From Parvibaculum sedimenti (lineage in GTDB: Bacteria > Pseudomonadota > Alphaproteobacteria > Parvibaculales > Parvibaculaceae), in assembly GCF_009184905.1 (NCBI RefSeq), contig NZ_WESC01000001.1, positions 300,679 to 364,678 on the forward strand: a stretch of DNA of 64,000 bases, given 5' to 3'. Positions 1-64,000 of this stretch are shown piece by piece. The notes beneath the pieces are model-generated. The model searched no databases. It had not been told where the DNA came from and saw only the letters and a list, made by a program, of their open reading frames with translations. Within the stretch, counting starts at the first letter, position 1. Each line of letters starts with the position of its first letter. The translations under genes and the position numbers were made by a program.

Positions 1-1021
1 CCTCTCGTTCATAGGTTCGCCGCTGTAACAGCGGATACCACTTGCTGAATGGGTGGTTGGCATGCGCGTGAGGGTCACCCCACCACAAAGCAAGCGGCGC
101 GTTATTCGGGCAATTTCGATAGGTCACGATTGTCGAACCGAAACCGACTCCAAAATTGCCGAACCCCAGCGGGCGCATGATGGCATTCGGGTTCTGGCAG
201 AAGCCTCTGATCCTGATCCCTGCGCGCAGGAACTCGCGCTCTAAGAGTTGCCGCCCTTCTTCAGATGAGAATATCTCGATCTTTGGCTTACCGCCCGGCT
301 GACGAGGCTCAAGCGGGAAGCGGCCTTGTTGGGCCAAATAGGCTGCCACAGCAGGATCGTCTGGCACCGTCGCGGGCCAAAGAACTTCTGACACGTTACG
401 GTAGGCTTTTCGATTCTCAATTCGAGCAGCAGCCCAAACATGAAGTTCGATCTCTTTTCCAGCCGCTGCGGCCACTTCCTTAAGGCTTTTCGTGCACTGC
501 CATTCGCCAAGCGTATGGGCGGCGATTACCAATATGTGCAGTACAGCCTTGGCTGGCGCGGCATCCCTGATCCATGCAGTCAAGTCACTCTTCACACGCC
601 CGCCGGTGAAGATCACGTCATCAAGATAGATGTATGCGCCACCAGCAGTGCCGCACGCATCAATATCAAGGCCACATTTCTCCAACAACGACTCCCCAAA
701 TAGTCTCCTTATGTGGGTCTGGCTTTGACCATTTTGCTGGATGTCTAAGACATGTGCGCGTGACCAGAATCTTTGTGCATTGTCGCCAGTCATGTCCTTG
801 TGAATTATCTGGTGAGAGAAGAAGCCTTTAATCCACTCCTGTGAGAGGTAGGTTTGCTTTAGGACATGGTTCACTTCACGCAGGATCGGCAGCTGGACGC
901 CAGCGTCAAACTGATCGATCCAGCGTCCCACATGCTCCGGAGTCGGCACCGCCAGATCACCCTCGCGATAGTCGGCGGTGGTCGTCGCTATTGATGCGAG
1001 CAGGTCGTCCCGTTCAGCCAT
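1..1021 (-). CDS. Phosphoribosyltransferase-like (PRTase-CE type) protein, 3' end beyond window
   Basis: An open frame of 340 codons begins at an ATG whose first base is 1021 and continues without a stop to the left edge, so the C-terminus is missing. A GGAGGGG ribosome site lies 6-7 bases upstream. Residues 134-141 read DDVIFTGG, after a hydrophobic strand (AYIYL). This matches the PRPP-binding loop of type I phosphoribosyltransferases (two acids, hydrophobics, T-G-G). The far C-terminal part (ALWWGDP, then WYPL) resembles PRTase-like proteins found in bacterial conflict loci and retron systems, from memory of those families. It starts 41 bases after the DUF262 gene, so it is probably the last visible gene of one operon. 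Its DNA looks more A+T-rich than the neighbours. The PRTase fold is fairly secure; the defence role is inference. Confidence 0.72.
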   Translation of the reverse strand, partial: MAERDDLLASIATTTADYREGDLAVPTPEHVGRWIDQFDAGVQLPILREVNHVLKQTYLSQEWIKGFFSHQIIHKDMTGDNAQRFWSRAHVLDIQQNGQSQTHIRRLFGESLLEKCGLDIDACGTAGGAYIYLDDVIFTGGRVKSDLTAWIRDAAPAKAVLHILVIAAHTLGEWQCTKSLKEVAAAAGKEIELHVWAAARIENRKAYRNVSEVLWPATVPDDPAVAAYLAQQGRFPLEPRQPGGKPKIEIFSSEEGRQLLEREFLRAGIRIRGFCQNPNAIMRPLGFGNFGVGFGSTIVTYRNCPNNAPLALWWGDPHAHANHPFSKWYPLLQRRTYERE

Positions 1022-1062
1022 GTCTCGCCCCTCCACCTGCGTAGTATTTCCCCGACGGCACT

Positions 1063-2859
1063 TCAAAGCCCTTCGAAATAAGTTTTGATCTTCTGGGCCA
1101 TCAGCTTTCGCCGCTGTTCCAGGAAGTCATCGAAAGACGGGATATCACCGTCGAGCAGGCACTCCGGCAGGCAGCTCATGCGAAGATTGGCGCGCATCTC
1201 CTCGTCCGTCGTGATGCCGCCATACTTCCGGATGCCGCCGTTGCACTGGCCCGCTAGCTCGGCGAAATAGATCTTCGGATCGCGGTCCCCGATGCCGATG
1301 TTTATCTCGCTTTGCGCGAGGACGAAGTTGGCGATCTGATTGTAACGACCACGCGTCAGACCTTGGCCCTTCAGGTGATTGCGCGGATAGACGTGGTGCA
1401 CATCGCTGCGGTTCAGCAACAGGTCGCGAACCGTGATGTCCCGCGACAGGAAGCCCAGATCGCCGAGCTTAACCTGCGCCGCCTGATAGACGAGGAAATA
1501 GGGACTCGAGGCCGACGAGGTGTCCATTTCCTGCGGCAGCAGCGTGGTCCAGAAGCTTTCCGGCAGCTCGGCGTTGATCACCGCATCCGTATAGGCAGCA
1601 AGGCCACGGGACTCGATCTGGCGGATATCGAAATCGAAGGCCGTTTCGGGGCTGCCCGAATAGCGCCCGCGCAGGAGGGACATGACGTACCAGCGCCGGA
1701 CGAGACGCTCGATCTCGGCTGCCGGCATGCCTTCGGCGCGGCCTCGTAGGTAGAGAATATAGGCGAAGTTGATGGCGTTCTGGCTGCGGATCAGGCCGGC
1801 CGTGACGAACCCTGCCGAGCGCAGGATCATCGTCAGCCGGTCGAAATGCGTCTTGTTGATAAAGTTCAGGACACCGGCCTTCAGGCGGGCAAAAGCCTCC
1901 TCGGCGACCGTCTCCTCGTACTGCTTCGTCTCGAAGTTCCGGCCCGACAGCAGGGCGACCAGATCCTGCAGCTTGCCCCTGCGGAACTCCGACGTGAACG
2001 CCACGCGCAGCATGTCGGTGTAGGACGGGTCGTACAGGTCGTCGTTTACGTCTTTCAGCCAGCGCATCTTCGGCAGGAATTCGGAAGCGGCGAAGACCTT
2101 GTCGCCCTTCTCGATGCGCGGCAGGAACTCCGGTGCGACGGCGAGGTGGCAGAAATAGTCGATCGCCTTGCGCAGCATGTTGCCGCCATAGGTGTCGTTC
2201 GCCGCGATTTTCGACATGGCGAAATCCGCTTGGCTGAGCGATGCGCCGGCCGAATTCACCCGGATGAAAATCTCGGTGACCGTCTCGATATCGAGATCTT
2301 CGGCCAGCTCGATGATGCCGACCTGGTTGTTGATGATCTTGCGGACCTTCTCCAGCACCAATGAAATCTGGTCCTGATCAGACTCCGGATTTCGCGCTGC
2401 ATATTCACGTGTGAGCTTGGTCAGGCTGGCGTCTGGCGCAAAGACCGTCGCCAAGTCAGCAATCCATGAGGCGTCCTTCTGGATGGCCGGGTTCGAGACC
2501 TCGAAGCGCTCCTCGACCGGGTGGAACGCAATCCGAATGCGGACGGTTTCGTAGTCCTTGGTCAGCACCTCCTGGCCGAGCAACGCGGCCATGAGCGCAG
2601 TGACGCGCTGCTGCCCATCGATCAGGATGCGCTTGCCCGACGATGTGGAGCCGTCTTTCAGCCGGACCGACGGGTTCCGCCAGGCGATGAGATAGCCAAC
2701 CGGATAGCCCTGATAGAGCGAGTCCAGAAGGTTGCGGACCTTGGTCGCGTCCCACACGAAAGGGCGCTGGATCTCCGGAATGGCGATCTCGCCGGACTTC
2801 ACCCAAGTGAGCAGGGTCTCGATCGGATGGGGGGTGACGGAGTAGCGTTGGGTGGCCAT
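1063..2859 (-). CDS. DUF262 + DUF1524 (GmrSD-like) protein
   Basis: A protein of about 598 residues. The N-terminus carries the DUF262 (ParB/Srx-like NTPase) signature: [10 protein letters not shown] near residues 25-35 and DGQQR near 80-84. The C-terminal part has DVHHVYP near residues 484-490, followed by an Asn-rich stretch, which fits the HNH-like DUF1524 nuclease domain. GmrSD-type proteins with this pairing are NTP-dependent restriction nucleases, often acting on modified DNA; that activity is family knowledge, not shown here. A GTG at 2865 would overlap the hsdM stop by four bases, but the GGGAGG site is better spaced (9 bases) for the ATG at 2859, so I prefer that start. It sits between hsdM and the PRTase-like gene. 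Confidence 0.85.
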
Positions 2860-2861
2860 GT

Positions 2862-4994
2862 TCACTGGCCTCCCGTCAGAACGTCTTCAAGAAGGCCTTC
2901 GGTTTCCTGCTCGAGCGCCCGAATGTCGGCTTCGATCTCCTGGAGTGTCCGCAGCGGCTGCGGCTTGTAGAAGTGCCGCGTGAAAGAGATTTCATAGCCG
3001 ATGACCGTCTTGGACGGGTCGATCCAGGCGTCCGACGCATGAGGCAGAACCTCGCGGCGGAAGAACGCCTCGATACCGCCGTCTTCCAAGAACGGCACCT
3101 GCTCGGTGTCTCTCAACTCCGTGTCCGGTTCGTATTCGACGATGGCTGGCTTTCCGCCGACGGTCAGATGATAGCTGCCGTGGAGCGCTTCCGTTTCAGC
3201 ATCGGCGCCCGGCTTGATCTTGGACACTTTCTTGATGACCGGCTCAGCTCCAGGATCCTTTATGCCCAGCCCCGCCATCAGGAGCTTCTGGCGTTTGGCT
3301 GTCATACGGACGCCGTGCTTGCCCGCCACAGCTTCGGCTTCTTCAAGGAAGCGGTTGAAATCTAGATGAGGGCCTTCGCCAAGCCGATCGGCTGCCGCTT
3401 CCACAACGCCAGTGAGCGATTCTTCCCCCGCATCCGCGCACACCTTTGCGAAGCGACGCCGCGCACTCGCCGACAGATCGACCTTCAAGCGCAAGGGCCG
3501 CTCGACCGTCACCTTCCAATAACCGAACGCCGCGTTGGGGAAGATCTTCGACTGCTCGCTTTCCTCGCTGTTGAGGAAGCTGTCGCAGATGCGCTTGATG
3601 TCGTCCGGCCCTAGAACGCAGTTCTTCTTGCCGAGGTTTTTCCGCAGCGGTTTGAACCACGCCGTGGCGTCGATCAGCTGGACTTTGCCCTTGCGGGACT
3701 CTGCCTTGCGATTGCTGAGCACCCAAATGTAGGTCGCGATGCCGGTGTTGTAGAAGATGTTCAGCGGCAGCGCGATGATGGCTTCGAGCCAATCGTTCTC
3801 GATGACCCAGCGCCGCACGTTGCTTTCGCCTGAGCCTGCATCGCCGGTGAACAGCGACGAGCCGTTGTGGACCTCCGCGATGCGGCTGCCGACCTTGGTG
3901 GCCTTCTTCATCTTGCTCAGCATGTTGGCCAGAAACACCATCTGGCCGTCGCTGGAGCGCGTGATCAGGCTGTACTCGGGATCACCACCGTGCTCGATCA
4001 CAAAACGGGGGTCGGCGATGTCCTTCTTGCCGCCGAGCCGATCAAGATCGGATTTCCAGCTCTTGCCGTAGGGCGGGTTCGACAGCATGAAATCGAACTC
4101 GCGCGATGGGAATGCGTCGCTGGAGAGCGTCGAGCCGTACTTCATGTTCTCAGCTTCTGCGCCTTCACCCTTGAGGATGAGGTCCGCCTTGCTGATGGCG
4201 AAGGTCTCTGGGTTAACCTCCTGTCCGTAGAGGTGGACGGACACTTCCTTGCGATGGTCGGCCGCCAGCTTGACCAGCGTCTCTTCCGCCACCGTCAGCA
4301 TACCGCCCGTACCGCAGGCTCCGTCGTATACAAGATAGGTGCCGGACTGAATTTCATCCGCGATCGGCATGAAGATCAGGTACGCCATGAGCTCCACCAC
4401 GTCGCGCGGCGTGAAGTGCTCTCCGGCCTCTTCGTTGTTCTCTTCGTTGAACCGTCTGATGAGCTCCTCGAAGATCGTTCCCATGGAGTGGTTGTCGAGC
4501 CCCGGTAGGCGCACACTTTCGTCTTGGTGCAACACGGGCTTCGGGCTGAGATTGACCGATGGGTCGAGGAATTTTTCGATCAGGAACCCGAGCGCGTCCG
4601 CTTCGACAAGCGTTGGGATCTGATTGCGGAACTTGAACTTGTCGAGCACCTCCTGAACGTTCGGGGAGAAGCCGTCGAGGTAGGCCTCGAAGTCTGACTT
4701 CAGCTGCTGGCGGCGCGCGCGAGACGTGAGGTCGCGAAGCCGGAACTGCGATGTGTTATAGAAGGCTTCGCCCGACGCCTGGCAAAGAGCCGCGTGCTGG
4801 TTGGCGACTCCGGCCTTGTCCAGTTGCGTCTTCATGGCCAAGACCGCGTCCTTGGTCGGTTCAAGCACGGCGTCGAGCCGACGAATGACGGTCATCGGCA
4901 GGATGACGTCGCGGTATTTGCCGCGAACATAGACATCGCGCAGAACATCATCGGCGATGTTCCAGATAAAATTGCTGATGTTCAGATCGCTCAC
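2862..4994 (-). CDS. hsdM: Type I restriction-modification DNA methyltransferase subunit
   Basis: About 710 residues, a normal to long HsdM. It transfers a methyl group from S-adenosylmethionine to adenine N6, normally in complex with an HsdS specificity subunit. Visible motifs are DGACGTGG (SAM-binding motif I, about residue 222) and NPPY (catalytic motif IV, about residue 306). An HsdM_N-like helical N-terminus precedes them. A C-terminal tail with [17 protein letters not shown] is typical of type I M subunits. The GTG at 4994 is chosen because GAGGGG lies just before it, overlapping the stop of the upstream HTH gene. A longer frame back to 5120 would overlap that gene. The next gene starts at its stop codon. 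No hsdS or hsdR is present in the window, so its targeting partner is unknown. Confidence 0.9.
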
Positions 4995-5004
4995 TCGGGC
5001 CCCC

Positions 5005-5202
5005 TCAAGCCTTGGTCTGTGCAGCTTTTTTCTGCAGATCAATCCAGCTATCGAGGTCCGATCTCTTGAAGCGCCATGCACCGGCCACCTTGAACCCCGG
5101 CAGGTCGCCACGCTTTGCAAGCCGATAGACCGTCTTCTCGTCGACGTTCAGATAGCCAGCCACATCCCGGACGGTCATGGCCTGGTCTGGCGAATCCGCC
5201 AT
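5005..5202 (-). CDS. Small helix-turn-helix DNA-binding protein (AlpA/excisionase type)
   Basis: A 65-residue protein made almost entirely of one MerR/excisionase-like winged HTH: MTVRDVAGYLNVDEKTVYRL, then GDLPGFKVAGAWRF and RSDLDSWI. This is the HTH_17 pattern, in which a short helix pair is followed by a beta-hairpin that carries the GAWRF-type wing. GAGGG lies about 9 bases before the ATG. The stop codon is 10 bases upstream of the hsdM start, so the two are almost certainly co-transcribed and this is the first gene of the cassette. It could be an operon regulator, a controller protein for the methyltransferase, or a leftover excisionase of an integrated element. The fold is clear; the role is not. 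Confidence 0.8.
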   Translation of the reverse strand: MADSPDQAMTVRDVAGYLNVDEKTVYRLAKRGDLPGFKVAGAWRFKRSDLDSWIDLQKKAAQTKA

Positions 5203-5711
5203 TATCGAGCCCTCGCTGTTTTTGCGACCATAGCATAGGAAACCAGGGCAAACTAGTCCATTGCTGGGCAGAGTAAGACGACTGCACCCCTGACGATGCG
5301 GCGTCCCAAACAGCTACGTTCACGGGCAATGATGGGATGGTCCGGCGTTGCCGGGGCTTGTGCTGCGGAACCATCAGCGAAAAGCAGAGCAAAGCCGATC
5401 TACGCGTCAGTTTGCCCAAACATCAACCCAATGCGAAGCGACCCGCTAAGCGAGTTTGTCGAAGAGTTCTCTCCCTCCGCCAGCGCCCCTGCGGCAAAAT
5501 TCCCATAATTTTCAGACGCTTGTGGCTGCCGATCGGCTTTGCCGCGTCCTGGCGGCGCACACGCCGGTAAAGTCCGCCGCATTGCCGCGCGCGATAGCGC
5601 CGACGCGCCGGTGGCGGGACATGGGTCCGCCCTTTACCGCCCCATAAGGTGGCTGCGGCAGTTTTGCATCGGGCAGGCGGGAATGTTGGTTAACGGACGG
5701 AATCGATCCGC
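5203..5711. other. Non-coding gap between the defence-like cassette and the pilus locus
   Basis: About 509 bases with no credible gene. Short frames here have poor codon usage and no ribosome sites. The right end near 5203-5260 must hold the promoter of the minus-strand cassette, but I see no convincing -35/-10 pair. The sequence at 5465-5481 vaguely resembles the 3' end of a tRNA-Ser gene, but the match is too poor to call an attachment site. GGTAAAG near 5567 and CTTTACC near 5632 could pair over about 60 bases. The gap probably contains the island boundary. Confidence 0.4.
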
Positions 5712-6287
5712 TCAGGAGGTCTTCGCGACGGTGAGCGAGCGGCGAGGGCGCAGATAGGCCGTTTCGGTCATGGTGATCGGCCCGACGATGAAATGGGCGA
5801 TCGGGGAGACGTAGCTGTAGGTCACCTCGGCCATGATGACGCTGGAATTGGCGGTGGTGAGGCCGGTCGGGAGAGTGATGCTGGAATTCACGGTGCGGGC
5901 GGTGGCACCTCCATAAGCGCTGCTCCAGGCGATGGTGGTCACGTTGCTGCTGCTCGCCACCACGCTTGAGATCGTGATCTTGATCGGTGCCGTGTCAAAG
6001 GGCGTAAGGATCGCGGTGCTTGCCGCGAAGACGTCGTTCAGGTCGGCGCTGCTGACCGTGGTCTCCTGGGCGACAAGGTCAGCGGCAGTCTCCGCGACAT
6101 TGGCCACGCGACGCGACGCGGTGAGCGCGTCCGCCGTCTCCAGCGTGCCGAAATACAGCGTCAGCATGATCGGCAGGATCATCGCGAACTCAACCGCGGC
6201 AAGCCCTCGCGTGTCTCGCCAGAAACGGCGCGACTGTTCATGCGCTGTCATCAGTGCTGCGGCTTCTTTGCGGGAATGGGCACTCAT
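5712..6287 (-). CDS. TadE-like minor pilin / pseudopilin
   Basis: A 191-residue protein with a short basic N-terminus (RRFWRD), then TRGLAAVEFAMILPIMLTLY. This is the TadE/TadG-type segment with a conserved Glu five residues into the hydrophobic stretch (AAVEFA), where prepilin peptidase of the Tad system cleaves or anchors. The rest is a Ser/Thr-rich beta domain expected outside the inner membrane. It follows the TadE-like gene at 6308-6853 by 20 bases, so the two form a small operon. An internal ATG (MTAHEQ) 12 codons in is a possible alternative start. It is most likely one of the TadE/TadF pair of minor pilins; I cannot tell which. Confidence 0.8.
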   Translation of the reverse strand: MSAHSRKEAAALMTAHEQSRRFWRDTRGLAAVEFAMILPIMLTLYFGTLETADALTASRRVANVAETAADLVAQETTVSSADLNDVFAASTAILTPFDTAPIKITISSVVASSSNVTTIAWSSAYGGATARTVNSSITLPTGLTTANSSVIMAEVTYSYVSPIAHFIVGPITMTETAYLRPRRSLTVAKTS

Positions 6288-6307
6288 GGGCGGGGCCTCT
6301 GCAACAC

Positions 6308-6853
6308 TCAGGAGGACGTATAGGGTTCATTGCGGAATGCGACGCTCGACTGGATAAGGCGAGAACTGCCCGTATTGTTCGCAAGTCCCGTTGGTAGCGG
6401 GCTCATGACACTCCAGACATAGAAGGCGCGGATAAGGACGATGTCGCCCGCGCTGCCGGTATCGAATTGCAGCGTGTCGACGATCTTTCCGTTCGCGTCG
6501 ACAGGCGAAGGAAAGGCCACGCTCGAGAAGCTCGAAAAGGTGCGCACGTCGAGCTTCAGGTTGGTGGTGCAGTTCGAGACAAAGACGACTTCATTGCAGA
6601 TCTTCTGAACGAGCTGCGCCGAGGTCATGTTGCCTGTCTGGGCCTGGCCGGTGCGGATGAGGCGGCCCACATCGGTCACCGCGTTTTCGAGGGTTGCCGT
6701 GGCGAAGAAAACGAGGCCGCCCTCGATGATGGCAAAAAGAACCATGAAGAAGGGAAGCGCCGTCAGGGCGAATTCGACGGCCACGCTCGCACGATTGGCG
6801 CGCGCGAAGCGGCGCAGGAGGCCGTTCCTTTTGGTGCTTTCGTTTTGCGTCAT
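6308..6853 (-). CDS. tadE: TadE-like minor pilin / pseudopilin
   Basis: A protein of 181 residues from the ATG at 6853 (MTQNESTKR). The frame is open further upstream but has no better start, and GAGGCGAG precedes this one. The N-terminus shows RANRASVAVEFALTALPFF, the positively charged stem and Glu-containing hydrophobic segment of the TadE family. One transmembrane helix is followed by an exported domain with two Cys (NEVVFVSNCTTN). It is first in a two-gene minus-strand operon, divergent from tadG across a 289-base region that carries two CtrA-like boxes. It probably helps assemble or initiate the Flp pilus. Confidence 0.82.
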   Translation of the reverse strand: MTQNESTKRNGLLRRFARANRASVAVEFALTALPFFMVLFAIIEGGLVFFATATLENAVTDVGRLIRTGQAQTGNMTSAQLVQKICNEVVFVSNCTTNLKLDVRTFSSFSSVAFPSPVDANGKIVDTLQFDTGSAGDIVLIRAFYVWSVMSPLPTGLANNTGSSRLIQSSVAFRNEPYTSS

Positions 6854-6955
6854 CGCCAGATACTCGCCTCGGGTTCTCGGCACGTCGCTGCGATGCTTCA
6901 GGCATCGTCGGCCCGGCGTGGATTGACCGTCCACGTCCATGTTGGCGGTAGATTC

Positions 6956-6971
6956 TTGATGCCTCGTTAAC
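6956..6971 (+). promoter_or_regulatory. CtrA-like box, tadE/tadG divergent promoter region (proximal to tadE)
   Basis: Reads TTGA, seven bases, TTAAC. This is one mismatch from the alphaproteobacterial CtrA consensus TTAA-N7-TTAAC. It lies about 100 bases upstream of the tadE start. A second, near-identical box lies at 7077-7092; both share TTGATG at the left end and CGTTAAC at the right end. Binding by CtrA is inference from the motif and from known CtrA control of Caulobacter pilus genes. Confidence 0.45.
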
Positions 6972-7076
6972 TTTCCATGCGCAAATGGAAGTATCGCCGA
7001 ACGGCAATGAGGCGGGCGGACTGCCGCGGGGAAGCTCGCGCATTTCGCGGAGATGCCTAGAGTTGCAACGTGAAAG

Positions 7077-7092
7077 TTGATGTTGCGTTAAC
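7077..7092 (+). promoter_or_regulatory. CtrA-like box upstream of tadG
   Basis: Reads TTGA, seven bases, TTAAC, ending 51 bases before the tadG ATG. It is identical in form to the box at 6956-6971 (13 of 16 bases shared). The two boxes flank the intergenic region so that each divergent gene has one nearby. No clear -10 was identified, so the transcription start is not placed. Confidence 0.45.
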
Positions 7093-7142
7093 TGCTGGCA
7101 TCACATCATCGCCCTGCATTTCATATTGCCGGGGCCAAGGCC

Positions 7143-8480
7143 ATGCGGAACCAGACTCCAACTTCAATGCGCCCAGCGCGGCGCCCATCCTTGCTGCGCC
7201 GCTTCATTTCGGACGCGCGCGGCAGCTATGCGATCCTCTTCGCTCTATCTGTCATCCCGATCCTCATTGCCGTCGGCGCGGCCATCGACATTTCGCGCGC
7301 TTATGTCGTCAAGCAGCGCATGACGAAGGCGCTCGATGCCGCGGGCCTCGCTGTCGCGGGCATGACGGGCCTTACGAACGCCCAGATACAGACGACCGCT
7401 CAGAACTTTTTCAATGCCAATTATCCGGCGACAAAAATCGGTGTTCCCGGCACTCTGACGGTGACGTCCACCACTGCGAAGGTCACGCTTGCCGCCTCCG
7501 CGTCGATGCCGACTGCGATCATGGGCATTGTCGGCATCAACAGCATGAGCATTGCCGCAACCTCAGAGATCACCAAGCTGGGCAAGAAGCTGGAGGTGGC
7601 GCTGGTCTTCGACAATACCGGCTCGATGTCACAAAGCAGCAAGCTCTCCTCGCTTCAGACGGCGGCAAAGAGCTTCCTGACGGTCCTGCAGAACTCGGCG
7701 CCGAACGCCGGCGACGTCAAGGTTGCGATCATTCCCTTTACGACAGACGTCAATGTCGGTTCGTCGAACAGTTCTGCGAGCTGGCTCAAATGGAGCTGGA
7801 CCTACCCGTCGCAAACCTGCACCAGGACATGGGGCCGCACGACCTGTACCGACACCACGTCGACCAAAACCGTCAGCAAGACGGGCTGGAAGGGGTGTGT
7901 TACCGATCGCGACGAGGACAATGACGTGTCGGTGACGCCGCCTTCGACCAGCGATTCAACGACACTTTATCCGGCCGATACTGCGAACAGCTACAACAAT
8001 AGTTGCAGCCTGCAGTCGCTGATGTCGCTCTCCTATGATTGGACGGCGCTGACGAGCAAGATCAATGCGATGACGGCCGGCGGCTCGACCAACACGACGA
8101 TCGGACTCGTCTGGGGCTGGAACATGCTGACGCAGGGCATGCCCCTCTCGACGGCGGCAGCGGCGGACCCCAAGAAGATCAACAAGGTGCTGATCTTCCT
8201 GACTGACGGCGACAATACTTACTATCGTCAGGGAGCGGTGACTTGCGACGGCATGAACATATGTTCGGGCGCGGATGTGCGCACCGCCCTTGTCTGCAGT
8301 GCCATCAAGAACGCCGGCATCACGGTCTATACGATCCGCACGCTGGATGGAAACGCCACGCTTCTGTCCGCCTGCTCGTCGGGCACGGGTTATTACTACG
8401 ACGTATCGAGCGCAAGTCAGCTCGATTCGATCTTTACGGCGATCGCGACGTCGATTTCCAATCTCCGCATCAGCCAATAA
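7143..8480 (+). CDS. tadG: TadG-like pilus protein with von Willebrand A domain
   Basis: 445 residues. A basic leader (RRPSLLRRFISDARG) is followed by SYAILFALSVIPILIAVGAA, the TadG membrane anchor. Then comes a large exported vWA domain with a MIDAS-like DNTGSMS near residues 156-162 and FLTDGD near 351. The first MIDAS Ser is Thr here, as in many TadG proteins. Several Cys in the middle (CTRTWGRTTC, CSLQ, CDGMNIC) could form disulfides. TadG proteins are envelope proteins needed for Flp pilus biogenesis in some bacteria; the metal-dependent adhesion role is a family inference. Its mRNA ends at the strong hairpin at 8498. Confidence 0.88.
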   Translation: MRNQTPTSMRPARRPSLLRRFISDARGSYAILFALSVIPILIAVGAAIDISRAYVVKQRMTKALDAAGLAVAGMTGLTNAQIQTTAQNFFNANYPATKIGVPGTLTVTSTTAKVTLAASASMPTAIMGIVGINSMSIAATSEITKLGKKLEVALVFDNTGSMSQSSKLSSLQTAAKSFLTVLQNSAPNAGDVKVAIIPFTTDVNVGSSNSSASWLKWSWTYPSQTCTRTWGRTTCTDTTSTKTVSKTGWKGCVTDRDEDNDVSVTPPSTSDSTTLYPADTANSYNNSCSLQSLMSLSYDWTALTSKINAMTAGGSTNTTIGLVWGWNMLTQGMPLSTAAAADPKKINKVLIFLTDGDNTYYRQGAVTCDGMNICSGADVRTALVCSAIKNAGITVYTIRTLDGNATLLSACSSGTGYYYDVSSASQLDSIFTAIATSISNLRISQ

Positions 8481-8497
8481 TAGTCAGCCAACAAAAG

Positions 8498-8530
8498 CGG
8501 CCCGCCTTTTCAAGGCGGGCCGTTTGGTTT
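8498..8530 (+). terminator. Rho-independent terminator after tadG (possibly bidirectional)
   Basis: An 11-base G+C-rich stem, CGGCCCGCCTT pairing with AAGGCGGGCCG around a three-base loop, is followed by TTTGGTTTGTTT. On the opposite strand it is followed by CTTTTGTTGG, so it can also end the minus-strand gene at 8545-9036. Confidence 0.85.
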
Positions 8531-8544
8531 GTTTGGCAGGCGTA

Positions 8545-9036
8545 TTACTGGGGGGTCTGGGCAGCGCTGGCGCTTGTCGCGGCGCCGCTCGCGGCACCTG
8601 CCAGCGCGCTCGACTGATTGAGGGTCTTGGAGAAACTTTCGCCTGAGTCGCTTGGATTCAGAACCGGCTCGCAGCGCGGCGAGCAGCTGTAGGTTGCCTG
8701 GCCCGTACCGCGAACGAGGGTAACGACACCGCCCGACTGAGCGACGACATCGAGATCATATTGCACGATCTGTTTGCCCGCTGCGTCCAGGGCAATGAAA
8801 TTGGTCTTGCCGTAGCTGCGGCCCAGGACATAGACGGTCTGGGAGTTCTCGACCAGAACATCGGCGATGGCCGGGTTGCCAACCATGACGGTTGCGATCG
8901 GAGCGGCAAGGTGAAGCACCTTCTGCTCGTTGAGTTCAACCTTGAAATTGCCAGCCTCAGCGCCGCTCGAAAGGAAGCCGAGGGCAAGGGCGGCACAACC
9001 GGCGAGCCGGAGAGTTTTGCGGGAAGTTGAAAGCAT
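8545..9036 (-). CDS. Stand-alone pilus assembly N-terminal (PilN/RhcC-like) domain protein
   Basis: 163 residues from the ATG at 9036. A Sec signal peptide (LRLAGCAALALGFLSSGAEA) is followed by a roughly 70-residue domain containing VLHLAAPIATVMVGNPAIAD and VYVLGRSYGKTNFIALD. This matches the N-terminal 'T2SS-T3SS_pil_N' domain that also opens the CpaC secretin at 12090 (compare its VSDPKVVDAV and YLIGLTVGQTNAFFF). After two Cys (CSPRCEP) there is a low-complexity Ala/Ser tail. It is probably a periplasmic accessory of the Tad secretin. It is convergent with tadG and has its own promoter, divergent from the Crp-like gene. Confidence 0.8.
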   Translation of the reverse strand: MLSTSRKTLRLAGCAALALGFLSSGAEAGNFKVELNEQKVLHLAAPIATVMVGNPAIADVLVENSQTVYVLGRSYGKTNFIALDAAGKQIVQYDLDVVAQSGGVVTLVRGTGQATYSCSPRCEPVLNPSDSGESFSKTLNQSSALAGAASGAATSASAAQTPQ

Positions 9037-9149
9037 GGGATGGCCATCTCTTTCGGGCGGCGACCAGTTCGCCGTTATGTGTATGGAGCCTAAGGCCAAG
9101 GGGTGAATGATTTGTTGACCCTTTCACCGAGCGGCGTCTTTACCGCAGA

Positions 9150-9167
9150 TTAAGGCGGCCGCCTTAA
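9150..9167. promoter_or_regulatory. Perfect 18-bp palindrome, probable operator
   Basis: TTAAGGCGGCCGCCTTAA is a perfect inverted repeat ending 25 bases before the start of the Crp-like gene. It lies in the 156-base divergent region shared with the PilN-domain gene. With AAGGCGG half-sites it looks like a dimer-binding operator, possibly for autoregulation by the neighbouring Crp-like protein. It differs from the E. coli CRP site (TGTGA-N6-TCACA). It overlaps the expected leader, so repression by road-block is possible. Confidence 0.45.
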
Positions 9168-9192
9168 TTTCATGTTGCAATTGGAGGCGCAA

Positions 9193-9933
9193 ATGTTCGG
9201 AACGGACCGCACGACCCAATCTTCCCCCGAGAAGTCGAAAAGCCTGCGCGGTATCCGCATTCTGGCCGATCTGGAGCCACGGGAGCTGGCGTTGCTTTCC
9301 GCCGAATGTGACTGGCGGTCCTATGCGCGCAACGACATTATTTTTTCGGCGGGGCAGGGCGGCACGCGCGGCGATGTGGTTTTCATCGTCTCGGGCTCGG
9401 TGCGTCTTGCGCGGCCCACGGGCGCGGCCGGCCGCATTTCCTATGTCGATGTCTTTGCCGGCGGCCAGTTCGGCGAAACCGGAATACTCGGCCTGGACGA
9501 TGGCGACCTCACCGCGATTGCCCGCGACGACACGCTGATCGCGCTGCTGCCAGAGGCGCGCTTCTCCGAATTGCTCACGCGCCAGGAATCCGTCTCGCGT
9601 GCTCTTCTGTTTCAATATGCAAAGATGCTGCGCGCTCGCGAGGCTGCCACCAGCGCCGCCTCGGAAAGTCAGCCCGGCGCAACCGGAGCTCAGCGCGTCT
9701 ATGCCGAACTTCTCGCGCTGGCGGAGCCGCGCGCGCAGGGTGATGCTCGGGGCGGCCTCATCGTGCCGCGTCTGCCGCGCCACCGCGAACTTGCGGATCG
9801 TCTGTCGACCACCGAAGAAGTCGTCGCAGGCGCAATTGCCGAGCTCGTGCGGCTCGAAATCGCCGAGCGCGATTATCCGGGACTCTGGATCAGGAACGAA
9901 GCGGCGCTGCGCCGTATCTGTGACGCTCGCTGA
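9193..9933 (+). CDS. Crp/Fnr-family transcriptional regulator
   Basis: 246 residues from the ATG at 9193, chosen because GGAGG lies six bases upstream. An upstream ATG at 9172 has no such site. The N-terminal half is a cyclic-nucleotide-binding beta-barrel (residues about 20-130) with VFIVSGSVRLAR and GQFGETGILG. The C-terminal half is a winged helix with LPRHRELADRLSTTEEVVAG as the recognition segment. There is no N-terminal Cys cluster, so it is not an FNR oxygen sensor. The effector is unknown. Its place inside the tad locus, next to a palindrome, suggests control of pilus genes or of itself. Confidence 0.87.
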   Translation: MFGTDRTTQSSPEKSKSLRGIRILADLEPRELALLSAECDWRSYARNDIIFSAGQGGTRGDVVFIVSGSVRLARPTGAAGRISYVDVFAGGQFGETGILGLDDGDLTAIARDDTLIALLPEARFSELLTRQESVSRALLFQYAKMLRAREAATSAASESQPGATGAQRVYAELLALAEPRAQGDARGGLIVPRLPRHRELADRLSTTEEVVAGAIAELVRLEIAERDYPGLWIRNEAALRRICDAR

Positions 9934-10331
9934 CGCGGGCTCCCCTTACATATTTCGTAATAATCGGCTGCGGCGCGTCTGTGTCGCTGCTGACCTGTAT
10001 CTGCGCATTGCGCTGAATGGGGATGCGCACGCCGCAGGGTAATCGCGCGGCGTTTAACCCCTAAGTAACCTTGTTTCGAATGCCACTTCTGTTTTATTTG
10101 AAAAGTTGAGGCAAGATATTCTTTGTCATGCGTATGAATACATAAATAGTTCTGTTGAATACAGAAAACAACCAAAAAAATGGCCGTATTTTAGGCAACT
10201 CGAACGTGATTGTTAGTATTCAAGTAATGAAGGATCGCTAGGCTCCTTGTCGGCCCCAGAGCGGGCTATCTCCCGGCGGGGCTGAGGAGATTGATGCTGT
10301 CGAGAAGCCACATATGTGAAGGAGACTTGTA
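9934..10331. other. A+T-rich upstream region of the pilin gene
   Basis: About 400 bases without a gene. It is visibly more A+T-rich than its surroundings from about 10070 to 10230. It contains a CtrA-like box at 10054-10069. It also holds a stem-loop at 10253-10282 (GCCCC with GGGGC enclosing CGGG with CCCG), 50 bases before the pilin start, which would lie in the mRNA leader. AAGGAGA precedes the pilin ATG. No reliable promoter hexamers could be assigned. Confidence 0.5.
10054..10069 (+). promoter_or_regulatory. CtrA-like box upstream of flp pilin gene
   Basis: Reads TTAA, seven bases, GTAAC, one mismatch from TTAA-N7-TTAAC, 260 bases upstream of the pilin ATG. In Caulobacter the pilA promoter is CtrA-activated, which gives precedent. 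The long distance implies either a long leader or a chance match. Confidence 0.35.
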
Positions 10332-10499
10332 ATGGGTCAGTTTCTGAAAGCTTTTGCGAAGAATGAATCCGGTGCGACCGCGATCGAATACGGCCTGATT
10401 GCCGCCGGTATCGCCGTTGCCATCGCCATGATCGTTACGTCGCTGGGTACCGATATCAGCGCGACGTTCACCAAGGTCGATACGGCGATCAAGGGCTAA
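10332..10499 (+). CDS. flp: Flp/PilA type IVb major pilin
   Basis: A 55-residue prepilin, easily missed because of its size. AAGGAGA lies nine bases before the ATG. The N-terminus MGQFLKAFAKNESGATAIEY carries the type IVb prepilin signature: a Gly followed by A-T-A-I-E-Y, with Glu at mature position 5 and Tyr at 6. A single hydrophobic helix (GLIAAGIAVAIAMIVTSLG) and a short tail ending VDTAIKG follow. Prepilin peptidase CpaA (10730) should cleave after the Gly at residue 14. The protein polymerises into the Flp pilus. It is monocistronic, followed directly by a strong terminator. Confidence 0.95.
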   Translation: MGQFLKAFAKNESGATAIEYGLIAAGIAVAIAMIVTSLGTDISATFTKVDTAIKG

Positions 10500-10557
10500 C
10501 TCGGAGTAACGGCGGCTAGCAGCCCTCTGCCACGTCCGCCGGTACCGAGCGTTTCTG

Positions 10558-10603
10558 AAAACCGCCAGATCCTGGCAACGGGATCTGGCGGTTTTATTTT
10601 TAA
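10558..10603 (+). terminator. Rho-independent terminator after flp
   Basis: CCGCCAGATCC pairs with GGATCTGGCGG, flanked by AAAA and TTTTATTTTT, about 60 bases after the pilin stop. The strong hairpin would isolate abundant pilin mRNA from the downstream cpa operon and protect its 3' end. Confidence 0.9.
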
Positions 10604-10615
10604 CGCTTCGTTCAC
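10600..10615 (+). promoter_or_regulatory. CtrA-like box upstream of the cpaA operon
   Basis: Reads TTAA, seven bases, TTCAC, one mismatch from TTAA-N7-TTAAC. It sits immediately after the flp terminator and 115 bases before the cpaA start, where the promoter of the cpaA-tadC operon must lie. Confidence 0.4.
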
Positions 10616-10729
10616 CAATGAAAGCCGCTGTTTACGCCAAATTTACGGCTCAGGTTCAAAATTCAAAACGAACAGAAAAGTTGATCGGTAGAGGTCTGCC
10701 GATCCGCCAACAGAAATCGGGGCGTTGCT

Positions 10730-11239
10730 GTGCTGAGCATATTGCCGATTGTCGTTTTCGCAGCCGCGATGATCTTCGCCGGAATTCGAGATCTCACGAC
10801 CATGACGATCCCGAACTGGCTGACGCTGGGTCTTGCGCTCGCTTTCTTCATTACGGCGCCGCTTGTCGGTGTGCCGCTTTCGGAAATAGCGCTGCATGCT
10901 TCCGCGGGTCTTGCGCTTCTGCTTGTCGGCATGGCGGCGTTCGCCATGGGCTGGATCGGCGGCGGCGACGCGAAGTTTGTGGCGGCGGCCTCTCTCTGGG
11001 TGGGTTGGGGACAGGCGCTGCCCTATCTCCTCGTCGCGAGCATTTTCGGCGGTGTCCTGACATTGCTGATCCTTTTTTACAGAAACATGCCGCTGCCGGG
11101 CTTTCTCTTCCGCGTGAACTGGATCGCGCGGCTGCACGATCGCAAGGAGGGCGTGCCTTATGGGCTCGCATTGGCGGCGGCGGGACTGATTATATTTCCG
11201 GATACGGATGTTTTCCGGATGGTGATCTCTCTGGGATAA
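10730..11239 (+). CDS. cpaA: Prepilin peptidase, CpaA/TadV (A24 family)
   Basis: 169 residues, five to six hydrophobic segments, initiating at GTG. It is the short Tad-type aspartic prepilin peptidase without the methylase domain. Both catalytic aspartates are visible: GIRDLTTMTIPN (D21) and GGGDAKF (D80). It cleaves the Flp prepilin and probably the TadE-like proteins at the inner membrane. It is first in the cpaABCDEF-tadBC operon. The ribosome site is weak (GGGGCG), so the exact start is slightly uncertain. Confidence 0.93.
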   Translation: MLSILPIVVFAAAMIFAGIRDLTTMTIPNWLTLGLALAFFITAPLVGVPLSEIALHASAGLALLLVGMAAFAMGWIGGGDAKFVAAASLWVGWGQALPYLLVASIFGGVLTLLILFYRNMPLPGFLFRVNWIARLHDRKEGVPYGLALAAAGLIIFPDTDVFRMVISLG

Positions 11240-11295
11240 GAGCCTGAGGGGCTTTGGTGGACAAGTTTGTCGCACCGGACGAAAGGAACTGAGAC

Positions 11296-12084
11296 GTGAA
11301 CGCGGCGCGCATGGGTGTGTTGATTCTGGCGGTGGTAGCGGCGGGGCTTGCAGCACTGTTGGCCCGTGGTCTTGTCTCGCACAAGTCCGACAAGGCCGAA
11401 CCCGTCGCGGCGGCTCCGGCTGTTGAAGTCCTGGTGGCTGCCTCGAATATTGAGCGTGGCGAGCGCGTAACCGGCGGCAGCCTGCGCTGGCAGGCATGGC
11501 CCGAAGGTCAGCTCGCGCCGGAGCTCATTACGAAGGCCGTAAAACCCAACGCCATCGACCAGTTCGCGGGTAGTGTCGCGCGCATGCAGATCTCGAACGG
11601 CGAGCCGATCATCGAAACAAAGCTCGTCAGCCTGGACAAGGGCGGCTTCATGTCGGCGCTGATCGCGCCTGGCATGCGGGCTGTCGCGGTTCCGGTTGCC
11701 GCGGAAACGAGTGCCGGCGGCTTCATCCTGCCTAACGATCACGTCGATGTGGTGTTGACGCACAAGGTCCGCGAGAGCGGCGTCGAAGGCAAGGACGTCG
11801 CGCGCGCGGAAACCATTCTGCGCAATGTTCGGGTTCTCGCCATCGATCAGCGTTTCAAGGAAGACGGCGATCAGGCCACCGTGGGTCGGACGGCGACGCT
11901 TGAGCTGAGCGGCCAGCAGGTCGAGGTGCTCGCGGCTGCTCAAATTGACGGAACCATTTCGCTCTCTCTGCGCAGCATTGCCGAAGCGGACAAAGTGGTT
12001 GCCGACGATCAGGCGGCCAAGACCGAAAGCACGATGATCCGGGTTGTGCGGTATGGCACGGAAAAAACGGTACGGGTGAGGTAA
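11296..12084 (+). CDS. cpaB: Flp pilus assembly protein CpaB/RcpC
   Basis: 262 residues. One N-terminal transmembrane helix (MGVLILAVVAAGLAALLARG) is followed by a SAF-type domain (VLVAASNIERGERVTGGSLR) and the RcpC region (GMRAVAVPVAAETSAGGFIL, NDHVDVVL). It is thought to bridge the inner membrane to the CpaC secretin in the periplasm. It is second in the operon, with GAAAGGAACTGAG before its GTG/ATG region; it ends five bases before cpaC. Confidence 0.93.
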   Translation: MNAARMGVLILAVVAAGLAALLARGLVSHKSDKAEPVAAAPAVEVLVAASNIERGERVTGGSLRWQAWPEGQLAPELITKAVKPNAIDQFAGSVARMQISNGEPIIETKLVSLDKGGFMSALIAPGMRAVAVPVAAETSAGGFILPNDHVDVVLTHKVRESGVEGKDVARAETILRNVRVLAIDQRFKEDGDQATVGRTATLELSGQQVEVLAAAQIDGTISLSLRSIAEADKVVADDQAAKTESTMIRVVRYGTEKTVRVR

Positions 12085-12089
12085 GCGTC

Positions 12090-13520
12090 ATGAGTTTGGT
12101 CACAGGCAAGATCATGAGCATTCTTCGCGCAAGCCGACTGTTGGTAACGATGCTTGCTGCTTGCGCCATCGCCGTTCCGGCCAACGCCGCGGTGAGCAAC
12201 GCCGACTATGTGAAGATTGAAACCGGCGGGTCCGGCAAGACGTCGCGCTCGGTTGTGCTCGGTCTCAACAAGGCTGCCATCGTCGAGTTGCCCGTTGCGG
12301 CACGCGACGTTCTGGTTTCCGATCCGAAAGTCGTCGATGCCGTCGTACGTTCCGCCACGCGTACCTATCTGATCGGCCTGACGGTCGGGCAGACCAACGC
12401 ATTCTTCTTCAATGACAAGGGTCAGCAGATCCTCGATCTCGAAATTCGCGTCGAACGCGATCTGACCGGACTCCGGGATGCGCTTCGCCACTATCTGCCC
12501 GATGCGAAGATCGATGTTCAGGCGATGAACGATCACATCGTTCTGTCGGGTACCGTCGCCAATTCGAGCGACGCCGACAAGGCGCGCGATCTCGCCGAGC
12601 GCTATGTCGGCAAGACTGAGCAGGTGCTGAACATGCTTGCGGTCGACAGCAAGGAACAGGTCATGCTGAAGGTGACCGTTGCGGAAATGCAGCGCAACGT
12701 CATCAAGCAGCTCGGCATCGATCTGTCGAGTGCGCTGACCTTGGGGAAGTTTGCCGCAAGTCTCGTAACCACAAATGGCTTCTCCCTTCAGGGAGAGCTT
12801 GGTGGGGCTACGCTGAAAAGTCCTCTTTCATGGAGGAGCAGAAGACTATCCATTGATCAGACGTTAAAGGCATTTGAGGAGGACGGAATTGTCCGGACGC
12901 TCGCCGAGCCGACGCTAACGGCGATTTCTGGGGAAAGCGCAAAATTCCTCGCGGGCGGTGAATTCCCGATCCCTGTCTCCAAGGACAACCAGGGCAACAT
13001 CACAGTTTCCTACAAGCCTTTCGGTGTCGGTCTTGCGTTTACGCCGGTGGTGTTGAGCGAAGGCCGGATCAGCCTGAAGATTTCGACCGAAGTCAGCGAG
13101 TTGACGACGTCGGGCGCGATCGTTTCTCAGGGCATGAGCATTCCCGGCCTCAATGTCCGGCGCGCCGAAACGACGCTTGAGCTTCCCTCCGGTGGATCTC
13201 TCGTTATGGCCGGTCTTCTCTCCGACAAGACGAAGCAGAACATCGACGGCGTTCCGGGTGCGAAGGACGTGCCGGTTCTCGGCGCGCTCTTCCGGAGCCG
13301 CGACTATCAGAAGAACGAAACGGAACTCGTTGTCGTCGTGACGCCGTACATCGTCGACCCGACGAACCGCAAGAAGATTGCGCTGCCGACGGATGGCTAT
13401 GCACCAGCAAGCGACATGGACACGATTCTCATGGGCCGTCTCAACGCAACTTACGGCACGAACGGCAGCGCGCCGACGGACAAGAAGTTGAAGGGCCCGG
13501 TTGGGTTCGTGGTGGATTGA
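12090..13520 (+). CDS. cpaC: Outer-membrane secretin CpaC/RcpA
   Basis: 476 residues. An N-terminal signal segment (LLVTMLAACAIAVPANA) precedes the PilN domain (about residues 45-115), a BON-like region, and the secretin core with VPVLGALFRS and ETELVVVVTPYIV near the end. It forms the outer-membrane pore through which the Flp pilus passes. GAGG lies eight bases before the ATG at 12090; a second ATG at 12114 would give a tighter signal peptide. Codons between about 12,720 and 12,960 (TTG, TTA, CTA, GGG) look unlike the rest of the gene, hinting at a recombined patch. The stop overlaps the cpaD start. Confidence 0.94.
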   Translation: MSLVTGKIMSILRASRLLVTMLAACAIAVPANAAVSNADYVKIETGGSGKTSRSVVLGLNKAAIVELPVAARDVLVSDPKVVDAVVRSATRTYLIGLTVGQTNAFFFNDKGQQILDLEIRVERDLTGLRDALRHYLPDAKIDVQAMNDHIVLSGTVANSSDADKARDLAERYVGKTEQVLNMLAVDSKEQVMLKVTVAEMQRNVIKQLGIDLSSALTLGKFAASLVTTNGFSLQGELGGATLKSPLSWRSRRLSIDQTLKAFEEDGIVRTLAEPTLTAISGESAKFLAGGEFPIPVSKDNQGNITVSYKPFGVGLAFTPVVLSEGRISLKISTEVSELTTSGAIVSQGMSIPGLNVRRAETTLELPSGGSLVMAGLLSDKTKQNIDGVPGAKDVPVLGALFRSRDYQKNETELVVVVTPYIVDPTNRKKIALPTDGYAPASDMDTILMGRLNATYGTNGSAPTDKKLKGPVGFVVD

Positions 13521-14242
13521 TGGGAGCCGTGGACCAAATGAGTCATGTGTTGTCCTTCCGTATCGCGCGGCATCTTCTGCCCGTTGCTATCGCCCTCTCG
13601 GTCACGGGTTGCGGCGGTGGCTTCAACGGAGCCGAAATGGCCTATCAGGAGCCTGAATATCGTCACCCAATTTCGGTGGATCGCGATGTCCCGACGCTCA
13701 GCGTTCCCGCGCCGCGTTCGAAGTCGGCCCTGACCGATCAGGAGCGCCGCGACGTTGCGAGCTTTGCCGTCGCCTACAAGGAGCGCGGACATGGCGCGCT
13801 CACCGTATCGACGCCGTCGGGCTCCGCCAACACGACGACGGCAATGAACGTACTCGTCGATATTCGCGATACGCTGTCGGACAAGGGTGTCTCGACGGAC
13901 GCCGTAAACTACACCTCTTATGCAGCTTCGGCTTCCAGCGCCGATGCGCCGATTATTCTTTCCTACAATCGCTATGTCGCCAAACCGAGCGCCTGCGGAG
14001 ACTGGTCGAGCGACTATGCGGACGATCCGACGAACGGGTCTCCGCCCAATTTCGGTTGCGCCAGTCAGAACAATCTTGCGGTGCTTGTTGCCGATCCAGG
14101 CGATCTGGTGACGCCGCGCGACAGCACGCCGAGGGACGCGCAGCGTTCGACCGAAGTTCTCGGCAAGTATCGCCAGGGTGAAATTACAGCGACGAAGCGT
14201 GACGGGCAGGATTCCGCAGCGGTGAGTGAGGTCAGCAAATGA
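13520..14242 (+). CDS. cpaD: Flp pilus biogenesis lipoprotein CpaD
   Basis: 240 residues from the ATG that overlaps the cpaC stop (TGATG). A further ATG at 13538 has GGGAG upstream and is possible. A lipobox (LSVTGCGGG) marks it as an exported lipoprotein. The body matches CpaD: VASFAVAYKERGHGALTVST, then PSACGDWS and FGCASQNNLAVLVADPGDLV, where the Cys residues are typical. It probably acts as the pilotin of CpaC at the outer membrane. It overlaps cpaE by four bases (ATGA). Confidence 0.92.
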   Translation: MGAVDQMSHVLSFRIARHLLPVAIALSVTGCGGGFNGAEMAYQEPEYRHPISVDRDVPTLSVPAPRSKSALTDQERRDVASFAVAYKERGHGALTVSTPSGSANTTTAMNVLVDIRDTLSDKGVSTDAVNYTSYAASASSADAPIILSYNRYVAKPSACGDWSSDYADDPTNGSPPNFGCASQNNLAVLVADPGDLVTPRDSTPRDAQRSTEVLGKYRQGEITATKRDGQDSAAVSEVSK

Positions 14243-15516
14243 GCATAGCGCGTAAGCAAGCGATGGAAGCACCGCCGATGCCGGAAGAGGAAGCTCCCTC
14301 TCCGGTCATGAAGCCCGTGCCGCGGATCACGATCCATGCTTTTTGCGAGCTGCCCGAGACCGGCAGCGCCATCCAGCGCGCGGGCGAAGACCGGCGTCTT
14401 GCGAAGGCTCATTTGACCGTTCACATGGGCGGCATCAAGGCGGCCGTGGAACAGTATCAGCAGAACGGCACGCCGAATCTCATTCTCGTCGAGACGAAGC
14501 GCGGCGAAGCTGACCTTTTCAGCGATCTGGCGGCCCTTGCCGAGGTTTGCGATGCCGGCACGAAGGTCGTCGTCGTTGGTCATCTGAATGACGTTTCCGT
14601 CTATCGCGAGATGATCCGCCAGGGCGTGAACGAGTATCTCGTGAGCCCGCTGCAGCCGATGCAGATCATCGAGGCGGTCTCTCGCCTTTATGCAGACCCG
14701 GATGCCCCGCCGATCGGACGGTCCATCGCCTTCATGGGCGCGAAGGGCGGTACGGGCTCCAGCACCATCGCGCATAATGTCGGCTGGTGCATCTCGACGC
14801 GCATGCAGGAAGACGTGATCATCACCGATCTCGATCTTCCCTTCGGCACCGCGGGTCTCGATTTCAATCAGGATCCCGCGCAAGGCATCGCCGATGCGCT
14901 GACGACGCCGGAGCGCCTTGACGACGTGCTGCTCGACCGGCTGCTGGTAAAGTGCTCGGACCACCTGAGCCTCTTCGCCGCGCCCGCCGTTCTCGACCGC
15001 GATTTCGACATGGATAGCGAGGCTTATGAGTCCGTCCTCGAGATCGTGCGCGAGACCGTGCCTTGCGTCATCGTTGACCTGCCGCATGTCTGGTCGTCCT
15101 GGACGAAGAAGCTGCTTCTTGCCGCCGACGACATCGTCATCACGGCGACGCCGGACCTCGCGAGTCTGCGCAATACGAAGAACATCATCGACCTTGCCAG
15201 ACAGATGCGCGCCAATGATTTCACGCCCCATGTGGTCATCAATCAGGTCGGCGTTCCGAAGCGGCCCGAAATTCCGGTGAAGGACTTCGCGCAGGCGATC
15301 GGTGTCGAGCCGACGCTGGTGCTGCCGTTCAACCCTGCGTTGTTCGGCACGGCGGCGAATAACGGGCAGATGGTCGAAGAGCTCGATCCGAAGGGCAAGG
15401 CGACGGAAGGCTTCCGCTTTCTCGCCAAGCAGCTGTGCGGTCGTCAGGCCCAGCCCGTCAAGCCAGCCGGGTCATCAATCTTCCCATTCCTGAAGCGGCT
15501 GACCCGCAAGGGCTGA
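14239..15516 (+). CDS. cpaE: Pilus assembly ATPase CpaE (receiver-like + MinD/ParA-like)
   Basis: 425 residues. The N-terminal part (about 30-150) is a response-regulator-like domain without an obvious phosphorylatable Asp set. The C-terminal part is a MinD/ParA-type ATPase with a deviant Walker A, GAKGGTGSST, near residues 166-175, and DLPHVWSSWTK later. In Caulobacter CpaE places the pilus secretion machine at the cell pole. The gene starts within the cpaD stop and ends 16 bases before cpaF. Confidence 0.93.
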   Translation: MSIARKQAMEAPPMPEEEAPSPVMKPVPRITIHAFCELPETGSAIQRAGEDRRLAKAHLTVHMGGIKAAVEQYQQNGTPNLILVETKRGEADLFSDLAALAEVCDAGTKVVVVGHLNDVSVYREMIRQGVNEYLVSPLQPMQIIEAVSRLYADPDAPPIGRSIAFMGAKGGTGSSTIAHNVGWCISTRMQEDVIITDLDLPFGTAGLDFNQDPAQGIADALTTPERLDDVLLDRLLVKCSDHLSLFAAPAVLDRDFDMDSEAYESVLEIVRETVPCVIVDLPHVWSSWTKKLLLAADDIVITATPDLASLRNTKNIIDLARQMRANDFTPHVVINQVGVPKRPEIPVKDFAQAIGVEPTLVLPFNPALFGTAANNGQMVEELDPKGKATEGFRFLAKQLCGRQAQPVKPAGSSIFPFLKRLTRKG

Positions 15517-15532
15517 TCCGGAGGAGTAACGC

Positions 15533-16978
15533 GTGTTTGGACGGCGCAATGATACCCAGTCGGCTCCCCGGAAGCCTGTCGCTCCCGCGCCGACAAGCGC
15601 GGCTTCAGCAGCCGAGGCACCTTCCGCCGCAGCTGCGAAGCCTGTCGCCGCGCGCAATGCGCCGCCGCCTGCGCCGCCCCGCGCAAAGCCTGCGGATACG
15701 CGGTCCGAGAACTACTATCAGATCAAGACGACAATCTTTAATGCGCTGATCGATACGATCGATCTCACCCAGCTCGCGCAGCTCGACTCGGAGAGCGCAC
15801 GCGAGGAAATCCGTGACATCGTCAACGAGATCCTATCGATCAAGAATGTCGTCATGTCGATTTCCGAGCAGGAAGCCCTGCTTCAGGATATCTGCAACGA
15901 CGTTCTTGGTTATGGTCCGCTGGAGCCGCTGCTTGCGCGTGACGACATTGCCGACATCATGGTCAATGGTGCCGACCGGACCTTCATCGAAGTCGGCGGC
16001 AAGGTCGAGCTGACCAGCGTCCGCTTCCGCGACAACAGTCAGCTGATGAACATCTGTCAGCGCATTGTGAGCCAGGTCGGCCGTCGCGTTGACGAAGCAA
16101 GCCCCATCTGCGACGCGCGCTTGCCCGACGGCAGCCGCGTCAACGTCATCGTGCCGCCCCTGTCGATCGATGGCCCGGCGCTCACCATTCGTAAGTTCCG
16201 CCGCGACAAGCTCACGCTGCAGAATCTTGTCGAATACAAGTCGATTTCGCCCGAAGGCGCGGAAGTGCTCGGCATTATCGGCAAGGTTCGCTGCAACGTT
16301 CTGATCTCCGGCGGTACGGGCTCTGGCAAGACGACGCTTCTCAACTGCCTCACCGCCTATATCGATACCGACGAGCGTGTGATCACCTGTGAGGACGCTG
16401 CCGAACTGCAGCTTCAGCAGCCTCACGTGGTGCGTCTGGAAACAAGGCCGCCGAACCTCGAAGGTCAGGGCCAGATCACCATGACGGAACTCGTGCGCAA
16501 CTGCCTGCGTATGCGTCCCGAACGCATCATCGTGGGCGAGGTCCGCGGACCCGAAGCATTCGACCTTCTTCAGGCCATGAATACCGGTCACGACGGTTCG
16601 ATGGGAACGTTGCACGCCAACAGCCCGCGTGAAGCTCTGTCGCGTCTCGAAAGCATGATCACGATGGGCGGTTATAACCTGCCCTCGAAGACCATCCGTG
16701 AGATGATCACAGGGTCGATCGACGTGATCATTCAGGCCGCGCGTCTGCGCGACGGTTCACGCCGCATCACCCATATCACTGAGGTGTTGGGCACCGAAGG
16801 CGACGTCATCATCACGCAGGACCTCTTCATCTACGACATCGAAGGCGAAGATGAGACGGGCAAGCTCAAGGGCAGGCACAAGTCGACGGGTATCGCCCGG
16901 CCAGCCTTCTGGGATCGCGCGCGCTACTACAATCAGCATCATGCGCTGGCCGCCGCGCTCGACCGCGCGCAAGCCTGA
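15533..16978 (+). CDS. cpaF: Flp pilus assembly motor ATPase CpaF/TadA
   Basis: 481 residues, starting at GTG with GGAGGAG upstream. The first 60 residues are a low-complexity Ala/Pro linker. The secretion-ATPase core shows the Walker A GGTGSGKTT near 260-268, RMRPERIIVGEVRGPEAFD (Walker B region) and GSMGTLHANSPREALSRLE (His box). It is a cytoplasmic hexamer that powers pilin polymerisation through TadB/TadC. Confidence 0.95.
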   Translation: MFGRRNDTQSAPRKPVAPAPTSAASAAEAPSAAAAKPVAARNAPPPAPPRAKPADTRSENYYQIKTTIFNALIDTIDLTQLAQLDSESAREEIRDIVNEILSIKNVVMSISEQEALLQDICNDVLGYGPLEPLLARDDIADIMVNGADRTFIEVGGKVELTSVRFRDNSQLMNICQRIVSQVGRRVDEASPICDARLPDGSRVNVIVPPLSIDGPALTIRKFRRDKLTLQNLVEYKSISPEGAEVLGIIGKVRCNVLISGGTGSGKTTLLNCLTAYIDTDERVITCEDAAELQLQQPHVVRLETRPPNLEGQGQITMTELVRNCLRMRPERIIVGEVRGPEAFDLLQAMNTGHDGSMGTLHANSPREALSRLESMITMGGYNLPSKTIREMITGSIDVIIQAARLRDGSRRITHITEVLGTEGDVIITQDLFIYDIEGEDETGKLKGRHKSTGIARPAFWDRARYYNQHHALAAALDRAQA

Positions 16979-16989
16979 GGAGGGGGACC

Positions 16990-17973
16990 ATGGACCAGAC
17001 AACGCTCCTCGTCACAGGCATCGCAATGCTCGCCGCGCTCTGCATCGGCGGCGTCGGATTCGCGTTTGTGGGCGGTAGCAACAATACCTCGAAGCGCGTG
17101 GCGCGCGTGGCCGGCGGCGAACGCAGTCGCGGCAAATCCGCGGAGGCAGATGCCGACGGCAACGACAAGCGTCGCAAGCAGGTTCAGGAAACGCTCAAGA
17201 GCATCGAGCAGAAGCAGAAGGCGCAGCAGAAGGTTACGCTGCGGCTGAAGCTCGAACGCGCCGGCCTTGAGATGACGCCGCGGAACTTTTACATGCTGAG
17301 CGCGACCTCCGGCCTCATCTGCGCGGCGCTGGTCATGTTCATGGGTTATTCGCCTCTGGTCGGCCTCGGGGCCGCCTTCGCGGGGGCGCTCGGCCTGCCG
17401 CGCTGGATTCTGGGATTTATCATCTCGCGCCGGCAGAAGGCGTTTCTCGCCGAATTCGCGAATGCGATCGACGTCATCGTGCGCGGCGTCAAGGCGGGCC
17501 TTCCGATCAACGACTGTCTGAAGATCATCGCGACGGAAGCCGCCGAGCCCGTGCGCACCGAGTTCCAGGGCCTTGTCGAAGGGCAGCGCGTCGGTGTCTC
17601 CCTCGATCAGGGGCTCGCCAAGGTCTTTGAACGCATGCCGCTCGCCGAGGTGAACTTCTTTCAGATCGTTCTCGCCATCCAGCAGAAGACGGGCGGCAAC
17701 CTCGCTGAAGCACTGAACAATCTCTCAAAGGTGTTGCGCGACCGCAAGCGCATGCGCGCCAAGATTATTGCGATCTCGCAGGAAGCCAAATCCTCGGCCG
17801 CAATCATCGGCGTGCTTCCCCCGGGCGTCATGGCCATTCTCTATTTTTCCGCGCCGACCTATCTCGAGCCGCTCATCACCACGCGTCCCGGCCATATGAT
17901 CATCGTCGGCGGACTGTGCTGGATGGGCATGGGCATTCTTGTGATGCGCAAGATGATCAACTTCAACTTCTGA
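16990..17973 (+). CDS. tadB: Pilus platform protein TadB (T2SSF family)
   Basis: 327 residues. The N-terminal helix is followed by a charged cytoplasmic stretch rich in Lys/Gln, then two central helices and the type II secretion F domain (FANAIDVIVRGVKAGLPIND, LAIQQKTGGNLAEAL). C-terminal helices end with RKMINFNF. It forms the inner-membrane platform with TadC and couples to CpaF. AGGAGGGGGACC precedes the ATG, 11 bases after cpaF. Confidence 0.94.
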   Translation: MDQTTLLVTGIAMLAALCIGGVGFAFVGGSNNTSKRVARVAGGERSRGKSAEADADGNDKRRKQVQETLKSIEQKQKAQQKVTLRLKLERAGLEMTPRNFYMLSATSGLICAALVMFMGYSPLVGLGAAFAGALGLPRWILGFIISRRQKAFLAEFANAIDVIVRGVKAGLPINDCLKIIATEAAEPVRTEFQGLVEGQRVGVSLDQGLAKVFERMPLAEVNFFQIVLAIQQKTGGNLAEALNNLSKVLRDRKRMRAKIIAISQEAKSSAAIIGVLPPGVMAILYFSAPTYLEPLITTRPGHMIIVGGLCWMGMGILVMRKMINFNF

Positions 17974-17983
17974 GGGCGCGGCC

Positions 17984-18952
17984 ATGTATTCCCTGATTGC
18001 AGATGCGTTCAATCTCGAAACGGGTGTGATGCTGCTCGTCGGCGTCGCCGCTTTCGCGACCATCCTGACGCTCGCCATGCCGCTGCTCGAAACCGATAAG
18101 CTCGGTGCCCGCATGAAGGCGGCGGCCACGGAGCGCGAGGCGCTGCGACAGCGTCATCGCGAGCAGATGCAGATGGAGAAGAACCGTCTGCGCCAGACGC
18201 CCAAGGGTTTTACCAAGCAGATCGTCGAGAAGTTCGGGCATGCGCGCATGCTCGAAAACGAGGAAGTGAAGGAAAAGCTCCGTCAGGCCGGGTTCCGTGG
18301 ACAGGGGCCGATCTACACCTTCATTTTCTTCCGCTTCGTGATGCCGCCGGCGCTGTTCCTGGTCGTGCTTGGCTATCTCCATTTCGTCAACAGCTTTGGC
18401 CAGGGGACGATGGGGCGCTTCTTCATCGCGGCTGCGGGCGCTTTCTTCGGCTTCTACCTGCCAAACGTCTTTGTGCAGAACGTCATCGCGCGGCGTCAGG
18501 AATCGATCAAGAAGGCGTTCCCAGACGCGCTCGACCTTCTGCTGATCTGCGTCGAATCCGGCATGTCCGTCGAAGCGGCGTTCCAGAAGGTCGCTGGCGA
18601 GATCGGCAGCCAGTCGGTGGAGCTTGCGGAAGAACTCACCGTGACGACTGCCGAACTGTCCTATCTGCCGGAGCGTCGCAAGGCATATGAGAATCTTGCC
18701 CGGCGCACCGGGCTTGACGGCGTGAAGGCAGTGGTGACGAGCCTTATTCAGGCCGAGCGTTACGGCACACCGCTTGGAACGGCGCTCCGCGTCATGGCGC
18801 AGGAAAATCGCGACATGCGCATGATGGAAGCCGAGAAAAAGGCGGCGGCTCTTCCACCGAAGCTGACCGTGCCGATGATTGCCTTCTTTCTGCCCGTGCT
18901 CTTCTGCGTCATCCTCGGCCCGGCGGTCATCAATGTGTTGCATCTGGCCTGA
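17984..18952 (+). CDS. tadC: Pilus platform protein TadC (T2SSF family)
   Basis: 322 residues, paralogous to TadB. The T2SSF domain is visible as FPDALDLLLICVESGMSVEA and RYGTPLGTALRVMAQENRDM. There is an N-terminal helix, two central helices and a C-terminal helix (VPMIAFFLPVLFCVILGPAV). It is the last gene of the cpaA-tadC operon, ended by the terminator at 18977 and convergent with tadD. Confidence 0.94.
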   Translation: MYSLIADAFNLETGVMLLVGVAAFATILTLAMPLLETDKLGARMKAAATEREALRQRHREQMQMEKNRLRQTPKGFTKQIVEKFGHARMLENEEVKEKLRQAGFRGQGPIYTFIFFRFVMPPALFLVVLGYLHFVNSFGQGTMGRFFIAAAGAFFGFYLPNVFVQNVIARRQESIKKAFPDALDLLLICVESGMSVEAAFQKVAGEIGSQSVELAEELTVTTAELSYLPERRKAYENLARRTGLDGVKAVVTSLIQAERYGTPLGTALRVMAQENRDMRMMEAEKKAAALPPKLTVPMIAFFLPVLFCVILGPAVINVLHLA

Positions 18953-18976
18953 TCGGCAAAGGTGGTAGCGATAAAT

Positions 18977-19005
18977 AAAAAGGCGCCCGGTGAGGCGCCT
19001 TTTTT
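18977..19005. terminator. Bidirectional terminator between tadC and tadD
   Basis: AAAAAGGCGCC and GGCGCCTTTTTT form a 10-11 bp hairpin with a six-base loop. There is a T-run on the right and an A-run on the left, so transcripts from both convergent genes can stop here. Confidence 0.88.
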
Positions 19006-19025
19006 CGTGAGTGGATTCCACTTCG

Positions 19026-19967
19026 TCAGTGGAGAGATGTGGTGGTCGCCGGCGGCATTTCGGACACCTGATCCGCTGTCGCCGTCGCTGCCGTGGCTGG
19101 CTTGTCGAGTTTTTCCATCTGCTTCCAGAGCGCGGGCTGCGTCAGCATTTCACGCAAATAGGCGATGTTGTTCTCGGCGACTTCGGCGGGCAGGTCGGCC
19201 CGTGCGATGCGCGACGCCTCCTCGAAATTACCCTTGAGGCCGAGCACGACGGCGAGGTTCTGCCGCGCGCTGGCGGTTGCCCGGGGATCGGCCACCGCCT
19301 GCCTCAGGGTCTGTTCGGCATGGTCGAGATCGCCCTGCAGCGCATAGGAGAGGCCGAGATTGGTGAGGACAGAGGGGTTGCCGGGATCGAGCGTCAACGC
19401 CGCCTTGTATTTTTCCTGTGCTTCCGCATAGCGGCCCGTCTGATCGAGCGCGACGCCGGCGGCGGAGAGAATGGTCCAGTCCTTCGGGGCGAGCGCGGCG
19501 GCGCGGTTGAGAACCGGCACCGCCTGATCGGCGCGACCGCTCGCGGCCAGCACCTTTCCATATTCGGCCTGCACTTCGGCGCTGTCGCCATGAAGATCCT
19601 TGGCGCGCTGCATCACGGTGCCTGCCTGATCGATGGAGCCTATCTGGCGCAGCGCCTTGGAATAATTGACGGCCGTATCGGGGTCGTCCTGCTGGCGCTC
19701 ATAGAGATTGCCCCAGTACGCGGCGGCCGAGATGTAATCCTCCGTCTTGGTGGAGGTGATCGCGGCCTCGCGAATCTTTTCGACGTCCTGCGTGGAGGGT
19801 TTGCTTGCCGGCTGGGCGGCGGCGGCCGGTCCGTTCTGACCCGCATCGGCGCCGGGGCCTTGCGTGGTGGCGCAGGCTGAAAGCGCGAGCGCTGTGGCAA
19901 GCGCCGTCGAAGCCATGAGAAGGCGTGTCGCCCCTGAGCGGGCTCTGAATTTCTTGATGCTGTCCAT
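19026..19967 (-). CDS. tadD: TPR lipoprotein TadD
   Basis: 313 residues. The signal peptide ends in a lipobox (ALALSACATT). Tetratricopeptide repeats span about 60-250, for example AVPVLNRAAALAPKDWTILS, AQEKYKAALTLDPGNPSVLT and LGLSYALQGDLDHAEQTLRQ. TadD-type TPR lipoproteins help secretin assembly of Flp pili. It is its own transcription unit, convergent with tadC. A CtrA-like box lies 60 bases upstream of its start. Confidence 0.88.
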   Translation of the reverse strand: MDSIKKFRARSGATRLLMASTALATALALSACATTQGPGADAGQNGPAAAAQPASKPSTQDVEKIREAAITSTKTEDYISAAAYWGNLYERQQDDPDTAVNYSKALRQIGSIDQAGTVMQRAKDLHGDSAEVQAEYGKVLAASGRADQAVPVLNRAAALAPKDWTILSAAGVALDQTGRYAEAQEKYKAALTLDPGNPSVLTNLGLSYALQGDLDHAEQTLRQAVADPRATASARQNLAVVLGLKGNFEEASRIARADLPAEVAENNIAYLREMLTQPALWKQMEKLDKPATAATATADQVSEMPPATTTSLH

Positions 19968-20026
19968 AGGTCTATGTGTCCTGACTTGGACCTCTACCGA
20001 TCGATAGCGATTTTGGCTGAGTACCC

Positions 20027-20042
20027 GTCAAGAAAGCCTTAA
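20027..20042 (-). promoter_or_regulatory. CtrA-like box upstream of tadD
   Basis: On the minus strand this reads TTAA, seven bases, TTGAC, one mismatch from TTAA-N7-TTAAC, about 60 bases upstream of the tadD start. Its placement repeats the arrangement at the other tad transcription units. Confidence 0.4.
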
Positions 20043-20149
20043 TTATAAGTTCCGGCGGATTGCCTCGCTTTTCGGCGCTACTCTGGCAAGCTGCGGGTTG
20101 CATGAGGTATGCGGCGCCGCTCGCCGGGCGGAGGGAGGAAGCTAGCCGA

Positions 20150-21283
20150 ATGGCGTTCTGGTCGAGCATCAAGGCCCGGGTAGGCGAGACCGCGAAGCGC
20201 CCGCTGGCGCGCTGGTTTATCGGCGGGGCGGCTGTGGCCCTGATCGCCGGCTTTCTGGCGCTTCTTTATGAGCGCGGGCCCGTGACCCTCGACGAGGGCA
20301 CGGAAAAGATCACCTTCTTTCGTATCGGCGCCGGAGCTTCCGACAGTCCTTATTTCGGCCTTGGGCGCAGGCTCGCCGCGATCATCAGCCGCCCGCCGGA
20401 TGCAGGCCCCTGCGAGCCTGGGAGTCCCTGCGGCGTTGAAGGGCTGGTCGCGGTGGTCAAATCCTCGTCAGGCTCGGTTGCCAATGTGAGGGCGGTGAGT
20501 GCCGGACATTTCGAATCCGCTCTCGTTCGATCGACCACGCTTGCCGAGGCGTCGCGGGCCGCGGGGCCATTCAGCGGCGAGAAGCGTTTCGCCAATCTGC
20601 GGGCGATTGCGAGCATTCGCCGCGAGGCGGTTCATCTGGTCGCGAGCCGGGGTGCAAATATCCATACGCTTGCCGATCTGGCAGGCAAGCGCGTTTCGGT
20701 GGGCGACAAGGCGTCGGGGACCACCGATGTCGTGCTCTTGATTTTGCGTGGCTATGACCTGACGGCAAGGAATGTCGAGATCGTGCGTGAGGGGCCGGCA
20801 CGCGCGTCCGATATGATGCTGCATGGCCAGCTTGATGCGTTCTTTCTGATCGCTGCTGTGCCGGACCCGCTTGTCGCCGACCTTGCAGCTCGCGGCGCCA
20901 TCGACCTTGTCCCCATAGATGGCGAAGCGACGGCAAAACTTGTGGACTCGCATCGCGAGTTGAGCCCGCTGCATATCGATGCGGAAGCCTATCGCTTTGC
21001 GCCTGCGCTCGACACGCTGGCGCTCAGCGCCGTCTGGGTATGCAACGCCAATGCTGATCCGGCGCTGGTCCATGACATGACGAAGGCGCTTTTCGAGCCG
21101 GGTAATCGCGAGTTTCTGCCAGCCGCCGACGAGGCATCGCCCTTGCCGAAAAAGCACGACAAGGCAGCGGAAGAGGCGGCGCGGCAAGAGCTGATGGCGG
21201 ATGCCGTTGCCAATCTGCCGATTCCGCTCCATCCAGGCGCCGCGCGCTTTTATCGCGAGGAAGGTGTGCTGCCCGAAAAGTGA
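20150..21283 (+). CDS. TAXI-family TRAP-type solute receptor
   Basis: 377 residues from the ATG at 20150, preceded by GGGAGGAA. An N-terminal membrane helix (WFIGGAAVALIAGFLALLYE) acts as an uncleaved anchor or signal. The body fits the TAXI binding-protein fold: FFRIGAGASDSPYFGLGRRL, LADLAGKRVSVGDKASGTTD, HGQLDAFFLIAAVPDPLVAD. Such receptors usually feed a TRAP permease, but none is nearby, so it may be an orphan or serve a sensor. It ends four bases before the convergent glutathione transferase gene. Confidence 0.82.
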   Translation: MAFWSSIKARVGETAKRPLARWFIGGAAVALIAGFLALLYERGPVTLDEGTEKITFFRIGAGASDSPYFGLGRRLAAIISRPPDAGPCEPGSPCGVEGLVAVVKSSSGSVANVRAVSAGHFESALVRSTTLAEASRAAGPFSGEKRFANLRAIASIRREAVHLVASRGANIHTLADLAGKRVSVGDKASGTTDVVLLILRGYDLTARNVEIVREGPARASDMMLHGQLDAFFLIAAVPDPLVADLAARGAIDLVPIDGEATAKLVDSHRELSPLHIDAEAYRFAPALDTLALSAVWVCNANADPALVHDMTKALFEPGNREFLPAADEASPLPKKHDKAAEEAARQELMADAVANLPIPLHPGAARFYREEGVLPEK

Positions 21284-21286
21284 AGT

Positions 21287-21955
21287 TCAGCCACGAGCGG
21301 CCATTTCGCGCTTCGCGCCCTCTTCCCATTCGTGGAAAGCGGGGAGCGCCAGCAGGGCGTCCATATAGGATTTCGCATTTCCGTCATCGCCAAGCTTCGC
21401 GAGATCGACGCCATAGGTGCGAAAGCGCGTCGCCACGGGCATATACATCGCGTCCGCGATGGTGAAGTGGCCGAAAAGGAAGCCCTCGTCCTGCGCGGCG
21501 TTCAGCCCATAGCGGCTGCGAAGCGTACGCCAGATTTCGACGATGCGCCGCGCATGGCCGCGCGCGCCCTCGCTGTGCCCTTCGCCGGGATAGCGGTTGA
21601 TGATGTCCATGGGCATGTCGCGGCGCAGATCCATGAATCCCGAATGCATTTCGCAGGCGGCGCTGCGGGCTTGGGCGCGGGTCGGCACGGCTTCGGGCCA
21701 GAGCCTCTTTTCGGGGAAGAGGTCGTGGAGCGTTTCGCAGATCGCGAGCGAGTCCGAGACAATGTTGCCATCCCACTTGAGCACTGGAACGAGGCCCGAC
21801 GGCGAATGCTCCAGAGCTTGCGCCTTTGTGGTTTCCTGCCGCAGGCGGATATGCGCCTCGCGGAAGGGAATGCCGGCTACTTTCATCAGGATCCAGGGCC
21901 GCAGGCTCCAGGTCGACCAGTTCTTGTCGCCGATGATGAGTTCGAAATCCTGCAT
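21287..21955 (-). CDS. Glutathione S-transferase family protein
   Basis: 222 residues with GGAGG five bases before the ATG. The N-terminal thioredoxin-like domain starts FELIIGDKNWSTWSLRPWIL, where the Ser/Thr after W is the likely glutathione-activating position. SDSLAICETLHDLFPEKRLW is the conserved glutathione-binding SLAI region. An all-helical C-terminal domain follows. It resembles the bacterial group whose members start with a Trp-Ser pair; the substrate is unknown. Confidence 0.88.
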   Translation of the reverse strand: MQDFELIIGDKNWSTWSLRPWILMKVAGIPFREAHIRLRQETTKAQALEHSPSGLVPVLKWDGNIVSDSLAICETLHDLFPEKRLWPEAVPTRAQARSAACEMHSGFMDLRRDMPMDIINRYPGEGHSEGARGHARRIVEIWRTLRSRYGLNAAQDEGFLFGHFTIADAMYMPVATRFRTYGVDLAKLGDDGNAKSYMDALLALPAFHEWEEGAKREMAARG

Positions 21956-22069
21956 GCCGTCCTCCGCCTTTTCTGCGCCCCGGCGCCTCCGACCGGCGCC
22001 CGTTGCGGGTAATCACTCCACTCTATAAGGTTTCGACTGCGCGAATGCGACGTCATTATTGGACCGGTC

Positions 22070-23452
22070 ATGCTTGAAATCTTCGTCACGAAAAAGGATG
22101 CCGCCGCGACGCCGGTCTGGCTGGTGCGGTCGGCCGATCTGCAAAACTGGGCAGCCGAACATGCGGGCGCGGGCGCCGCATGGGTCGAGACGTCGGGCTT
22201 CAAGGCGGAAGCGGGCAAGGTGCTGCTGTTGCCGGATGGCTCGGGCGGATTGTCGGGCGCGATCCTCGGAATCGGTGACGGCTCCGACCCTTTCGTCACC
22301 GGCGCTCTGGCGGCTTCGCTGCCGGTCCAGACCTATCGTCTTGCCGGTGCGCTTGGCGAGACGCCGGAAAAGGCGGCGCTCGGCTTTGCGCTCGGCACGT
22401 ATGGTTTTGCGCGCTATAGCGGCAAGGCGCGCCAGTATCCGCGTCTCGTTCTGCCGGACGGCGTGGACGGCGAAGAGGTGAGCCGCGTCGCCCGCGCCAT
22501 CTTCCTGGTCCGCGACCTCATCAACACACCGACCAACGACATGAGCCCCGCCGATCTCGCGGCCGCCGCGCATGCTGTCGCGGAGGCGCATGAGGCGAAG
22601 GTGAGCGTCATAGAGGGCGACGAGCTTCTCGACCGCAATTATCCGATGATTCATGCAGTGGGCCGCGCCGCTGCCGTCGCGCCGCGCCTGATCGACCTTA
22701 CATGGGGCCGTTTCGATGCGCCCAAGGTCACGCTGGTGGGCAAGGGCGTTTGCTTCGATACGGGCGGGCTCGACCTCAAGCCGTCGAGCGCAATGCTCCT
22801 GATGAAGAAGGATATGGGCGGCGCCGCCAATGTGCTCGCCCTTGCCGCGCTCGTCATGGGCGCGAAGCTCGATGTCAGGTTGCGTGTGCTGATCCCTGCC
22901 GTCGAGAACAGCGTGTCGGGCGACGCTTTCCGTCCCGGCGACATTCTCAGGAGCCGCAAGGGCCTCACCGTCGAGATCGGAAATACCGATGCCGAAGGCC
23001 GCCTTGTGCTGGCCGATGCGCTGGCGGATGCCGACGCCGAAGAGCCGGAACTGCTCATCGACATGGCGACGTTGACCGGCGCGGCGCGCACGGCGCTCGG
23101 CCCCGATCTGCCGCCCTTCTACACGGATGACGATGTGCTCGCCGCCGAGATCGCGGCGGCTGCGGCGTCGGAGTTCGATCCGCTCTGGCGCATGCCCCTT
23201 TGGCAGCCTTATGACGGCTGGATGGACAGCAAGATCGCCGACGTCAACAACGCGGGTGAGGGCGGCTTTGCCGGTTCGATCACGGCGGCGCTTTTTCTGC
23301 GGCGCTTTGTCGGGAATGCGAAATCATGGGTTCACTTCGACGTCTATGGCTGGGCGCCCAAGCCGAAGCCCGGTCGCCCCGTGGGCGGCGAGGCGCAGGC
23401 GATCCGCGCGCTCTATGCGGTGCTGAAAGACCGCTACGGCCCACGTGAGTGA
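22070..23452 (+). CDS. Leucyl aminopeptidase family (M17) metalloprotease
   Basis: 460 residues, near the usual length. The catalytic domain shows LVGKGVCFDTGGLDLKPSSA (metal ligand Lys and Asp, about residue 222), MKKDMGGAANVLA, and NTDAEGRLVLADAL (about 304-317), the M17 signature. It removes N-terminal amino acids from peptides in the cytoplasm using two divalent metals. The weak upstream site leaves the precise start open. It is divergent from the glutathione transferase gene. Confidence 0.92.
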   Translation: MLEIFVTKKDAAATPVWLVRSADLQNWAAEHAGAGAAWVETSGFKAEAGKVLLLPDGSGGLSGAILGIGDGSDPFVTGALAASLPVQTYRLAGALGETPEKAALGFALGTYGFARYSGKARQYPRLVLPDGVDGEEVSRVARAIFLVRDLINTPTNDMSPADLAAAAHAVAEAHEAKVSVIEGDELLDRNYPMIHAVGRAAAVAPRLIDLTWGRFDAPKVTLVGKGVCFDTGGLDLKPSSAMLLMKKDMGGAANVLALAALVMGAKLDVRLRVLIPAVENSVSGDAFRPGDILRSRKGLTVEIGNTDAEGRLVLADALADADAEEPELLIDMATLTGAARTALGPDLPPFYTDDDVLAAEIAAAAASEFDPLWRMPLWQPYDGWMDSKIADVNNAGEGGFAGSITAALFLRRFVGNAKSWVHFDVYGWAPKPKPGRPVGGEAQAIRALYAVLKDRYGPRE

Positions 23453-23539
23453 ACCGGCGGGGCTAAAATCATTTACAGTCTTATCTGTCGCCCTCTAAAC
23501 TGATCCGGGGCCGAAACGGATCTGGGGGCAGAAAAGCCG

Positions 23540-23890
23540 ATGACACTGGAATTGAAGCCGGTGCAGGCGCTCGCACTGTGGCAGGACGTGGTTTTGGAAA
23601 CAGTCCGGCGCGACGGGCCCGATCTTTCCTCGCGCCAGTTCGCGATCCTGCTCACCGTCTATCTCACCTCGCCGCCGCATACGGTGCGCGGCCTCGCCGG
23701 TTCCCTCAATGTCTCGAAACCCGCGATTACGCGTGCGCTCGACGCGCTGGGCCAGCTCGATCTGCTGAAGCGAAAGCGCGACGAGGCCGACCGCCGCAAT
23801 GTGCTCGTTCAACGCACGGTGAAGGGCTCGGTCTTTCTGCGCGATTTCGCAGATCTCGTGACTTCTGTTGCCGGGAGGCTTGAAGCATGA
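23540..23890 (+). CDS. MarR-family winged-helix regulator
   Basis: 116 residues. The winged helix includes VRGLAGSLNVSKPAITRALD (recognition helix) and LLKRKRDEADRRNVLVQRT (wing with the DxRR motif typical of MarR). It overlaps the next gene (NlpC/P60) by four bases, so they are co-expressed. The target and effector are unknown. It is short but complete. Confidence 0.85.
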   Translation: MTLELKPVQALALWQDVVLETVRRDGPDLSSRQFAILLTVYLTSPPHTVRGLAGSLNVSKPAITRALDALGQLDLLKRKRDEADRRNVLVQRTVKGSVFLRDFADLVTSVAGRLEA

Positions 23891-24749
23891 GCCGTGCAAC
23901 CGGGCCCGACCGCCGCATCAACCCCTATCGTGACGACATTGCCGCCGCCTATCTGCGCGGCGAGGTGAAGGCAGGCCGCTTCGTCGACGGCGAGGACCGA
24001 CAGGTGAAGCTGCCTTGCGTGCCGCTGCTGCAACGTCCTGATGCGGACGCGCCGATGGATACGCAGCTTCTCTTTGGCGAGAATTTTCGCGCTTATGAAG
24101 AAAAGGGGGGATTCGCCTGGGGACAGTCGGCGCATGACGATTATGTCGGCTATGTCGATGCGAAGGCGCTCGCGCCCCATCCCTACAAGCCGAGCCATGT
24201 CGTCGCGGCGCTGCGCACTTTCGTCTATCCCCGCGCCGATCTCAAAAGCAGGCCCGCGACGCCGCTTGCTCTCAACGCCAAGGTAAAGGTCGTGGGAGCA
24301 AAGGGCGACTTCAGTGAAATCGAGCGTGGCGGTTGGGTCTTCACGGCGCATCTCGCGCCGGTGGACGCCTTCGTGCGCGATTTCGTTTCGGTGGCTGAAG
24401 AGCATCTCGGCGCGCCCTATCTCTGGGGCGGGCGCGAAAGCACTGGCGTCGATTGCTCGGGGCTTGTTCAGGCCTCGCTGGAACGAGCGGGAATATCGTC
24501 GCTTCGCGATACCGACATGCAGGAAGCGACGCTGGGCGAGCGGTTGCCGGAGCCCATCGATTTCACGACGCTCGCGCGCGGCGATCTCGTTTTCTGGAAA
24601 GGCCATGTCGGCATCATGGTGGACGCGGAACGCATGATCCATGCAAGTGGCTTCCAGATGCGCGTCGTGGTTGAACGTCTCGATATCGCCATGGCGCGCA
24701 TCTCGCGCGTAGCGGGCCATGTGACGACGATCAGGCGGCTGCCCCGGCG

Positions 24750-24753
<4 letters not shown>
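23887..24753 (+). CDS. NlpC/P60 cysteine hydrolase with SH3-like domains
   Basis: 288 residues. An SH3-like region (about 55-165) precedes the NlpC/P60 domain. The catalytic Cys is in GVDCSGLVQA (about residue 190), and the His is in FWKGHVGIMVD (about residue 240). The family cleaves gamma-D-Glu-diaminopimelate bonds in cell-wall peptides. No signal peptide is visible, so it may act on imported muropeptides in the cytoplasm. That fits the peptide importer encoded next to it (convergent, four-base overlap) and the upstream aminopeptidase. Confidence 0.87.
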
Positions 24754-26380
<1,627 letters not shown>

Positions 26381-26384
<4 letters not shown>

Positions 26385-27427
26385 TCGAGCACCTTGCGCG
26401 GATCGAAGGCGTCGCGCACCGCCTCGCCGATGAAGATCAACAGGCTCAGCATGATCGCGATGGAGAAGAAGCCTGTAAGGCCGAGCCAGGGCGCCTGAAG
26501 ATTGGCCTTTCCTTGCGCCAGCAATTCGCCGAGCGAAGCCGATCCCGGCGGCAGGCCGAAGCCCAGAAAATCGAGCGAGGTCAGAGTCGTGATCGACGAG
26601 TTGAGGATGAAGGGCATGAAGGTGATCGTCGCCACCATCGCGTTGGGCAGCAGGTGTTTGAAGATGATGATGCCGTCGCTCAAGCCCAATGCGCGCGCCG
26701 CCTTCACATATTCGAAGTTGCGTCCGCGCAGGAATTCGGCGCGAACGAGACCGACCAGCGATGTCCAGTTGAAGGCAAGCAATATGCCGAGCAGCAGCCA
26801 GAAGCTCGGCTCGAACATGGCCGCAAGAATGATGAGCAGATAGAGCGTCGGCACGCTGGTCCAGATTTCGATGAAGCGCTGGAAGAGAAGATCGAGCCAG
26901 CCTCCGAAATAGCCCTGCACGGCACCTGCCGCGACGCCGATGATCGAGGAGGCGGTGGCGAGGATAAGACCGAACAGCACCGAGATGCGGAAGCCGTAGA
27001 TGAGGCGCGCCGCAACGTCGCGGCCCTGATCGTCGGTACCGAGCCAGTTTTCCGCCGAGGGCGGCGCGGGTGCGGGGACGGGCAGGTTGAGGTTGATGGT
27101 GCGGTAGTCATAGCGAATGAGCGGCCAGACGATATGCCCGCCCGCATCCGCGATCAGCTTCTGCACATAAGGGTCGCGGTAATCCGCCGCCGTCTCGAAC
27201 TCGCCGCCGAAGGTCGTTTCCGGATAGGAGACGAAGACTGGTGCGTAGATGCCACCCTTGAAGGTGATGAAGAGTGGCCGGTCATTGGCAATGAATTCGG
27301 CAAAGAGCGAGATGAAAAACAGCACGAGGAAAAGCCACAGGCTCCAGTAGCCGCGCCTGTTTGCCTTGAAATTGCGCCAGCGCCGCCTGTTGATCGGGCT
27401 GAGGGCGAGGCGCCTTCCGAATAGCAT
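26381..27427 (-). CDS. yejE: Peptide ABC transporter permease (YejE-like)
   Basis: About 348 residues. An N-terminal helix (GYWSLWLFLVLFFISLFAEF) is followed by a periplasmic loop and five helices with the permease EAA motif (ARALGLSDGIIIFKHLLPNA). It has the long N-terminal insertion (AENWLGTDDQGRDVAARLIY) typical of DppC/YejE. The ATG at 27427 is nine bases after GGGAGG; a GTG at 27430 is an alternative. It partners YejB. Confidence 0.92.
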
Positions 27428-27431
27428 CACC

Positions 27432-28535
27432 TCAAACCTCCCGCGACTCGAAGTCGATGCGCGGATCGACCCATGTATAGGTGAGGTCTGAAATCAGCGC
27501 CACGACGAGGCCCAGCAGGCCGAAGACGTAAAGCGTCGCGAAGACGACAGGATAGTCGCGATTGACGATCGACTCGTAGGAGAGAAGGCCGAGCCCGTCG
27601 AGTGAGAAGATCGTTTCGATGAGGATGGAGCCCGAGAAAAACGCGCCGATGAAGGCGCCGGGGAATCCCGCAATGACGATCAGCATGGCGTTGCGGAAGA
27701 CATGGCCGTAGAGAACCTGCTTTTCGGTCAGTCCCTTGGCGCGCGCCGTCGTCACATATTGCTTGCGGATCTCGTCGAGGAAGGAATTCTTGGTCAGCAG
27801 TGTCGAGGTCGCAAAGCCGCCAATGGTCATGGCCGCCACCGGCAGTACGATGTGCCAGAGATAGTCGAGCACCTTGCCTGCGAGCGAGAACTCCGACCAA
27901 TTGTCGGATGTGAGGCCGCGCAAGGGGAAGATCGACCAGTAGGAACCCCCTGCGAAAAGCACGATCAGGAAGATCGCGAATAGAAAGCCCGGAATGGCAT
28001 AGCCGACGATGATGACGCCGCTCGTCCAGAGGTCGAAGCGCGATCCATCTTGCACCGCCTTCTTGATGCCGAGCGGAATCGAGATCAGGTAGGTGAGCAG
28101 CGTCGTCCAGAGGCCGAGAGAAATCGAAACCGGCATTTTTTCGAGAATGAGGTCGAGAACGCCTGTGTCGCGGAAATAGCTCTTGCCGAAGTGAAAGCGC
28201 GAATAGTCCCAGATCATCTTGCCGAAGCGCTGATACCAGGGTTTATCGAAGCCGAACTGCACCTCGAGCTGTTTGATGAATTCCGGGTCGAGGCCGCGCG
28301 CGCCGCGATATTTGCTGTTGAGCGCCGCATCCGCCGCGCCGCCCGCGCCTTGCGCGAAATCGCTTCCCGTGCCGCCGATACGCGCCGTCGCCGAGACGTC
28401 GGTGCCCGAAAGCTGCGCGATGATGCGCTCAATGGGCCCACCCGGCGCGAATTGCACAATGACGAAGCTGATGAACATGATGCCGAGAATGGTCGGGATC
28501 ATCAGCAATAAGCGCCGCGCGATGTAAGCCGCCAT
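27432..28535 (-). CDS. yejB: Peptide ABC transporter permease (YejB-like)
   Basis: 367 residues starting [20 protein letters not shown], the classic DppB/YejB opening. The permease motif is [20 protein letters not shown]. The extra loop after the first helix (about 40-110) is characteristic of YejB rather than DppB. It begins two bases after the stop of the upstream binding-protein gene. Confidence 0.93.
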
Positions 28536-28537
28536 GT

Positions 28538-30424
28538 CTATCCCTCGATCCCGAGCTTCTTCGCCCTGGCTGCGTCAAACCACCAGCAGCGTTCGACGCC
28601 GCGATCATACTTCGGCAGCGTATCCGGCCGGGCGAAGATATCCCAGAAAGCGAGCGCATAGCTCGCCTTGTACCATTGCGGAATCCAGTATTGCCCGGCG
28701 CGGAGCACGCGGTCGAGCGCGCGGGCGGCCACGATCTGGTCGGCGCGGGTCGGTGCGGCGATGACCTTTTCAATCAGCGCGTCGATGGCCGGGTTCTCGA
28801 TGCCGGAGAGATTGCGGCTGCCATCCGTCCTGGCGAATTCCGAACCCCAATAGCCGCGCATTTCGATGCCCGGCGTGAGGCCCAGCGAATAGCGCTGCAC
28901 GACCAGGTCGAAATCGTAGGATTTGATCCGCTTCTGGAACTGTGCCGAGTCGACGAGGCGCGATTGCGCCGTGATGCCGAGAAGCTTCAGGTTCTTGATA
29001 TAGGGCCCTTCGATGCGTTGAAGGATCGGATCGTCGCCGAGGAACTCGACGGTCAGCGCCTCGCCTTTGGCATTTTTCCGAATGCCGTCGATGATCTTCC
29101 ATCCCGCCTGATCGAGAAGGTCCATTGCGCGGCGGAGCAACTTGCGGTCCTGTCCCGAGCCATCGGTCCTGGGCGGGCTATAGGCGGGCCCGAAAACGGC
29201 CTCGGGCAGTTTTGAGCGCCAGGGCTCGAGGAGCTTCATTTCATCCGGCGAGGGCAGGCCTTCGGCGCGCATCGGCGAATTCTCGAAGAAGCTCACCGTA
29301 CGTTGATAGAGGCCATAGAAAAGATTCCTGTTCGTCCATTCGAAGTCGAAAGCGAGGGTCAGGGCCTCGCGGACGCGCGGATCGGCAAACTTCTCGCGCC
29401 GCGTATTGATGAACCAGCCCTGTGCGCCCGACGGCGTATGGTCGGGCAGCGTCTCGAGCCTGACACGGCCGTCCTTCACCGCCGGGAAGTCATATTGCGT
29501 CGCCCATGTCTTCGAGGTGAACTCCTCGCGGAACCTGTACTGTCCGGACGCGAAGGCTTCGAAAGCCGCGGTACGGTCGCGATAGAAGTCGAAGCGCAGC
29601 TTGCCGAAATTCCACTGGCCGATATTCACATTGAGATCGCGCGCCCAATAGTCCGGCACGCGCTCATAGGTGACGAATTCACCCGCCTTGAATTCACTGA
29701 TCTTGTAAGGACCGCTGCCGAGCGGCGGCACCAGCGTCGTCTCCTCGAAAGCATGGGCCGTGTACCAGGCCTTGGAAAAGATCGGCAATCCGCCCGCGAT
29801 GTAGATCGCGAGGTCGCGCGTCTGGTTTCCGGTAAAGACGATCGACAGCGTCGCGGCATCGAGCGCCTTTGCCTCTTTCATCTCGCGCAGATTGAGCGCG
29901 ATGAGCGGGTGGCCTTGCGCCTTCAACAGATTGAGCGAGAAGGCCGCGTCTTCTGCGGTGAGTTTTGATCCGTCATGGAAGCGCGCGGCTTCGCGCATGT
30001 GGAAGATAAGCCGGTTGCCCTTGTCGCGGATTTCGACGCTCTCGGCGGCGAGCCCATAGACCGCGTCTTCCTCATCGAGAGCGCGCGTCATCAGCGTATC
30101 GAAAACATAGTCGAGGCCGGGCGGCGCGTTGCCCTTGAGGATGAAGCCGTTGAGCGTGTCGAAGCTGAGCAGCGACGCATTGTAGGCGCCGTTCGACGGC
30201 GTCTGCGAAAGCGAGCCGCCCTTGGGGGCATCAGGGGCTACGTAATCGAACTGCGTGAAGCCCGGCTGATATTTGAGATTGCCGAAGATCGACAGTCCGT
30301 GGAGCCGCCCCGTATTGACGCCGGCCGTCTGCGCGCGCAAGGGCGCGGGCAGCAGGCTCAAGCCGAGACTCGCGCCCATCAGGCCGAGTACGCCGCGGCG
30401 CGGAAGTTCGAACCTCGATGTCAT
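28538..30424 (-). CDS. Peptide ABC transporter substrate-binding protein, second copy (YejA-like)
   Basis: 628 residues from the ATG that overlaps the preceding gene's stop (ATGA). The longer frame upstream lies inside that gene. The leader [20 protein letters not shown] has a twin-arginine-like RRG motif followed by a weak hydrophobic core, so Tat export is possible. The body is a family 5 solute-binding protein ([33 protein letters not shown]). It is clearly paralogous to the 30421-32280 gene. Confidence 0.9.
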
Positions 30425-32280
30425 GGCTTCGTAGGCGCGTTTTGGGGGGATGCCTTCTGGTCGCTCGCGTCGTACCACCAGATATCGGGGAAGCCGAGCG
30501 CGTAATCCGGCATCTTCTTCGGATGCGCGAGCCGCGACCAGTAGGCGACGCGGGCAAAGGGGGAATACCATTGCGGCACGACGTAGTGACGCCAGAGCAG
30601 CACACGGTCGAGCGCATGCGTGGCGGCCACGAGTTCTTCACGGCTCTTGGCGAAGATCACGCGGTCGATGAGCTTCTCGATGACGGGATCGCAAATGCCG
30701 ATGACGTTCCGGCTGCCAACGCGCCTGGCGGCCTCGCAGCCCCAGAATTCGCGCTGCTCATTGCCCGGTGAGAGCGATTGGCCGAAGCTCTCGACCACAA
30801 TGTCGAAATCGCGATTGTCGAGGCGGTTCTGATATTGCGCCGTATCGACGGTGCGCAGCGTCACCTTGATGCCAAGCCTGTCGAGCGATTGCTTGTAGGG
30901 TGCGACGACGCGCTCGAATTGCGGATCGGCAAGCAGGAATTCGACCGCGAGCGGCTTTCCGTCCTTCATGCGCGTGCCGTTGACGATCTTCCATCCGGCG
31001 GCGTCGAGAAGTTCCGCTGCGTGTCGCAGATTGGCGCGATTGTTGCCGCTGCCATCGGTCTTGGGATTGCTGTAGGGCGTCGTGAAAAGTTCCGGCGGAA
31101 GCTCCTTCTCGAAGGGCTTCAGCATTTCGAGTTCGAGGCCCTGCGGCACGCCCCGCGAGGCGAGTTCGGAGTTGGCAAAATAGCTGTCCGTGCGCGCATA
31201 TTGCCCGGAGAAGATATTCTTGTTCTGCCACTCGAAATCGAACGCCCAGTTGAAGGCCTCGCGGACGCGCTCGTCCTGAAACATGTCTCGGCGCAGATTG
31301 AAGGCAAAGCTCTGCATGCCGGCAGGATTGCGCATCCGGATTTCTTCGCGCTTCACGCGCCCGTCCTTCGCAGCCGGGAAGTCATAGCCTGTGGCCCAGT
31401 TCTTCGCGCTGGTCTCGATGCGCAGATCGACCTGATCGGCCTTGAAGGCCTGAAACGCGACGACAGGATCGCCGTAATAGTCGAAGCGCAGACGATCGAA
31501 ATTATTGGTGCCGCGTTTGACCGGCAGATCCTTCGCCCAATAATCCTTCACGCGCTCGTAGACGATGGTGCGCCCCGGAATGACTTCGGCAATGCGGTAG
31601 GGGCCGCTGCCGAGCGGCGCTTCGAGCGTCGTTTGCGATATGTCGCGCGGGCGGCCCTTTGCGTCCTTGGCCATCCAGTAATGCTTGGGCAGCACCGGCA
31701 ATTGTCCCGTTATCTGCGGCAGTTCGCGATTGCCTTTGACGGAGAAGACGAAGCGCACACTGTCGGCGCCGACTTTCTCCGCCTTTTCGACGTTGCGGTA
31801 ATAGGCGGCGTAGAAGGGGTGGAGCTTCTTCAGCGTCTCGAAAGTCCAGATGACATCTTCGGGCGTGATGGGCGTGCCGTCCTGAAAGCGCGCTTCCTTG
31901 CGCAGCTTGAAGGTGACGGATGAAAAATCGTCCGGGTAGGAAATTGTCTCCGCGATGAGCCCGTATTCCGCGCCGGGCTCGTCCATGCTCGGTTCAAGCA
32001 ACGTATCGTAGATCAGGTTGATGCCCGCGCCGACCTCGCCCTTGACGATATAGGGGTTGAGGCTGTCGAAAGTGCCAATGGCCGCATAGCGCAGCTCGCC
32101 GCCCTTGGGCGCATCCGCGTTCACATAGTCGAAATGCTTGAAGTCCGGGCCGTATTTGAGATCGCCGAATAGCGAAGCGCCGTGGCGTTCAGTTGTGGCT
32201 GGCGCGGCGGAAGCCATTTCCGAAGCACCGGCGACCGACATGGTGAGCGCCAATGCGAGCACGGCCTTGCTGAACCTCAT
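30421..32280 (-). CDS. yejA: Peptide ABC transporter substrate-binding protein, first copy (YejA-like)
   Basis: 619 residues from the ATG at 32280, with GGAGGGG just upstream. It has an ordinary Sec signal peptide (AVLALALTMSVAGASEMASA), unlike the RR-type leader of the second copy. Family 5 features include LFGDLKYGPDFKHFDYVNAD and EAPLGSGPYRIAEV. It delivers peptides to YejB/YejE in the periplasm. It is first in the five-gene operon; no terminator separates it from the second copy. Confidence 0.92.
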   Translation of the reverse strand: MRFSKAVLALALTMSVAGASEMASAAPATTERHGASLFGDLKYGPDFKHFDYVNADAPKGGELRYAAIGTFDSLNPYIVKGEVGAGINLIYDTLLEPSMDEPGAEYGLIAETISYPDDFSSVTFKLRKEARFQDGTPITPEDVIWTFETLKKLHPFYAAYYRNVEKAEKVGADSVRFVFSVKGNRELPQITGQLPVLPKHYWMAKDAKGRPRDISQTTLEAPLGSGPYRIAEVIPGRTIVYERVKDYWAKDLPVKRGTNNFDRLRFDYYGDPVVAFQAFKADQVDLRIETSAKNWATGYDFPAAKDGRVKREEIRMRNPAGMQSFAFNLRRDMFQDERVREAFNWAFDFEWQNKNIFSGQYARTDSYFANSELASRGVPQGLELEMLKPFEKELPPELFTTPYSNPKTDGSGNNRANLRHAAELLDAAGWKIVNGTRMKDGKPLAVEFLLADPQFERVVAPYKQSLDRLGIKVTLRTVDTAQYQNRLDNRDFDIVVESFGQSLSPGNEQREFWGCEAARRVGSRNVIGICDPVIEKLIDRVIFAKSREELVAATHALDRVLLWRHYVVPQWYSPFARVAYWSRLAHPKKMPDYALGFPDIWWYDASDQKASPQNAPTKP

Positions 32281-32412
32281 TTCCCCTCCGAACTCGGCAT
32301 GTGCGGCTGCGATTGTTCCGCCGCCATGCGCCAAGGTTTATCAGGCATTGTGGCCATTTTTTGAGACCAGTGCGAGCCTTGCCGCGTTTGCGGATGAATT
32401 CTGCGCAAGAAA

Positions 32413-32442
32413 AAAGCGCCCGGAATTTCTTCCGGGCGCTTT
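32413..32442 (-). terminator. Rho-independent terminator after cytochrome c gene
   Basis: AAAGCGCCCGGAA pairs with TTCCGGGCGCTTT around a four-base loop. On the minus strand it continues CTTTTTTCTTG, so it ends transcripts of the cytochrome gene at 32468 before the yejA operon begins. Confidence 0.88.
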
Positions 32443-32467
32443 GTTCGGGGTTCGGTGGGCCGGGCGA

Positions 32468-33079
32468 TTACTTCGCGGGCTTGGTTTCCGCAGGTTTGGC
32501 TTCCGCAGGCTTCGCGGCCGCGGCAGGCGCGGCTTCAGGCGCTGGAAGCGGCTGGTTCGAGCCCAGCGTGTTCAGGTAGACGAGCAGGTCGGCGCGCTGC
32601 TGCGGGTCTTTGATGCCGGCAAACGTCATCGCCGTGCCCGAGACATAGCCGCGCGGATCCTTCACGAAGTGGAAGAGTTCCTCGAAGGTCCACTTACCAC
32701 CCTTCTTCTTCATCGCTTCCGAATAGGCGAAGCCGGCTGCGCTGGCGACCGGACGGTCGACCACGGCATAGAGGTCCGGGCCGATCTTGGCGCCGGCGCC
32801 TTCCTGCAGGTTGTGGCAGGCCTGGCACTTCTTCGACTGGGCTTCGCCCTTGGCCTTGTCGGCCTTGGCGAGCAGAACGGGGAGCGGCTCCTCGACAGGG
32901 GCGGCTTCCGCCGCGGCGCCGGCTTCACCACCGGCGGCAGCGACGCCTTCGACGATGAAGGCCTTCGGATTGGCCGGCTCCACATGATAGAGGTAGTCGG
33001 CGAGGTTCTTCACGCCGAGCACGACGAGCACAGAAAACAGCACTGCGCCCGCGATTTTGTTGAGTTCAAAACTATCCAT
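32468..33079 (-). CDS. Membrane-anchored c-type cytochrome (CycM-like)
   Basis: 203 residues. An uncleaved N-terminal helix (IAGAVLFSVLVVLGVKNLAD) anchors it, then an Ala/Glu-rich linker, then a class I cytochrome domain. The haem site is CQACH (85-89), with the Met ligand in GTAMTFAG (about 151). The C-terminal tail is a low-complexity Ala/Pro/Lys run. In alphaproteobacteria CycM/c552-type proteins carry electrons from the bc1 complex to cytochrome oxidase. It has its own terminator. Confidence 0.9.
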   Translation of the reverse strand: MDSFELNKIAGAVLFSVLVVLGVKNLADYLYHVEPANPKAFIVEGVAAAGGEAGAAAEAAPVEEPLPVLLAKADKAKGEAQSKKCQACHNLQEGAGAKIGPDLYAVVDRPVASAAGFAYSEAMKKKGGKWTFEELFHFVKDPRGYVSGTAMTFAGIKDPQQRADLLVYLNTLGSNQPLPAPEAAPAAAAKPAEAKPAETKPAK

Positions 33080-33392
33080 CAGCTCTCGCTCCGCCCGGCT
33101 TTATTTACGGAAGATCTATTCACGAAGTCGGGATGGAGAGGTCCGGAGAAGCACCAGAAGAAGCGCTCACGCCTTGCCCCACCCCGCAATTGGCGCGGAG
33201 ATTAGCCGCTTCCGCGTCTGCGCCGCAAGCCGTATAAGTTCTCGCATTCGCAAGGTCCCCGGCGGGCCTGATCTCTCGGGAACGGGGCGGTGAAACGGGG
33301 CCAAAGTGCGGCGTTCCGTCGCAGCCGTACCCATTGAGGGTCGCCAGAGGGGCCGAGCAGACCCGAGATCGCCATCCGAGCAGAGGCCCCTC

Positions 33393-34142
33393 ATGTCCGC
33401 CGAGCCGATTATCGTGATTCCCGCCCGCATGGCCTCGACGAGGCTTCCGGGCAAGCCGCTCGCCGATATTGCCGGTGTGCCCATGATCGTCCAGGTCTGG
33501 CGCCGGGCCTGTGAGGCTTGCGTGGGCCGGGTCGTGGTCGCAGCCGCGGAGCGCGAGATTGCCGAGGCCGTGGTTGCGGCAGGCGGCGAGGCGGTGTTGA
33601 CCGACCCTGATCTTCCTTCCGGCTCCGACCGCATCTGGCAGGCCTTGAAGGGCGTCGATCCCGAAGGCCGCCACGAGGTCATTCTCAACGTCCAGGGCGA
33701 CCTGCCGACGCTCGATCCCCATCTCGTCCGCCGCGCCGCCGAGGCGCTGGTGAGGACCGGTGCCGACATCTCGACGCTCGCCTGCGAGATCAAGGTCGAG
33801 GAAGAGCGCACCAATCCCAATGTCGTGAAAGCGGTGATCGCGCTGCCCGATGGCGCACGTTCGGGCCGTGCGCTTTATTTCACGCGGGCGACCGCACCTT
33901 ATGGCGAGGGCCCGCATTATCACCACATCGGCCTTTACGGTTATGCCCGTTCGGCGCTTGCGCGTTTCGTTTCGCTCGCGCCGTCGCCGCTGGAGCGGCG
34001 CGAAAAGCTCGAGCAGCTTCGCGCGCTCGAAGCCGGAATGTCGATAGAAGTGGCGCTCGTTGACACCGTTCCCCTCGGTGTCGATACTCCCGCCGACCTC
34101 GAAAAGGCGCGCGCGGCCCTCGGCCCCAGCACCGCCGCATGA
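33393..34142 (+). CDS. kdsB: 3-deoxy-manno-octulosonate cytidylyltransferase
   Basis: 249 residues from the ATG at 33393, preceded by GAGG. The frame is open upstream but lacks the family there. [20 protein letters not shown] is the nucleotide-binding N-terminus; [11 protein letters not shown] and [11 protein letters not shown] are also family motifs. It activates Kdo with CTP for lipopolysaccharide inner-core synthesis in the cytoplasm. It overlaps pheA by four bases. Confidence 0.95.
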
Positions 34143-35026
34143 AAGACGCCATGAGCTCTTCTCCCGCAAGCCCCGAAAACATCATCGCCTTTCAGGGCGA
34201 GCCCGGCGCCAATTCGCATATCGCCTGCCATGAAGCCTTCCCCGACATGGTGGAGCTTCCCTGCGCGACCTTCGAGGACGTCTTCTCGGCCATCAGCGAG
34301 GGCAAGGCCAGGCTCGCCATGCTCCCGATTGAGAATTCGGTCGCTGGCCGCGTGGCGGACATTCATCATCTGCTGCCGGATTCATCGCTCTATATCGTCG
34401 GCGAGCATTTCCTGCGCGTGCGTCATCAGCTGCTCGGCGTGAAGGGCGCATCGCTCGGCGATCTCAAGACGATCCAGAGCCATGTCATGGCGCTTGGCCA
34501 GTGCCGCAAGGTGATCCGCGAGCTGGGGCTCACACCCGTCGTCGCCGCGGACACGGCGGGCTCGGCGCGTGAAATCGCCAATGCAGGGGACAAGAGCCGT
34601 GCCGCCATCGCTTCCGAGCTTGCGGCCGGAATCTATGACCTCGACATTCTCAAGCGGGACATCGAGGACGCTGCGCATAACACGACGCGCTTCCTCATCA
34701 TGGCGAAGGAGCCGAACGATGCCGAGCCGGAGGAAGGCCCGGTGATCACCAGCTTCATCTTCCGTGTTCGGAACGTGCCCGCCGCGCTCTACAAGGCGCT
34801 GGGCGGCTTCGCCACCAATGGCGTCAACATGACGAAGCTCGAGAGCTATCAGCTCGAAGGCACATTCAGCGCGAGCCAGTTCTATGCCGACATCGAGGGC
34901 CATCCCGCCTCGCGCAATGTCCGCCTGGCGCTGGAGGAGCTTGAGTTCTTCACGACCGAACTCAAGATACTCGGCATCTACAAGTCGCATCCCTACAGGC
35001 GCGAACTGGCAGCCAGCGGCCGCTGA
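34139..35026 (+). CDS. pheA: Prephenate dehydratase
   Basis: 295 residues. The catalytic domain shows [25 protein letters not shown] and, near its end, [13 protein letters not shown], where the TRF motif contains the catalytic Thr. A C-terminal ACT domain (about 200-285: [32 protein letters not shown]) should bind phenylalanine for feedback control. There is no fused chorismate mutase. It makes phenylpyruvate. A second dehydratase of the unrelated PheC type is encoded at 58334. Confidence 0.95.
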
Positions 35027-35161
35027 AGAATAGATTGTCTCCATACAAATTGTCTCCGTACAAAACTTTGTACGGGCGGCACTATTTCGCGTTGCGCGAG
35101 GCGTGTTAGCTTTCGCGCCACGGGCCCGCGTCGCGTGTGCGCGGACCGCTTGGAGGTCTAT

Positions 35162-35587
35162 ATGAAAAAAGTGATTTCAATCGCGGTAGCGGCGCTGCTG
35201 CTGCCTGTCTCGGCTATTGCCGCCCCGCCGCAAATGGCCCCCGGTCTCTGGGAGCGCACCATGACGCTGGGGACCAATACATTTACCGACAAGGAATGCT
35301 TCTCGCCGGATGACGTAAGGCAGTCCGCCGAGGAGATGTTGCGTCCGGAAGGCGAGGATCAGACGAACTGCAAGACGTCGGGCACGTGGGACGGCAACGT
35401 CTTTCACTTCAAGAGCGAATGCGCGATGCCGGAGCAGGGCGGCTCGATGACGACGATCGGCACCATGACGTTCGAGAGTTCGAGCCACATGGTGCAGGAG
35501 GCAAAGACGACGACCTCAATGGATGGTACGTCGCAGATCATGACCATGAAGGTCGATCACAAGCGGATCGGCGACTGCCCGAAATAG
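35162..35587 (+). CDS. DUF3617 periplasmic protein
   Basis: 141 residues from the ATG at 35162, five bases after GGAGG. A signal peptide (VISIAVAALLLPVSAIA) precedes PPQMAPGLWERTMTLG, the PGLWE opening of DUF3617. Four Cys are spread through the mature part (KECFSPDD, NCKTS, SECAMPE, GDCPK), probably forming two disulfides. The function of the family is unknown. It ends 20 bases before the convergent nudC. Confidence 0.85.
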   Translation: MKKVISIAVAALLLPVSAIAAPPQMAPGLWERTMTLGTNTFTDKECFSPDDVRQSAEEMLRPEGEDQTNCKTSGTWDGNVFHFKSECAMPEQGGSMTTIGTMTFESSSHMVQEAKTTTSMDGTSQIMTMKVDHKRIGDCPK

Positions 35588-35606
35588 CAGCCGCCGGATT
35601 TCCGCT

Positions 35607-36557
35607 TCAGGCCTTCTCTTCGGCGAAGGCCTTGACCAGCTGATGCGCGATGGCGAAGGGCGGCGGGAGCCAGAAGCTTCCATCGCCCTTGCCCGCCAGC
35701 ACGGCCTGGATTTCCGCCCGGGTGAACCAGCGGCCCGCCGAAAGCTCGATCCCGTCGATCTTGAACTCGTCCGTATCGGCCACCGCATGGCAGCCGATCA
35801 TCAGCGACGAGGGGTAGGGCCAGGGTTGCGTCGAGTGATAGGTGACGTGCGAAACCTTGAGCCCCGCCTCTTCATGAAGCTCGCGGGCAACCGCCTCCTC
35901 GATCGATTCGCCCGGCTCTATGAAGCCCGCCAGCGCCGAATGCATGCCCTTCGGCCAGATCTTCTGACGGCCGAGGAAGCAGGAATCCTTGTAGGTCGCG
36001 AGCATGATGGCGACGGGGTCCGTGCGCGGGAAATGCTCGGCCTTGCAAGAGGGGCACTGGCGCTTGTAGCCCGCTTCCATGATCTCGCTCGCCGTGCCGC
36101 AGACCGAGCAGAAGCCGTGGCGCAGGTGCCAGTCGATCATGCTTTTCGCCTGAGCGAGGATCGCAAGCTCGGTCGGCGTGATGTCGCCGGACATGGCAAG
36201 CCCGCGCAATTCCTCGAACGCGCCGAGACCCTTGAGCGCGGGATGGTTTTCCGCGTCCTTGAGGCCGGTGACATCGGCGGCAAAGAGCGATTTTCCGCGC
36301 CGGTTGATGCCGAGAAAGATCACCAGCGGATCGGGCCCTGCGAGTTCCTTCAGCAGCCCCATGCGGAGCCAGCCCACATCCTTGCCGTCGCCCGGCTGCG
36401 CTTCCGGCAGGATGAAGGGCTCGAGCTTGCGGAAGGGCACGAAAAGGCTCTGCGGATCGGCCATCTGCTCGGCGATCCATGCCTTGTCGGTCCGTCGATA
36501 GCTCGCGCGGTCCAGCGGATTATTGGCGAAGATGTTCGGATTTTCGGGAAGACCCAT
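35607..36557 (-). CDS. nudC: NAD+/NADH diphosphatase (NudC)
   Basis: 316 residues from the ATG at 36557. A zinc ribbon (FCSVCGT, then CPSC) sits in the middle, followed by PRTDPVAIML. The Nudix box GFIEPGESIEEAVARELHEE is complete. A conserved SQPWPYPSSLM-like element (HSTQPWPYPSSLMIG) follows. It hydrolyses NADH and can remove NAD caps from RNA. An upstream longer frame was rejected because the family starts here. Confidence 0.93.
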   Translation of the reverse strand: MGLPENPNIFANNPLDRASYRRTDKAWIAEQMADPQSLFVPFRKLEPFILPEAQPGDGKDVGWLRMGLLKELAGPDPLVIFLGINRRGKSLFAADVTGLKDAENHPALKGLGAFEELRGLAMSGDITPTELAILAQAKSMIDWHLRHGFCSVCGTASEIMEAGYKRQCPSCKAEHFPRTDPVAIMLATYKDSCFLGRQKIWPKGMHSALAGFIEPGESIEEAVARELHEEAGLKVSHVTYHSTQPWPYPSSLMIGCHAVADTDEFKIDGIELSAGRWFTRAEIQAVLAGKGDGSFWLPPPFAIAHQLVKAFAEEKA

Positions 36558-36682
36558 AGGCAAGTCCGCTTTTTGACGTTTCTGATGGCAAATTTCTGTG
36601 GGCGGCAGGGTGGCACAGGCCGGTGCGCGGCTCAATGCCGCCCCGCGCTTGCAATGCGGATCGATTCCCCTGATATAGTCGG

Positions 36683-36784
36683 CTCGGGAGGTTGGCGATG
36701 GACGAGTCCCTCGCCAATCCGGTCAGGTCCGGAAGGAAGCAGCCGTAACGAGTTCGGCTCGGGTCGTTCGTCCAGCCTCCCACC
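36683..36784 (+). ncRNA. ffs: Bacterial small SRP RNA (4.5S)
   Basis: The hallmark apical loop sequence GGTCAGGTCCGGAAGG and AAGCAGCC is present at 36721-36744, which binds Ffh. The ends GGGAGGTTGG (36686) and CCAGCCTCCC (36772) pair to close a hairpin of about 100 bases. A CTTTTCTTTTCC run follows as terminator. It is placed just before dnaX, as is common in alphaproteobacteria. The exact ends are approximate. Confidence 0.95.
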
Positions 36785-36808
36785 TTTTCTTTTCCTTGAA
36801 AGGCGCTC

Positions 36809-38698
36809 ATGGACGGCAGCGAGGAAAATCCGGCGCTCTTGGCAGACGAGCCGCACCGGCCGGACCCTGCCGAGGAGCCCGGTTTCGCTCTCCTGGGCGG
36901 AGAGGCGAAGCCCGCGCGCCAGCAGGCCTCCGGCTATCAGGTCCTCGCCCGCAAATACCGCCCCTCCAGCTTCGAGGATCTCGTCGGCCAGGAAGCCATG
37001 GTCCGGACCCTCTCGAATGCCTTCGAGACGGGCCGCATTGCGCACGCCTTCATGCTTACGGGCGTTCGCGGCGTCGGCAAGACGACCACCGCCCGCATCC
37101 TCGCCCGCGCGCTCAACTACGAAAAGCCGGGCGTCACCGCGCCGACCATCCACATGGACGGTTTCGGCGTTCATTGCGAAGCGATCATGGAAAGCCGCCA
37201 TGTCGACGTGATGGAGATGGATGCGGCCTCCCGCACCGGCATCGACGATATTCGCGAGATCATCGAAAGTGTGCGCTACCTGCCGGTTTCCGCGCGCTAC
37301 AAGGTCTACATCATCGACGAGGTCCACATGCTCTCGAAGGCCGCCTTTAACGGCCTTCTGAAGACGCTTGAGGAACCGCCGGCGCATGTGAAGTTCATTT
37401 TCGCGACAACCGAAATCCGCAAGGTGCCGGTAACAGTCCTTTCGCGCTGCCAGCGTTTCGATCTGCGCCGTCTCTCCGTCGATGAGTTGTCGGGGCTTCT
37501 GGGCCGCATCTCGAAAAAGGAGAATGTCGAGGTCGAGGAAGCGGCGTTGAAGCTCATCGCCCGCGCCGCCGACGGTTCGGCCCGCGATTCGCTCTCCCTG
37601 CTCGACCGCGCCATCGCGCATGGCAGCCAGATGGGCGAGGCGTTCATTCGCGAATCTGAAGTCCGCGACATGCTGGGCCTTGCCGACCGCGCGCGCATTT
37701 TCGATCTCTTCGACTTCGTGATGAAGGGCGATGTCGCCGGCGCGCTGAACGAGCTTCGCGCCCAATATGATGTCGGTGCCGACCCCGCTGTCGTGCTTTC
37801 CGATCTCGCCGATCTTGTCCATTGGCTGACGCGGTTGAAGCTCGTGCAGGGCGCGGCCGACGATCTTGCCATGTCGGAAACCGAGCGCATGCGCGGACAG
37901 GACATGGCGGCGCGGCTGCCCATCCGCGTTCTCTCGCGCACATGGCAGATGCTTTTGAAGGGTCTCACCGAAGTGCAGGGTGCGACGCGTCCGATCGCGG
38001 CGGCGGAAATGGTGCTGGTGCGCATTGCCTATGTCGCCGATCTGCCGGGACCGGAAGAACTCATCGAGCAGTTGAAGGGCGGCGGCGCGCTTTCCCGGCC
38101 CGCGCCCGGCTCCGCGCCTTCTGGCGGTGGTGGTGGCGAACGCGCGCAGTTGCGTTCGGTCGCTGGCGGCCAAGCGCAGCAGAGTCCGCAGCAGACCTAT
38201 GAGCCCGCGCCCGCCGTGGCGACGCAAGGCCCGACGCTCAAGCGCTTCGAGGATGTGATCGCGCTGCTGGCCGAGAAGCGCGACATCAGGCTCAAGCATG
38301 CGCTTGAAACCGGCGTGCGCCTTGTGCGCTTCGAGCAGGGGCGCATCGAGATTCGCCTTCTCGAAGGTGCGCCGGGCAGCCTCGCCACTGAACTTTCCGA
38401 GCGGCTGAAGCGCTGGACCGGCTCGCTCTGGGTCGTCTCGCTCTCGCGCGAGGAAGGCGCTCCGACGCTGAAGGAGCAGGCGACGACGCGCGAGCAGAAG
38501 TTGAAAGACGATGCCCGCGCCGATCCGCTGGTCAAGGCGGCGCTCGCCGCCTTCCCCGACGCCGAAATCGTCAATGTGCGCGATCCGCGCGCCGACGAGC
38601 TTCCGGTCATGCCACTCGCCGCGAGCGGCGAGGTCGTGTCCGCCAGTGCGGACGAGCTTGGCTCCGATGATTTCACCCCCGACGAATATATGGATTGA
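36809..38698 (+). CDS. dnaX: DNA polymerase III subunits gamma and tau
   Basis: 629 residues. AAA+ clamp-loader domain: QVLARKYRPSSFEDLVGQEA, Walker A GVRGVGKTTTARIL, SRC motif VLSRCQRFDLRRL. The four Cys that bind zinc in E. coli DnaX are absent; the region reads TIHMDGFGVHCEAIM with one Cys, as in other alphaproteobacteria. A tau-like C-terminal domain follows a Gly/Gln-rich linker near 430-470. It loads the beta clamp and joins polymerase cores at the fork. I saw no frameshift slippery site of the E. coli type. The first 40 residues are poorly conserved, so the start may be slightly later. Confidence 0.95.
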   Translation: MDGSEENPALLADEPHRPDPAEEPGFALLGGEAKPARQQASGYQVLARKYRPSSFEDLVGQEAMVRTLSNAFETGRIAHAFMLTGVRGVGKTTTARILARALNYEKPGVTAPTIHMDGFGVHCEAIMESRHVDVMEMDAASRTGIDDIREIIESVRYLPVSARYKVYIIDEVHMLSKAAFNGLLKTLEEPPAHVKFIFATTEIRKVPVTVLSRCQRFDLRRLSVDELSGLLGRISKKENVEVEEAALKLIARAADGSARDSLSLLDRAIAHGSQMGEAFIRESEVRDMLGLADRARIFDLFDFVMKGDVAGALNELRAQYDVGADPAVVLSDLADLVHWLTRLKLVQGAADDLAMSETERMRGQDMAARLPIRVLSRTWQMLLKGLTEVQGATRPIAAAEMVLVRIAYVADLPGPEELIEQLKGGGALSRPAPGSAPSGGGGGERAQLRSVAGGQAQQSPQQTYEPAPAVATQGPTLKRFEDVIALLAEKRDIRLKHALETGVRLVRFEQGRIEIRLLEGAPGSLATELSERLKRWTGSLWVVSLSREEGAPTLKEQATTREQKLKDDARADPLVKAALAAFPDAEIVNVRDPRADELPVMPLAASGEVVSASADELGSDDFTPDEYMD

Positions 38699-38703
38699 GT
38701 AGC

Positions 38704-39021
38704 GTGAAGAACTTCACCGACATCATGAAGCAGGCAAAGGCTCTCCAGTCGAAGATGGAGACCATGCAGGGCGAGCTCGAGGCGCTGGAAGTCGAAGGCA
38801 GCGCGGGCGGCGGTCTTGTGCGCGTCACGATGGGCGGCAAGGGTGCGGTGAAAAGCGTGTCGATAGACCCGAGCCTTTTGAAGGAAGGCGAGGGCGAAAT
38901 CCTCGAAGACCTGATCGTCGCTGCCTGCGCCGATGCGAAGGCGAAGGCCGACCGCGCGGCTGCCGAGAAGATGCAGGCCGTCACCGGCGGTCTGCCGCTG
39001 CCGCCCGGCTTCAGTCTTTGA
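38704..39021 (+). CDS. YbaB/EbfC nucleoid-associated protein
   Basis: 105 residues from GTG 38704 (MKNFTDIMKQAKALQSKM), six bases after dnaX. A TTG at 38695 inside the dnaX end is less likely. The family pattern is visible: VRVTMGGKGAVKSVSIDPSL and MQAVTGGLPLPPGF. The dimer binds DNA and usually lies between dnaX and recR, as here. Confidence 0.93.
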   Translation: MKNFTDIMKQAKALQSKMETMQGELEALEVEGSAGGGLVRVTMGGKGAVKSVSIDPSLLKEGEGEILEDLIVAACADAKAKADRAAAEKMQAVTGGLPLPPGFSL

Positions 39022-39053
39022 TGGCCGGTGTTTCGAGCGGCGGAATACTTACT

Positions 39054-39142
39054 TCGTCGTTGCCGGGCTTGACCCGGCAATCCAGCATATCGGGCATTGC
39101 ATCTGCGGCTCTGGATGCCCGGGTCAAGCCCGGGCATGACGA
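39054..39142. repeat. Intergenic inverted-repeat element
   Basis: Two arms of about 32 bases, at 39054-39085 (TCGTCGTTGCCGGG through CCAG) and 39111-39142 (CTGGATGCCCGG through GACGA), are near-perfect inverted copies around a 25-base spacer. The core is GCCGGGCTTGACCCGGC. Such REP-like elements with 'CCGGGCTTGACCCGG' are abundant in alphaproteobacterial genomes. Shorter relatives lie at 46476 and 58286. Confidence 0.8.
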
Positions 39143-39160
39143 TTGGAGTGAATACTTCAC

Positions 39161-39760
39161 ATGCCGGTAACCGGACCAGAAATCGAACGGCTGATCCAGC
39201 TTCTCTCGAAGCTGCCGGGGCTTGGCCCGCGCTCCGCGCGCCGCGCCGTGCTCCAGCTCATCAAGAAGAAGGAAACGCTGCTTGCGCCGCTCGCCGTCGC
39301 CATGGCCGATGCGGCGGAGAAGGCCTGTATCTGCTCCATCTGCGGCAACGTCGATACGCAAGACCCCTGCGCCATCTGTTCCGACCCCACCCGCGAACCG
39401 ACGACGCTCTGCGTGGTAGAGGAAGTGGGCGACCTCTGGGCGCTTGAACGCGCGGGCGTCCACAAGGGCCGCTATCACGTGCTGGGCGGCGTCCTCTCTG
39501 CGCTTGATGGCGTCGGCCCCAACGATCTCAACATCGGGTCGCTTGCCGAGCGTGTCGAGAAGAACGGCATCAAGGAAGTCATCCTCGCCATGAACGCGAC
39601 GGTGGACGGCCAGACGACCGCGCATTACATCACCGATCGCCTCGAAGGCCTCGGCGTCACCATCTCGCGCCTCGCGCATGGTGTGCCGGTCGGCGGCGAG
39701 CTCGATTATCTGGACGATGGAACGCTTGCCGCCGCCATGAAGTCGCGCAGGCCGTTCTAG
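39161..39760 (+). CDS. recR: Recombination protein RecR
   Basis: 199 residues. The helix-hairpin-helix [14 protein letters not shown], the zinc finger [16 protein letters not shown] and the Toprim domain ([29 protein letters not shown]) are all present. It acts with RecF/RecO in loading RecA at gaps. It ends with a four-base overlap with the convergent FMN reductase gene. Confidence 0.96.
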
Positions 39761-40284
39761 CCTCGGCCAATCGTGCGGGCGAAATCCGCGATGGCTTTCC
39801 CGAGCGCATCGGCAATCTCTGCATCCGCCAGAATACCGCCCTCGGGCAAGGCGCGTCCGAGCAGCGGAACGGCAATCGACGCCTCGGGCACGATCCGCGC
39901 CGCCATCATCGTCAGCGTCTCGGTGAGCGAGGCCAGCGCATGCACCGCGCGGGGACTCGCATTGACGATCGCGACGGGCTTCTCCGCGAATTCGCCGCTT
40001 CCCACCACCCAATCCAGCGCATTCTTCAATACGCCGGGAACGCCATGGGCATATTCCGGGCTTGAAAAGACGACACCATCAGCTCCCGCGAGCGCCGCGC
40101 GAAAGTGGACGACAGCGCCGGGCGGCGCGTCGCCGTCCATATCCGGATTGAAATGCGGCAATTCCCCGATGCCTTCATAAAGCACGACCTCAACGCCTGC
40201 AGGCGCGAGCGAAGTCAGCGCGCGTAGCGCTTGCGTGTTCGATGAGGCGCCCCGAAGGCTTCCCGAAATGGCGAGGATGCGCAT
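39757..40284 (-). CDS. NADPH-dependent FMN reductase family protein
   Basis: 175 residues from the ATG at 40284; an upstream TTG is unlikely. The flavodoxin-like fold shows [18 protein letters not shown] (phosphate loop) and [20 protein letters not shown] (flavin/active-site loop), the signature of ChrR/azoreductase-type quinone reductases. Its role here is probably quinone or xenobiotic reduction. The gene starts just after the stop of rmuC. Confidence 0.88.
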
Positions 40285-40290
40285 CGGCAA

Positions 40291-41415
40291 TTACTTGCTC
40301 GTCAGGAGGTCGCGTTCGACGCGCCTGCCGGTGGCGGCCAGCGCTTCCTGCGCCTCGGCCTCGCCAAGCTCGACGTCATGGATCTTCTCGCCGCGTTTGG
40401 TGATCTGGTCGGCCGAGGTGCGAATCTCGCGAATGTCTTTTTCAGCGGACTGAAAATGCTTTTCGAGATTCTCGACGCGATCATCAAGGCGCTCCACGTC
40501 CTTGAGGAGCAGTCCGACATATTTCTGGATGACGCCCGCCTGCTTGCGCATCTCGACATCCTTCAGTACGGCGCGAACCGTGTTGAGCGTCGCCATCAGC
40601 GTCGTCGGCGAAACGATCCAGACGCGCGCCTGATAGGACTTCGTGACGACATCCGGGAAATTCGCGTGAAGTTCGGCATAGACGGCTTCGGAGGGCAGGA
40701 ACATCAGCGCCGATTCCGCCGTTTCGCCCGGCACGATGTATTTGCCGGAAATATCGGACACATGTTTCAGCAGGTCGCCGCGGAATTGGCGCTGGGCAAG
40801 GTTCCTCTCGCCATCGTCCTTGGCGTTGCGAAGCCCGTGATAGGCGTCGAGCGGGAATTTGGCGTCGATGGCAATCGAGCCGGGCGGGTTCGGCAGGTGG
40901 ATGAGGCAGTCCGCGCGCACGCCGCTCTTGAGTGTCGCCTGAAATGCGTAAGCCGAAGGCGGCAGAGCGTTCTTCACGATGTCCTGCAACTGCACCTCGC
41001 CAAAGGCGCCGCGGGCCTGCTTGTTGGCGAGAATGTCCTGAAGGCCGACGACCTGGCTCGACAGGTCGGTGATGTTCTTTTGTGCTTCGTCGATAACGGC
41101 GAGTCTGGCGGCAAGATTGCCGAGCGTTTCGGCCGTCTTGGCGGAGGTCTCTTCAAGGCTCGTCCCGACGCGATGGCCCACCTGATCCAGCCGCTCGTTC
41201 AGTGTGCGGGCAAGCTCGCCCTGCGCCTGCGTCTGCGCATCCGCCATGGCCGACAGGCGTCCGGCGAGTTCGGCCTGCAGGCCTGCGAGCCGCGCGAATT
41301 CAGTCTCCAGCCGGTCCGGTTCCGTCCTGGGCCGGGCGCGCATCAGCCAGATTGCCAGCGCGGCCAGAAGGCCGGCGAGAAGGACTCCGAGCAGGAAGGA
41401 GGCGGGGTCGGACAT
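40291..41415 (-). CDS. rmuC: DNA recombination protein RmuC
   Basis: 374 residues. An N-terminal membrane helix (FLLGVLLAGLLAALAIWLMR) is followed by a long coiled coil (about 35-125) and the RmuC nuclease-like domain: ARGAFGEVQLQDIVKNALPP, SIAIDAKFPLDAYHGL, ESALMFLPSEAVYAELHANF. RmuC limits DNA inversions at short repeats. It stops six bases before the downstream reductase start, so the two are an operon. Confidence 0.92.
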   Translation of the reverse strand: MSDPASFLLGVLLAGLLAALAIWLMRARPRTEPDRLETEFARLAGLQAELAGRLSAMADAQTQAQGELARTLNERLDQVGHRVGTSLEETSAKTAETLGNLAARLAVIDEAQKNITDLSSQVVGLQDILANKQARGAFGEVQLQDIVKNALPPSAYAFQATLKSGVRADCLIHLPNPPGSIAIDAKFPLDAYHGLRNAKDDGERNLAQRQFRGDLLKHVSDISGKYIVPGETAESALMFLPSEAVYAELHANFPDVVTKSYQARVWIVSPTTLMATLNTVRAVLKDVEMRKQAGVIQKYVGLLLKDVERLDDRVENLEKHFQSAEKDIREIRTSADQITKRGEKIHDVELGEAEAQEALAATGRRVERDLLTSK

Positions 41416-41494
41416 GGCGAGCGCCTTTTCGTGAACATTTCGGCAACTATAGCCGATTCTTGACCACTGAGGCCCGGCAGCTTATCTCAAGGCC

Positions 41495-42019
41495 ATGGCT
41501 ATCCGCGAAATCCTCACAGCGCCCGATCCGCGCCTCAAACAGGTCTCGAAACCCGTCGAACGGGTGGATGACGAGCTGCGCCGTCTCATGGACGACATGC
41601 TCGAGACGATGTACGACGCGCCGGGCATCGGCCTCGCGGCGATCCAGATCGGTGTGCCGAAGCAGGTCATCGTCATGGATCTCGCCCGCGAAGGCGAACC
41701 GCCCGAGCCGCGCTATTTCATCAATCCGGAGATCATCTGGACCTCGGACGAATACGCGGTCTATGAGGAAGGCTGCCTTTCGGTGCCGGAACTCTATGAG
41801 GATGTGGAGCGTCCGGCCGAGTGCCGCGTGCGCTTCCTCGACTATCAGGGCGAAATCCGCGAGCTTGATTGCGAGGGGTTGCTGGCCACCTGCATCCAGC
41901 ATGAAATGGATCACCTGAAGGGCGTTCTCTTCATCGACCATCTGTCGAAGCTCAAGCGCTCGATGATCCTGAAGAAGCTCACCAAGGCGAAGAAGTTCCA
42001 GGAAAAGGAACCGGCCTGA
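41495..42019 (+). CDS. def: Peptide deformylase
   Basis: 174 residues with all three motifs: [10 protein letters not shown] (motif I), EEGCLSVPE (motif II, metal Cys) and [12 protein letters not shown] (motif III, metal His pair and Glu). It removes the formyl group from nascent proteins. It heads the def-fmt-truA operon, divergent from rmuC. Confidence 0.96.
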
Positions 42020-42038
42020 GGGCCGGCAGAAGGCGCGC

Positions 42039-42977
42039 ATGACCCTTCGTCTCGCCTTCATGGGCACCCCCGATTTTTCCGTGTCAGTTCTGGCCGAGCT
42101 GATCGCGGCCGGCCATGAGATCGTGGCTGTCTATTCGCAGCCGCCTCGCAAGGCAGGCCGCGGCATGGCCGAGCAACCGTCGCCGGTTCATCGCTTTGCC
42201 GCCGAGCACGGCATTGCGGTCCGCACCCCCGTCTCGCTGAAATCGGAAGAAGAGCAGAAGGCCTTTGCCGATCTCGACCTCGATGTCGCGGTCGTCGTCG
42301 CCTATGGGCTCCTCCTGCCGAAGCCCGTGCTAGAGGCGCCGCGCCTCGGATGTCTCAATCTCCATGCCTCGCTCCTGCCGCGCTGGCGCGGCGCCGCGCC
42401 CATCCAGCGGGCCATCATGGCGGGCGATGCGGAAACCGGCGTCATGGTGATGCAGATGGAGGCGGGCCTCGACACAGGCCCTGTGCTCCTTGCCGAGCAT
42501 GTCGCCATTGCCTCCGACACCACCGCAGGAAGCCTCCACGACAGGCTTTCGGAAATCGGCGCCTTGCTAATGGTGCGTGCGCTCGCCGCTCTCGAACGCG
42601 GGCAGCTCCAGGCGACGCCGCAGCCGGAAGAGGGCGTCACATACGCGAAAAAGATCGAGAAGGAAGAAGCCCGCATCGACTGGACGCGCGATGCGGCGGC
42701 GCTCGATTGTCACATCAGGGGCCTCACGCCTTTCCCCGGCGCCTTTTTCGAGGTGATGCGCGACGGCAAGCCCGTCCGCATCAAGGTTCTGCGTGAAAGA
42801 CCCGTTGCGGGCAGCGGCGCGCCCGGCGAAGTGCTTTCGCTCGAAGGCGGCATCACGATCGCTTGCGGGTCAGCTGCGCTCCACATCGCCGAGTTGCAGC
42901 GCGCGGGCAAGGGCCCGATGAAGGCGGGCGATTTCCTGCGCGGCTTTCCGCTCGCCGTTGGCGAAAGGCTCGTCTGA
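42039..42977 (+). CDS. fmt: Methionyl-tRNA formyltransferase
   Basis: 312 residues. It opens [20 protein letters not shown]; the formyl-transfer site reads [20 protein letters not shown] with the catalytic Asn and His, and the Asp lies in [11 protein letters not shown]. The C-terminal tRNA-binding OB domain follows. It formylates initiator Met-tRNA. Nineteen bases separate it from def, and its stop overlaps the truA start (TGATG). Confidence 0.96.
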
Positions 42978-43717
42978 TGCCCCGCTACAAGCTCACCATC
43001 GAATATGACGGCACGAATTTCGTCGGCTGGCAGAGCCAGGCCGAAGGCGGCTCCGTGCAGGATGCGCTGGAAGCGGGCTTCAAGGGCTTTTGCGGCGAGG
43101 ACATCCGCGTCAATGGCGCGGGCCGCACCGATGCGGGCGTCCATGCGCTGGGTCAGGTCGCCCATGTCGATCTGCCGACGTCTGTGCGCACCGACACGCT
43201 GCGCGATGCGGTCAACGCGCATATGCGTCCGCATCCCGTCTCCATCGTCGAGGTCGAGGAAGTCGGCGACGATTTCGAGGCGCGGTTCTCCGCCACGCGC
43301 CGCCACTACCTGTATCGCATCGTCAATCGCCGCGCCCCGCTGACGCTCGATCGCGGTCAGGCATGGCTCGTCCACAAGCCGCTCGATGCAGACGCGATGC
43401 ATGCGGCCGCGCAGGTGCTTGTCGGCAAGCACGACTTCACGACCTTTCGCTCCATGCAGTGCCAGGCGAAGTCGCCGGTGAAGACGCTCGATGAACTCTC
43501 GGTGTCGCGCTATGGCGAGGAGATCGAGATCATCGCCCGCGCGCGGTCATTCCTGCACAATCAGGTGCGTTCGCTGGTCGGCTCGCTCAAACTCGTCGGC
43601 GAAGGCAAATGGACCGCCCGCGATCTCGACCGCGCCTTGAAGGCCCGCGACCGCGCCGCCTGCGGCCCCGTTGCGCCACCGGACGGGCTCTATCTGCTTA
43701 AAGTGGATTACGACTAG
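42977..43717 (+). CDS. truA: tRNA pseudouridine(38-40) synthase TruA
   Basis: 246 residues from the ATG that overlaps the fmt stop; the longer frame upstream lies inside fmt. The N-terminus is [37 protein letters not shown] contains the catalytic Asp (about residue 52). The conserved FHNQVR-like element is [14 protein letters not shown]. It modifies positions 38-40 of tRNA anticodon arms. It ends convergently with the next gene (four-base overlap). Confidence 0.95.
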
Positions 43718-44310
43718 GCGCCTATGGGTGTCAGCAGCAAGCGGCTCAATCCCTGATCGAGCAGGGCGCCGAGCACGAAATCCAGAATCAGAATGGCCAT
43801 GGCGGCTGAAGGTGTCGCGCCCAGCACTTCGCGCGCGATCTGCCAGCGATACCATGCGGCGAGGAGGAAGACGGGCAGCGTCAGCATGACGGCGAACTGG
43901 TCGCCAATGATGCCGATGAGGAAAAGCATGAGCGGCAGTAGCATCAGGCCGGACGTCATCAGTACGCCCCAGTTGAAGGTGATGACATAGGCGCTGTAGC
44001 TCGCGCCGAGTTCGAGATGCCGCGCCACCTGCGTCATGACGACGAGATAGACAACCCAGTTCAGCGCCTCCCCACCCATCTGCACCGTCGCAAAGGACGA
44101 GAAGTCGAGCTCGCCGATGGCGTCGATCGTCTGCCCCATGCGCCAGAGCGCGACACTGGCGATCAGGATGAGCGGTAGCGAAAGAGCGAGCGCCGCGAAG
44201 GAGCGGAAGAAGCCATTGGCGGAAAGGTCGAAATATCGCGCGGCTTCCGGGTCGCGCCGCGCGATATGCCATGCGCCGGTCAGGCTTCGCACGATCTCAT
44301 TCGCATTCAT
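43714..44310 (-). CDS. Multi-pass membrane protein of unknown function
   Basis: 198 residues from the ATG at 44310, which overlaps the dapE stop (ATGA). The longer open frame upstream is inside dapE. After about 35 cytoplasmic residues come four to five hydrophobic helices ([80 protein letters not shown]). It may belong to the YIP1-like group, but I do not recognise it firmly. Translational coupling to dapE is clear; no catalytic motifs are seen. Confidence 0.75.
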
Positions 44311-45494
44311 GACGCGACGGCGCCCGCGAAATAACCCCGGAGGATCATCTCGTAGATATCGGCCAGACGGCCGATATCCCCGGCGGGGACATGCTCGTCC
44401 GCCTTGTGCATCGTCTGGTTGGCGAGGCCGAATTCGACGACTGGCGCATAGGCGCGGATGAAACGCGCGTCCGACGTGCCGCCGCTGGTCGAAAGCTCCG
44501 GCGTGAGGCCTGTCACCTTCGTAACGGCGGCGGCGATGAGTGCCGAGAAGGTGCCGGGCTGCGTAATGAAGGATTCGCCCGAAATCTGCGTCCTGAATTC
44601 GTAAGCGCCGCCCATCTCCTGCACGACCTGATCGAAGACGCCGCGCATCCACGCTTCGAGCGACGCGCCCGTATGCTCGTCGTTGAAACGGATGTTCATC
44701 ATCGCCCGCGCCGTGCCGGGAATGAGGTTCGTCGTCTCGTTGCCGACGTCGACAGACGTGATCTCGAAATTCGACGGCTGGAAATGCGCATTGCCCTGAT
44801 CGAGCACGCGCGCATCGAGGCGCTTGAGCATTTCAAGGAGGCGCGGAATGGGATTGTCGGCCAAGTGCGGATAGGCGACATGGCCCTGCGTGCCGCGCAC
44901 GGTGAGCCAGCCATTGATGCTGCCGCGCCGACCGATCTTCATCATGTCACCGAGCTTCGCAACGCATGTCGGCTCGCCGACGAGGCAATGGTCGATCTTC
45001 TCGCCACGCGCGCTGAGCGCCTGCAGCATCTTCTTTGTGCCGTTGATGCCGGGGCCTTCCTCGTCGCCGGTGATGAGGAGGCTGATCGAGCCCTCGCCGT
45101 CGATGAGCTTGCCTTCGCGCACGAGGCGAGAGGCGGCGGCGACGAAGCTCGCCATCGAGCCCTTCATGTCGGCGGCTCCGCGCCCGAAAAGCTTTCCCGC
45201 CTTGATCTCGCCCGCGAAGGGATCGACCGACCATGCGGCCGCGTCGCCCACGGGCACGACATCGGTGTGGCCCGCGAAGCAGAAATGAGGCGCGCCCGAG
45301 CCCAGCCGCGCATAAAGATTGTCGACGTCGGGCGTGCCCTCGTCGCTGAAATGCATGCGCTCGCAGGAAAAGCCGAGCGGCGCGAGATAGCCCGCCAGCG
45401 TCGCCAGCGCGCCCTCGTCCCTGGGCGTCACACTGGGGCAGCGGATCAGTTCGACGGCGATCTCAAGCGGGTCATAGGCTGCGGTCATGGTCAT
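44307..45494 (-). CDS. dapE: Succinyl-diaminopimelate desuccinylase
   Basis: 395 residues, M20 family. Metal-site motifs are [40 protein letters not shown] and, near the end, [14 protein letters not shown]. It releases LL-diaminopimelate from the N-succinyl form in the lysine and peptidoglycan pathway. It lies 40 bases downstream of dapD on the same strand. Confidence 0.95.
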
Positions 45495-45534
45495 CCCGTG
45501 TACCGCGCCCCTGAAAAACCGTCAAATGACGGCC

Positions 45535-46380
45535 TCAGTCGCGCAGCAGCTCGTTGATCGAGGTCTTGGAGCGCGTCTGGGCGTCCACCGTCTTGACGAT
45601 GACGCAGCAATAGAGGCTCGGGCTGGGTGATCCGTCGGGATTGGCGCGGCCCGGCAGCGAGCCTGGCACGACGACCGAATAGGGCGGCACCTTGCCGATA
45701 TGGATCTCGCCCGTCGCCCGGGCGATGATCTTGGTCGAGGCGCTGATGAAGACGCCCATGGAGAGCACCGAGCCCTCGCCGACGATCACGCCTTCGACGA
45801 CTTCCGAGCGTGCGCCGATGAAGCAATTGTCCTCGATGACGACCGGGTTCGCCTGCAACGGCTCCAGCACGCCGCCAATGCCGACGCCACCCGAAAGGTG
45901 ACAATTCTTGCCGATCTGGGCGCAGGAGCCGACCGTGACCCATGTGTCGACCATGGTGCTTTCATCGACATAGGCGCCGAGGTTCACGAAAGAGGGCATC
46001 AGCACCACGCTCGGCGCGATATAGGCCGAACGGCGCACGATGGCGCCCGGCACGGCGCGGAACCCGGCATTGCGGAATTCTGCCTCGCCCCAGCCTTCGA
46101 ACTTCGAGGGAACCTTGTCCCACCAATGGGTGTTGTCGCCCGGGCCGCCAGCGATAAGGCCCATGTCGTTGAGGCGGAAGGAGAGCAGAACGGCCTTCTT
46201 GAGCCACTGGTTCACTTCCCAGCTGTCGCCGATCTTCTCGGCCACGCGGGCCTCGCCCTTGTCGAGCAGGTTGAGCGCGGTCTCGACCGCCTCGCGCACT
46301 TCGCCTTTGGTGCCCGTATTCACCTGATCGCGCTCGTCGAAGGCGCGTTCGATGACGGACTTGAGTTGGGCGGTGCTCAT
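45535..46380 (-). CDS. dapD: Tetrahydrodipicolinate N-succinyltransferase
   Basis: 281 residues from the ATG at 46380, with GAGGGAG upstream. A helical N-terminus is followed by the left-handed beta-helix of hexapeptide repeats ([55 protein letters not shown]). It acts just before the aminotransferase and DapE steps, so dapD-dapE form a pathway operon. Confidence 0.96.
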
Positions 46381-46475
46381 GGGGCGGCTCCCTCGGGGGT
46401 GGGTGTAGGCGGGCAAGATAGCCGTGGGTCCCGCCCTGTCAACCGAGGGGTGTCCGGAGACTAATCATTCATTGG

Positions 46476-46500
46476 CATGGCCCCGCTTGTCCGGGCCATG
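46476..46500. repeat. Short hairpin related to the CCGGG-type intergenic element
   Basis: CATGGCCC pairs with GGGCCATG around CGCTTGTCC. It lies between dapD and the tipF stop. The GCTTGTCCGGG core resembles other alphaproteobacterial intergenic palindromes, including that at 58286. There is no T-tract, so it is not an intrinsic terminator. Confidence 0.5.
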
Positions 46501-46520
46501 ACCCCGTTGGGAAAGGGGTC

Positions 46521-47777
46521 TCAGGCCGCCGCCGCGATGGCCGCGTCGATCGACTGGCGGGTCACTTCTTCGCGGACCGGCTTGGGCTCACCGAAGAGAT
46601 AGCCCTGCCCATATTCGACATTGAGGTCGAGGACGTCGACGACTTCGCGCTCCGTCTCGATCTTGTCGACGATGAGCTGAATGCCGTTGCGGCGCAGCAC
46701 TTCGCGGATGTCGGCGGCGTGAATGTCGGATGAGCTGTGATCGCCGTCGATCAGCGTCGCGGCGGAGATCTTCATGAAGCGGAAGTTGCGGTCGTGAAGC
46801 TCGGTCGCGTTGATCTTGAGGTGCGTGACCTGATCCATCGAGAAGCGGAAGCCGAGATCGGCCAGCGCCCTCAGGCTTTCTTCCTCGATCGGGCCCATGC
46901 CGTTCACGGTCTGCTGGCTGAACTCGAAGATCAGGTGCTGCGCGAGATCCTGATTGTGCTGCATGTACTCGACGAATTGCGGGAAGAAGTCCGCATCGAG
47001 CAGCGAGAAGGCGGAGATGTTGCAGAAGACGCCCGCATTCTTGTTGCGCTGGGCGAGCTTGCGCACGACCTGAATGCAGCGGAAAAGCAGGATGTTGTCG
47101 ACGGTCGGCATCATGCCGGCGGGTTCTGCCACGCGCATGTAATCGCGGGGCATGATGAGCGCGCCGCGCTCCGAGCGGAGCCGCGACAGGCCTTCGTAAT
47201 AGCGCACCTTGCGCTGGGGGAGGCCGACGATGGGTTGGAGATAGAGGTCGACGCGGTTGGCTTCGAGCGAGCGGCGGATCGTTTCCAGAAGCTCGGCGTC
47301 GCTCAGGGTCGAGATATCGGGTTCCGGCGCCGCGAATTCCTTCGCAAGCCTCGCCTGCAGGGCAGGCGCGCCGATGAGCTGCGAGGGAACCGGCATGGGC
47401 GGCGCCTCGCGCGTTTCGGCGAGCCGCTTTACCAGCGATTCGATGACGCGGATTTCCGAGAAGATGCGCTCCATGCGTTCCGTCGTTTCGTGTTCGACGC
47501 GCTGTTCGAGTTCGACGATGCGCCGGGCGGCCTGATCGAGTTCGCGTGAAAGCCCGGCGGCGACACCGGTGAGTTCGGCAAGCTCAAGCCTGACCTGGCG
47601 GCGCTCGAATCCCCGCGCGACGGCGGCATGAAGCTCCATTCCGATGAAGCAGCAAATGAGGCCTGCAAGTATCGCGAGCTTCGGATCAAACCCGGCAACC
47701 TCCGGCAACGCCAGCGCGAGGCCGATCGACGGCAGGATATAGAGCAAGGCGGCGAGCGTGTGCTTGATCTGCTTCAT
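46521..47777 (-). CDS. tipF: TipF-like EAL-domain protein (flagellar positioning, degenerate active site)
   Basis: 418 residues. Two N-terminal hydrophobic helices, a coiled coil (about 65-125) and a C-terminal EAL fold (about 165-405). The EAL signature is changed to YYEGLSRLR, and the usual DDFG segment reads FSMDQVTHL, so phosphodiesterase activity is unlikely. QPIV, FEFSQQ and GYLFGEP elements remain. Caulobacter TipF has this architecture: it binds c-di-GMP and recruits flagellar parts to the pole. The name rests on architecture rather than a database search. A CtrA-like box lies 71 bases upstream. Confidence 0.82.
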   Translation of the reverse strand: MKQIKHTLAALLYILPSIGLALALPEVAGFDPKLAILAGLICCFIGMELHAAVARGFERRQVRLELAELTGVAAGLSRELDQAARRIVELEQRVEHETTERMERIFSEIRVIESLVKRLAETREAPPMPVPSQLIGAPALQARLAKEFAAPEPDISTLSDAELLETIRRSLEANRVDLYLQPIVGLPQRKVRYYEGLSRLRSERGALIMPRDYMRVAEPAGMMPTVDNILLFRCIQVVRKLAQRNKNAGVFCNISAFSLLDADFFPQFVEYMQHNQDLAQHLIFEFSQQTVNGMGPIEEESLRALADLGFRFSMDQVTHLKINATELHDRNFRFMKISAATLIDGDHSSSDIHAADIREVLRRNGIQLIVDKIETEREVVDVLDLNVEYGQGYLFGEPKPVREEVTRQSIDAAIAAAA

Positions 47778-47847
47778 GGCCCAAACCCGCGCCTGAAAAG
47801 GCGCGGTCCCCGATGGAACTTTGAAGCTGAAGCATGCCCGGCAGGCA

Positions 47848-47863
47848 TTGAGAAAAAGTTAAC
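47848..47863 (+). promoter_or_regulatory. CtrA-like box upstream of tipF
   Basis: Reads TTGA, seven bases, TTAAC (then C), one mismatch from TTAA-N7-TTAACC, in the 111-base gap before the minus-strand tipF start. Caulobacter tipF expression is cell-cycle controlled. The motif has the same form as the tadE/tadG boxes. Confidence 0.4.
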
Positions 47864-47888
47864 CATGGCAAGCCGGAGGGATGGGCCG

Positions 47889-49253
47889 TCAGCCCGGTAT
47901 TCCGGCCAGTTTCGCGAGCTCGCGCCAATGCATCCGGTAAAGAAGGGAGCCGCCCTTGCCTTTCCGTTTGGGCATGGCCAGCACAAGGGCGAGCCAGCGT
48001 TCCTCCGCCTCGGCGGCCTCGGCCCAGATGTCGCGCGAGAGTTGTGCGGCCTCTTCGGCACGTCCGCCCCGGGCGAGCAGGGCGTCCACACGCTCGAAGA
48101 AACCCGCTTCCAATCGGTCGCGCTCACCCGCAAAAGCGGCGAGCCTCGGCGCGTAGTCTTCCAGCACGGCCCGGTGCAGGCGCTCATGGCGCCACCAGAG
48201 CGTTGCCGGGTCGAAGCGGTCGGTCGGGGCGGGGCCGAAATCCGGGAGCGCCGCCCCCTCGAAGCCGGGTCCGAAGAAGACCGGCTTGAAGATCGACGTG
48301 TCGGGCGAGGATGTTCCCGTCACCCAGTGAACGGCGCGGCCGGGGGTGAGATCGGCGACCCATGAGGCCGTCGTCTGCCCATATTGGCGGATCGGTCCCC
48401 ATGAGGCATGGGCGCAAACGCCACCGCCCATGATGCCATCCGGCCGCCAGTCGGAATTTCGCGCCGCCTCTTCCCCGTGATCGCGCAGGATCGCCATCAG
48501 GCTTTGCGGCGTATGGCCTTTCGATGTGCCGAGAAGGTCGGTCGTCCGGCACCAGCGCTTCACGCCATGGCCAAGCGTCGAGCGCAGGCGATCCGCGTAG
48601 GCCACCGCGAAATCGAACGCCGCGCCCTCCTTCGCAAAACCGCGCCTGATCGCCTGCCGGATGAGGTTCTCGCTCGTGGCGTCGAATTTCGCGCTGATCG
48701 TGTAGGTGTTGGAGATCGAGCGAAACCCGTCGACGCGCTCCACCGCCCATTCGCGCCCTACCGTTTCGAGCACATAGGCCGCGCCGCCCGTATCCGCGAT
48801 GAGGAAGGAATTGTGGTACTCGAACTTGCCGAGAGGGGCGCAGTTCCCGCCCTGACCATGCCGGCCAAGCAGCGCGGTGATGACATCGAGCGCTTCTGCC
48901 GCCGTTTTCGCGCGCTCGAGGCCGAGCCGCAGCAGGTCCATCCCGAGCAGCGCCTGTTCTTTCTGCGGGGCGATCTTTGCAAAGACGGCCTCATTGCCGA
49001 TCACGAGGCCATGCTCATTCGCCCCCATCTCCGCGCCCCACATCCAGAAAGGCCGCGACAGCAGCACGGCATGGGTCTCGGCCACTTGCGGAATCTCGAT
49101 ATAGGTGCAGCGCAACGTGGCGCCGGGCGCATGTGTCGCGCGCGGCCGGAAGTCCAGATATTGGGCCTCATTGGCTCCGCGGTCGGAGTTCTTGGCAAAG
49201 AGCAGCCCGCCGCTCTTTGTCGCCTTCGGCCCGGCCACCATCGTGTCGCACAT
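47889..49253 (-). CDS. Secernin-like N-terminal nucleophile hydrolase (C69-related)
   Basis: 454 residues. The ATG at 49253 is preferred over GTG 49259 because GGGGG is well spaced and because it places Cys at position 2 (MCDTMVAG), where Met removal would expose the Ntn nucleophile. GLLFAKNSDRGANEAQYL and GANEHGLVIGNEAVFAK are typical of the secernin/C69 dipeptidase group. The C-terminal half is helical and rich in charged residues. It is probably a cytoplasmic peptidase or amidase; the substrate is unknown. Confidence 0.82.
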   Translation of the reverse strand: MCDTMVAGPKATKSGGLLFAKNSDRGANEAQYLDFRPRATHAPGATLRCTYIEIPQVAETHAVLLSRPFWMWGAEMGANEHGLVIGNEAVFAKIAPQKEQALLGMDLLRLGLERAKTAAEALDVITALLGRHGQGGNCAPLGKFEYHNSFLIADTGGAAYVLETVGREWAVERVDGFRSISNTYTISAKFDATSENLIRQAIRRGFAKEGAAFDFAVAYADRLRSTLGHGVKRWCRTTDLLGTSKGHTPQSLMAILRDHGEEAARNSDWRPDGIMGGGVCAHASWGPIRQYGQTTASWVADLTPGRAVHWVTGTSSPDTSIFKPVFFGPGFEGAALPDFGPAPTDRFDPATLWWRHERLHRAVLEDYAPRLAAFAGERDRLEAGFFERVDALLARGGRAEEAAQLSRDIWAEAAEAEERWLALVLAMPKRKGKGGSLLYRMHWRELAKLAGIPG

Positions 49254-49351
49254 CGGCACCCCCTGTTACAGGCATCTTAACTGCGGTGCCGAAGTGGTGA
49301 AGAGTGAAAATCTCCGTGCTAGGCTCAGTCATCGAGCATCGGGAGGAAACC

Positions 49352-49831
49352 ATGAGCGCGCATCTCTTCGAGTTCCGCACCATCAAGGGCGAGGCGCTTC
49401 CGCTCTCGCAATTCGAGGGCCGCGCCATTCTCATCGTCAACACGGCGAGCCGCTGCGGCTTCACACCTCAGTATCGCGAGCTGCAAGGCTTGTGGGAGCG
49501 CTATCGCGGGCGGGGCCTCGTCGTCATCGGTGTGCCGTCCAATGATTTCGGCGCGCAGGAGCCGGGCACGGAGACCGAGATCCTCGAATTCTGCGAGGTG
49601 AATTACGACATCGATTTTCCGCTGACCGCGAAAGAGGCCGTGATCGGCGAAGAGGCGCATCCCTTTTACAAATGGGTGGCCGAGGTCGGCGGCGAGGGCG
49701 CGGCGCCGCGCTGGAACTTCCACAAATATCTGATCGGCCCCGAGGGCGAGCTTGTGAATGTCTATTCGAGCAAGGTCAGCCCGCTAAGCACCGAGCTGGT
49801 GAACGAGATCGAAGCGCTTCTCGGCGCCTGA
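49352..49831 (+). CDS. Glutathione peroxidase family protein
   Basis: 159 residues from the ATG at 49352, six bases after GGGAGG. NTASRCGFTPQYRELQ holds the peroxidatic Cys (Cys rather than selenocysteine). VPSNDFGAQEPGT replaces the usual FPCNQFGGQEPG, and WNFHKYLIG supplies the catalytic Trp and Asn. It reduces peroxides, with glutathione or thioredoxin as donor. It is divergent from the secernin-like gene. Confidence 0.93.
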   Translation: MSAHLFEFRTIKGEALPLSQFEGRAILIVNTASRCGFTPQYRELQGLWERYRGRGLVVIGVPSNDFGAQEPGTETEILEFCEVNYDIDFPLTAKEAVIGEEAHPFYKWVAEVGGEGAAPRWNFHKYLIGPEGELVNVYSSKVSPLSTELVNEIEALLGA

Positions 49832-49851
49832 GCCTTAAGGCGCACCCCGCC

Positions 49852-50517
49852 TTACGGCGCAAACGACTCCTTGTAGCCTCGGCCCTTGGCATCGGTGAAG
49901 GGCGAGAGCTTGATCTCGACGCGGCGGTTCTGCGCCCGGCCTTTCGCCGTGCGATTGCTGGCGATGGGTTCGCGCGCGCCCGCACCGCGCAGGAGGAAGC
50001 GCTTTCCATCCGCGCCCTGGTCGATCAGGAATTGTGCGACGCTCCGCGCGCGCCCTTCCGAAAGATTGCGGTTCGCCTCTGCCTTGCCCTCATTGTCGGT
50101 GTGGCCGGTCACGTCGATCAGGATGCGCTCGTGGACCTTAATGATATGGGCCAGCCGCTTCAGCGCTGCTGCGGATTTGGGTGCGATCACTGTCGAGTTC
50201 GGCGCGAAGGCGGCGCTTCCCTCCATGTTGAGATGGATCGAGTTGCCGACGCGGGTGATGCTGAAACCGTGGTCCGACAGCTCGGAAATGAGGTCATGTT
50301 CCGTGCTGTCCATATAGGCGCTGACCTCGCTGGCGGGAATTGGTTTCAAGCCCTTCTTCAGCATGGCCTGGACCCGCCTGGCTGCCGCGTCGGCGCTTGC
50401 CATCGAATAGGTGGGCGCGGGGGCCGGGACAGGCGTGGGTGCGCGCGCCGCCGTCTGGCAGGCCGCGAGCAGGCTTGCCGCAGCAGCAATCAATAGAAAC
50501 GCCCGTCCCCCGCGCAT
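49852..50517 (-). CDS. OmpA-family lipoprotein
   Basis: 221 residues; GGGAG precedes the ATG. A lipobox (ASLLAACQTA) and Pro/Ala linker lead to a C-terminal OmpA/MotB domain (about 100-215): ILIDVTGHTDNEGKAEANRN, LSEGRARSVAQFLIDQG, NRRVEIKLSP. It should tether the outer membrane to peptidoglycan. It is convergent with the glutathione peroxidase gene. Confidence 0.9.
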   Translation of the reverse strand: MRGGRAFLLIAAAASLLAACQTAARAPTPVPAPAPTYSMASADAAARRVQAMLKKGLKPIPASEVSAYMDSTEHDLISELSDHGFSITRVGNSIHLNMEGSAAFAPNSTVIAPKSAAALKRLAHIIKVHERILIDVTGHTDNEGKAEANRNLSEGRARSVAQFLIDQGADGKRFLLRGAGAREPIASNRTAKGRAQNRRVEIKLSPFTDAKGRGYKESFAP

Positions 50518-50695
50518 GGCAACTCCCGCTCACAAATTGACGATGCGACGAGGGATGCGGCCCCATGCCTGTGGCATCCGGCGCCGATGGTGTAAAAGAT
50601 CCCCAGCCGTCGTGTGACGATGCTTAAACTAGCAAAGCTTCGTCGATGCGAGAACCGAATTGACGCATTTAAAAAACCAAAAGGGAGAAGTCGCC

Positions 50696-51460
50696 ATGTC
50701 GCTATTCGATCTGACTGGAAAGGTCGCCATCGTCACAGGCTCGACCAAGGGCATCGGCGAGGCCATCGTGCATCGCCTCGCCGAACATGGCGCCAAGGTC
50801 GTCGTGTCGAGCCGCAAGGCTGATGCCTGCGACAAGGTCGCGGGCGAGATCAACGCCAGGCATGCGGGCGCGGCCATCGCCGTTCCCTGCAACATTGCCG
50901 ACAAGGCAGATCTGCAGCGTCTCGTCGACACGACGAACAAGACCTGGGGCAAGGTCGACATTCTTGTCTGCAATGCCGCCGTGAATCCCTTCTTCGGTTC
51001 GTCGAAGGATATTCCCGACGATGCTTTCGACAAGATCATGTCGTCCAACGTCAAGTCGAACCACTGGCTCTGCAACATGGTCATTCCCCAGATGGTCGAG
51101 CGCAAGGACGGCTCCATCATCATCATCTCGTCGATCGGCGGCCTGCGCGGTTCTTCCGTGCTCGGCGCCTATTGCCTGTCCAAGGCGGCGGACTTTCAGC
51201 TCGCGCGCAACCTCGCTGTCGAATATGGCCATCACAATGTGCGCGCGAACTGCATCGCGCCGGGGCTCATCAAGACGCGCTTCGCGCAGGCGCTCTGGGA
51301 CAATCCCGACATTCTCGAAAAGTCGACATCGACCGCGCCGCTGAAGCGCATTGGCATGCCGGATGAAATCGCGGGCGCGGCCGTTTTCCTCGCCGGTCCC
51401 GCCGGCGCCTTCATGACCGGCCAGCAGCTCGTCATCGATGGCGGCGTCACGATAGCGTGA
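50696..51460 (+). CDS. Short-chain dehydrogenase/reductase
   Basis: 254 residues from the ATG at 50696; AAGGGAGAAG precedes it. The classical SDR pattern is clear: IVTGSTKGIGEAI (cofactor loop), LVCNAAVNPF (NAG-like), active-site GAYCLSKAAD (YxxxK) and NCIAPGLIKTRFA. SSRKAD after beta-2 suggests NADP preference. The substrate is unknown. The next gene (GNAT) begins five bases after the stop. Confidence 0.9.
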   Translation: MSLFDLTGKVAIVTGSTKGIGEAIVHRLAEHGAKVVVSSRKADACDKVAGEINARHAGAAIAVPCNIADKADLQRLVDTTNKTWGKVDILVCNAAVNPFFGSSKDIPDDAFDKIMSSNVKSNHWLCNMVIPQMVERKDGSIIIISSIGGLRGSSVLGAYCLSKAADFQLARNLAVEYGHHNVRANCIAPGLIKTRFAQALWDNPDILEKSTSTAPLKRIGMPDEIAGAAVFLAGPAGAFMTGQQLVIDGGVTIA

Positions 51461-51464
51461 TCTC

Positions 51465-51914
51465 ATGGAGAAAAGCCCGCTCACCATCCGCCCTCTCGAA
51501 ACGCGCGACCGCGCGGCGTGGGATGGATTGTGGGCGGGCTATCTCGCCTTCTACGAAACGGCGCTCGCGCCGGAAGTGACCGGGGATACATGGGCGCGCC
51601 TTCTCTCCGGCGCGCTCATCGGCCTCGTCGCGGTGGATGGCGAAGACAGGCCGCTGGGCTTCGCCCATGCGTTGCTTCACGCCGGAACATGGAGCCCGAA
51701 GCCGCTCTGCTATCTCGAAGACCTCTTCGTCCTTCCGAAGGCGCGGGGGCAGGGCGCGGCCCGCGCCCTCATCGAGGCGCTTGCCGCGCGCGGCCGCAAG
51801 GAAGGCTGGCTCCGGCTTTATTGGCAGACCGCGCGGGACAATGCGACCGCCCAGGCGCTTTACGACAAACTTGCCACCCGGACGAATTGGCTGCGTTACG
51901 ACCTTGATCTTTAG
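51465..51914 (+). CDS. GNAT-family N-acetyltransferase
   Basis: 149 residues. TIRPLETRDRAAWDGLWAGY opens the fold. LEDLFVLPKARGQGAARALI carries the acetyl-CoA pyrophosphate loop (Q/RxxGxG/A), and YWQTARDNATAQALYDKLAT closes the domain. The acceptor substrate is unknown. It is probably co-transcribed with the upstream dehydrogenase. Confidence 0.9.
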   Translation: MEKSPLTIRPLETRDRAAWDGLWAGYLAFYETALAPEVTGDTWARLLSGALIGLVAVDGEDRPLGFAHALLHAGTWSPKPLCYLEDLFVLPKARGQGAARALIEALAARGRKEGWLRLYWQTARDNATAQALYDKLATRTNWLRYDLDL

Positions 51915-52044
51915 TTCCGAATGACCACTTGTTTCTTTTCGGTCATCGCGCATTTTCAGGCGAAGTGGACGCCGGTTCGCCGTCCGAAAATGCGCCGTGC
52001 AACATTTGAAGCGCTTCTGACGAAGCGTTTCAGGGGAGGGTTCA

Positions 52045-52896
52045 ATGAAGAGCGTGGTGGTAACAGGCGTGTCGACCGGCATCGGCTGGGGCGCGACCAA
52101 GGTTCTGACGAAAGCGGGCTTCCATGTCTTCGGCAGCGTCCGCAAGGAAGCGGATGCGCAAAGGCTCAAACAGGAATTCGGCGAGAGGTTCACGCCGCTC
52201 CTCTTCGACGTGACCGATGTCGCCGCCGTGAAGCGCGGCGCCGACGAGGTCCGCGCGGCGCTGAAGGGCAAAACGCTCTTCGGCCTCGTCAACAATGCGG
52301 GCATTGCGGTCTCCGGGCCCCTGCTCGAACTTCCGCTCGATGAGTTCCGCCAGCAGATGGAAGTGAACGTCACCGGGCCCCTGATCGTCACCCAGGCCTT
52401 CGCGCCGCTCCTCGGCGCCGACACCTCGCTCAAGGGCGCGCCGGGCCGCATCGTCAATATCAGCTCGGTCGGCGGCAAGCAGGCCGCCCCCTTCGTCGGC
52501 CCCTATTCGGCGTCGAAATACGCGCTCGAAGGCCTCTCCGAAAGTCTCCGCCGCGAACTTCTTCTCTTCGGCATCGACGTCATCATCATCGGCCCCGGCG
52601 CGGTGAAAACCCAGATCTGGGCGAAGGCCGAGGAGGTCGACATCACGCCCTATCTGAACAGCCCCTATTACCCGAGCCTGGTGAAGTTTCGCACCTTCTT
52701 CCTCAAGAGCGCCAAGACAGGTCTCACGCCCGAACGCCTCGGCCGCGCCATCCTGAAGGCGCTGACGGTGAAGAACCCCAAGGTGCGCTACGCCGTCGTG
52801 CGGCAGCGGCTCCAGAACTGGACGATCCCCCAGCTTCTCCCCAAGCGCTTCGTCGACCGCCTGATCGGCAGGAATGTCGGCCTCTTGAAGCCCTGA
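52045..52896 (+). CDS. Short-chain dehydrogenase/reductase
   Basis: 283 residues; GGGGAGGG lies five bases upstream. VVVTGVSTGIGWGATK binds cofactor, LVNNAGIAVSGPLLE is the NNAG motif, and YSASKYALEGLSESLR holds YxxxK. The long C-terminus after GPGAVKTQIW resembles retinol-dehydrogenase-type and other lipid-active SDRs. The substrate is unknown. Confidence 0.9.
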   Translation: MKSVVVTGVSTGIGWGATKVLTKAGFHVFGSVRKEADAQRLKQEFGERFTPLLFDVTDVAAVKRGADEVRAALKGKTLFGLVNNAGIAVSGPLLELPLDEFRQQMEVNVTGPLIVTQAFAPLLGADTSLKGAPGRIVNISSVGGKQAAPFVGPYSASKYALEGLSESLRRELLLFGIDVIIIGPGAVKTQIWAKAEEVDITPYLNSPYYPSLVKFRTFFLKSAKTGLTPERLGRAILKALTVKNPKVRYAVVRQRLQNWTIPQLLPKRFVDRLIGRNVGLLKP

Positions 52897-53006
52897 CCGG
52901 AATTCCGCAATACGGAACCGAAGCCGAATTTTGTCGACTTTGAGCGGCGACCGGGCGACCCATGGCGTCGCCCGGTCCTTTCGGGTGTCCGTTCGGAGGA
53001 AACAAT

Positions 53007-54314
53007 ATGGCCGATCTGCTCGCCCTGTCCGCGCGCTATATCGATAATGACATTTATGAGGGGGCGGGGCTCGTCAACCGTCCGACAACGGAGCTGTCGG
53101 AGATTGCCGACGGCATCGCGCTCATCGAAGCCTTCTCTCATGTCGTGACCTTCCGCACCGGCGATGGGCTCGTCCTCTTCGACACGAGCCTTGAAGCTTT
53201 CGGCAAGGGCGTGCTCGCCTCCCTGCGGCGCTGGACCGACGAGCCGGTCTCGAACATCTGCTACACCCACGGCCATGCCGACCATGTCGGCGGCACGGGC
53301 GCCTTCGTCTGCGAGGCCTGCGAGAAGAAGGCGCGCCGACCGCGCATCATCGGGCACGAGAATGTGAGCCCGCGCTTCCGCCGCTACGAACTCACCAACG
53401 GCTACAACTTCACCATCAATGCGCGCCAGTTCGCGCCCGCGACGGAACTCCGCATGGGCGTGACCGATGCAGAAGGAAAGGTTCTGCCGCCTGCCGGCCG
53501 CTTCGGCCCCGACCCCTGGGTCGAGCCCGACACGACCTTCCGCGACCGCCTCGAATTCAAGTCCGGCGATACGCGCTTCGAACTGCGCCACGCCCTCGGC
53601 GAAACGGACGATCATCTCTGGGCCTGGGTGCCTGAGCGCAAGGCGATCTGCTCGGGCGATTTTGTCACCTGGGTGTTCCCCAATGCGGGCAACCCGCAGA
53701 AGGTTCAGCGTTATCCGCTCGAATGGGCGAAGGCGCTGCGCGAGATGATTGCGCTGGAGCCGGAACTGCTTCTTTCCGCCCATGGCCTTCCCATCAGCGG
53801 AAAGGCACGCATCGCAAGCGTGCTCGACAATATCGCCACCGCGCTCGAAATGCTGGTGAGCCAGACGCTCGACATGATGAATGCGGGCGCCCGCCTCGAC
53901 GAGATCGTTCATGCGGTGAAGCTGCCCTCGTCGCTGATGGACAAGCCCTATCTCCGTCCCGTCTATGACGAGCCGGAATTCATCATCCACAATGTCTGGC
54001 GTCTCTATGGCGGCTGGTACGATGGCAATCCCGCGCATCTGAAGCCCGCGCCCGACGCGGTACTCGCCGCCGAACTCGCGAGCCTCGCGGGCGGCCCGCT
54101 GGCGCTCGCGCGCCGCGCCGAGGCGCTGGCAGATCAGGGCGATCTACGTCTTGCCTGTCACCTGGCCGAACTCGCCGCGCAGGCGGCGCCGGACAATCGC
54201 GACGTACATGCGGCCCGCGCCGCCATTTACGGCAAACGCCGTAAGTCAGAAGCCTCGCTTATGGCCAAGGGCATTTATGGCTGGGCCGAACGCGAGTCGG
54301 CGAAGAAGCTCTGA
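53007..54314 (+). CDS. Metallo-beta-lactamase fold hydrolase with alkylsulfatase-type dimerisation domain
   Basis: 435 residues from the ATG at 53007, with CGGAGGAAAC upstream. The zinc site THGHADHVGG (about 88-97) is complete, and a later Asp/His pair fits the fold (LGETDDHLWAWVPERKAICS). The C-terminal third (about 310-430) is helical like the dimerisation domain of SdsA1-type alkylsulfatases, but the final SCP-2-like domain of those enzymes is absent. It probably hydrolyses an ester or sulfate ester; the substrate is unknown. Confidence 0.86.
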   Translation: MADLLALSARYIDNDIYEGAGLVNRPTTELSEIADGIALIEAFSHVVTFRTGDGLVLFDTSLEAFGKGVLASLRRWTDEPVSNICYTHGHADHVGGTGAFVCEACEKKARRPRIIGHENVSPRFRRYELTNGYNFTINARQFAPATELRMGVTDAEGKVLPPAGRFGPDPWVEPDTTFRDRLEFKSGDTRFELRHALGETDDHLWAWVPERKAICSGDFVTWVFPNAGNPQKVQRYPLEWAKALREMIALEPELLLSAHGLPISGKARIASVLDNIATALEMLVSQTLDMMNAGARLDEIVHAVKLPSSLMDKPYLRPVYDEPEFIIHNVWRLYGGWYDGNPAHLKPAPDAVLAAELASLAGGPLALARRAEALADQGDLRLACHLAELAAQAAPDNRDVHAARAAIYGKRRKSEASLMAKGIYGWAERESAKKL

Positions 54315-54355
54315 CAAGAAGAAACGCCCTCCGCGTGGAGAGAACGCGGAGGGCG
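54312..54355 (-). terminator. Terminator after aminotransferase gene
   Basis: CGCCCTCCGCG pairs with CGCGGAGGGCG around a nine-base loop at 54325-54355. On the minus strand it is followed by TTTCTTCTTGTC. It therefore ends the aminotransferase transcript between the convergent genes. Confidence 0.7.
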
Positions 54356-54380
54356 CGGCAGGCGTTGGTCAGGAACGCCC

Positions 54381-55709
54381 TTATGCGATGTGGTCGAGAA
54401 CCTTGCGGAAGCGGCCGAAGATTTCGTCGATCTGCGCCTTTTCGATGATCAGCGGCGGCGAGAAGGCGATGCAGTCGCCCGAGACGCGCACCATCATGTT
54501 CTCGTGGTGGAAGGCGTGACACATGGTGTCGAAGCCGCGCTTGCCCGGCACACCCTCGACCGGAACCAGATCGACCGCGCCGGCAAGCCCGATGACGCGG
54601 ATATCGGCAATGAGCTTGTGATCCTTGAGGCTCATCAGTGCATCGGCGAAATAGGGCTCCAGCGCGCGCGCTTTCTCGAACAGCCCTTCCTTGCGGTAGA
54701 TGTCGAGCGTCGCGAGACCGGCGGCTGCCGCCAGCGGATGGCCGGAATAGGTGTAGCCGTGGAAAAGGTCGATCGCGTGGTCCGGGCCGGTCTGGAACGT
54801 GTCGTAGATCTGCTTGCTGACGATCGCGCCGCCCATCGGCACCGTGCCTGAGGTGATGCCCTTGGCGAAGGTGATGATATCGGGCGTCACGCCGAAGCGT
54901 TCGGCGGCGAAAGCGTAGCCGAGTCGGCCATAGCCCGTGATGACCTCGTCGAAAATCAGCAGGATGCCGTGTTTCGTACAGATTTCGCGGATCTTCTGCA
55001 GGTAGCCCTTGGGCGGCGGCAGAACGCCCGTCGAGCCGGACATCGGCTCGATGATGACGGCGGCGATGGTCGACGCGTCGTGGAGGTCGATAAGGCGCTG
55101 CAAATCGTCGGCGAGATGTGCGCCCCATTCCGGCTGGCCGATCGTGAAGGCCTGCTCCGCGCGGTTATAAGTGTGGGGCAGGTGATCGACGCCCGCCACC
55201 AGATTGCCGAACCATTTGCGGTTGGCGACCATGCCGCCGACGGCCGTGCCGCCGAAATTGACGCCGTGATAGCCGCGCTCGCGGCCGATGAGGCGCGTAC
55301 GGCCGCCGTCGCCCTTGATGCGGTGATAGGCGAGCGCGATCTTCAGCGCTGACTCGTCTGCCTCAGAGCCCGAATTGCAGAAAAGCACATGGTCGAGGTC
55401 GCCGGGCGCGAGGCTCGCGATGCGGCTCGCGAGTTCGAAGGCCTTGGGGTGACCGAACTGGAAGGTCGGCGCGAAGTCGAGCTCGGCGGCCTGATCCTGG
55501 ATCGCCTTCACGATGTCTTCGCGGCAATGGCCCGCATTGCAGCACCAGAGGCCGGCCGTGGCGTCGAGCACTTCCGCGCCGTCGGGCTTGTAATAGTGGA
55601 CGCCCTTGGCGCGCGCGATCATGCGCGGCTCGCGCTTGAACTGGCGGTTGGGGGTGTAGGGCAGCCAGTTCGACTCGAGGTCGTTCGGCGCGGCGGCGTC
55701 GGCGCTCAT
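54381..55709 (-). CDS. Class III aminotransferase (beta-alanine/omega-amino acid:pyruvate type)
   Basis: 442 residues. It opens ESNWLPYTPNRQFKREPRMI, as in omega-amino acid:pyruvate aminotransferases. FCNSGSEADESALKIA, the PLP-contacting LLIFDEVITGYGRLG and the Schiff-base Lys in ITFAKGITSG are present. It likely transfers amino groups from beta-alanine, GABA or other omega-amines to pyruvate. It is divergent from an XRE-cupin regulator that may control it. Confidence 0.9.
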   Translation of the reverse strand: MSADAAAPNDLESNWLPYTPNRQFKREPRMIARAKGVHYYKPDGAEVLDATAGLWCCNAGHCREDIVKAIQDQAAELDFAPTFQFGHPKAFELASRIASLAPGDLDHVLFCNSGSEADESALKIALAYHRIKGDGGRTRLIGRERGYHGVNFGGTAVGGMVANRKWFGNLVAGVDHLPHTYNRAEQAFTIGQPEWGAHLADDLQRLIDLHDASTIAAVIIEPMSGSTGVLPPPKGYLQKIREICTKHGILLIFDEVITGYGRLGYAFAAERFGVTPDIITFAKGITSGTVPMGGAIVSKQIYDTFQTGPDHAIDLFHGYTYSGHPLAAAAGLATLDIYRKEGLFEKARALEPYFADALMSLKDHKLIADIRVIGLAGAVDLVPVEGVPGKRGFDTMCHAFHHENMMVRVSGDCIAFSPPLIIEKAQIDEIFGRFRKVLDHIA

Positions 55710-55796
55710 GGAAGGTCACTCCTGTTGACGAAAGCGGTACAATTCAAAGCCGCAAGCGGGCGCAAATCAAGGGGTTTCGGGCGTGACTTTGGCCGC

Positions 55797-56477
55797 ATGT
55801 CGAGTATTTTAAACGTTATGGCAAAGGGCGCGACGAAGATCGGCAAGGGCGTGGTGAATCCGGCGGCAGGGAATTTCCGTCGTGCCCATGGCGCTGCCAC
55901 GATGCCTGCCCTGCCCGAAGGCGAGGGCGACACGCCCGACGTCGGTGCGCGGCTCCGCGCCTTCCGCACCATGCACGGGCTTTCCCAGCGCGAACTCGCC
56001 AAGCGCGCCGGCGTCACCAACGGCACCATCTCGCTCATCGAGCAGAACCGCGTCAGCCCCTCCCTCGGCTCGCTGAAGAAGGTGCTCGACGGTTTCCCGA
56101 TTTCCCTCGCCGACTTTCTGACGCTCGAACTCAAGCCGCGCTCGAAGGTTTTCTATCAGGCCAAGGAACTCCGCGAGATTGCGAGCGGGCCCATCTCCTT
56201 CCGCCTCGTCGGCCGCGATACGCAAGGCCGCGCCATCCAGATGATGCATGAGCGCTATGCCCCCGGCGCGGACACGGGCGACGACATGCTCTCCCATATC
56301 GGCGAGGAAAGCGGCATCGTCGTTTCCGGCATGATCGAACTGACGGTCGGCGGCGAGACTCGCAAGCTCATGCCGGGCGACGCCTATTATTTCGACTCGC
56401 GCCTTCCCCACCGCTTCCGCAATCCCGGCACCATCGACTGCGTCATCGTTTCGGCCTGCTGCCCGCCGAGCTTTTGA
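55797..56477 (+). CDS. XRE-family regulator with cupin sensor domain (PuuR-like)
   Basis: About 226 residues from the ATG at 55797; ATGs at 55818 and 55902 are alternatives, and none has a strong ribosome site. The HTH (about 45-105) reads LRAFRTMHGLSQRELAKRAG and NGTISLIEQNRVSPSLGSLK. The C-terminal cupin_2 barrel ends GDAYYFDSRLPHRFRNPG. PuuR-type regulators sense polyamines or related amines, so control of the divergent aminotransferase, 87 bases away, is plausible. Confidence 0.87.
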   Translation: MSSILNVMAKGATKIGKGVVNPAAGNFRRAHGAATMPALPEGEGDTPDVGARLRAFRTMHGLSQRELAKRAGVTNGTISLIEQNRVSPSLGSLKKVLDGFPISLADFLTLELKPRSKVFYQAKELREIASGPISFRLVGRDTQGRAIQMMHERYAPGADTGDDMLSHIGEESGIVVSGMIELTVGGETRKLMPGDAYYFDSRLPHRFRNPGTIDCVIVSACCPPSF

Positions 56478-56506
56478 TTTTTTGCCTCGCCCCGGCCTGG
56501 ATCGAT

Positions 56507-56860
56507 TTAACGGCTTAAGTCGTTAGGAGTGTGGAACCCGCGGCGGACCCACCTAAAAATTCCGATAACTGTGTAGGCGAGGAGCCAGCCTATTGGAATT
56601 GGTGCGAGGGCCGTAAACGCTACGTTACCCCAACTGTCTTTGACGAAGATGGCGTAATTTTTTTCCGCCTCGTCCATGCAAGGTCCGAAGTTGAAGTCGT
56701 TGTGCTGCTTTTTTAGATCTATACAGGTCTGGTAGGTCTCGTTCATAAAATCTTGTGCTCTGTCAACGTCTGAGGTTCGTTGAAAGAGCGCGGCACCTAT
56801 AATCCAAAGAACTGAAACGACAATGCCAAGTCGCTGCCAACCATTGATGTTAGTGAGCAT
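56507..56860 (-). CDS. Small two-helix membrane protein, unknown function
   Basis: 117 residues from the ATG at 56860, five bases after AGGAGG; a longer frame to 57025 has no support. Helix one is RLGIVVSVLWIIGAALF, helix two is VAFTALAPIPIGWLLAYTVI, and the loop between them contains two Cys (TCIDL, GPCMDE). The end is FRWVRRGFHTPND. The NGWQRLG...SVLW opening recurs in small membrane proteins of many proteobacteria. The DNA here is clearly more A+T-rich than its neighbours, which suggests recent acquisition. Confidence 0.78.
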   Translation of the reverse strand: MLTNINGWQRLGIVVSVLWIIGAALFQRTSDVDRAQDFMNETYQTCIDLKKQHNDFNFGPCMDEAEKNYAIFVKDSWGNVAFTALAPIPIGWLLAYTVIGIFRWVRRGFHTPNDLSR

Positions 56861-56975
56861 TAGTTCCTCCTGAGACGAACAAATCATTTCATCATACCCT
56901 GTGCGGCCTTCGGCCAATAGGCGAGCGGCGCGGTAGTGGGTGGCCCAAGATGTGCCGATAATGGAGAGCTGAAGA

Positions 56976-57851
56976 GTGAATGAGATAAAATCCCTTGCCA
57001 CGCTTCTCGCCGAACCCGGCATCATCGTCGCGCCCGGCGCCTATGACGCGCTGTCGGCAAAGATCGCTGCGCAGGCAGGCAGCCCCGCCGTCTACATGAC
57101 GGGCTTCGGCGTCGCGGGTTCGACGCTCGGCCTGCCCGATATTGGCCTCATGTCCGCCACCGAAATGGCCGACCGCGTTCGCGCCATCGCGGATGCGGCG
57201 ATGCCTGCGCCCCTCATCGCGGATGGCGACAATGGTCATGGCGGGCCGCTCAACGCCGCGCGTCTGACGCGGCTCTATGAAGCGGCGGGTGCCCAATGCA
57301 TCCAGCTTGAGGATCAGGTTTTCCCGAAACGCTGCGGCCATATGGAAGGCAAGGAAGTTGTCTCGATGGAGGAGGCCGCGCAGAAGATCCGCGCCGCCGC
57401 CGAAGCGCGCAACTCGAAGGACTTCAAGATCATGGCGCGCACCGATGCCCGCGCGACGCATGATCTCGACGAGGCGCTGCGGCGCGGCGAAGCCTTCCTC
57501 AAGGCGGGCGCAGACATTCTTTTCATCGAAGCACCGCGCGACATGGCGGAGCTTGAGCGCGTCACCACGACGTTCAAGGGGGTGCCGCTGCTCGCCAACA
57601 TGGTCGAGGATGGCAAGACGCCCTATCTCTCGACGAAGGTTCTGGAGGAGCTTGGTTTCAAGATCGCCATCTTCCCTGTCGCCGCGCTTCTTGCGGTGAC
57701 GAAGCGCTTGCAGGATGTTTATGCGACGCTGCTGAAAGGCGAGGGGCTGCCCGCCGACGACACCCGCGTCACCTTCCAGCGTTACAACGAGATCGTTGGC
57801 CTGCCGGAAATGCTTGCCAGCGCCGCGCGCATCGCAGCCGAGGAGAAGTGA
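56976..57851 (+). CDS. Isocitrate lyase/PEP mutase superfamily protein
   Basis: 291 residues, starting at GTG after GGAGAG. IADGDNGHGGPLN supplies the Mg-binding acids and IQLEDQVFPKRCGHMEGKE carries the superfamily KRCGH-type catalytic loop; KIMARTDAR follows. Relatives include carboxyPEP mutase, oxaloacetate decarboxylase and 2-methylisocitrate lyase. Which reaction it performs cannot be decided. Its stop overlaps the thioesterase start. Confidence 0.88.
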   Translation: MNEIKSLATLLAEPGIIVAPGAYDALSAKIAAQAGSPAVYMTGFGVAGSTLGLPDIGLMSATEMADRVRAIADAAMPAPLIADGDNGHGGPLNAARLTRLYEAAGAQCIQLEDQVFPKRCGHMEGKEVVSMEEAAQKIRAAAEARNSKDFKIMARTDARATHDLDEALRRGEAFLKAGADILFIEAPRDMAELERVTTTFKGVPLLANMVEDGKTPYLSTKVLEELGFKIAIFPVAALLAVTKRLQDVYATLLKGEGLPADDTRVTFQRYNEIVGLPEMLASAARIAAEEK

Positions 57852-58279
57852 TGCCGAGCTGGTCGAACATCCTGAAACGTATTGCGTCGGGCGAGATGGA
57901 AAAAGCGCCGCCGCATGTAGCCGCGCTCAATCTCTATGCGGGCAAGCTCACTGTGATCGAACCGGGCCGCATCCGTTACGACTGGCCCGTCGATCCGCAA
58001 TATCTGAACCCTGTCGCGATCTTCGGCGGTTATCTCGCTACGCTCGCCGACCAGACCTGTTCCTTCGCGCTGATGACCATGCTGAAGGACGAGCAGAACT
58101 TCACTACCAGCGACCTCCAGATGCATTTCTTCCGCCCCGTGACGGAAGGCATTCTTGCCTGCGAAGGCCACGTCGTGAACGTCTCGAAGACGCAGGCCTA
58201 TGTGGAAGCGACCTTCACGAATGCCGACGGCAAGCTCGCGCTGAAGGCGAGGGCGGTGGAGCGGATCATTCCGGCCTGA
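57851..58279 (+). CDS. PaaI-like hotdog-fold thioesterase
   Basis: 142 residues from the ATG that overlaps the previous stop (TGATG). LNPVAIFGGYLATLADQTCS is the hotdog helix with the active-site region, and TTSDLQMHFFRPVTEGILAC matches the PaaI family. It probably hydrolyses an acyl-CoA thioester and is co-translated with the PEP-mutase-like protein. Confidence 0.85.
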   Translation: MPSWSNILKRIASGEMEKAPPHVAALNLYAGKLTVIEPGRIRYDWPVDPQYLNPVAIFGGYLATLADQTCSFALMTMLKDEQNFTTSDLQMHFFRPVTEGILACEGHVVNVSKTQAYVEATFTNADGKLALKARAVERIIPA

Positions 58280-58285
58280 ATTGTC

Positions 58286-58311
58286 TGTCACCCCGGACAA
58301 GCCCGGGATGA
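58286..58311. repeat. Short CCGGG-type intergenic palindrome
   Basis: TGTCACCCCGG, ACAAG, CCCGGGATGACA forms an imperfect hairpin between the convergent thioesterase and pheC-like genes. It resembles one arm of the 39054 element. Confidence 0.6.
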
Positions 58312-58333
58312 CATGTGAGAGGAGGCCGACGCC

Positions 58334-59101
58334 TCACTCCACCCACTTCTTCCACCCTCGCGCGAATTCGCCCGAGCGCTTCGCCTCTGCAAGCCAGCTG
58401 TCCACGGCACGCTTCAACTCCTCATCCTTCGGCAGGAGGTAAGCCTTCTCCGCATGGTCGAAGGGACGGTCGGGATGCACGGCGCAAAGCGTCGGCTGGA
58501 GCTTCGCCTGCACCCGCGCTTCCACGGCGTCGGTAATCATCAGGTCCGCGCGGCCCGCCACGATCTCGTCGAAGATCGTGCCGTTGTCCTTGTGGAGGAT
58601 CACCGTCGCGCGATGGATGTGGGCGCGGGCGAATTTCTCGTTGGTCCCGCCCGGATTGACGATGAGGCGGACGCCGGGCTGGTCGATCTGTTTGAGCGTC
58701 TGGAAGCGCTCCACCAGCGAGCAGCGGGTGACGGGCGTTTTCCCGTCGCTGAGGACAGGTGCCGAAAAGAGGCCGATCTTCGCCCGCGCGGGCGTCACCG
58801 AGACGCCGCCCATGGCGATGTCGAACTTGCCCGCATCGAGGTCCGCCGAAAGCGTCGGCCAGCTCGTTTTGACGAAGCGGGGCTTTACCTTCAGCGAAGC
58901 CGCGAGCGAGCGCCCGAGATCGACGTCGAGCCCCGAGAACTCGCCGCCCTCAAGGGTCGAAAAGGGCCGGTAATCCCCGGTGAGCCCGATCCGAAGCTCG
59001 CGGGACGCCCGGATGGCATCGAGCCGGGGTCCCGCGCCGGCCGGCAGGGGCAGGGCGAGCGCCATCAGCCCCACAAAAAGCAAAAGAACCCGAAAACCCA
59101 T
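58334..59101 (-). CDS. pheC: Periplasmic cyclohexadienyl dehydratase (PheC-like, SBP family 3 fold)
   Basis: 255 residues from the ATG at 59101, eight bases after GGAGG. A signal peptide (VLLLFVGLMALALPLPAGAG) directs export. The fold is that of a family 3 solute-binding protein, but the sequence follows Pseudomonas PheC closely from memory: SDGKTPVTRCSLVERFQTL, PGVRLIVNPGGTNEKFARA, DNGTIFDEIVAGRADLMITD, LCAVHPDRPFDHAEKAYLLP. Such enzymes dehydrate prephenate or arogenate in the periplasm. No ABC permease genes lie nearby, which favours the enzyme over a transporter. Confidence 0.86.
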   Translation of the reverse strand: MGFRVLLLFVGLMALALPLPAGAGPRLDAIRASRELRIGLTGDYRPFSTLEGGEFSGLDVDLGRSLAASLKVKPRFVKTSWPTLSADLDAGKFDIAMGGVSVTPARAKIGLFSAPVLSDGKTPVTRCSLVERFQTLKQIDQPGVRLIVNPGGTNEKFARAHIHRATVILHKDNGTIFDEIVAGRADLMITDAVEARVQAKLQPTLCAVHPDRPFDHAEKAYLLPKDEELKRAVDSWLAEAKRSGEFARGWKKWVE

Positions 59102-59355
59102 CGCCCGATCCTCCAAAACCAATCCTCCCCGAGCCTAACCCCTCGGCTCCCTGCCGGGGATAAGTGCCCTTTACTGGACTGTTAGGGATACCGCTGCTAG
59201 AAAGCGGCCCATGAAAATGCGTCATTTGAGCCATATAGCAGGGTCTGCGCGAATTAGCGGCCCGGCCTGCCGCTGAGGGTCCCACGGGGCCCGATCCAGC
59301 GCCTCGGGCCGGGACGAGAACCCATGACGCAAACCCCGAACTGCTCGAGACCCTG

Positions 59356-62235
59356 ATGGCCAGCGACAGCAAGACCGATAACGAGACGCCCGCCCGCGAT
59401 TACCGCGAGACGATCTTCCTTCCCGAAACGCCCTTCCCGATGAAGGCAGGCCTTCCGCAGCGCGAGCCCGAATGGCTCGCCCGCTGGGAGAAGATGGACC
59501 TCTACAGCCGCCTGCGCCTCGAAGCCAGGGGCCGCGAGCCCTTCATCCTGCATGACGGCCCGCCCTATGCGAATGGCAACATCCATATCGGCCATGCGCT
59601 CAACAAGACGCTGAAGGACATCATCGTCCGCTCGCAGCAGATGATGGGCCGCGACGCCAATTACGTTCCCGGCTGGGACTGCCACGGCCTGCCCATCGAA
59701 TGGCAGATCGAGGAGAAGTACCGCGCCAAGGGCAAGAACAAGGATGAGGTTCCCTCTTCCGAGTTCCGCCGCGAATGCCGCGACTTCGCCGCCCACTGGA
59801 TCGAGGTGCAGAAGGCCCAGTTCAAGCGTCTCGGCGTCATTGGCGATTGGGACAATCCCTACACCACCATGGCCTTCGGCGCGGAAGCGACAATCGTCAA
59901 CGAATTCCTGAAATTCGCCCGCGAAGGCGGCGGCCTCTATCGCGGCTCGAAGCCCGTCATGTGGTCCATCGTCGAAAAGACGGCGCTCGCGGAGGCGGAA
60001 GTCGAATATCACGACCACGTGTCGCGCACGATCTTCGTGAAGTTCCCTGTTCGCAAGGGCCCGGCGGAGCTCGACGGTGCGTCGGTTGTCATCTGGACGA
60101 CAACGCCCTGGACCATCCCGGGCAATCGCGCCATCGCCTTCTCGAAAACAATCGGATACGGACTTTATCGCGTCGAAGCGGTTGAGGAAAACAGCGGCGC
60201 GCAGGTCGGCGATCTCCTCGTGCTCGCCGACGGTCTCGCCGATGAAGTGTTCAAGGCGGCGAAAGTCTCCGCATGGGAGCGCAAGCTCGCCGTTGATCCG
60301 TCGACGATTGCGACGACCGCGCATCCTTTCGCCGGACAGGGCTATGAGTTCGACGTGCCGCTGCTCGCTGGCGACTTTGTCACCGATGAAACCGGTACTG
60401 GCTTCGTTCATATCGCGCCCGGCCACGGTCAGGACGACTACGAACTCTGGATGTCGAATTTCGGCCAGAAGGGCATTCCCGACACGGTGAATGCCGAAGG
60501 GGTCTATTACGATCACGTGCCGCTCTTCGCGGGCAAATTCGTGCTGACCCGTCAGGGCAAGGAAGGAACGGCCAACGCCGCCGTCATCGAGGAGTTGCAG
60601 AAGGCGGGCAGGCTGCTCTCGCAGGGCAAGCTCACCCACTCCTATCCGCATTCATGGCGCTCCAAGGCACCGCTCATTTTTCGCAACACGCCGCAATGGT
60701 TTATCTCCATGGAGGTGAATGACCTGCGGAAAATCGCGCTCGCCGAAATCGACAAGACGCGCTTCGTGCCCGCCGCGGGCCGCAACCGCATCTATTCGAT
60801 GGTCGAAGGCCGCCCGGACTGGGTCGTCTCCCGCCAGCGCGCCTGGGGCGTGCCGCTGACGCTGTTCGTCGGCAAGAATGACGGCGCGATCCTGCGCGAC
60901 GAAGCGGTCAACAATCGCATCGTCGAAGCCGTGAGGGCCGAAGGTGCCGATGCCTGGTTCGACAAGCCCGCGAGCTATTTCCTGGGGCAGGCCTACAATC
61001 CGGATGATTTCGAAAAGGTCTCCGACATTCTCGACGTCTGGTTCGATTCAGGCTGCACGCATGCCTTCGTTCTTGAAGAGCGCGCCGATTTGCGTTCGCC
61101 CGCCGATCTCTATCTTGAGGGCTCGGACCAGCATCGCGGCTGGTTCCATTCCTCCCTGCTGGAGTCCTGCGCCACGCGCGGCCATGCGCCCTACAAACAG
61201 GTGCTGACGCATGGCATGACGCTGACCGACAAGGGCCTCAAGATGTCGAAGTCGCTCGGCAACGCGATCGAGCCAGAGGCGATCATCAAACAGAACGGCG
61301 CCGACATTCTGCGTCTCTGGGTTGCGTCCACCGACTACTGGGAAGACCAGCGCATCGGGCCGGAAATCATCAAGTCGAACGTCGAGGCCTATCGCAAGCT
61401 GCGCAACACGTTCCGTTACATGCTGGGCAGCCTCACCGGTTTCAGCGATGCGGAGCGTGTACCGCTCGCGGACATGCCGGAACTCGAGCGTTATATTTTG
61501 CACGCGTTGGAGGACATCAAAGGCGAAGTTGAGATGGCCTACGATGATTATGATTTCAAGCGCGTCTTACACCGCGTGTTGAACTTCATGACGGTCGATC
61601 TCTCGGCTTTCTACTTCGATATCCGCAAGGACGCGCTCTATTGCGACCCACTGTCCTCTATCCGGCGTCGATCCTGTCGCACCGTTTTGGATATTCTCTT
61701 CACCCATCTGACAACCTGGTTAGCGCCTATTCTGCCATTCACGACTGAAGAGGTCTGGCTTACCAGGTTCCCAGCTGACGACGACTCCGTCCATCTGAGG
61801 CTGTTCCCTGAAGCGTGCCCCGAGTTCCACAATGGTGAACTTTGGGAAAAGTGGAATATGGTGCGCGAACTCCGCCGCGTCGTTACCGGCGCGCTGGAAG
61901 TCGAGCGCCGCGAGAAGCGCATCGGCGCCAGCCTCGAAGCGGCACCCGACGTCTATGTCACGAACGCCGAGCTGCTGGCCGCGATGGAAGGCCTCGATCT
62001 CGCCGAAATCGCGATCACCTCGCAGGCGCAGCTCATCGACGGAGAAGGCCCCGCCGATGCGTTCAGGCTGGAGGATGTGCCGGGGGTCGCCGTCGTGCCG
62101 CAGCTCGCGCAGGGCAAGAAATGCGCGCGTTCCTGGAAGATCCTTCCCGAAGTGGGCTCCGTACCGGGTTTCCCGGACCTGACCCCGCGCGACGCCGCCG
62201 CCGTTCAGGAATTCGACGCCCGCCAAAAAGGATAA
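59356..62235 (+). CDS. ileS: Isoleucyl-tRNA synthetase
   Basis: 959 residues. The HIGH motif is NIHIGHAL (about 77-80) and KMSKS is LKMSKSLG (about 629). The editing domain is intact (VIWTTTPWTIPGNRA, HIAPGHGQDDYE). The C-terminal zinc knuckle is missing: the end reads KKCARSWKILPEVG and PDLTPRDAAA, with one Cys where E. coli IleS has four. Codons between about 61,470 and 61,860 (TTG, TTA, less G+C-rich) differ from the rest. It charges tRNA-Ile in the cytoplasm and is first of the ileS-lspA pair. Confidence 0.95.
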   Translation: MASDSKTDNETPARDYRETIFLPETPFPMKAGLPQREPEWLARWEKMDLYSRLRLEARGREPFILHDGPPYANGNIHIGHALNKTLKDIIVRSQQMMGRDANYVPGWDCHGLPIEWQIEEKYRAKGKNKDEVPSSEFRRECRDFAAHWIEVQKAQFKRLGVIGDWDNPYTTMAFGAEATIVNEFLKFAREGGGLYRGSKPVMWSIVEKTALAEAEVEYHDHVSRTIFVKFPVRKGPAELDGASVVIWTTTPWTIPGNRAIAFSKTIGYGLYRVEAVEENSGAQVGDLLVLADGLADEVFKAAKVSAWERKLAVDPSTIATTAHPFAGQGYEFDVPLLAGDFVTDETGTGFVHIAPGHGQDDYELWMSNFGQKGIPDTVNAEGVYYDHVPLFAGKFVLTRQGKEGTANAAVIEELQKAGRLLSQGKLTHSYPHSWRSKAPLIFRNTPQWFISMEVNDLRKIALAEIDKTRFVPAAGRNRIYSMVEGRPDWVVSRQRAWGVPLTLFVGKNDGAILRDEAVNNRIVEAVRAEGADAWFDKPASYFLGQAYNPDDFEKVSDILDVWFDSGCTHAFVLEERADLRSPADLYLEGSDQHRGWFHSSLLESCATRGHAPYKQVLTHGMTLTDKGLKMSKSLGNAIEPEAIIKQNGADILRLWVASTDYWEDQRIGPEIIKSNVEAYRKLRNTFRYMLGSLTGFSDAERVPLADMPELERYILHALEDIKGEVEMAYDDYDFKRVLHRVLNFMTVDLSAFYFDIRKDALYCDPLSSIRRRSCRTVLDILFTHLTTWLAPILPFTTEEVWLTRFPADDDSVHLRLFPEACPEFHNGELWEKWNMVRELRRVVTGALEVERREKRIGASLEAAPDVYVTNAELLAAMEGLDLAEIAITSQAQLIDGEGPADAFRLEDVPGVAVVPQLAQGKKCARSWKILPEVGSVPGFPDLTPRDAAAVQEFDARQKG

Positions 62236-62238
62236 GCC

Positions 62239-62775
62239 ATGGCGCTCTCCATTGCAGGAAGGCCGGTCTGGGGCCCCCTTTCGGGGCTGGGCGCGCTTGT
62301 CGCCGTGCTCGGCTTTGCCTCGGACCGCTTCCACAAATGGTGGATGCTCAATGTCTTCGACATGGCCGATCGGGGTCGCTATCAGGTGACCTCGTTCTTC
62401 GACCTCGTCATGGCCTGGAACAAGGGCGTGAGCTACGGCCTCTTCCAGGCCGAAACGACAATCGGTCGCATCGCGCTCATTCTTTTCGCCCTGCTCGTCG
62501 TCGGAGGGCTGGGATTATGGTTAGCGAAAGCGCAGTTGAGGATTACCGCGGTGGCGATCGGCCTCGTCATCGGCGGCGCGCTGGGGAATGTCCTCGACCG
62601 CTTCGTCTATGGCGCGGTGGCTGACTTTTTTAGTTTTCACGCCTTCGGCTTTTACTGGTATATCTTCAATGTAGCGGATATCTGGATCGTGATGGGCGTC
62701 GGCCTGATCCTGCTGGAATCCGCACTTCCGGGTGTGTTCGGACCGGTTAACTCCGAACAGAGTGACCAGGGCTAG
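62239..62775 (+). CDS. lspA: Lipoprotein signal peptidase (signal peptidase II)
   Basis: 178 residues, four hydrophobic helices. The catalytic aspartates lie in NVLDRFVYGAVADFFSFH and FNVADIWIVMGVGLILLES. MAWNKGVSYGLF is the conserved Asn loop. It cleaves prolipoproteins after lipid attachment at the inner membrane; several window genes encode substrates. It begins three bases after ileS. The stretch 62505-62700 shares the A+T-leaning codons of the late ileS patch. Confidence 0.95.
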   Translation: MALSIAGRPVWGPLSGLGALVAVLGFASDRFHKWWMLNVFDMADRGRYQVTSFFDLVMAWNKGVSYGLFQAETTIGRIALILFALLVVGGLGLWLAKAQLRITAVAIGLVIGGALGNVLDRFVYGAVADFFSFHAFGFYWYIFNVADIWIVMGVGLILLESALPGVFGPVNSEQSDQG

Positions 62776-62843
62776 GCGCGCAAGGACGAGCGTGCCTGAG
62801 ACGCCCGGTAGGGCCAGCGGCACAAGGCCCAAAGCTGAAGGAC

Positions 62844-63437
62844 ATGACGGTAATGCTGAAGAGCAGGCGGATTTTTAGCCTGGGTATGCTTGGCGCCCTG
62901 TCTCTGGCGCTCGCTGGTTGCGGCGGCGGCGGCATCAAGGATGCGCTCGGCTATTCCAAGGATGCCCCGGACGAATTCTCGGTCGTCACCAAGGCGCCGC
63001 TCGTCATCCCGCCGGAGTTCTCGCTCCGTCCTCCGCAGCCCGGCGCACCCCGGCCGCAGGAAGCCAATATGCAGCCGTCGGCGAGGGCTCAGGCCGCGCT
63101 GACCGGCGAGGAAGCCGCTGCCGCATCGGGCGCCACCAGTTCCGGCGAGCAGGCGCTGCTTGCCGAGACGGGCGCAGCAGAGGCCGATCCCAACATCCGC
63201 GCGGTCGTGAACAACGAAACGCGGACGCTGGTTGAAAAGGACGCGAAGCTCACCGACGACATCCTCTTCTGGCAGCAGAAGACGCCGCCGGATGAGCGTC
63301 TGGTCGACGCGGCCGCCGAAAAGAAGCGCGTCGAACAGAACGAAGCCCAGGGCAAGCCGGTCACAGAGGGCGATACGCCCTCCAGGGCGCCGGAGAAGCC
63401 CGGGTTCTTCAGCGGCCTCTGGTCGTCGATCTTCTGA
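62844..63437 (+). CDS. DUF3035 lipoprotein
   Basis: 197 residues. The signal peptide ends in a lipobox (LSLALAGCGGGG). The DUF3035 pattern DAPDEFSVVTKAPLVIPPEF is followed by a Pro- and Ala-rich middle and a short C-terminal motif PGFFSGLWSSIF. The function is unknown; it sits between lspA and an M16 peptidase, the usual arrangement in this class, so an envelope role is likely. Confidence 0.85.
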   Translation: MTVMLKSRRIFSLGMLGALSLALAGCGGGGIKDALGYSKDAPDEFSVVTKAPLVIPPEFSLRPPQPGAPRPQEANMQPSARAQAALTGEEAAAASGATSSGEQALLAETGAAEADPNIRAVVNNETRTLVEKDAKLTDDILFWQQKTPPDERLVDAAAEKKRVEQNEAQGKPVTEGDTPSRAPEKPGFFSGLWSSIF

Positions 63438-63524
63438 TAGACCCATCGCAAAGAAGTTGAACGAAGGCTCGCTCCCATAGAGCGGGCCTTCTCCGTCCCG
63501 CCCCTCCGGCAGTGGAGCGAGTGC

Positions 63525-64000
63525 TTGCTTCTTTCCCATGAATTCCGCCTTCGTCATCTGACAGCCACGGCTCTTCTGGCTGTTTTCCTCGTTTCCGCAG
63601 CCGATGCCGCGCCGCAGGCGACGCTACCGTCGAGCCCGGCCGCTTCGGCGCAAGGGGCGGAGCCCGGGTCCGATCCGCGCCCGGTCGCTCAAGATCCGCG
63701 GGCGCCCGAGATGTTCCGCCTTGCCAATGGTATGGGCGTCCTCGTTATCCCGGATCATCGCGCCCCCGTCGTCACCCACATGGTCTGGTACCGCGTTGGC
63801 GCGGCCGACGAGACGCCGGGCAAGACGGGGTTGGCGCATTTCCTCGAACATCTGATGTTCAAGGGTACGGAGAAGATCGCGCCCGGCGAATTTTCCAAGA
63901 CGATCGCCCGCAATGGCGGTCAGGACAACGCCTTCACCAATTACGACTTCACCGCCTATTACCAGGCGATCGCGAAGGACCGCCTTCCCCTCGTCATGTC
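63525..64000 (+). CDS. M16 (pitrilysin-type) zinc peptidase, 3' end beyond window
   Basis: An open frame that continues past the right edge. The proposed start is TTG 63525, eight bases after GGAG, which gives a signal peptide ([17 protein letters not shown]). No ATG or GTG in frame gives one. The mature part begins [20 protein letters not shown], then [14 protein letters not shown], the inverted zinc motif HxxEH of M16 peptidases. It is a periplasmic protease, normally followed by a second M16 subunit. The exact start is uncertain; the family is not. Confidence 0.85.

Follow-up and report, generated by a model that had tools for sequence, protein, structure and literature searches.

When defence genes lie inside restriction operons, the usual view is that they are hitchhikers. 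PrrC, a tRNA nuclease held by the EcoprrI complex, has been proposed to fire when the restriction-modification (R-M) system is attacked, and DNA-mimic anti-restriction proteins block or dismantle the R-M complex. As described in PMC11411939, a type I operon of V. cholerae VPI-2 houses TgvAB, of the GmrSD family. NADAR proteins are proven antidotes of base ADP-ribosylation (PMC11125620, PMC11543638). DS-32, judged by its name, is a DefensePredictor system (PMC13092281); the available main text of that paper holds no match to 'DS-32'. The main text of PMC12839542 mentions neither NADAR nor PRTase, a literature search for 'PRTase-CE' found nothing, and no phosphoribosylating toxin was described in the literature searched, as judged by titles and abstract openings. 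For NADAR together with hsdS, the paper examined names hsdS solely within strain genotypes, the others being judged by title or abstract opening. In the locus described here, the second protein of the guest is fused to the DNA-recognition subunit of its host, and this fusion makes the cooperation of nested defences experimentally testable.

Operon layout, type I genes and the GmrSD-like nuclease

The window, a 64,000-nucleotide stretch of the Parvibaculum sedimenti genome (contig positions 300,679 to 364,678), begins inside an operon that runs along the minus strand in the whole-genome sequence, in the gap-free order HTH gene, hsdM, GmrSD-like nuclease gene, PRTase gene, hsdS and hsdR. The first four genes, all on the minus strand, are spaced by 10, 2 and 41 bases, and their products match Pfam HTH_17 (5.9e-17), N6_Mtase (2e-52), GmrSD_N (3.5e-30) and PRTase-CE (3.2e-59), all well outside the range of chance matches. 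Coordinates and domain scores agree with the sequence-only reading, which had listed these four genes on one strand with short gaps or overlaps. Positions beyond the window are given on L004, where window position x is x + 7000.

The HTH_17/excisionase-like DNA-binding protein (5005..5202, minus strand, 65 aa) is likely the operon regulator. Its score against NCBIfam antiphage_MADS1 (78.5 bits) lies slightly below the cut-off of 80. Counterparts were matched in L010, L060 and L061 and had no match in L028, L062 or L068, the 59–62% in the HTH column of L028 in our DNA comparison being no true match. HsdM, a type I DNA N6-adenine methyltransferase (2862..4994, minus strand, GTG start at 4994, 710 aa; N6_Mtase and HsdM_N), scores 843 bits against PADLOC MTase_I PDLC03029 and carries the NPPY and GxGG motifs. 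HsdS is the C-terminal part of a 726-aa NADAR-HsdS fusion encoded by a single minus-strand ORF (L004 7012 or 6991 to 4832; window 1..12 at most), with Methylase_S/Specificity_I matches within aa 268–695; its start may be at window base 12 but more probably lies 10 bases past the window edge, and the ORF overlaps the PRTase gene. Its end is in turn overlapped by 14 bases by hsdR (L004 4845-1870, minus strand, 991 aa), which is wholly outside the window and encodes Pfam HsdR domains with the nuclease/translocase motifs GSGKS, DEAH and ELK.

Judged by sequence, the type I R-M system is complete, with HsdM, HsdS and HsdR in one operon, and would methylate self and cut unmethylated DNA. The sequence-only reading had described a cassette without HsdS or HsdR; both directly follow the PRTase gene, and they appeared absent because the window edge cuts the operon. 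A type I system devoid of these subunits was thus rejected on whole-genome reading, and the bolder proposal that HsdM marks self and the DUF262/DUF1524 protein cuts, with no HsdR, finds no support.

The GmrSD-like nuclease (1063..2865, minus strand, start at 2865 or 2859; DUF262 plus probable DUF1524) matches PADLOC HEC-05 (1.6e-31) and structure chain 7p9k (3e-9), which we take to be BrxU. Its motifs QRP, DGQQR and FIRVN correspond to the DUF262 motifs that PMC11411939 lists for GmrSD (QR, DGQQR, FxxxN). The earlier assignment to DUF262/DUF1524 holds for the DUF262 half (GmrSD_N and motifs); the DUF1524 half has no Pfam GmrSD_C match, and its HHVYP was recognised by eye. In a 7-row alignment, the pattern HHxYP...N...N was seen by eye in all five copies embedded after hsdM, among them the one in the window, and was not seen in the two upstream-type GmrSD copies.

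By sequence, this gene is optional in relatives. Among the eight type I loci whose sequence covers the stretch from hsdM to the PRTase gene, it is missing from three (L011, L062 and L068; L088 begins inside the PRTase gene and falls outside this count), and the 89-base gmrSD column of L011 in the DNA comparison is meaningless, the gene being absent there. A 94-aa GmrSD remnant is retained in G364. In G280, and likewise on an E. coli plasmid, the gene lies upstream of hsdM. The DUF262/DUF1524 protein was rejected as main cutter because those three loci lack it. The optional nuclease probably would cut modified-base DNA that escapes type I systems.

The DS-32 pair and the NADAR-HsdS fusion

The PRTase (window 1..1021, minus strand, ATG at 1021, 348 aa, with the final 26 bases of its gene left of window base 1) scores 416 bits against NF053875 DS32_1 (curated cut-off 250), as the first protein of DS-32. 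The second, NADAR (NF053876, DS32_2), occupies aa 21–201 of the HsdS fusion with 295 bits (cut-off 240), so both proteins exceed the curated NCBIfam cut-offs, and they are adjacent with overlapping genes. Taken together, three linked defences are predicted from sequence in one operon: type I R-M, the GmrSD-like nuclease and the DS-32 pair.

The PRPP motif of the PRTase reads YLDDVIFTG; Y132, D134, D135 and G140 are invariant in 32/32 aligned sequences, and T or S precedes the G. In its structure model (pLDDT 84.5), the best VIA match was UPRTase 1o5o (Z 9.8, rmsd 3.0 over 126 residues), with 47/50 neighbours among the matches listed named PRTase or PyrR. Foldseek gave three matches at E ≤ 0.001, all UPRTases, with TM-scores of just 0.25–0.27 by query length; the sequence profile match to PyrR was weak (best E 0.18, ranked after two other chains). 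By modelled fold and PRPP motif, the protein is a class I phosphoribosyltransferase.

The PRTase body has been exchanged between otherwise similar operons. Near window base 840, DNA identity to L028 drops from 78% to 42%; here the conserved N-terminal ~60 residues (842..1021, minus strand) give way to the exchangeable body on the left. This conserved N-terminus occurs in type I and Hma pairs, and the pairs from E. coli prophages did not show it (e.g. 48% for L054 vs L079). In a 32-locus comparison, NADAR was more alike than PRTase in 491/496 pairs; the alignment was drawn from 45 PRTase-NADAR loci after exclusion of 13 viral ones, namely near-identical loci plus L087 and L088, which are cut by contig ends.

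E61 and E140 of NADAR are invariant (32/32 aligned), and the lysine essential to the DarT1-linked NADAR is replaced by arginine in 32/32 DS-32 members. Compared with the DarT1-type triad E88/K95/D171 (E. coli C7 numbering), the glutamate is kept, lysine becomes arginine and the third residue is a YbiA-like glutamate. The substrate of DS-32 NADARs therefore need not be ADP-ribosyl-guanine, and K95R in E. coli C7 NADAR abolished rescue of DarT1 toxicity (PMC11543638, available text). The nearest solved NADAR structure is E. coli YbiA (2b3w, 1.7e-19), an enzyme that hydrolyses riboflavin intermediates according to the same text. The full-length NADAR-HsdS model was poor (pLDDT 51) and leaves the coupling without structural support.

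All nine type I loci found with the DS-32 pair carry the NADAR-HsdS fusion, in eight distinct sequences (L062 and L088 are one) of which about seven are independent (L060 and L061 are 97–98% alike). The HsdS target domains differ in most of them: across four fusion loci compared, NADAR was 79–90% identical, TRD1 36–41% (with the exception of L011-L028, 93%) and TRD2 18–27%. An extra gene in L062/L088 is, by eye, RhuM-like. On a single metagenome contig (L066), the partner fused to this same NADAR is HmaB, the methylase of an Hma operon, which implies two origins for tethering to DNA-methylase systems; two other Hma loci have NADAR separate from HmaB. The fused HsdS suggests, at sequence level, a physical coupling of two immune systems. 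The simpler alternative offered by the sequence-only reading, an ordinary type I locus with inserted genes, is borne out for the restriction system by hsdS and hsdR directly downstream, but 'cargo' is too weak a word for a NADAR fused in-frame to HsdS in 9/9 type I loci and to HmaB once.

Near relatives of HsdM form 11 loci in 10/385 genomes of the class, and among those genomes the DS-32 PRTase exceeds its cut-off in the window's genome and G060 only; G065 and G288, which stop at contig edges, and G261:C2, which has no hsdS or hsdR match, were counted neither way. The DS-32 PRTase is therefore absent from most related loci. This largely agrees with what the sequence-only reading had named, beside hsdS and hsdR directly downstream, as a mark of a normal type I system with cargo, namely that most related loci lack the DUF262 and PRTase genes. 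Genomes above a DS-32 cut-off numbered 3/385 in the class draw and 3/398 in the phylum draw. A cassette native to the lineage was rejected: NADAR is present in 1/40 genomes of the order, and Alkalilacustris brevis (L010) has a near-identical operon (proteins 94–98% identical, except NADAR at 85% and the HsdS part at 34%). The PRTase matched 0/50,697 phage records and 3/72,556 plasmid records. DS-32 pairs without any type I or Hma gene occur in E. coli prophages and on plasmids; 62/5,426 E. coli genomes matched a Klebsiella DS-32 query, a figure that is not a pair count, the match covering part of the NADAR gene in the rows listed, and the one E. coli pair whose neighbourhood was read is free, within a lambdoid prophage. 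DS-32 also lies between hmaA and hmaB in G550 (PADLOC models), in L066 (by similarity) and in G480, which has the ORF layout and leading sequences of G550.

A possible guard role for the PRTase

From gene order, the fusion and its conservation, intact motifs and PRTase body swapping, all seen in the sequence, we infer catalytic activity, substrate, toxicity and guarding as follows. The PRTase would be a PRPP-using toxin adding phosphoribose to a base (in nucleic acid or a nucleotide), and the HsdS-tethered NADAR its antidote, hydrolysing the N-glycosidic bond to remove that phosphoribose. Built into HsdS as its N-terminal domain, the antidote would exist solely within the methylase/translocase complex; a phage that blocks or dismantles this complex would cause its loss or displacement, and the PRTase would stop the infection. 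We put the probability of this reading, a PRTase guarding the methylase complex in an operon with three linked defences, at roughly 45%. NADAR stands directly behind every DS-32 PRTase found (34/34 viral_contigs loci and all 11 other loci read), as expected if the PRTase is toxic without it. The pairing with NADAR also narrows the likely product to an N-glycoside, which offers a route into DS-32 chemistry. In favour of guarding, the hsdS-hsdR site of related type I operons holds a different pair of base modifier and eraser (DarT-DarG in G056; DarG and a DarT remnant in G261, where SoFic is also present). Against it, the HmaB fusion comes from one metagenome contig and two Hma loci keep NADAR separate, and PRTase bodies swapped under nearly unchanged NADARs speak against strict toxin-antidote matching. 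The arginine in place of the essential NADAR lysine and the poor NADAR-HsdS model also stand on this side. DS-32 pairs free of type I and Hma genes indicate that a guard role is not essential to DS-32.

The main competitor, which we hold to be somewhat unlikely, is that DS-32 and GmrSD are independent cargo stacked behind a shared type I promoter, the fusion being a harmless read-through that keeps co-expression. It accounts for pairs standing alone on plasmids and prophages, for a GmrSD gene that comes and goes, leaves a remnant or moves upstream of hsdM, and for other guests of the same type I lineage (SoFic and DarG, DarTG), with TgvAB as a published precedent (PMC11411939, available text). 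A harmless fusion, however, should often break, and this one is kept in 9/9 loci with mostly different target domains and recurs separately with a methylase in an Hma locus.

A more far-reaching version of the guard reading, which we regard as distinctly doubtful, makes the PRTase body a third exchangeable module beside the two HsdS target domains, diversifying to sense changing phage proteins. The PRTase would be a phosphoribosylating toxin and NADAR on HsdS or HmaB its eraser, with the R-M complex acting as both attacker and safety catch.

It is improbable that NADAR instead assists an effector, delivered by HsdS to foreign DNA to remove phage base modifications or PRTase phosphoribosyl marks and expose the DNA to HsdR or GmrSD. 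Its seat on the DNA-targeting subunit, the action of NADARs on DNA bases (PMC11543638, available text) and a neighbouring GmrSD of the type expected to handle modified DNA would suit such a role, but DS-32 pairs outside R-M have no adjoining DNA-targeting subunit and NADAR evolves more slowly than PRTase in nearly every pair. Just as poor a prospect is a metabolic module in which PRTase and NADAR make and break an N-glycosidic bond of a free nucleotide and drain PRPP or a base during infection, since, for all its agreement with the fold and motif of class I PRTases that make nucleotides (UPRTase, PyrR, HGPRT) and with the activity of YbiA (PMC11543638, available text), it leaves the tethering to HsdS or HmaB unexplained, and a swapped body suggests changing recognition, not a fixed small substrate. 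This module is close to the earlier suggestion that the PRTase 'alters a nucleotide pool'; the PRTase may act on nucleotides as a back-up.

Comparison with known systems

The locus resembles DS-32 in its adjacent PRTase and NADAR, in the same order and over the curated cut-offs, and differs in its setting within a type I operon and in having NADAR as the N-terminal domain of HsdS. With TgvAB it shares a GmrSD-family nuclease within a type I operon, although here the nuclease is one protein, not two, and lies between hsdM and hsdS together with DS-32. DarT1-NADAR likewise partners NADAR with a transferase, and DarTG occupies the hsdS-hsdR gap in a related operon, whereas here the enzyme is a class I PRTase, not an ADP-ribosyltransferase, and its NADAR has arginine for lysine and the YbiA-type glutamate; DarT had no match among the six operon proteins in Pfam, PADLOC and NCBIfam profiles. 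Hma (HmaABC) operons also carry an embedded DS-32, in the hmaA-hmaB interval, but have no type I subunits, and their NADAR is separate in two loci and HmaB-fused in one. PrrC/EcoprrI offers the parallel of a toxin gene within a type I operon whose proposed trigger is an attacked R-M complex; here, by contrast, HsdS itself contains the putative antidote, and a PRTase stands in place of the tRNA nuclease.

Operon content and identity of the PRTase-NADAR module

The first 5.2 kb of the window (G000:C1:300679-364678) carry, on the minus strand, genes for an HTH_17 protein, HsdM, a GmrSD_N protein and a PRTase-CE protein, separated by the gaps that the sequence-only reading had described. That reading had also seen neither HsdS nor HsdR, and weighed a new composite defence against an ordinary type I locus with inserted accessory genes; the absence was an effect of the window edge, as both genes lie left of the window in the same operon (locus L004, in which coordinates equal window positions plus 7,000), with HsdS (726 aa) overlapping the PRTase stop, followed by an HsdR of 991 aa. 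Motifs of HsdM (NPPY, GxGG) and HsdR (GSGKS, DEAH) are intact. The HTH protein (window 5005-5202) scored 78.5 bits against the model of the MADS protein MAD1, marginally under the cut-off of 80, and methylase-based defences may have a MAD1-like regulator in common; its gene was matched in L010 (the Alkalilacustris brevis operon), L060 and L061, and no match was seen in L028, L062 or L068. The flanks of the operon (L002 1-13150, to the left of the window, and window 5712-8480) hold a tail cluster resembling that of a gene-transfer agent (GTA_TIM, Phage-tail_3, tape measure, peptidase M15) on one side and genes of TadE/Tad pilus type on the other.

According to NCBIfam, the PRTase is DS32_1 (416 bits, cut-off 250) and HsdS residues 21-201 are DS32_2, a NADAR domain (295 bits, cut-off 240). 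DefensePredictor labels its 42 validated transcription units DS (PMC13092281), and from the name we infer that DS32 corresponds to DS-32 of that study, the main text of which gave no hit for 'DS-32', with one figure legend listing just 'PRTase'. The DS-32 pair also occurs amid lambdoid prophage genes in E. coli MEI1O2-23, where NCBI assigns the same names, and free pairs are present in Klebsiella and on plasmids of Methylobacterium and Vibrio.

NADAR fusions in two unrelated systems

Scanning of viral_contigs with a PRTase profile yielded 34 loci, all 34 with NADAR directly 3' of the PRTase; a further 11, taken from genomes, plasmids and E. coli, brought the set to 45. Type I operons hold nine of these (L004, L010, L011, L028, L060, L061, L062, L068 and L088), and in every one NADAR and HsdS form a single ORF. 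Since L062 and L088 are identical across 8,326 bases, and L060 and L061 are 97-98% alike, the nine amount to eight distinct, or about seven independent, type I sequences; the fusion is no accident of a single genome. Three further loci belong to Hma operons, with NADAR a separate gene in G550 and G480, and fused to the DUF1156 methylase HmaB in L066, a single metagenome contig. The remaining 33 NADAR ORFs are free-standing, including a longer one (L065, 348 aa) in which Pfam gives no second domain.

A further NADAR-methylase neighbourhood was found in Vibrio parahaemolyticus (L015 7111-8606), where the gene immediately before a DS-32-like NADAR (44% identity) encodes a Dam-type adenine methylase; the locus gave no match to the DS-32 PRTase. 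Separately, L062 (5179-6305) and L088 (2383-3509) carry one additional gene between NADAR-hsdS and hsdR, which looks RhuM-like by eye; the two contigs are identical across it.

Exchangeable PRTase body and predicted chemistry

Proteins of the window operon and L010 are 94-98% identical, apart from NADAR at 85% and the HsdS part at 34%. In a comparison of four fused HsdS proteins, identity is 79-90% for NADAR, 36-41% for TRD1 (but 93% between L011 and L028) and 18-27% for TRD2. At the DNA level, six operon pairs share 39-54% identity in TRD1 and TRD2, and 75-93% in hsdM, gmrSD (where present), NADAR and hsdR. The body of the PRTase varies in the manner of a target domain: DNA of the window and of L028 agrees at 79% over the first 180 bases of the PRTase gene, at 53% in its body and at 89% in NADAR, with identity breaking near window base 840, and the L028 body instead matches L060 (85%). 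The Hma loci G550 and G480 share 95% of NADAR and 36% of the PRTase body. Across 32 aligned loci, NADAR was more alike than PRTase in 491 of 496 pairs, the five exceptions being pairs with the same body type. The conserved PRTase N-terminus was not seen in the E. coli prophage copies.

The predicted PRTase model (pLDDT 84.5) looks like a class I PRTase. Foldseek returned three matches at E ≤ 0.001, all UPRTases with low TM; the best VIA-align match had Z 9.8 (rmsd 3.0 over 126 residues), and 47 of the 50 matches listed were named PRTase or PyrR, the others being Fur1p, TT0130 and TT1027. PRPP motif residues Y, DD and G are invariant in all 32 aligned PRTases, and NADAR E61 and E140 are kept in 32 of 32. 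DS-32 NADAR has R68 where YbiA has K; the equivalent K95R change in E. coli C7 NADAR is reported to retain in vitro ADP-ribosyl-guanine hydrolysis and to lose rescue from DarT1 toxicity (PMC11543638), so the DS-32 substrate is probably unlike that of DarT1. A phosphoribosyl adduct made by the neighbouring PRTase would be the obvious candidate.

Related type I operons and a working model

HsdM relatives (E ≤ 1e-150) occupied 11 loci in 10 of 385 class genomes, two of which (window, G060) carry gmrSD and the PRTase module. Between hsdM and hsdS, G364 holds a 94-aa gmrSD remnant and G261:C1 a SoFic-type Fic gene (L045 7001-8290). Between hsdS and hsdR, G056 has DarT-DarG (L050 7755-9459) and G261:C1 has DarG with a truncated DarT that matches only the last 60 residues of DarT (L045 9501-10757). 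GmrSD lies upstream of hsdM in G280; no guest was seen in the hsdM-hsdR interval of G066 or of G186, whose hsdS is shortened. This comparison leaves out G065, G288 and G261:C2. A base-modifying toxin with its eraser thus sits in one related operon, and its remains in a second; we read the DS-32 pair of the window as another. Also related is the type I operon (WYL, DUF262, hsdM, hsdS, hsdR) of an E. coli plasmid (L016 4800-18299), which has mcr-10.1 and an IS element within a few kb of it.

The operon probably works in three parts; the toxin-eraser and tethering steps we infer. The type I system would cut DNA lacking methylation, and GmrSD, where present, would handle modified DNA, as has been argued for TgvAB (PMC11411939). 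The PRTase would be a toxin and NADAR its eraser; placing NADAR within HsdS would make the antidote depend on what happens to the methylase complex, and a phage attack on restriction would free the toxin. Against these two steps, some DS-32 pairs have no such complex, and the PRTase body varies while NADAR stays constant; the latter would be compatible with a body that senses or targets features of the phage and a bond that is unchanged.

All three components (type I, GmrSD, DS-32) are of known kinds. In the published literature, preprints aside and covered mostly by title or abstract, we found no prior description of the physical coupling of NADAR, of its presence in two unrelated systems or of a PRTase body that is exchanged.
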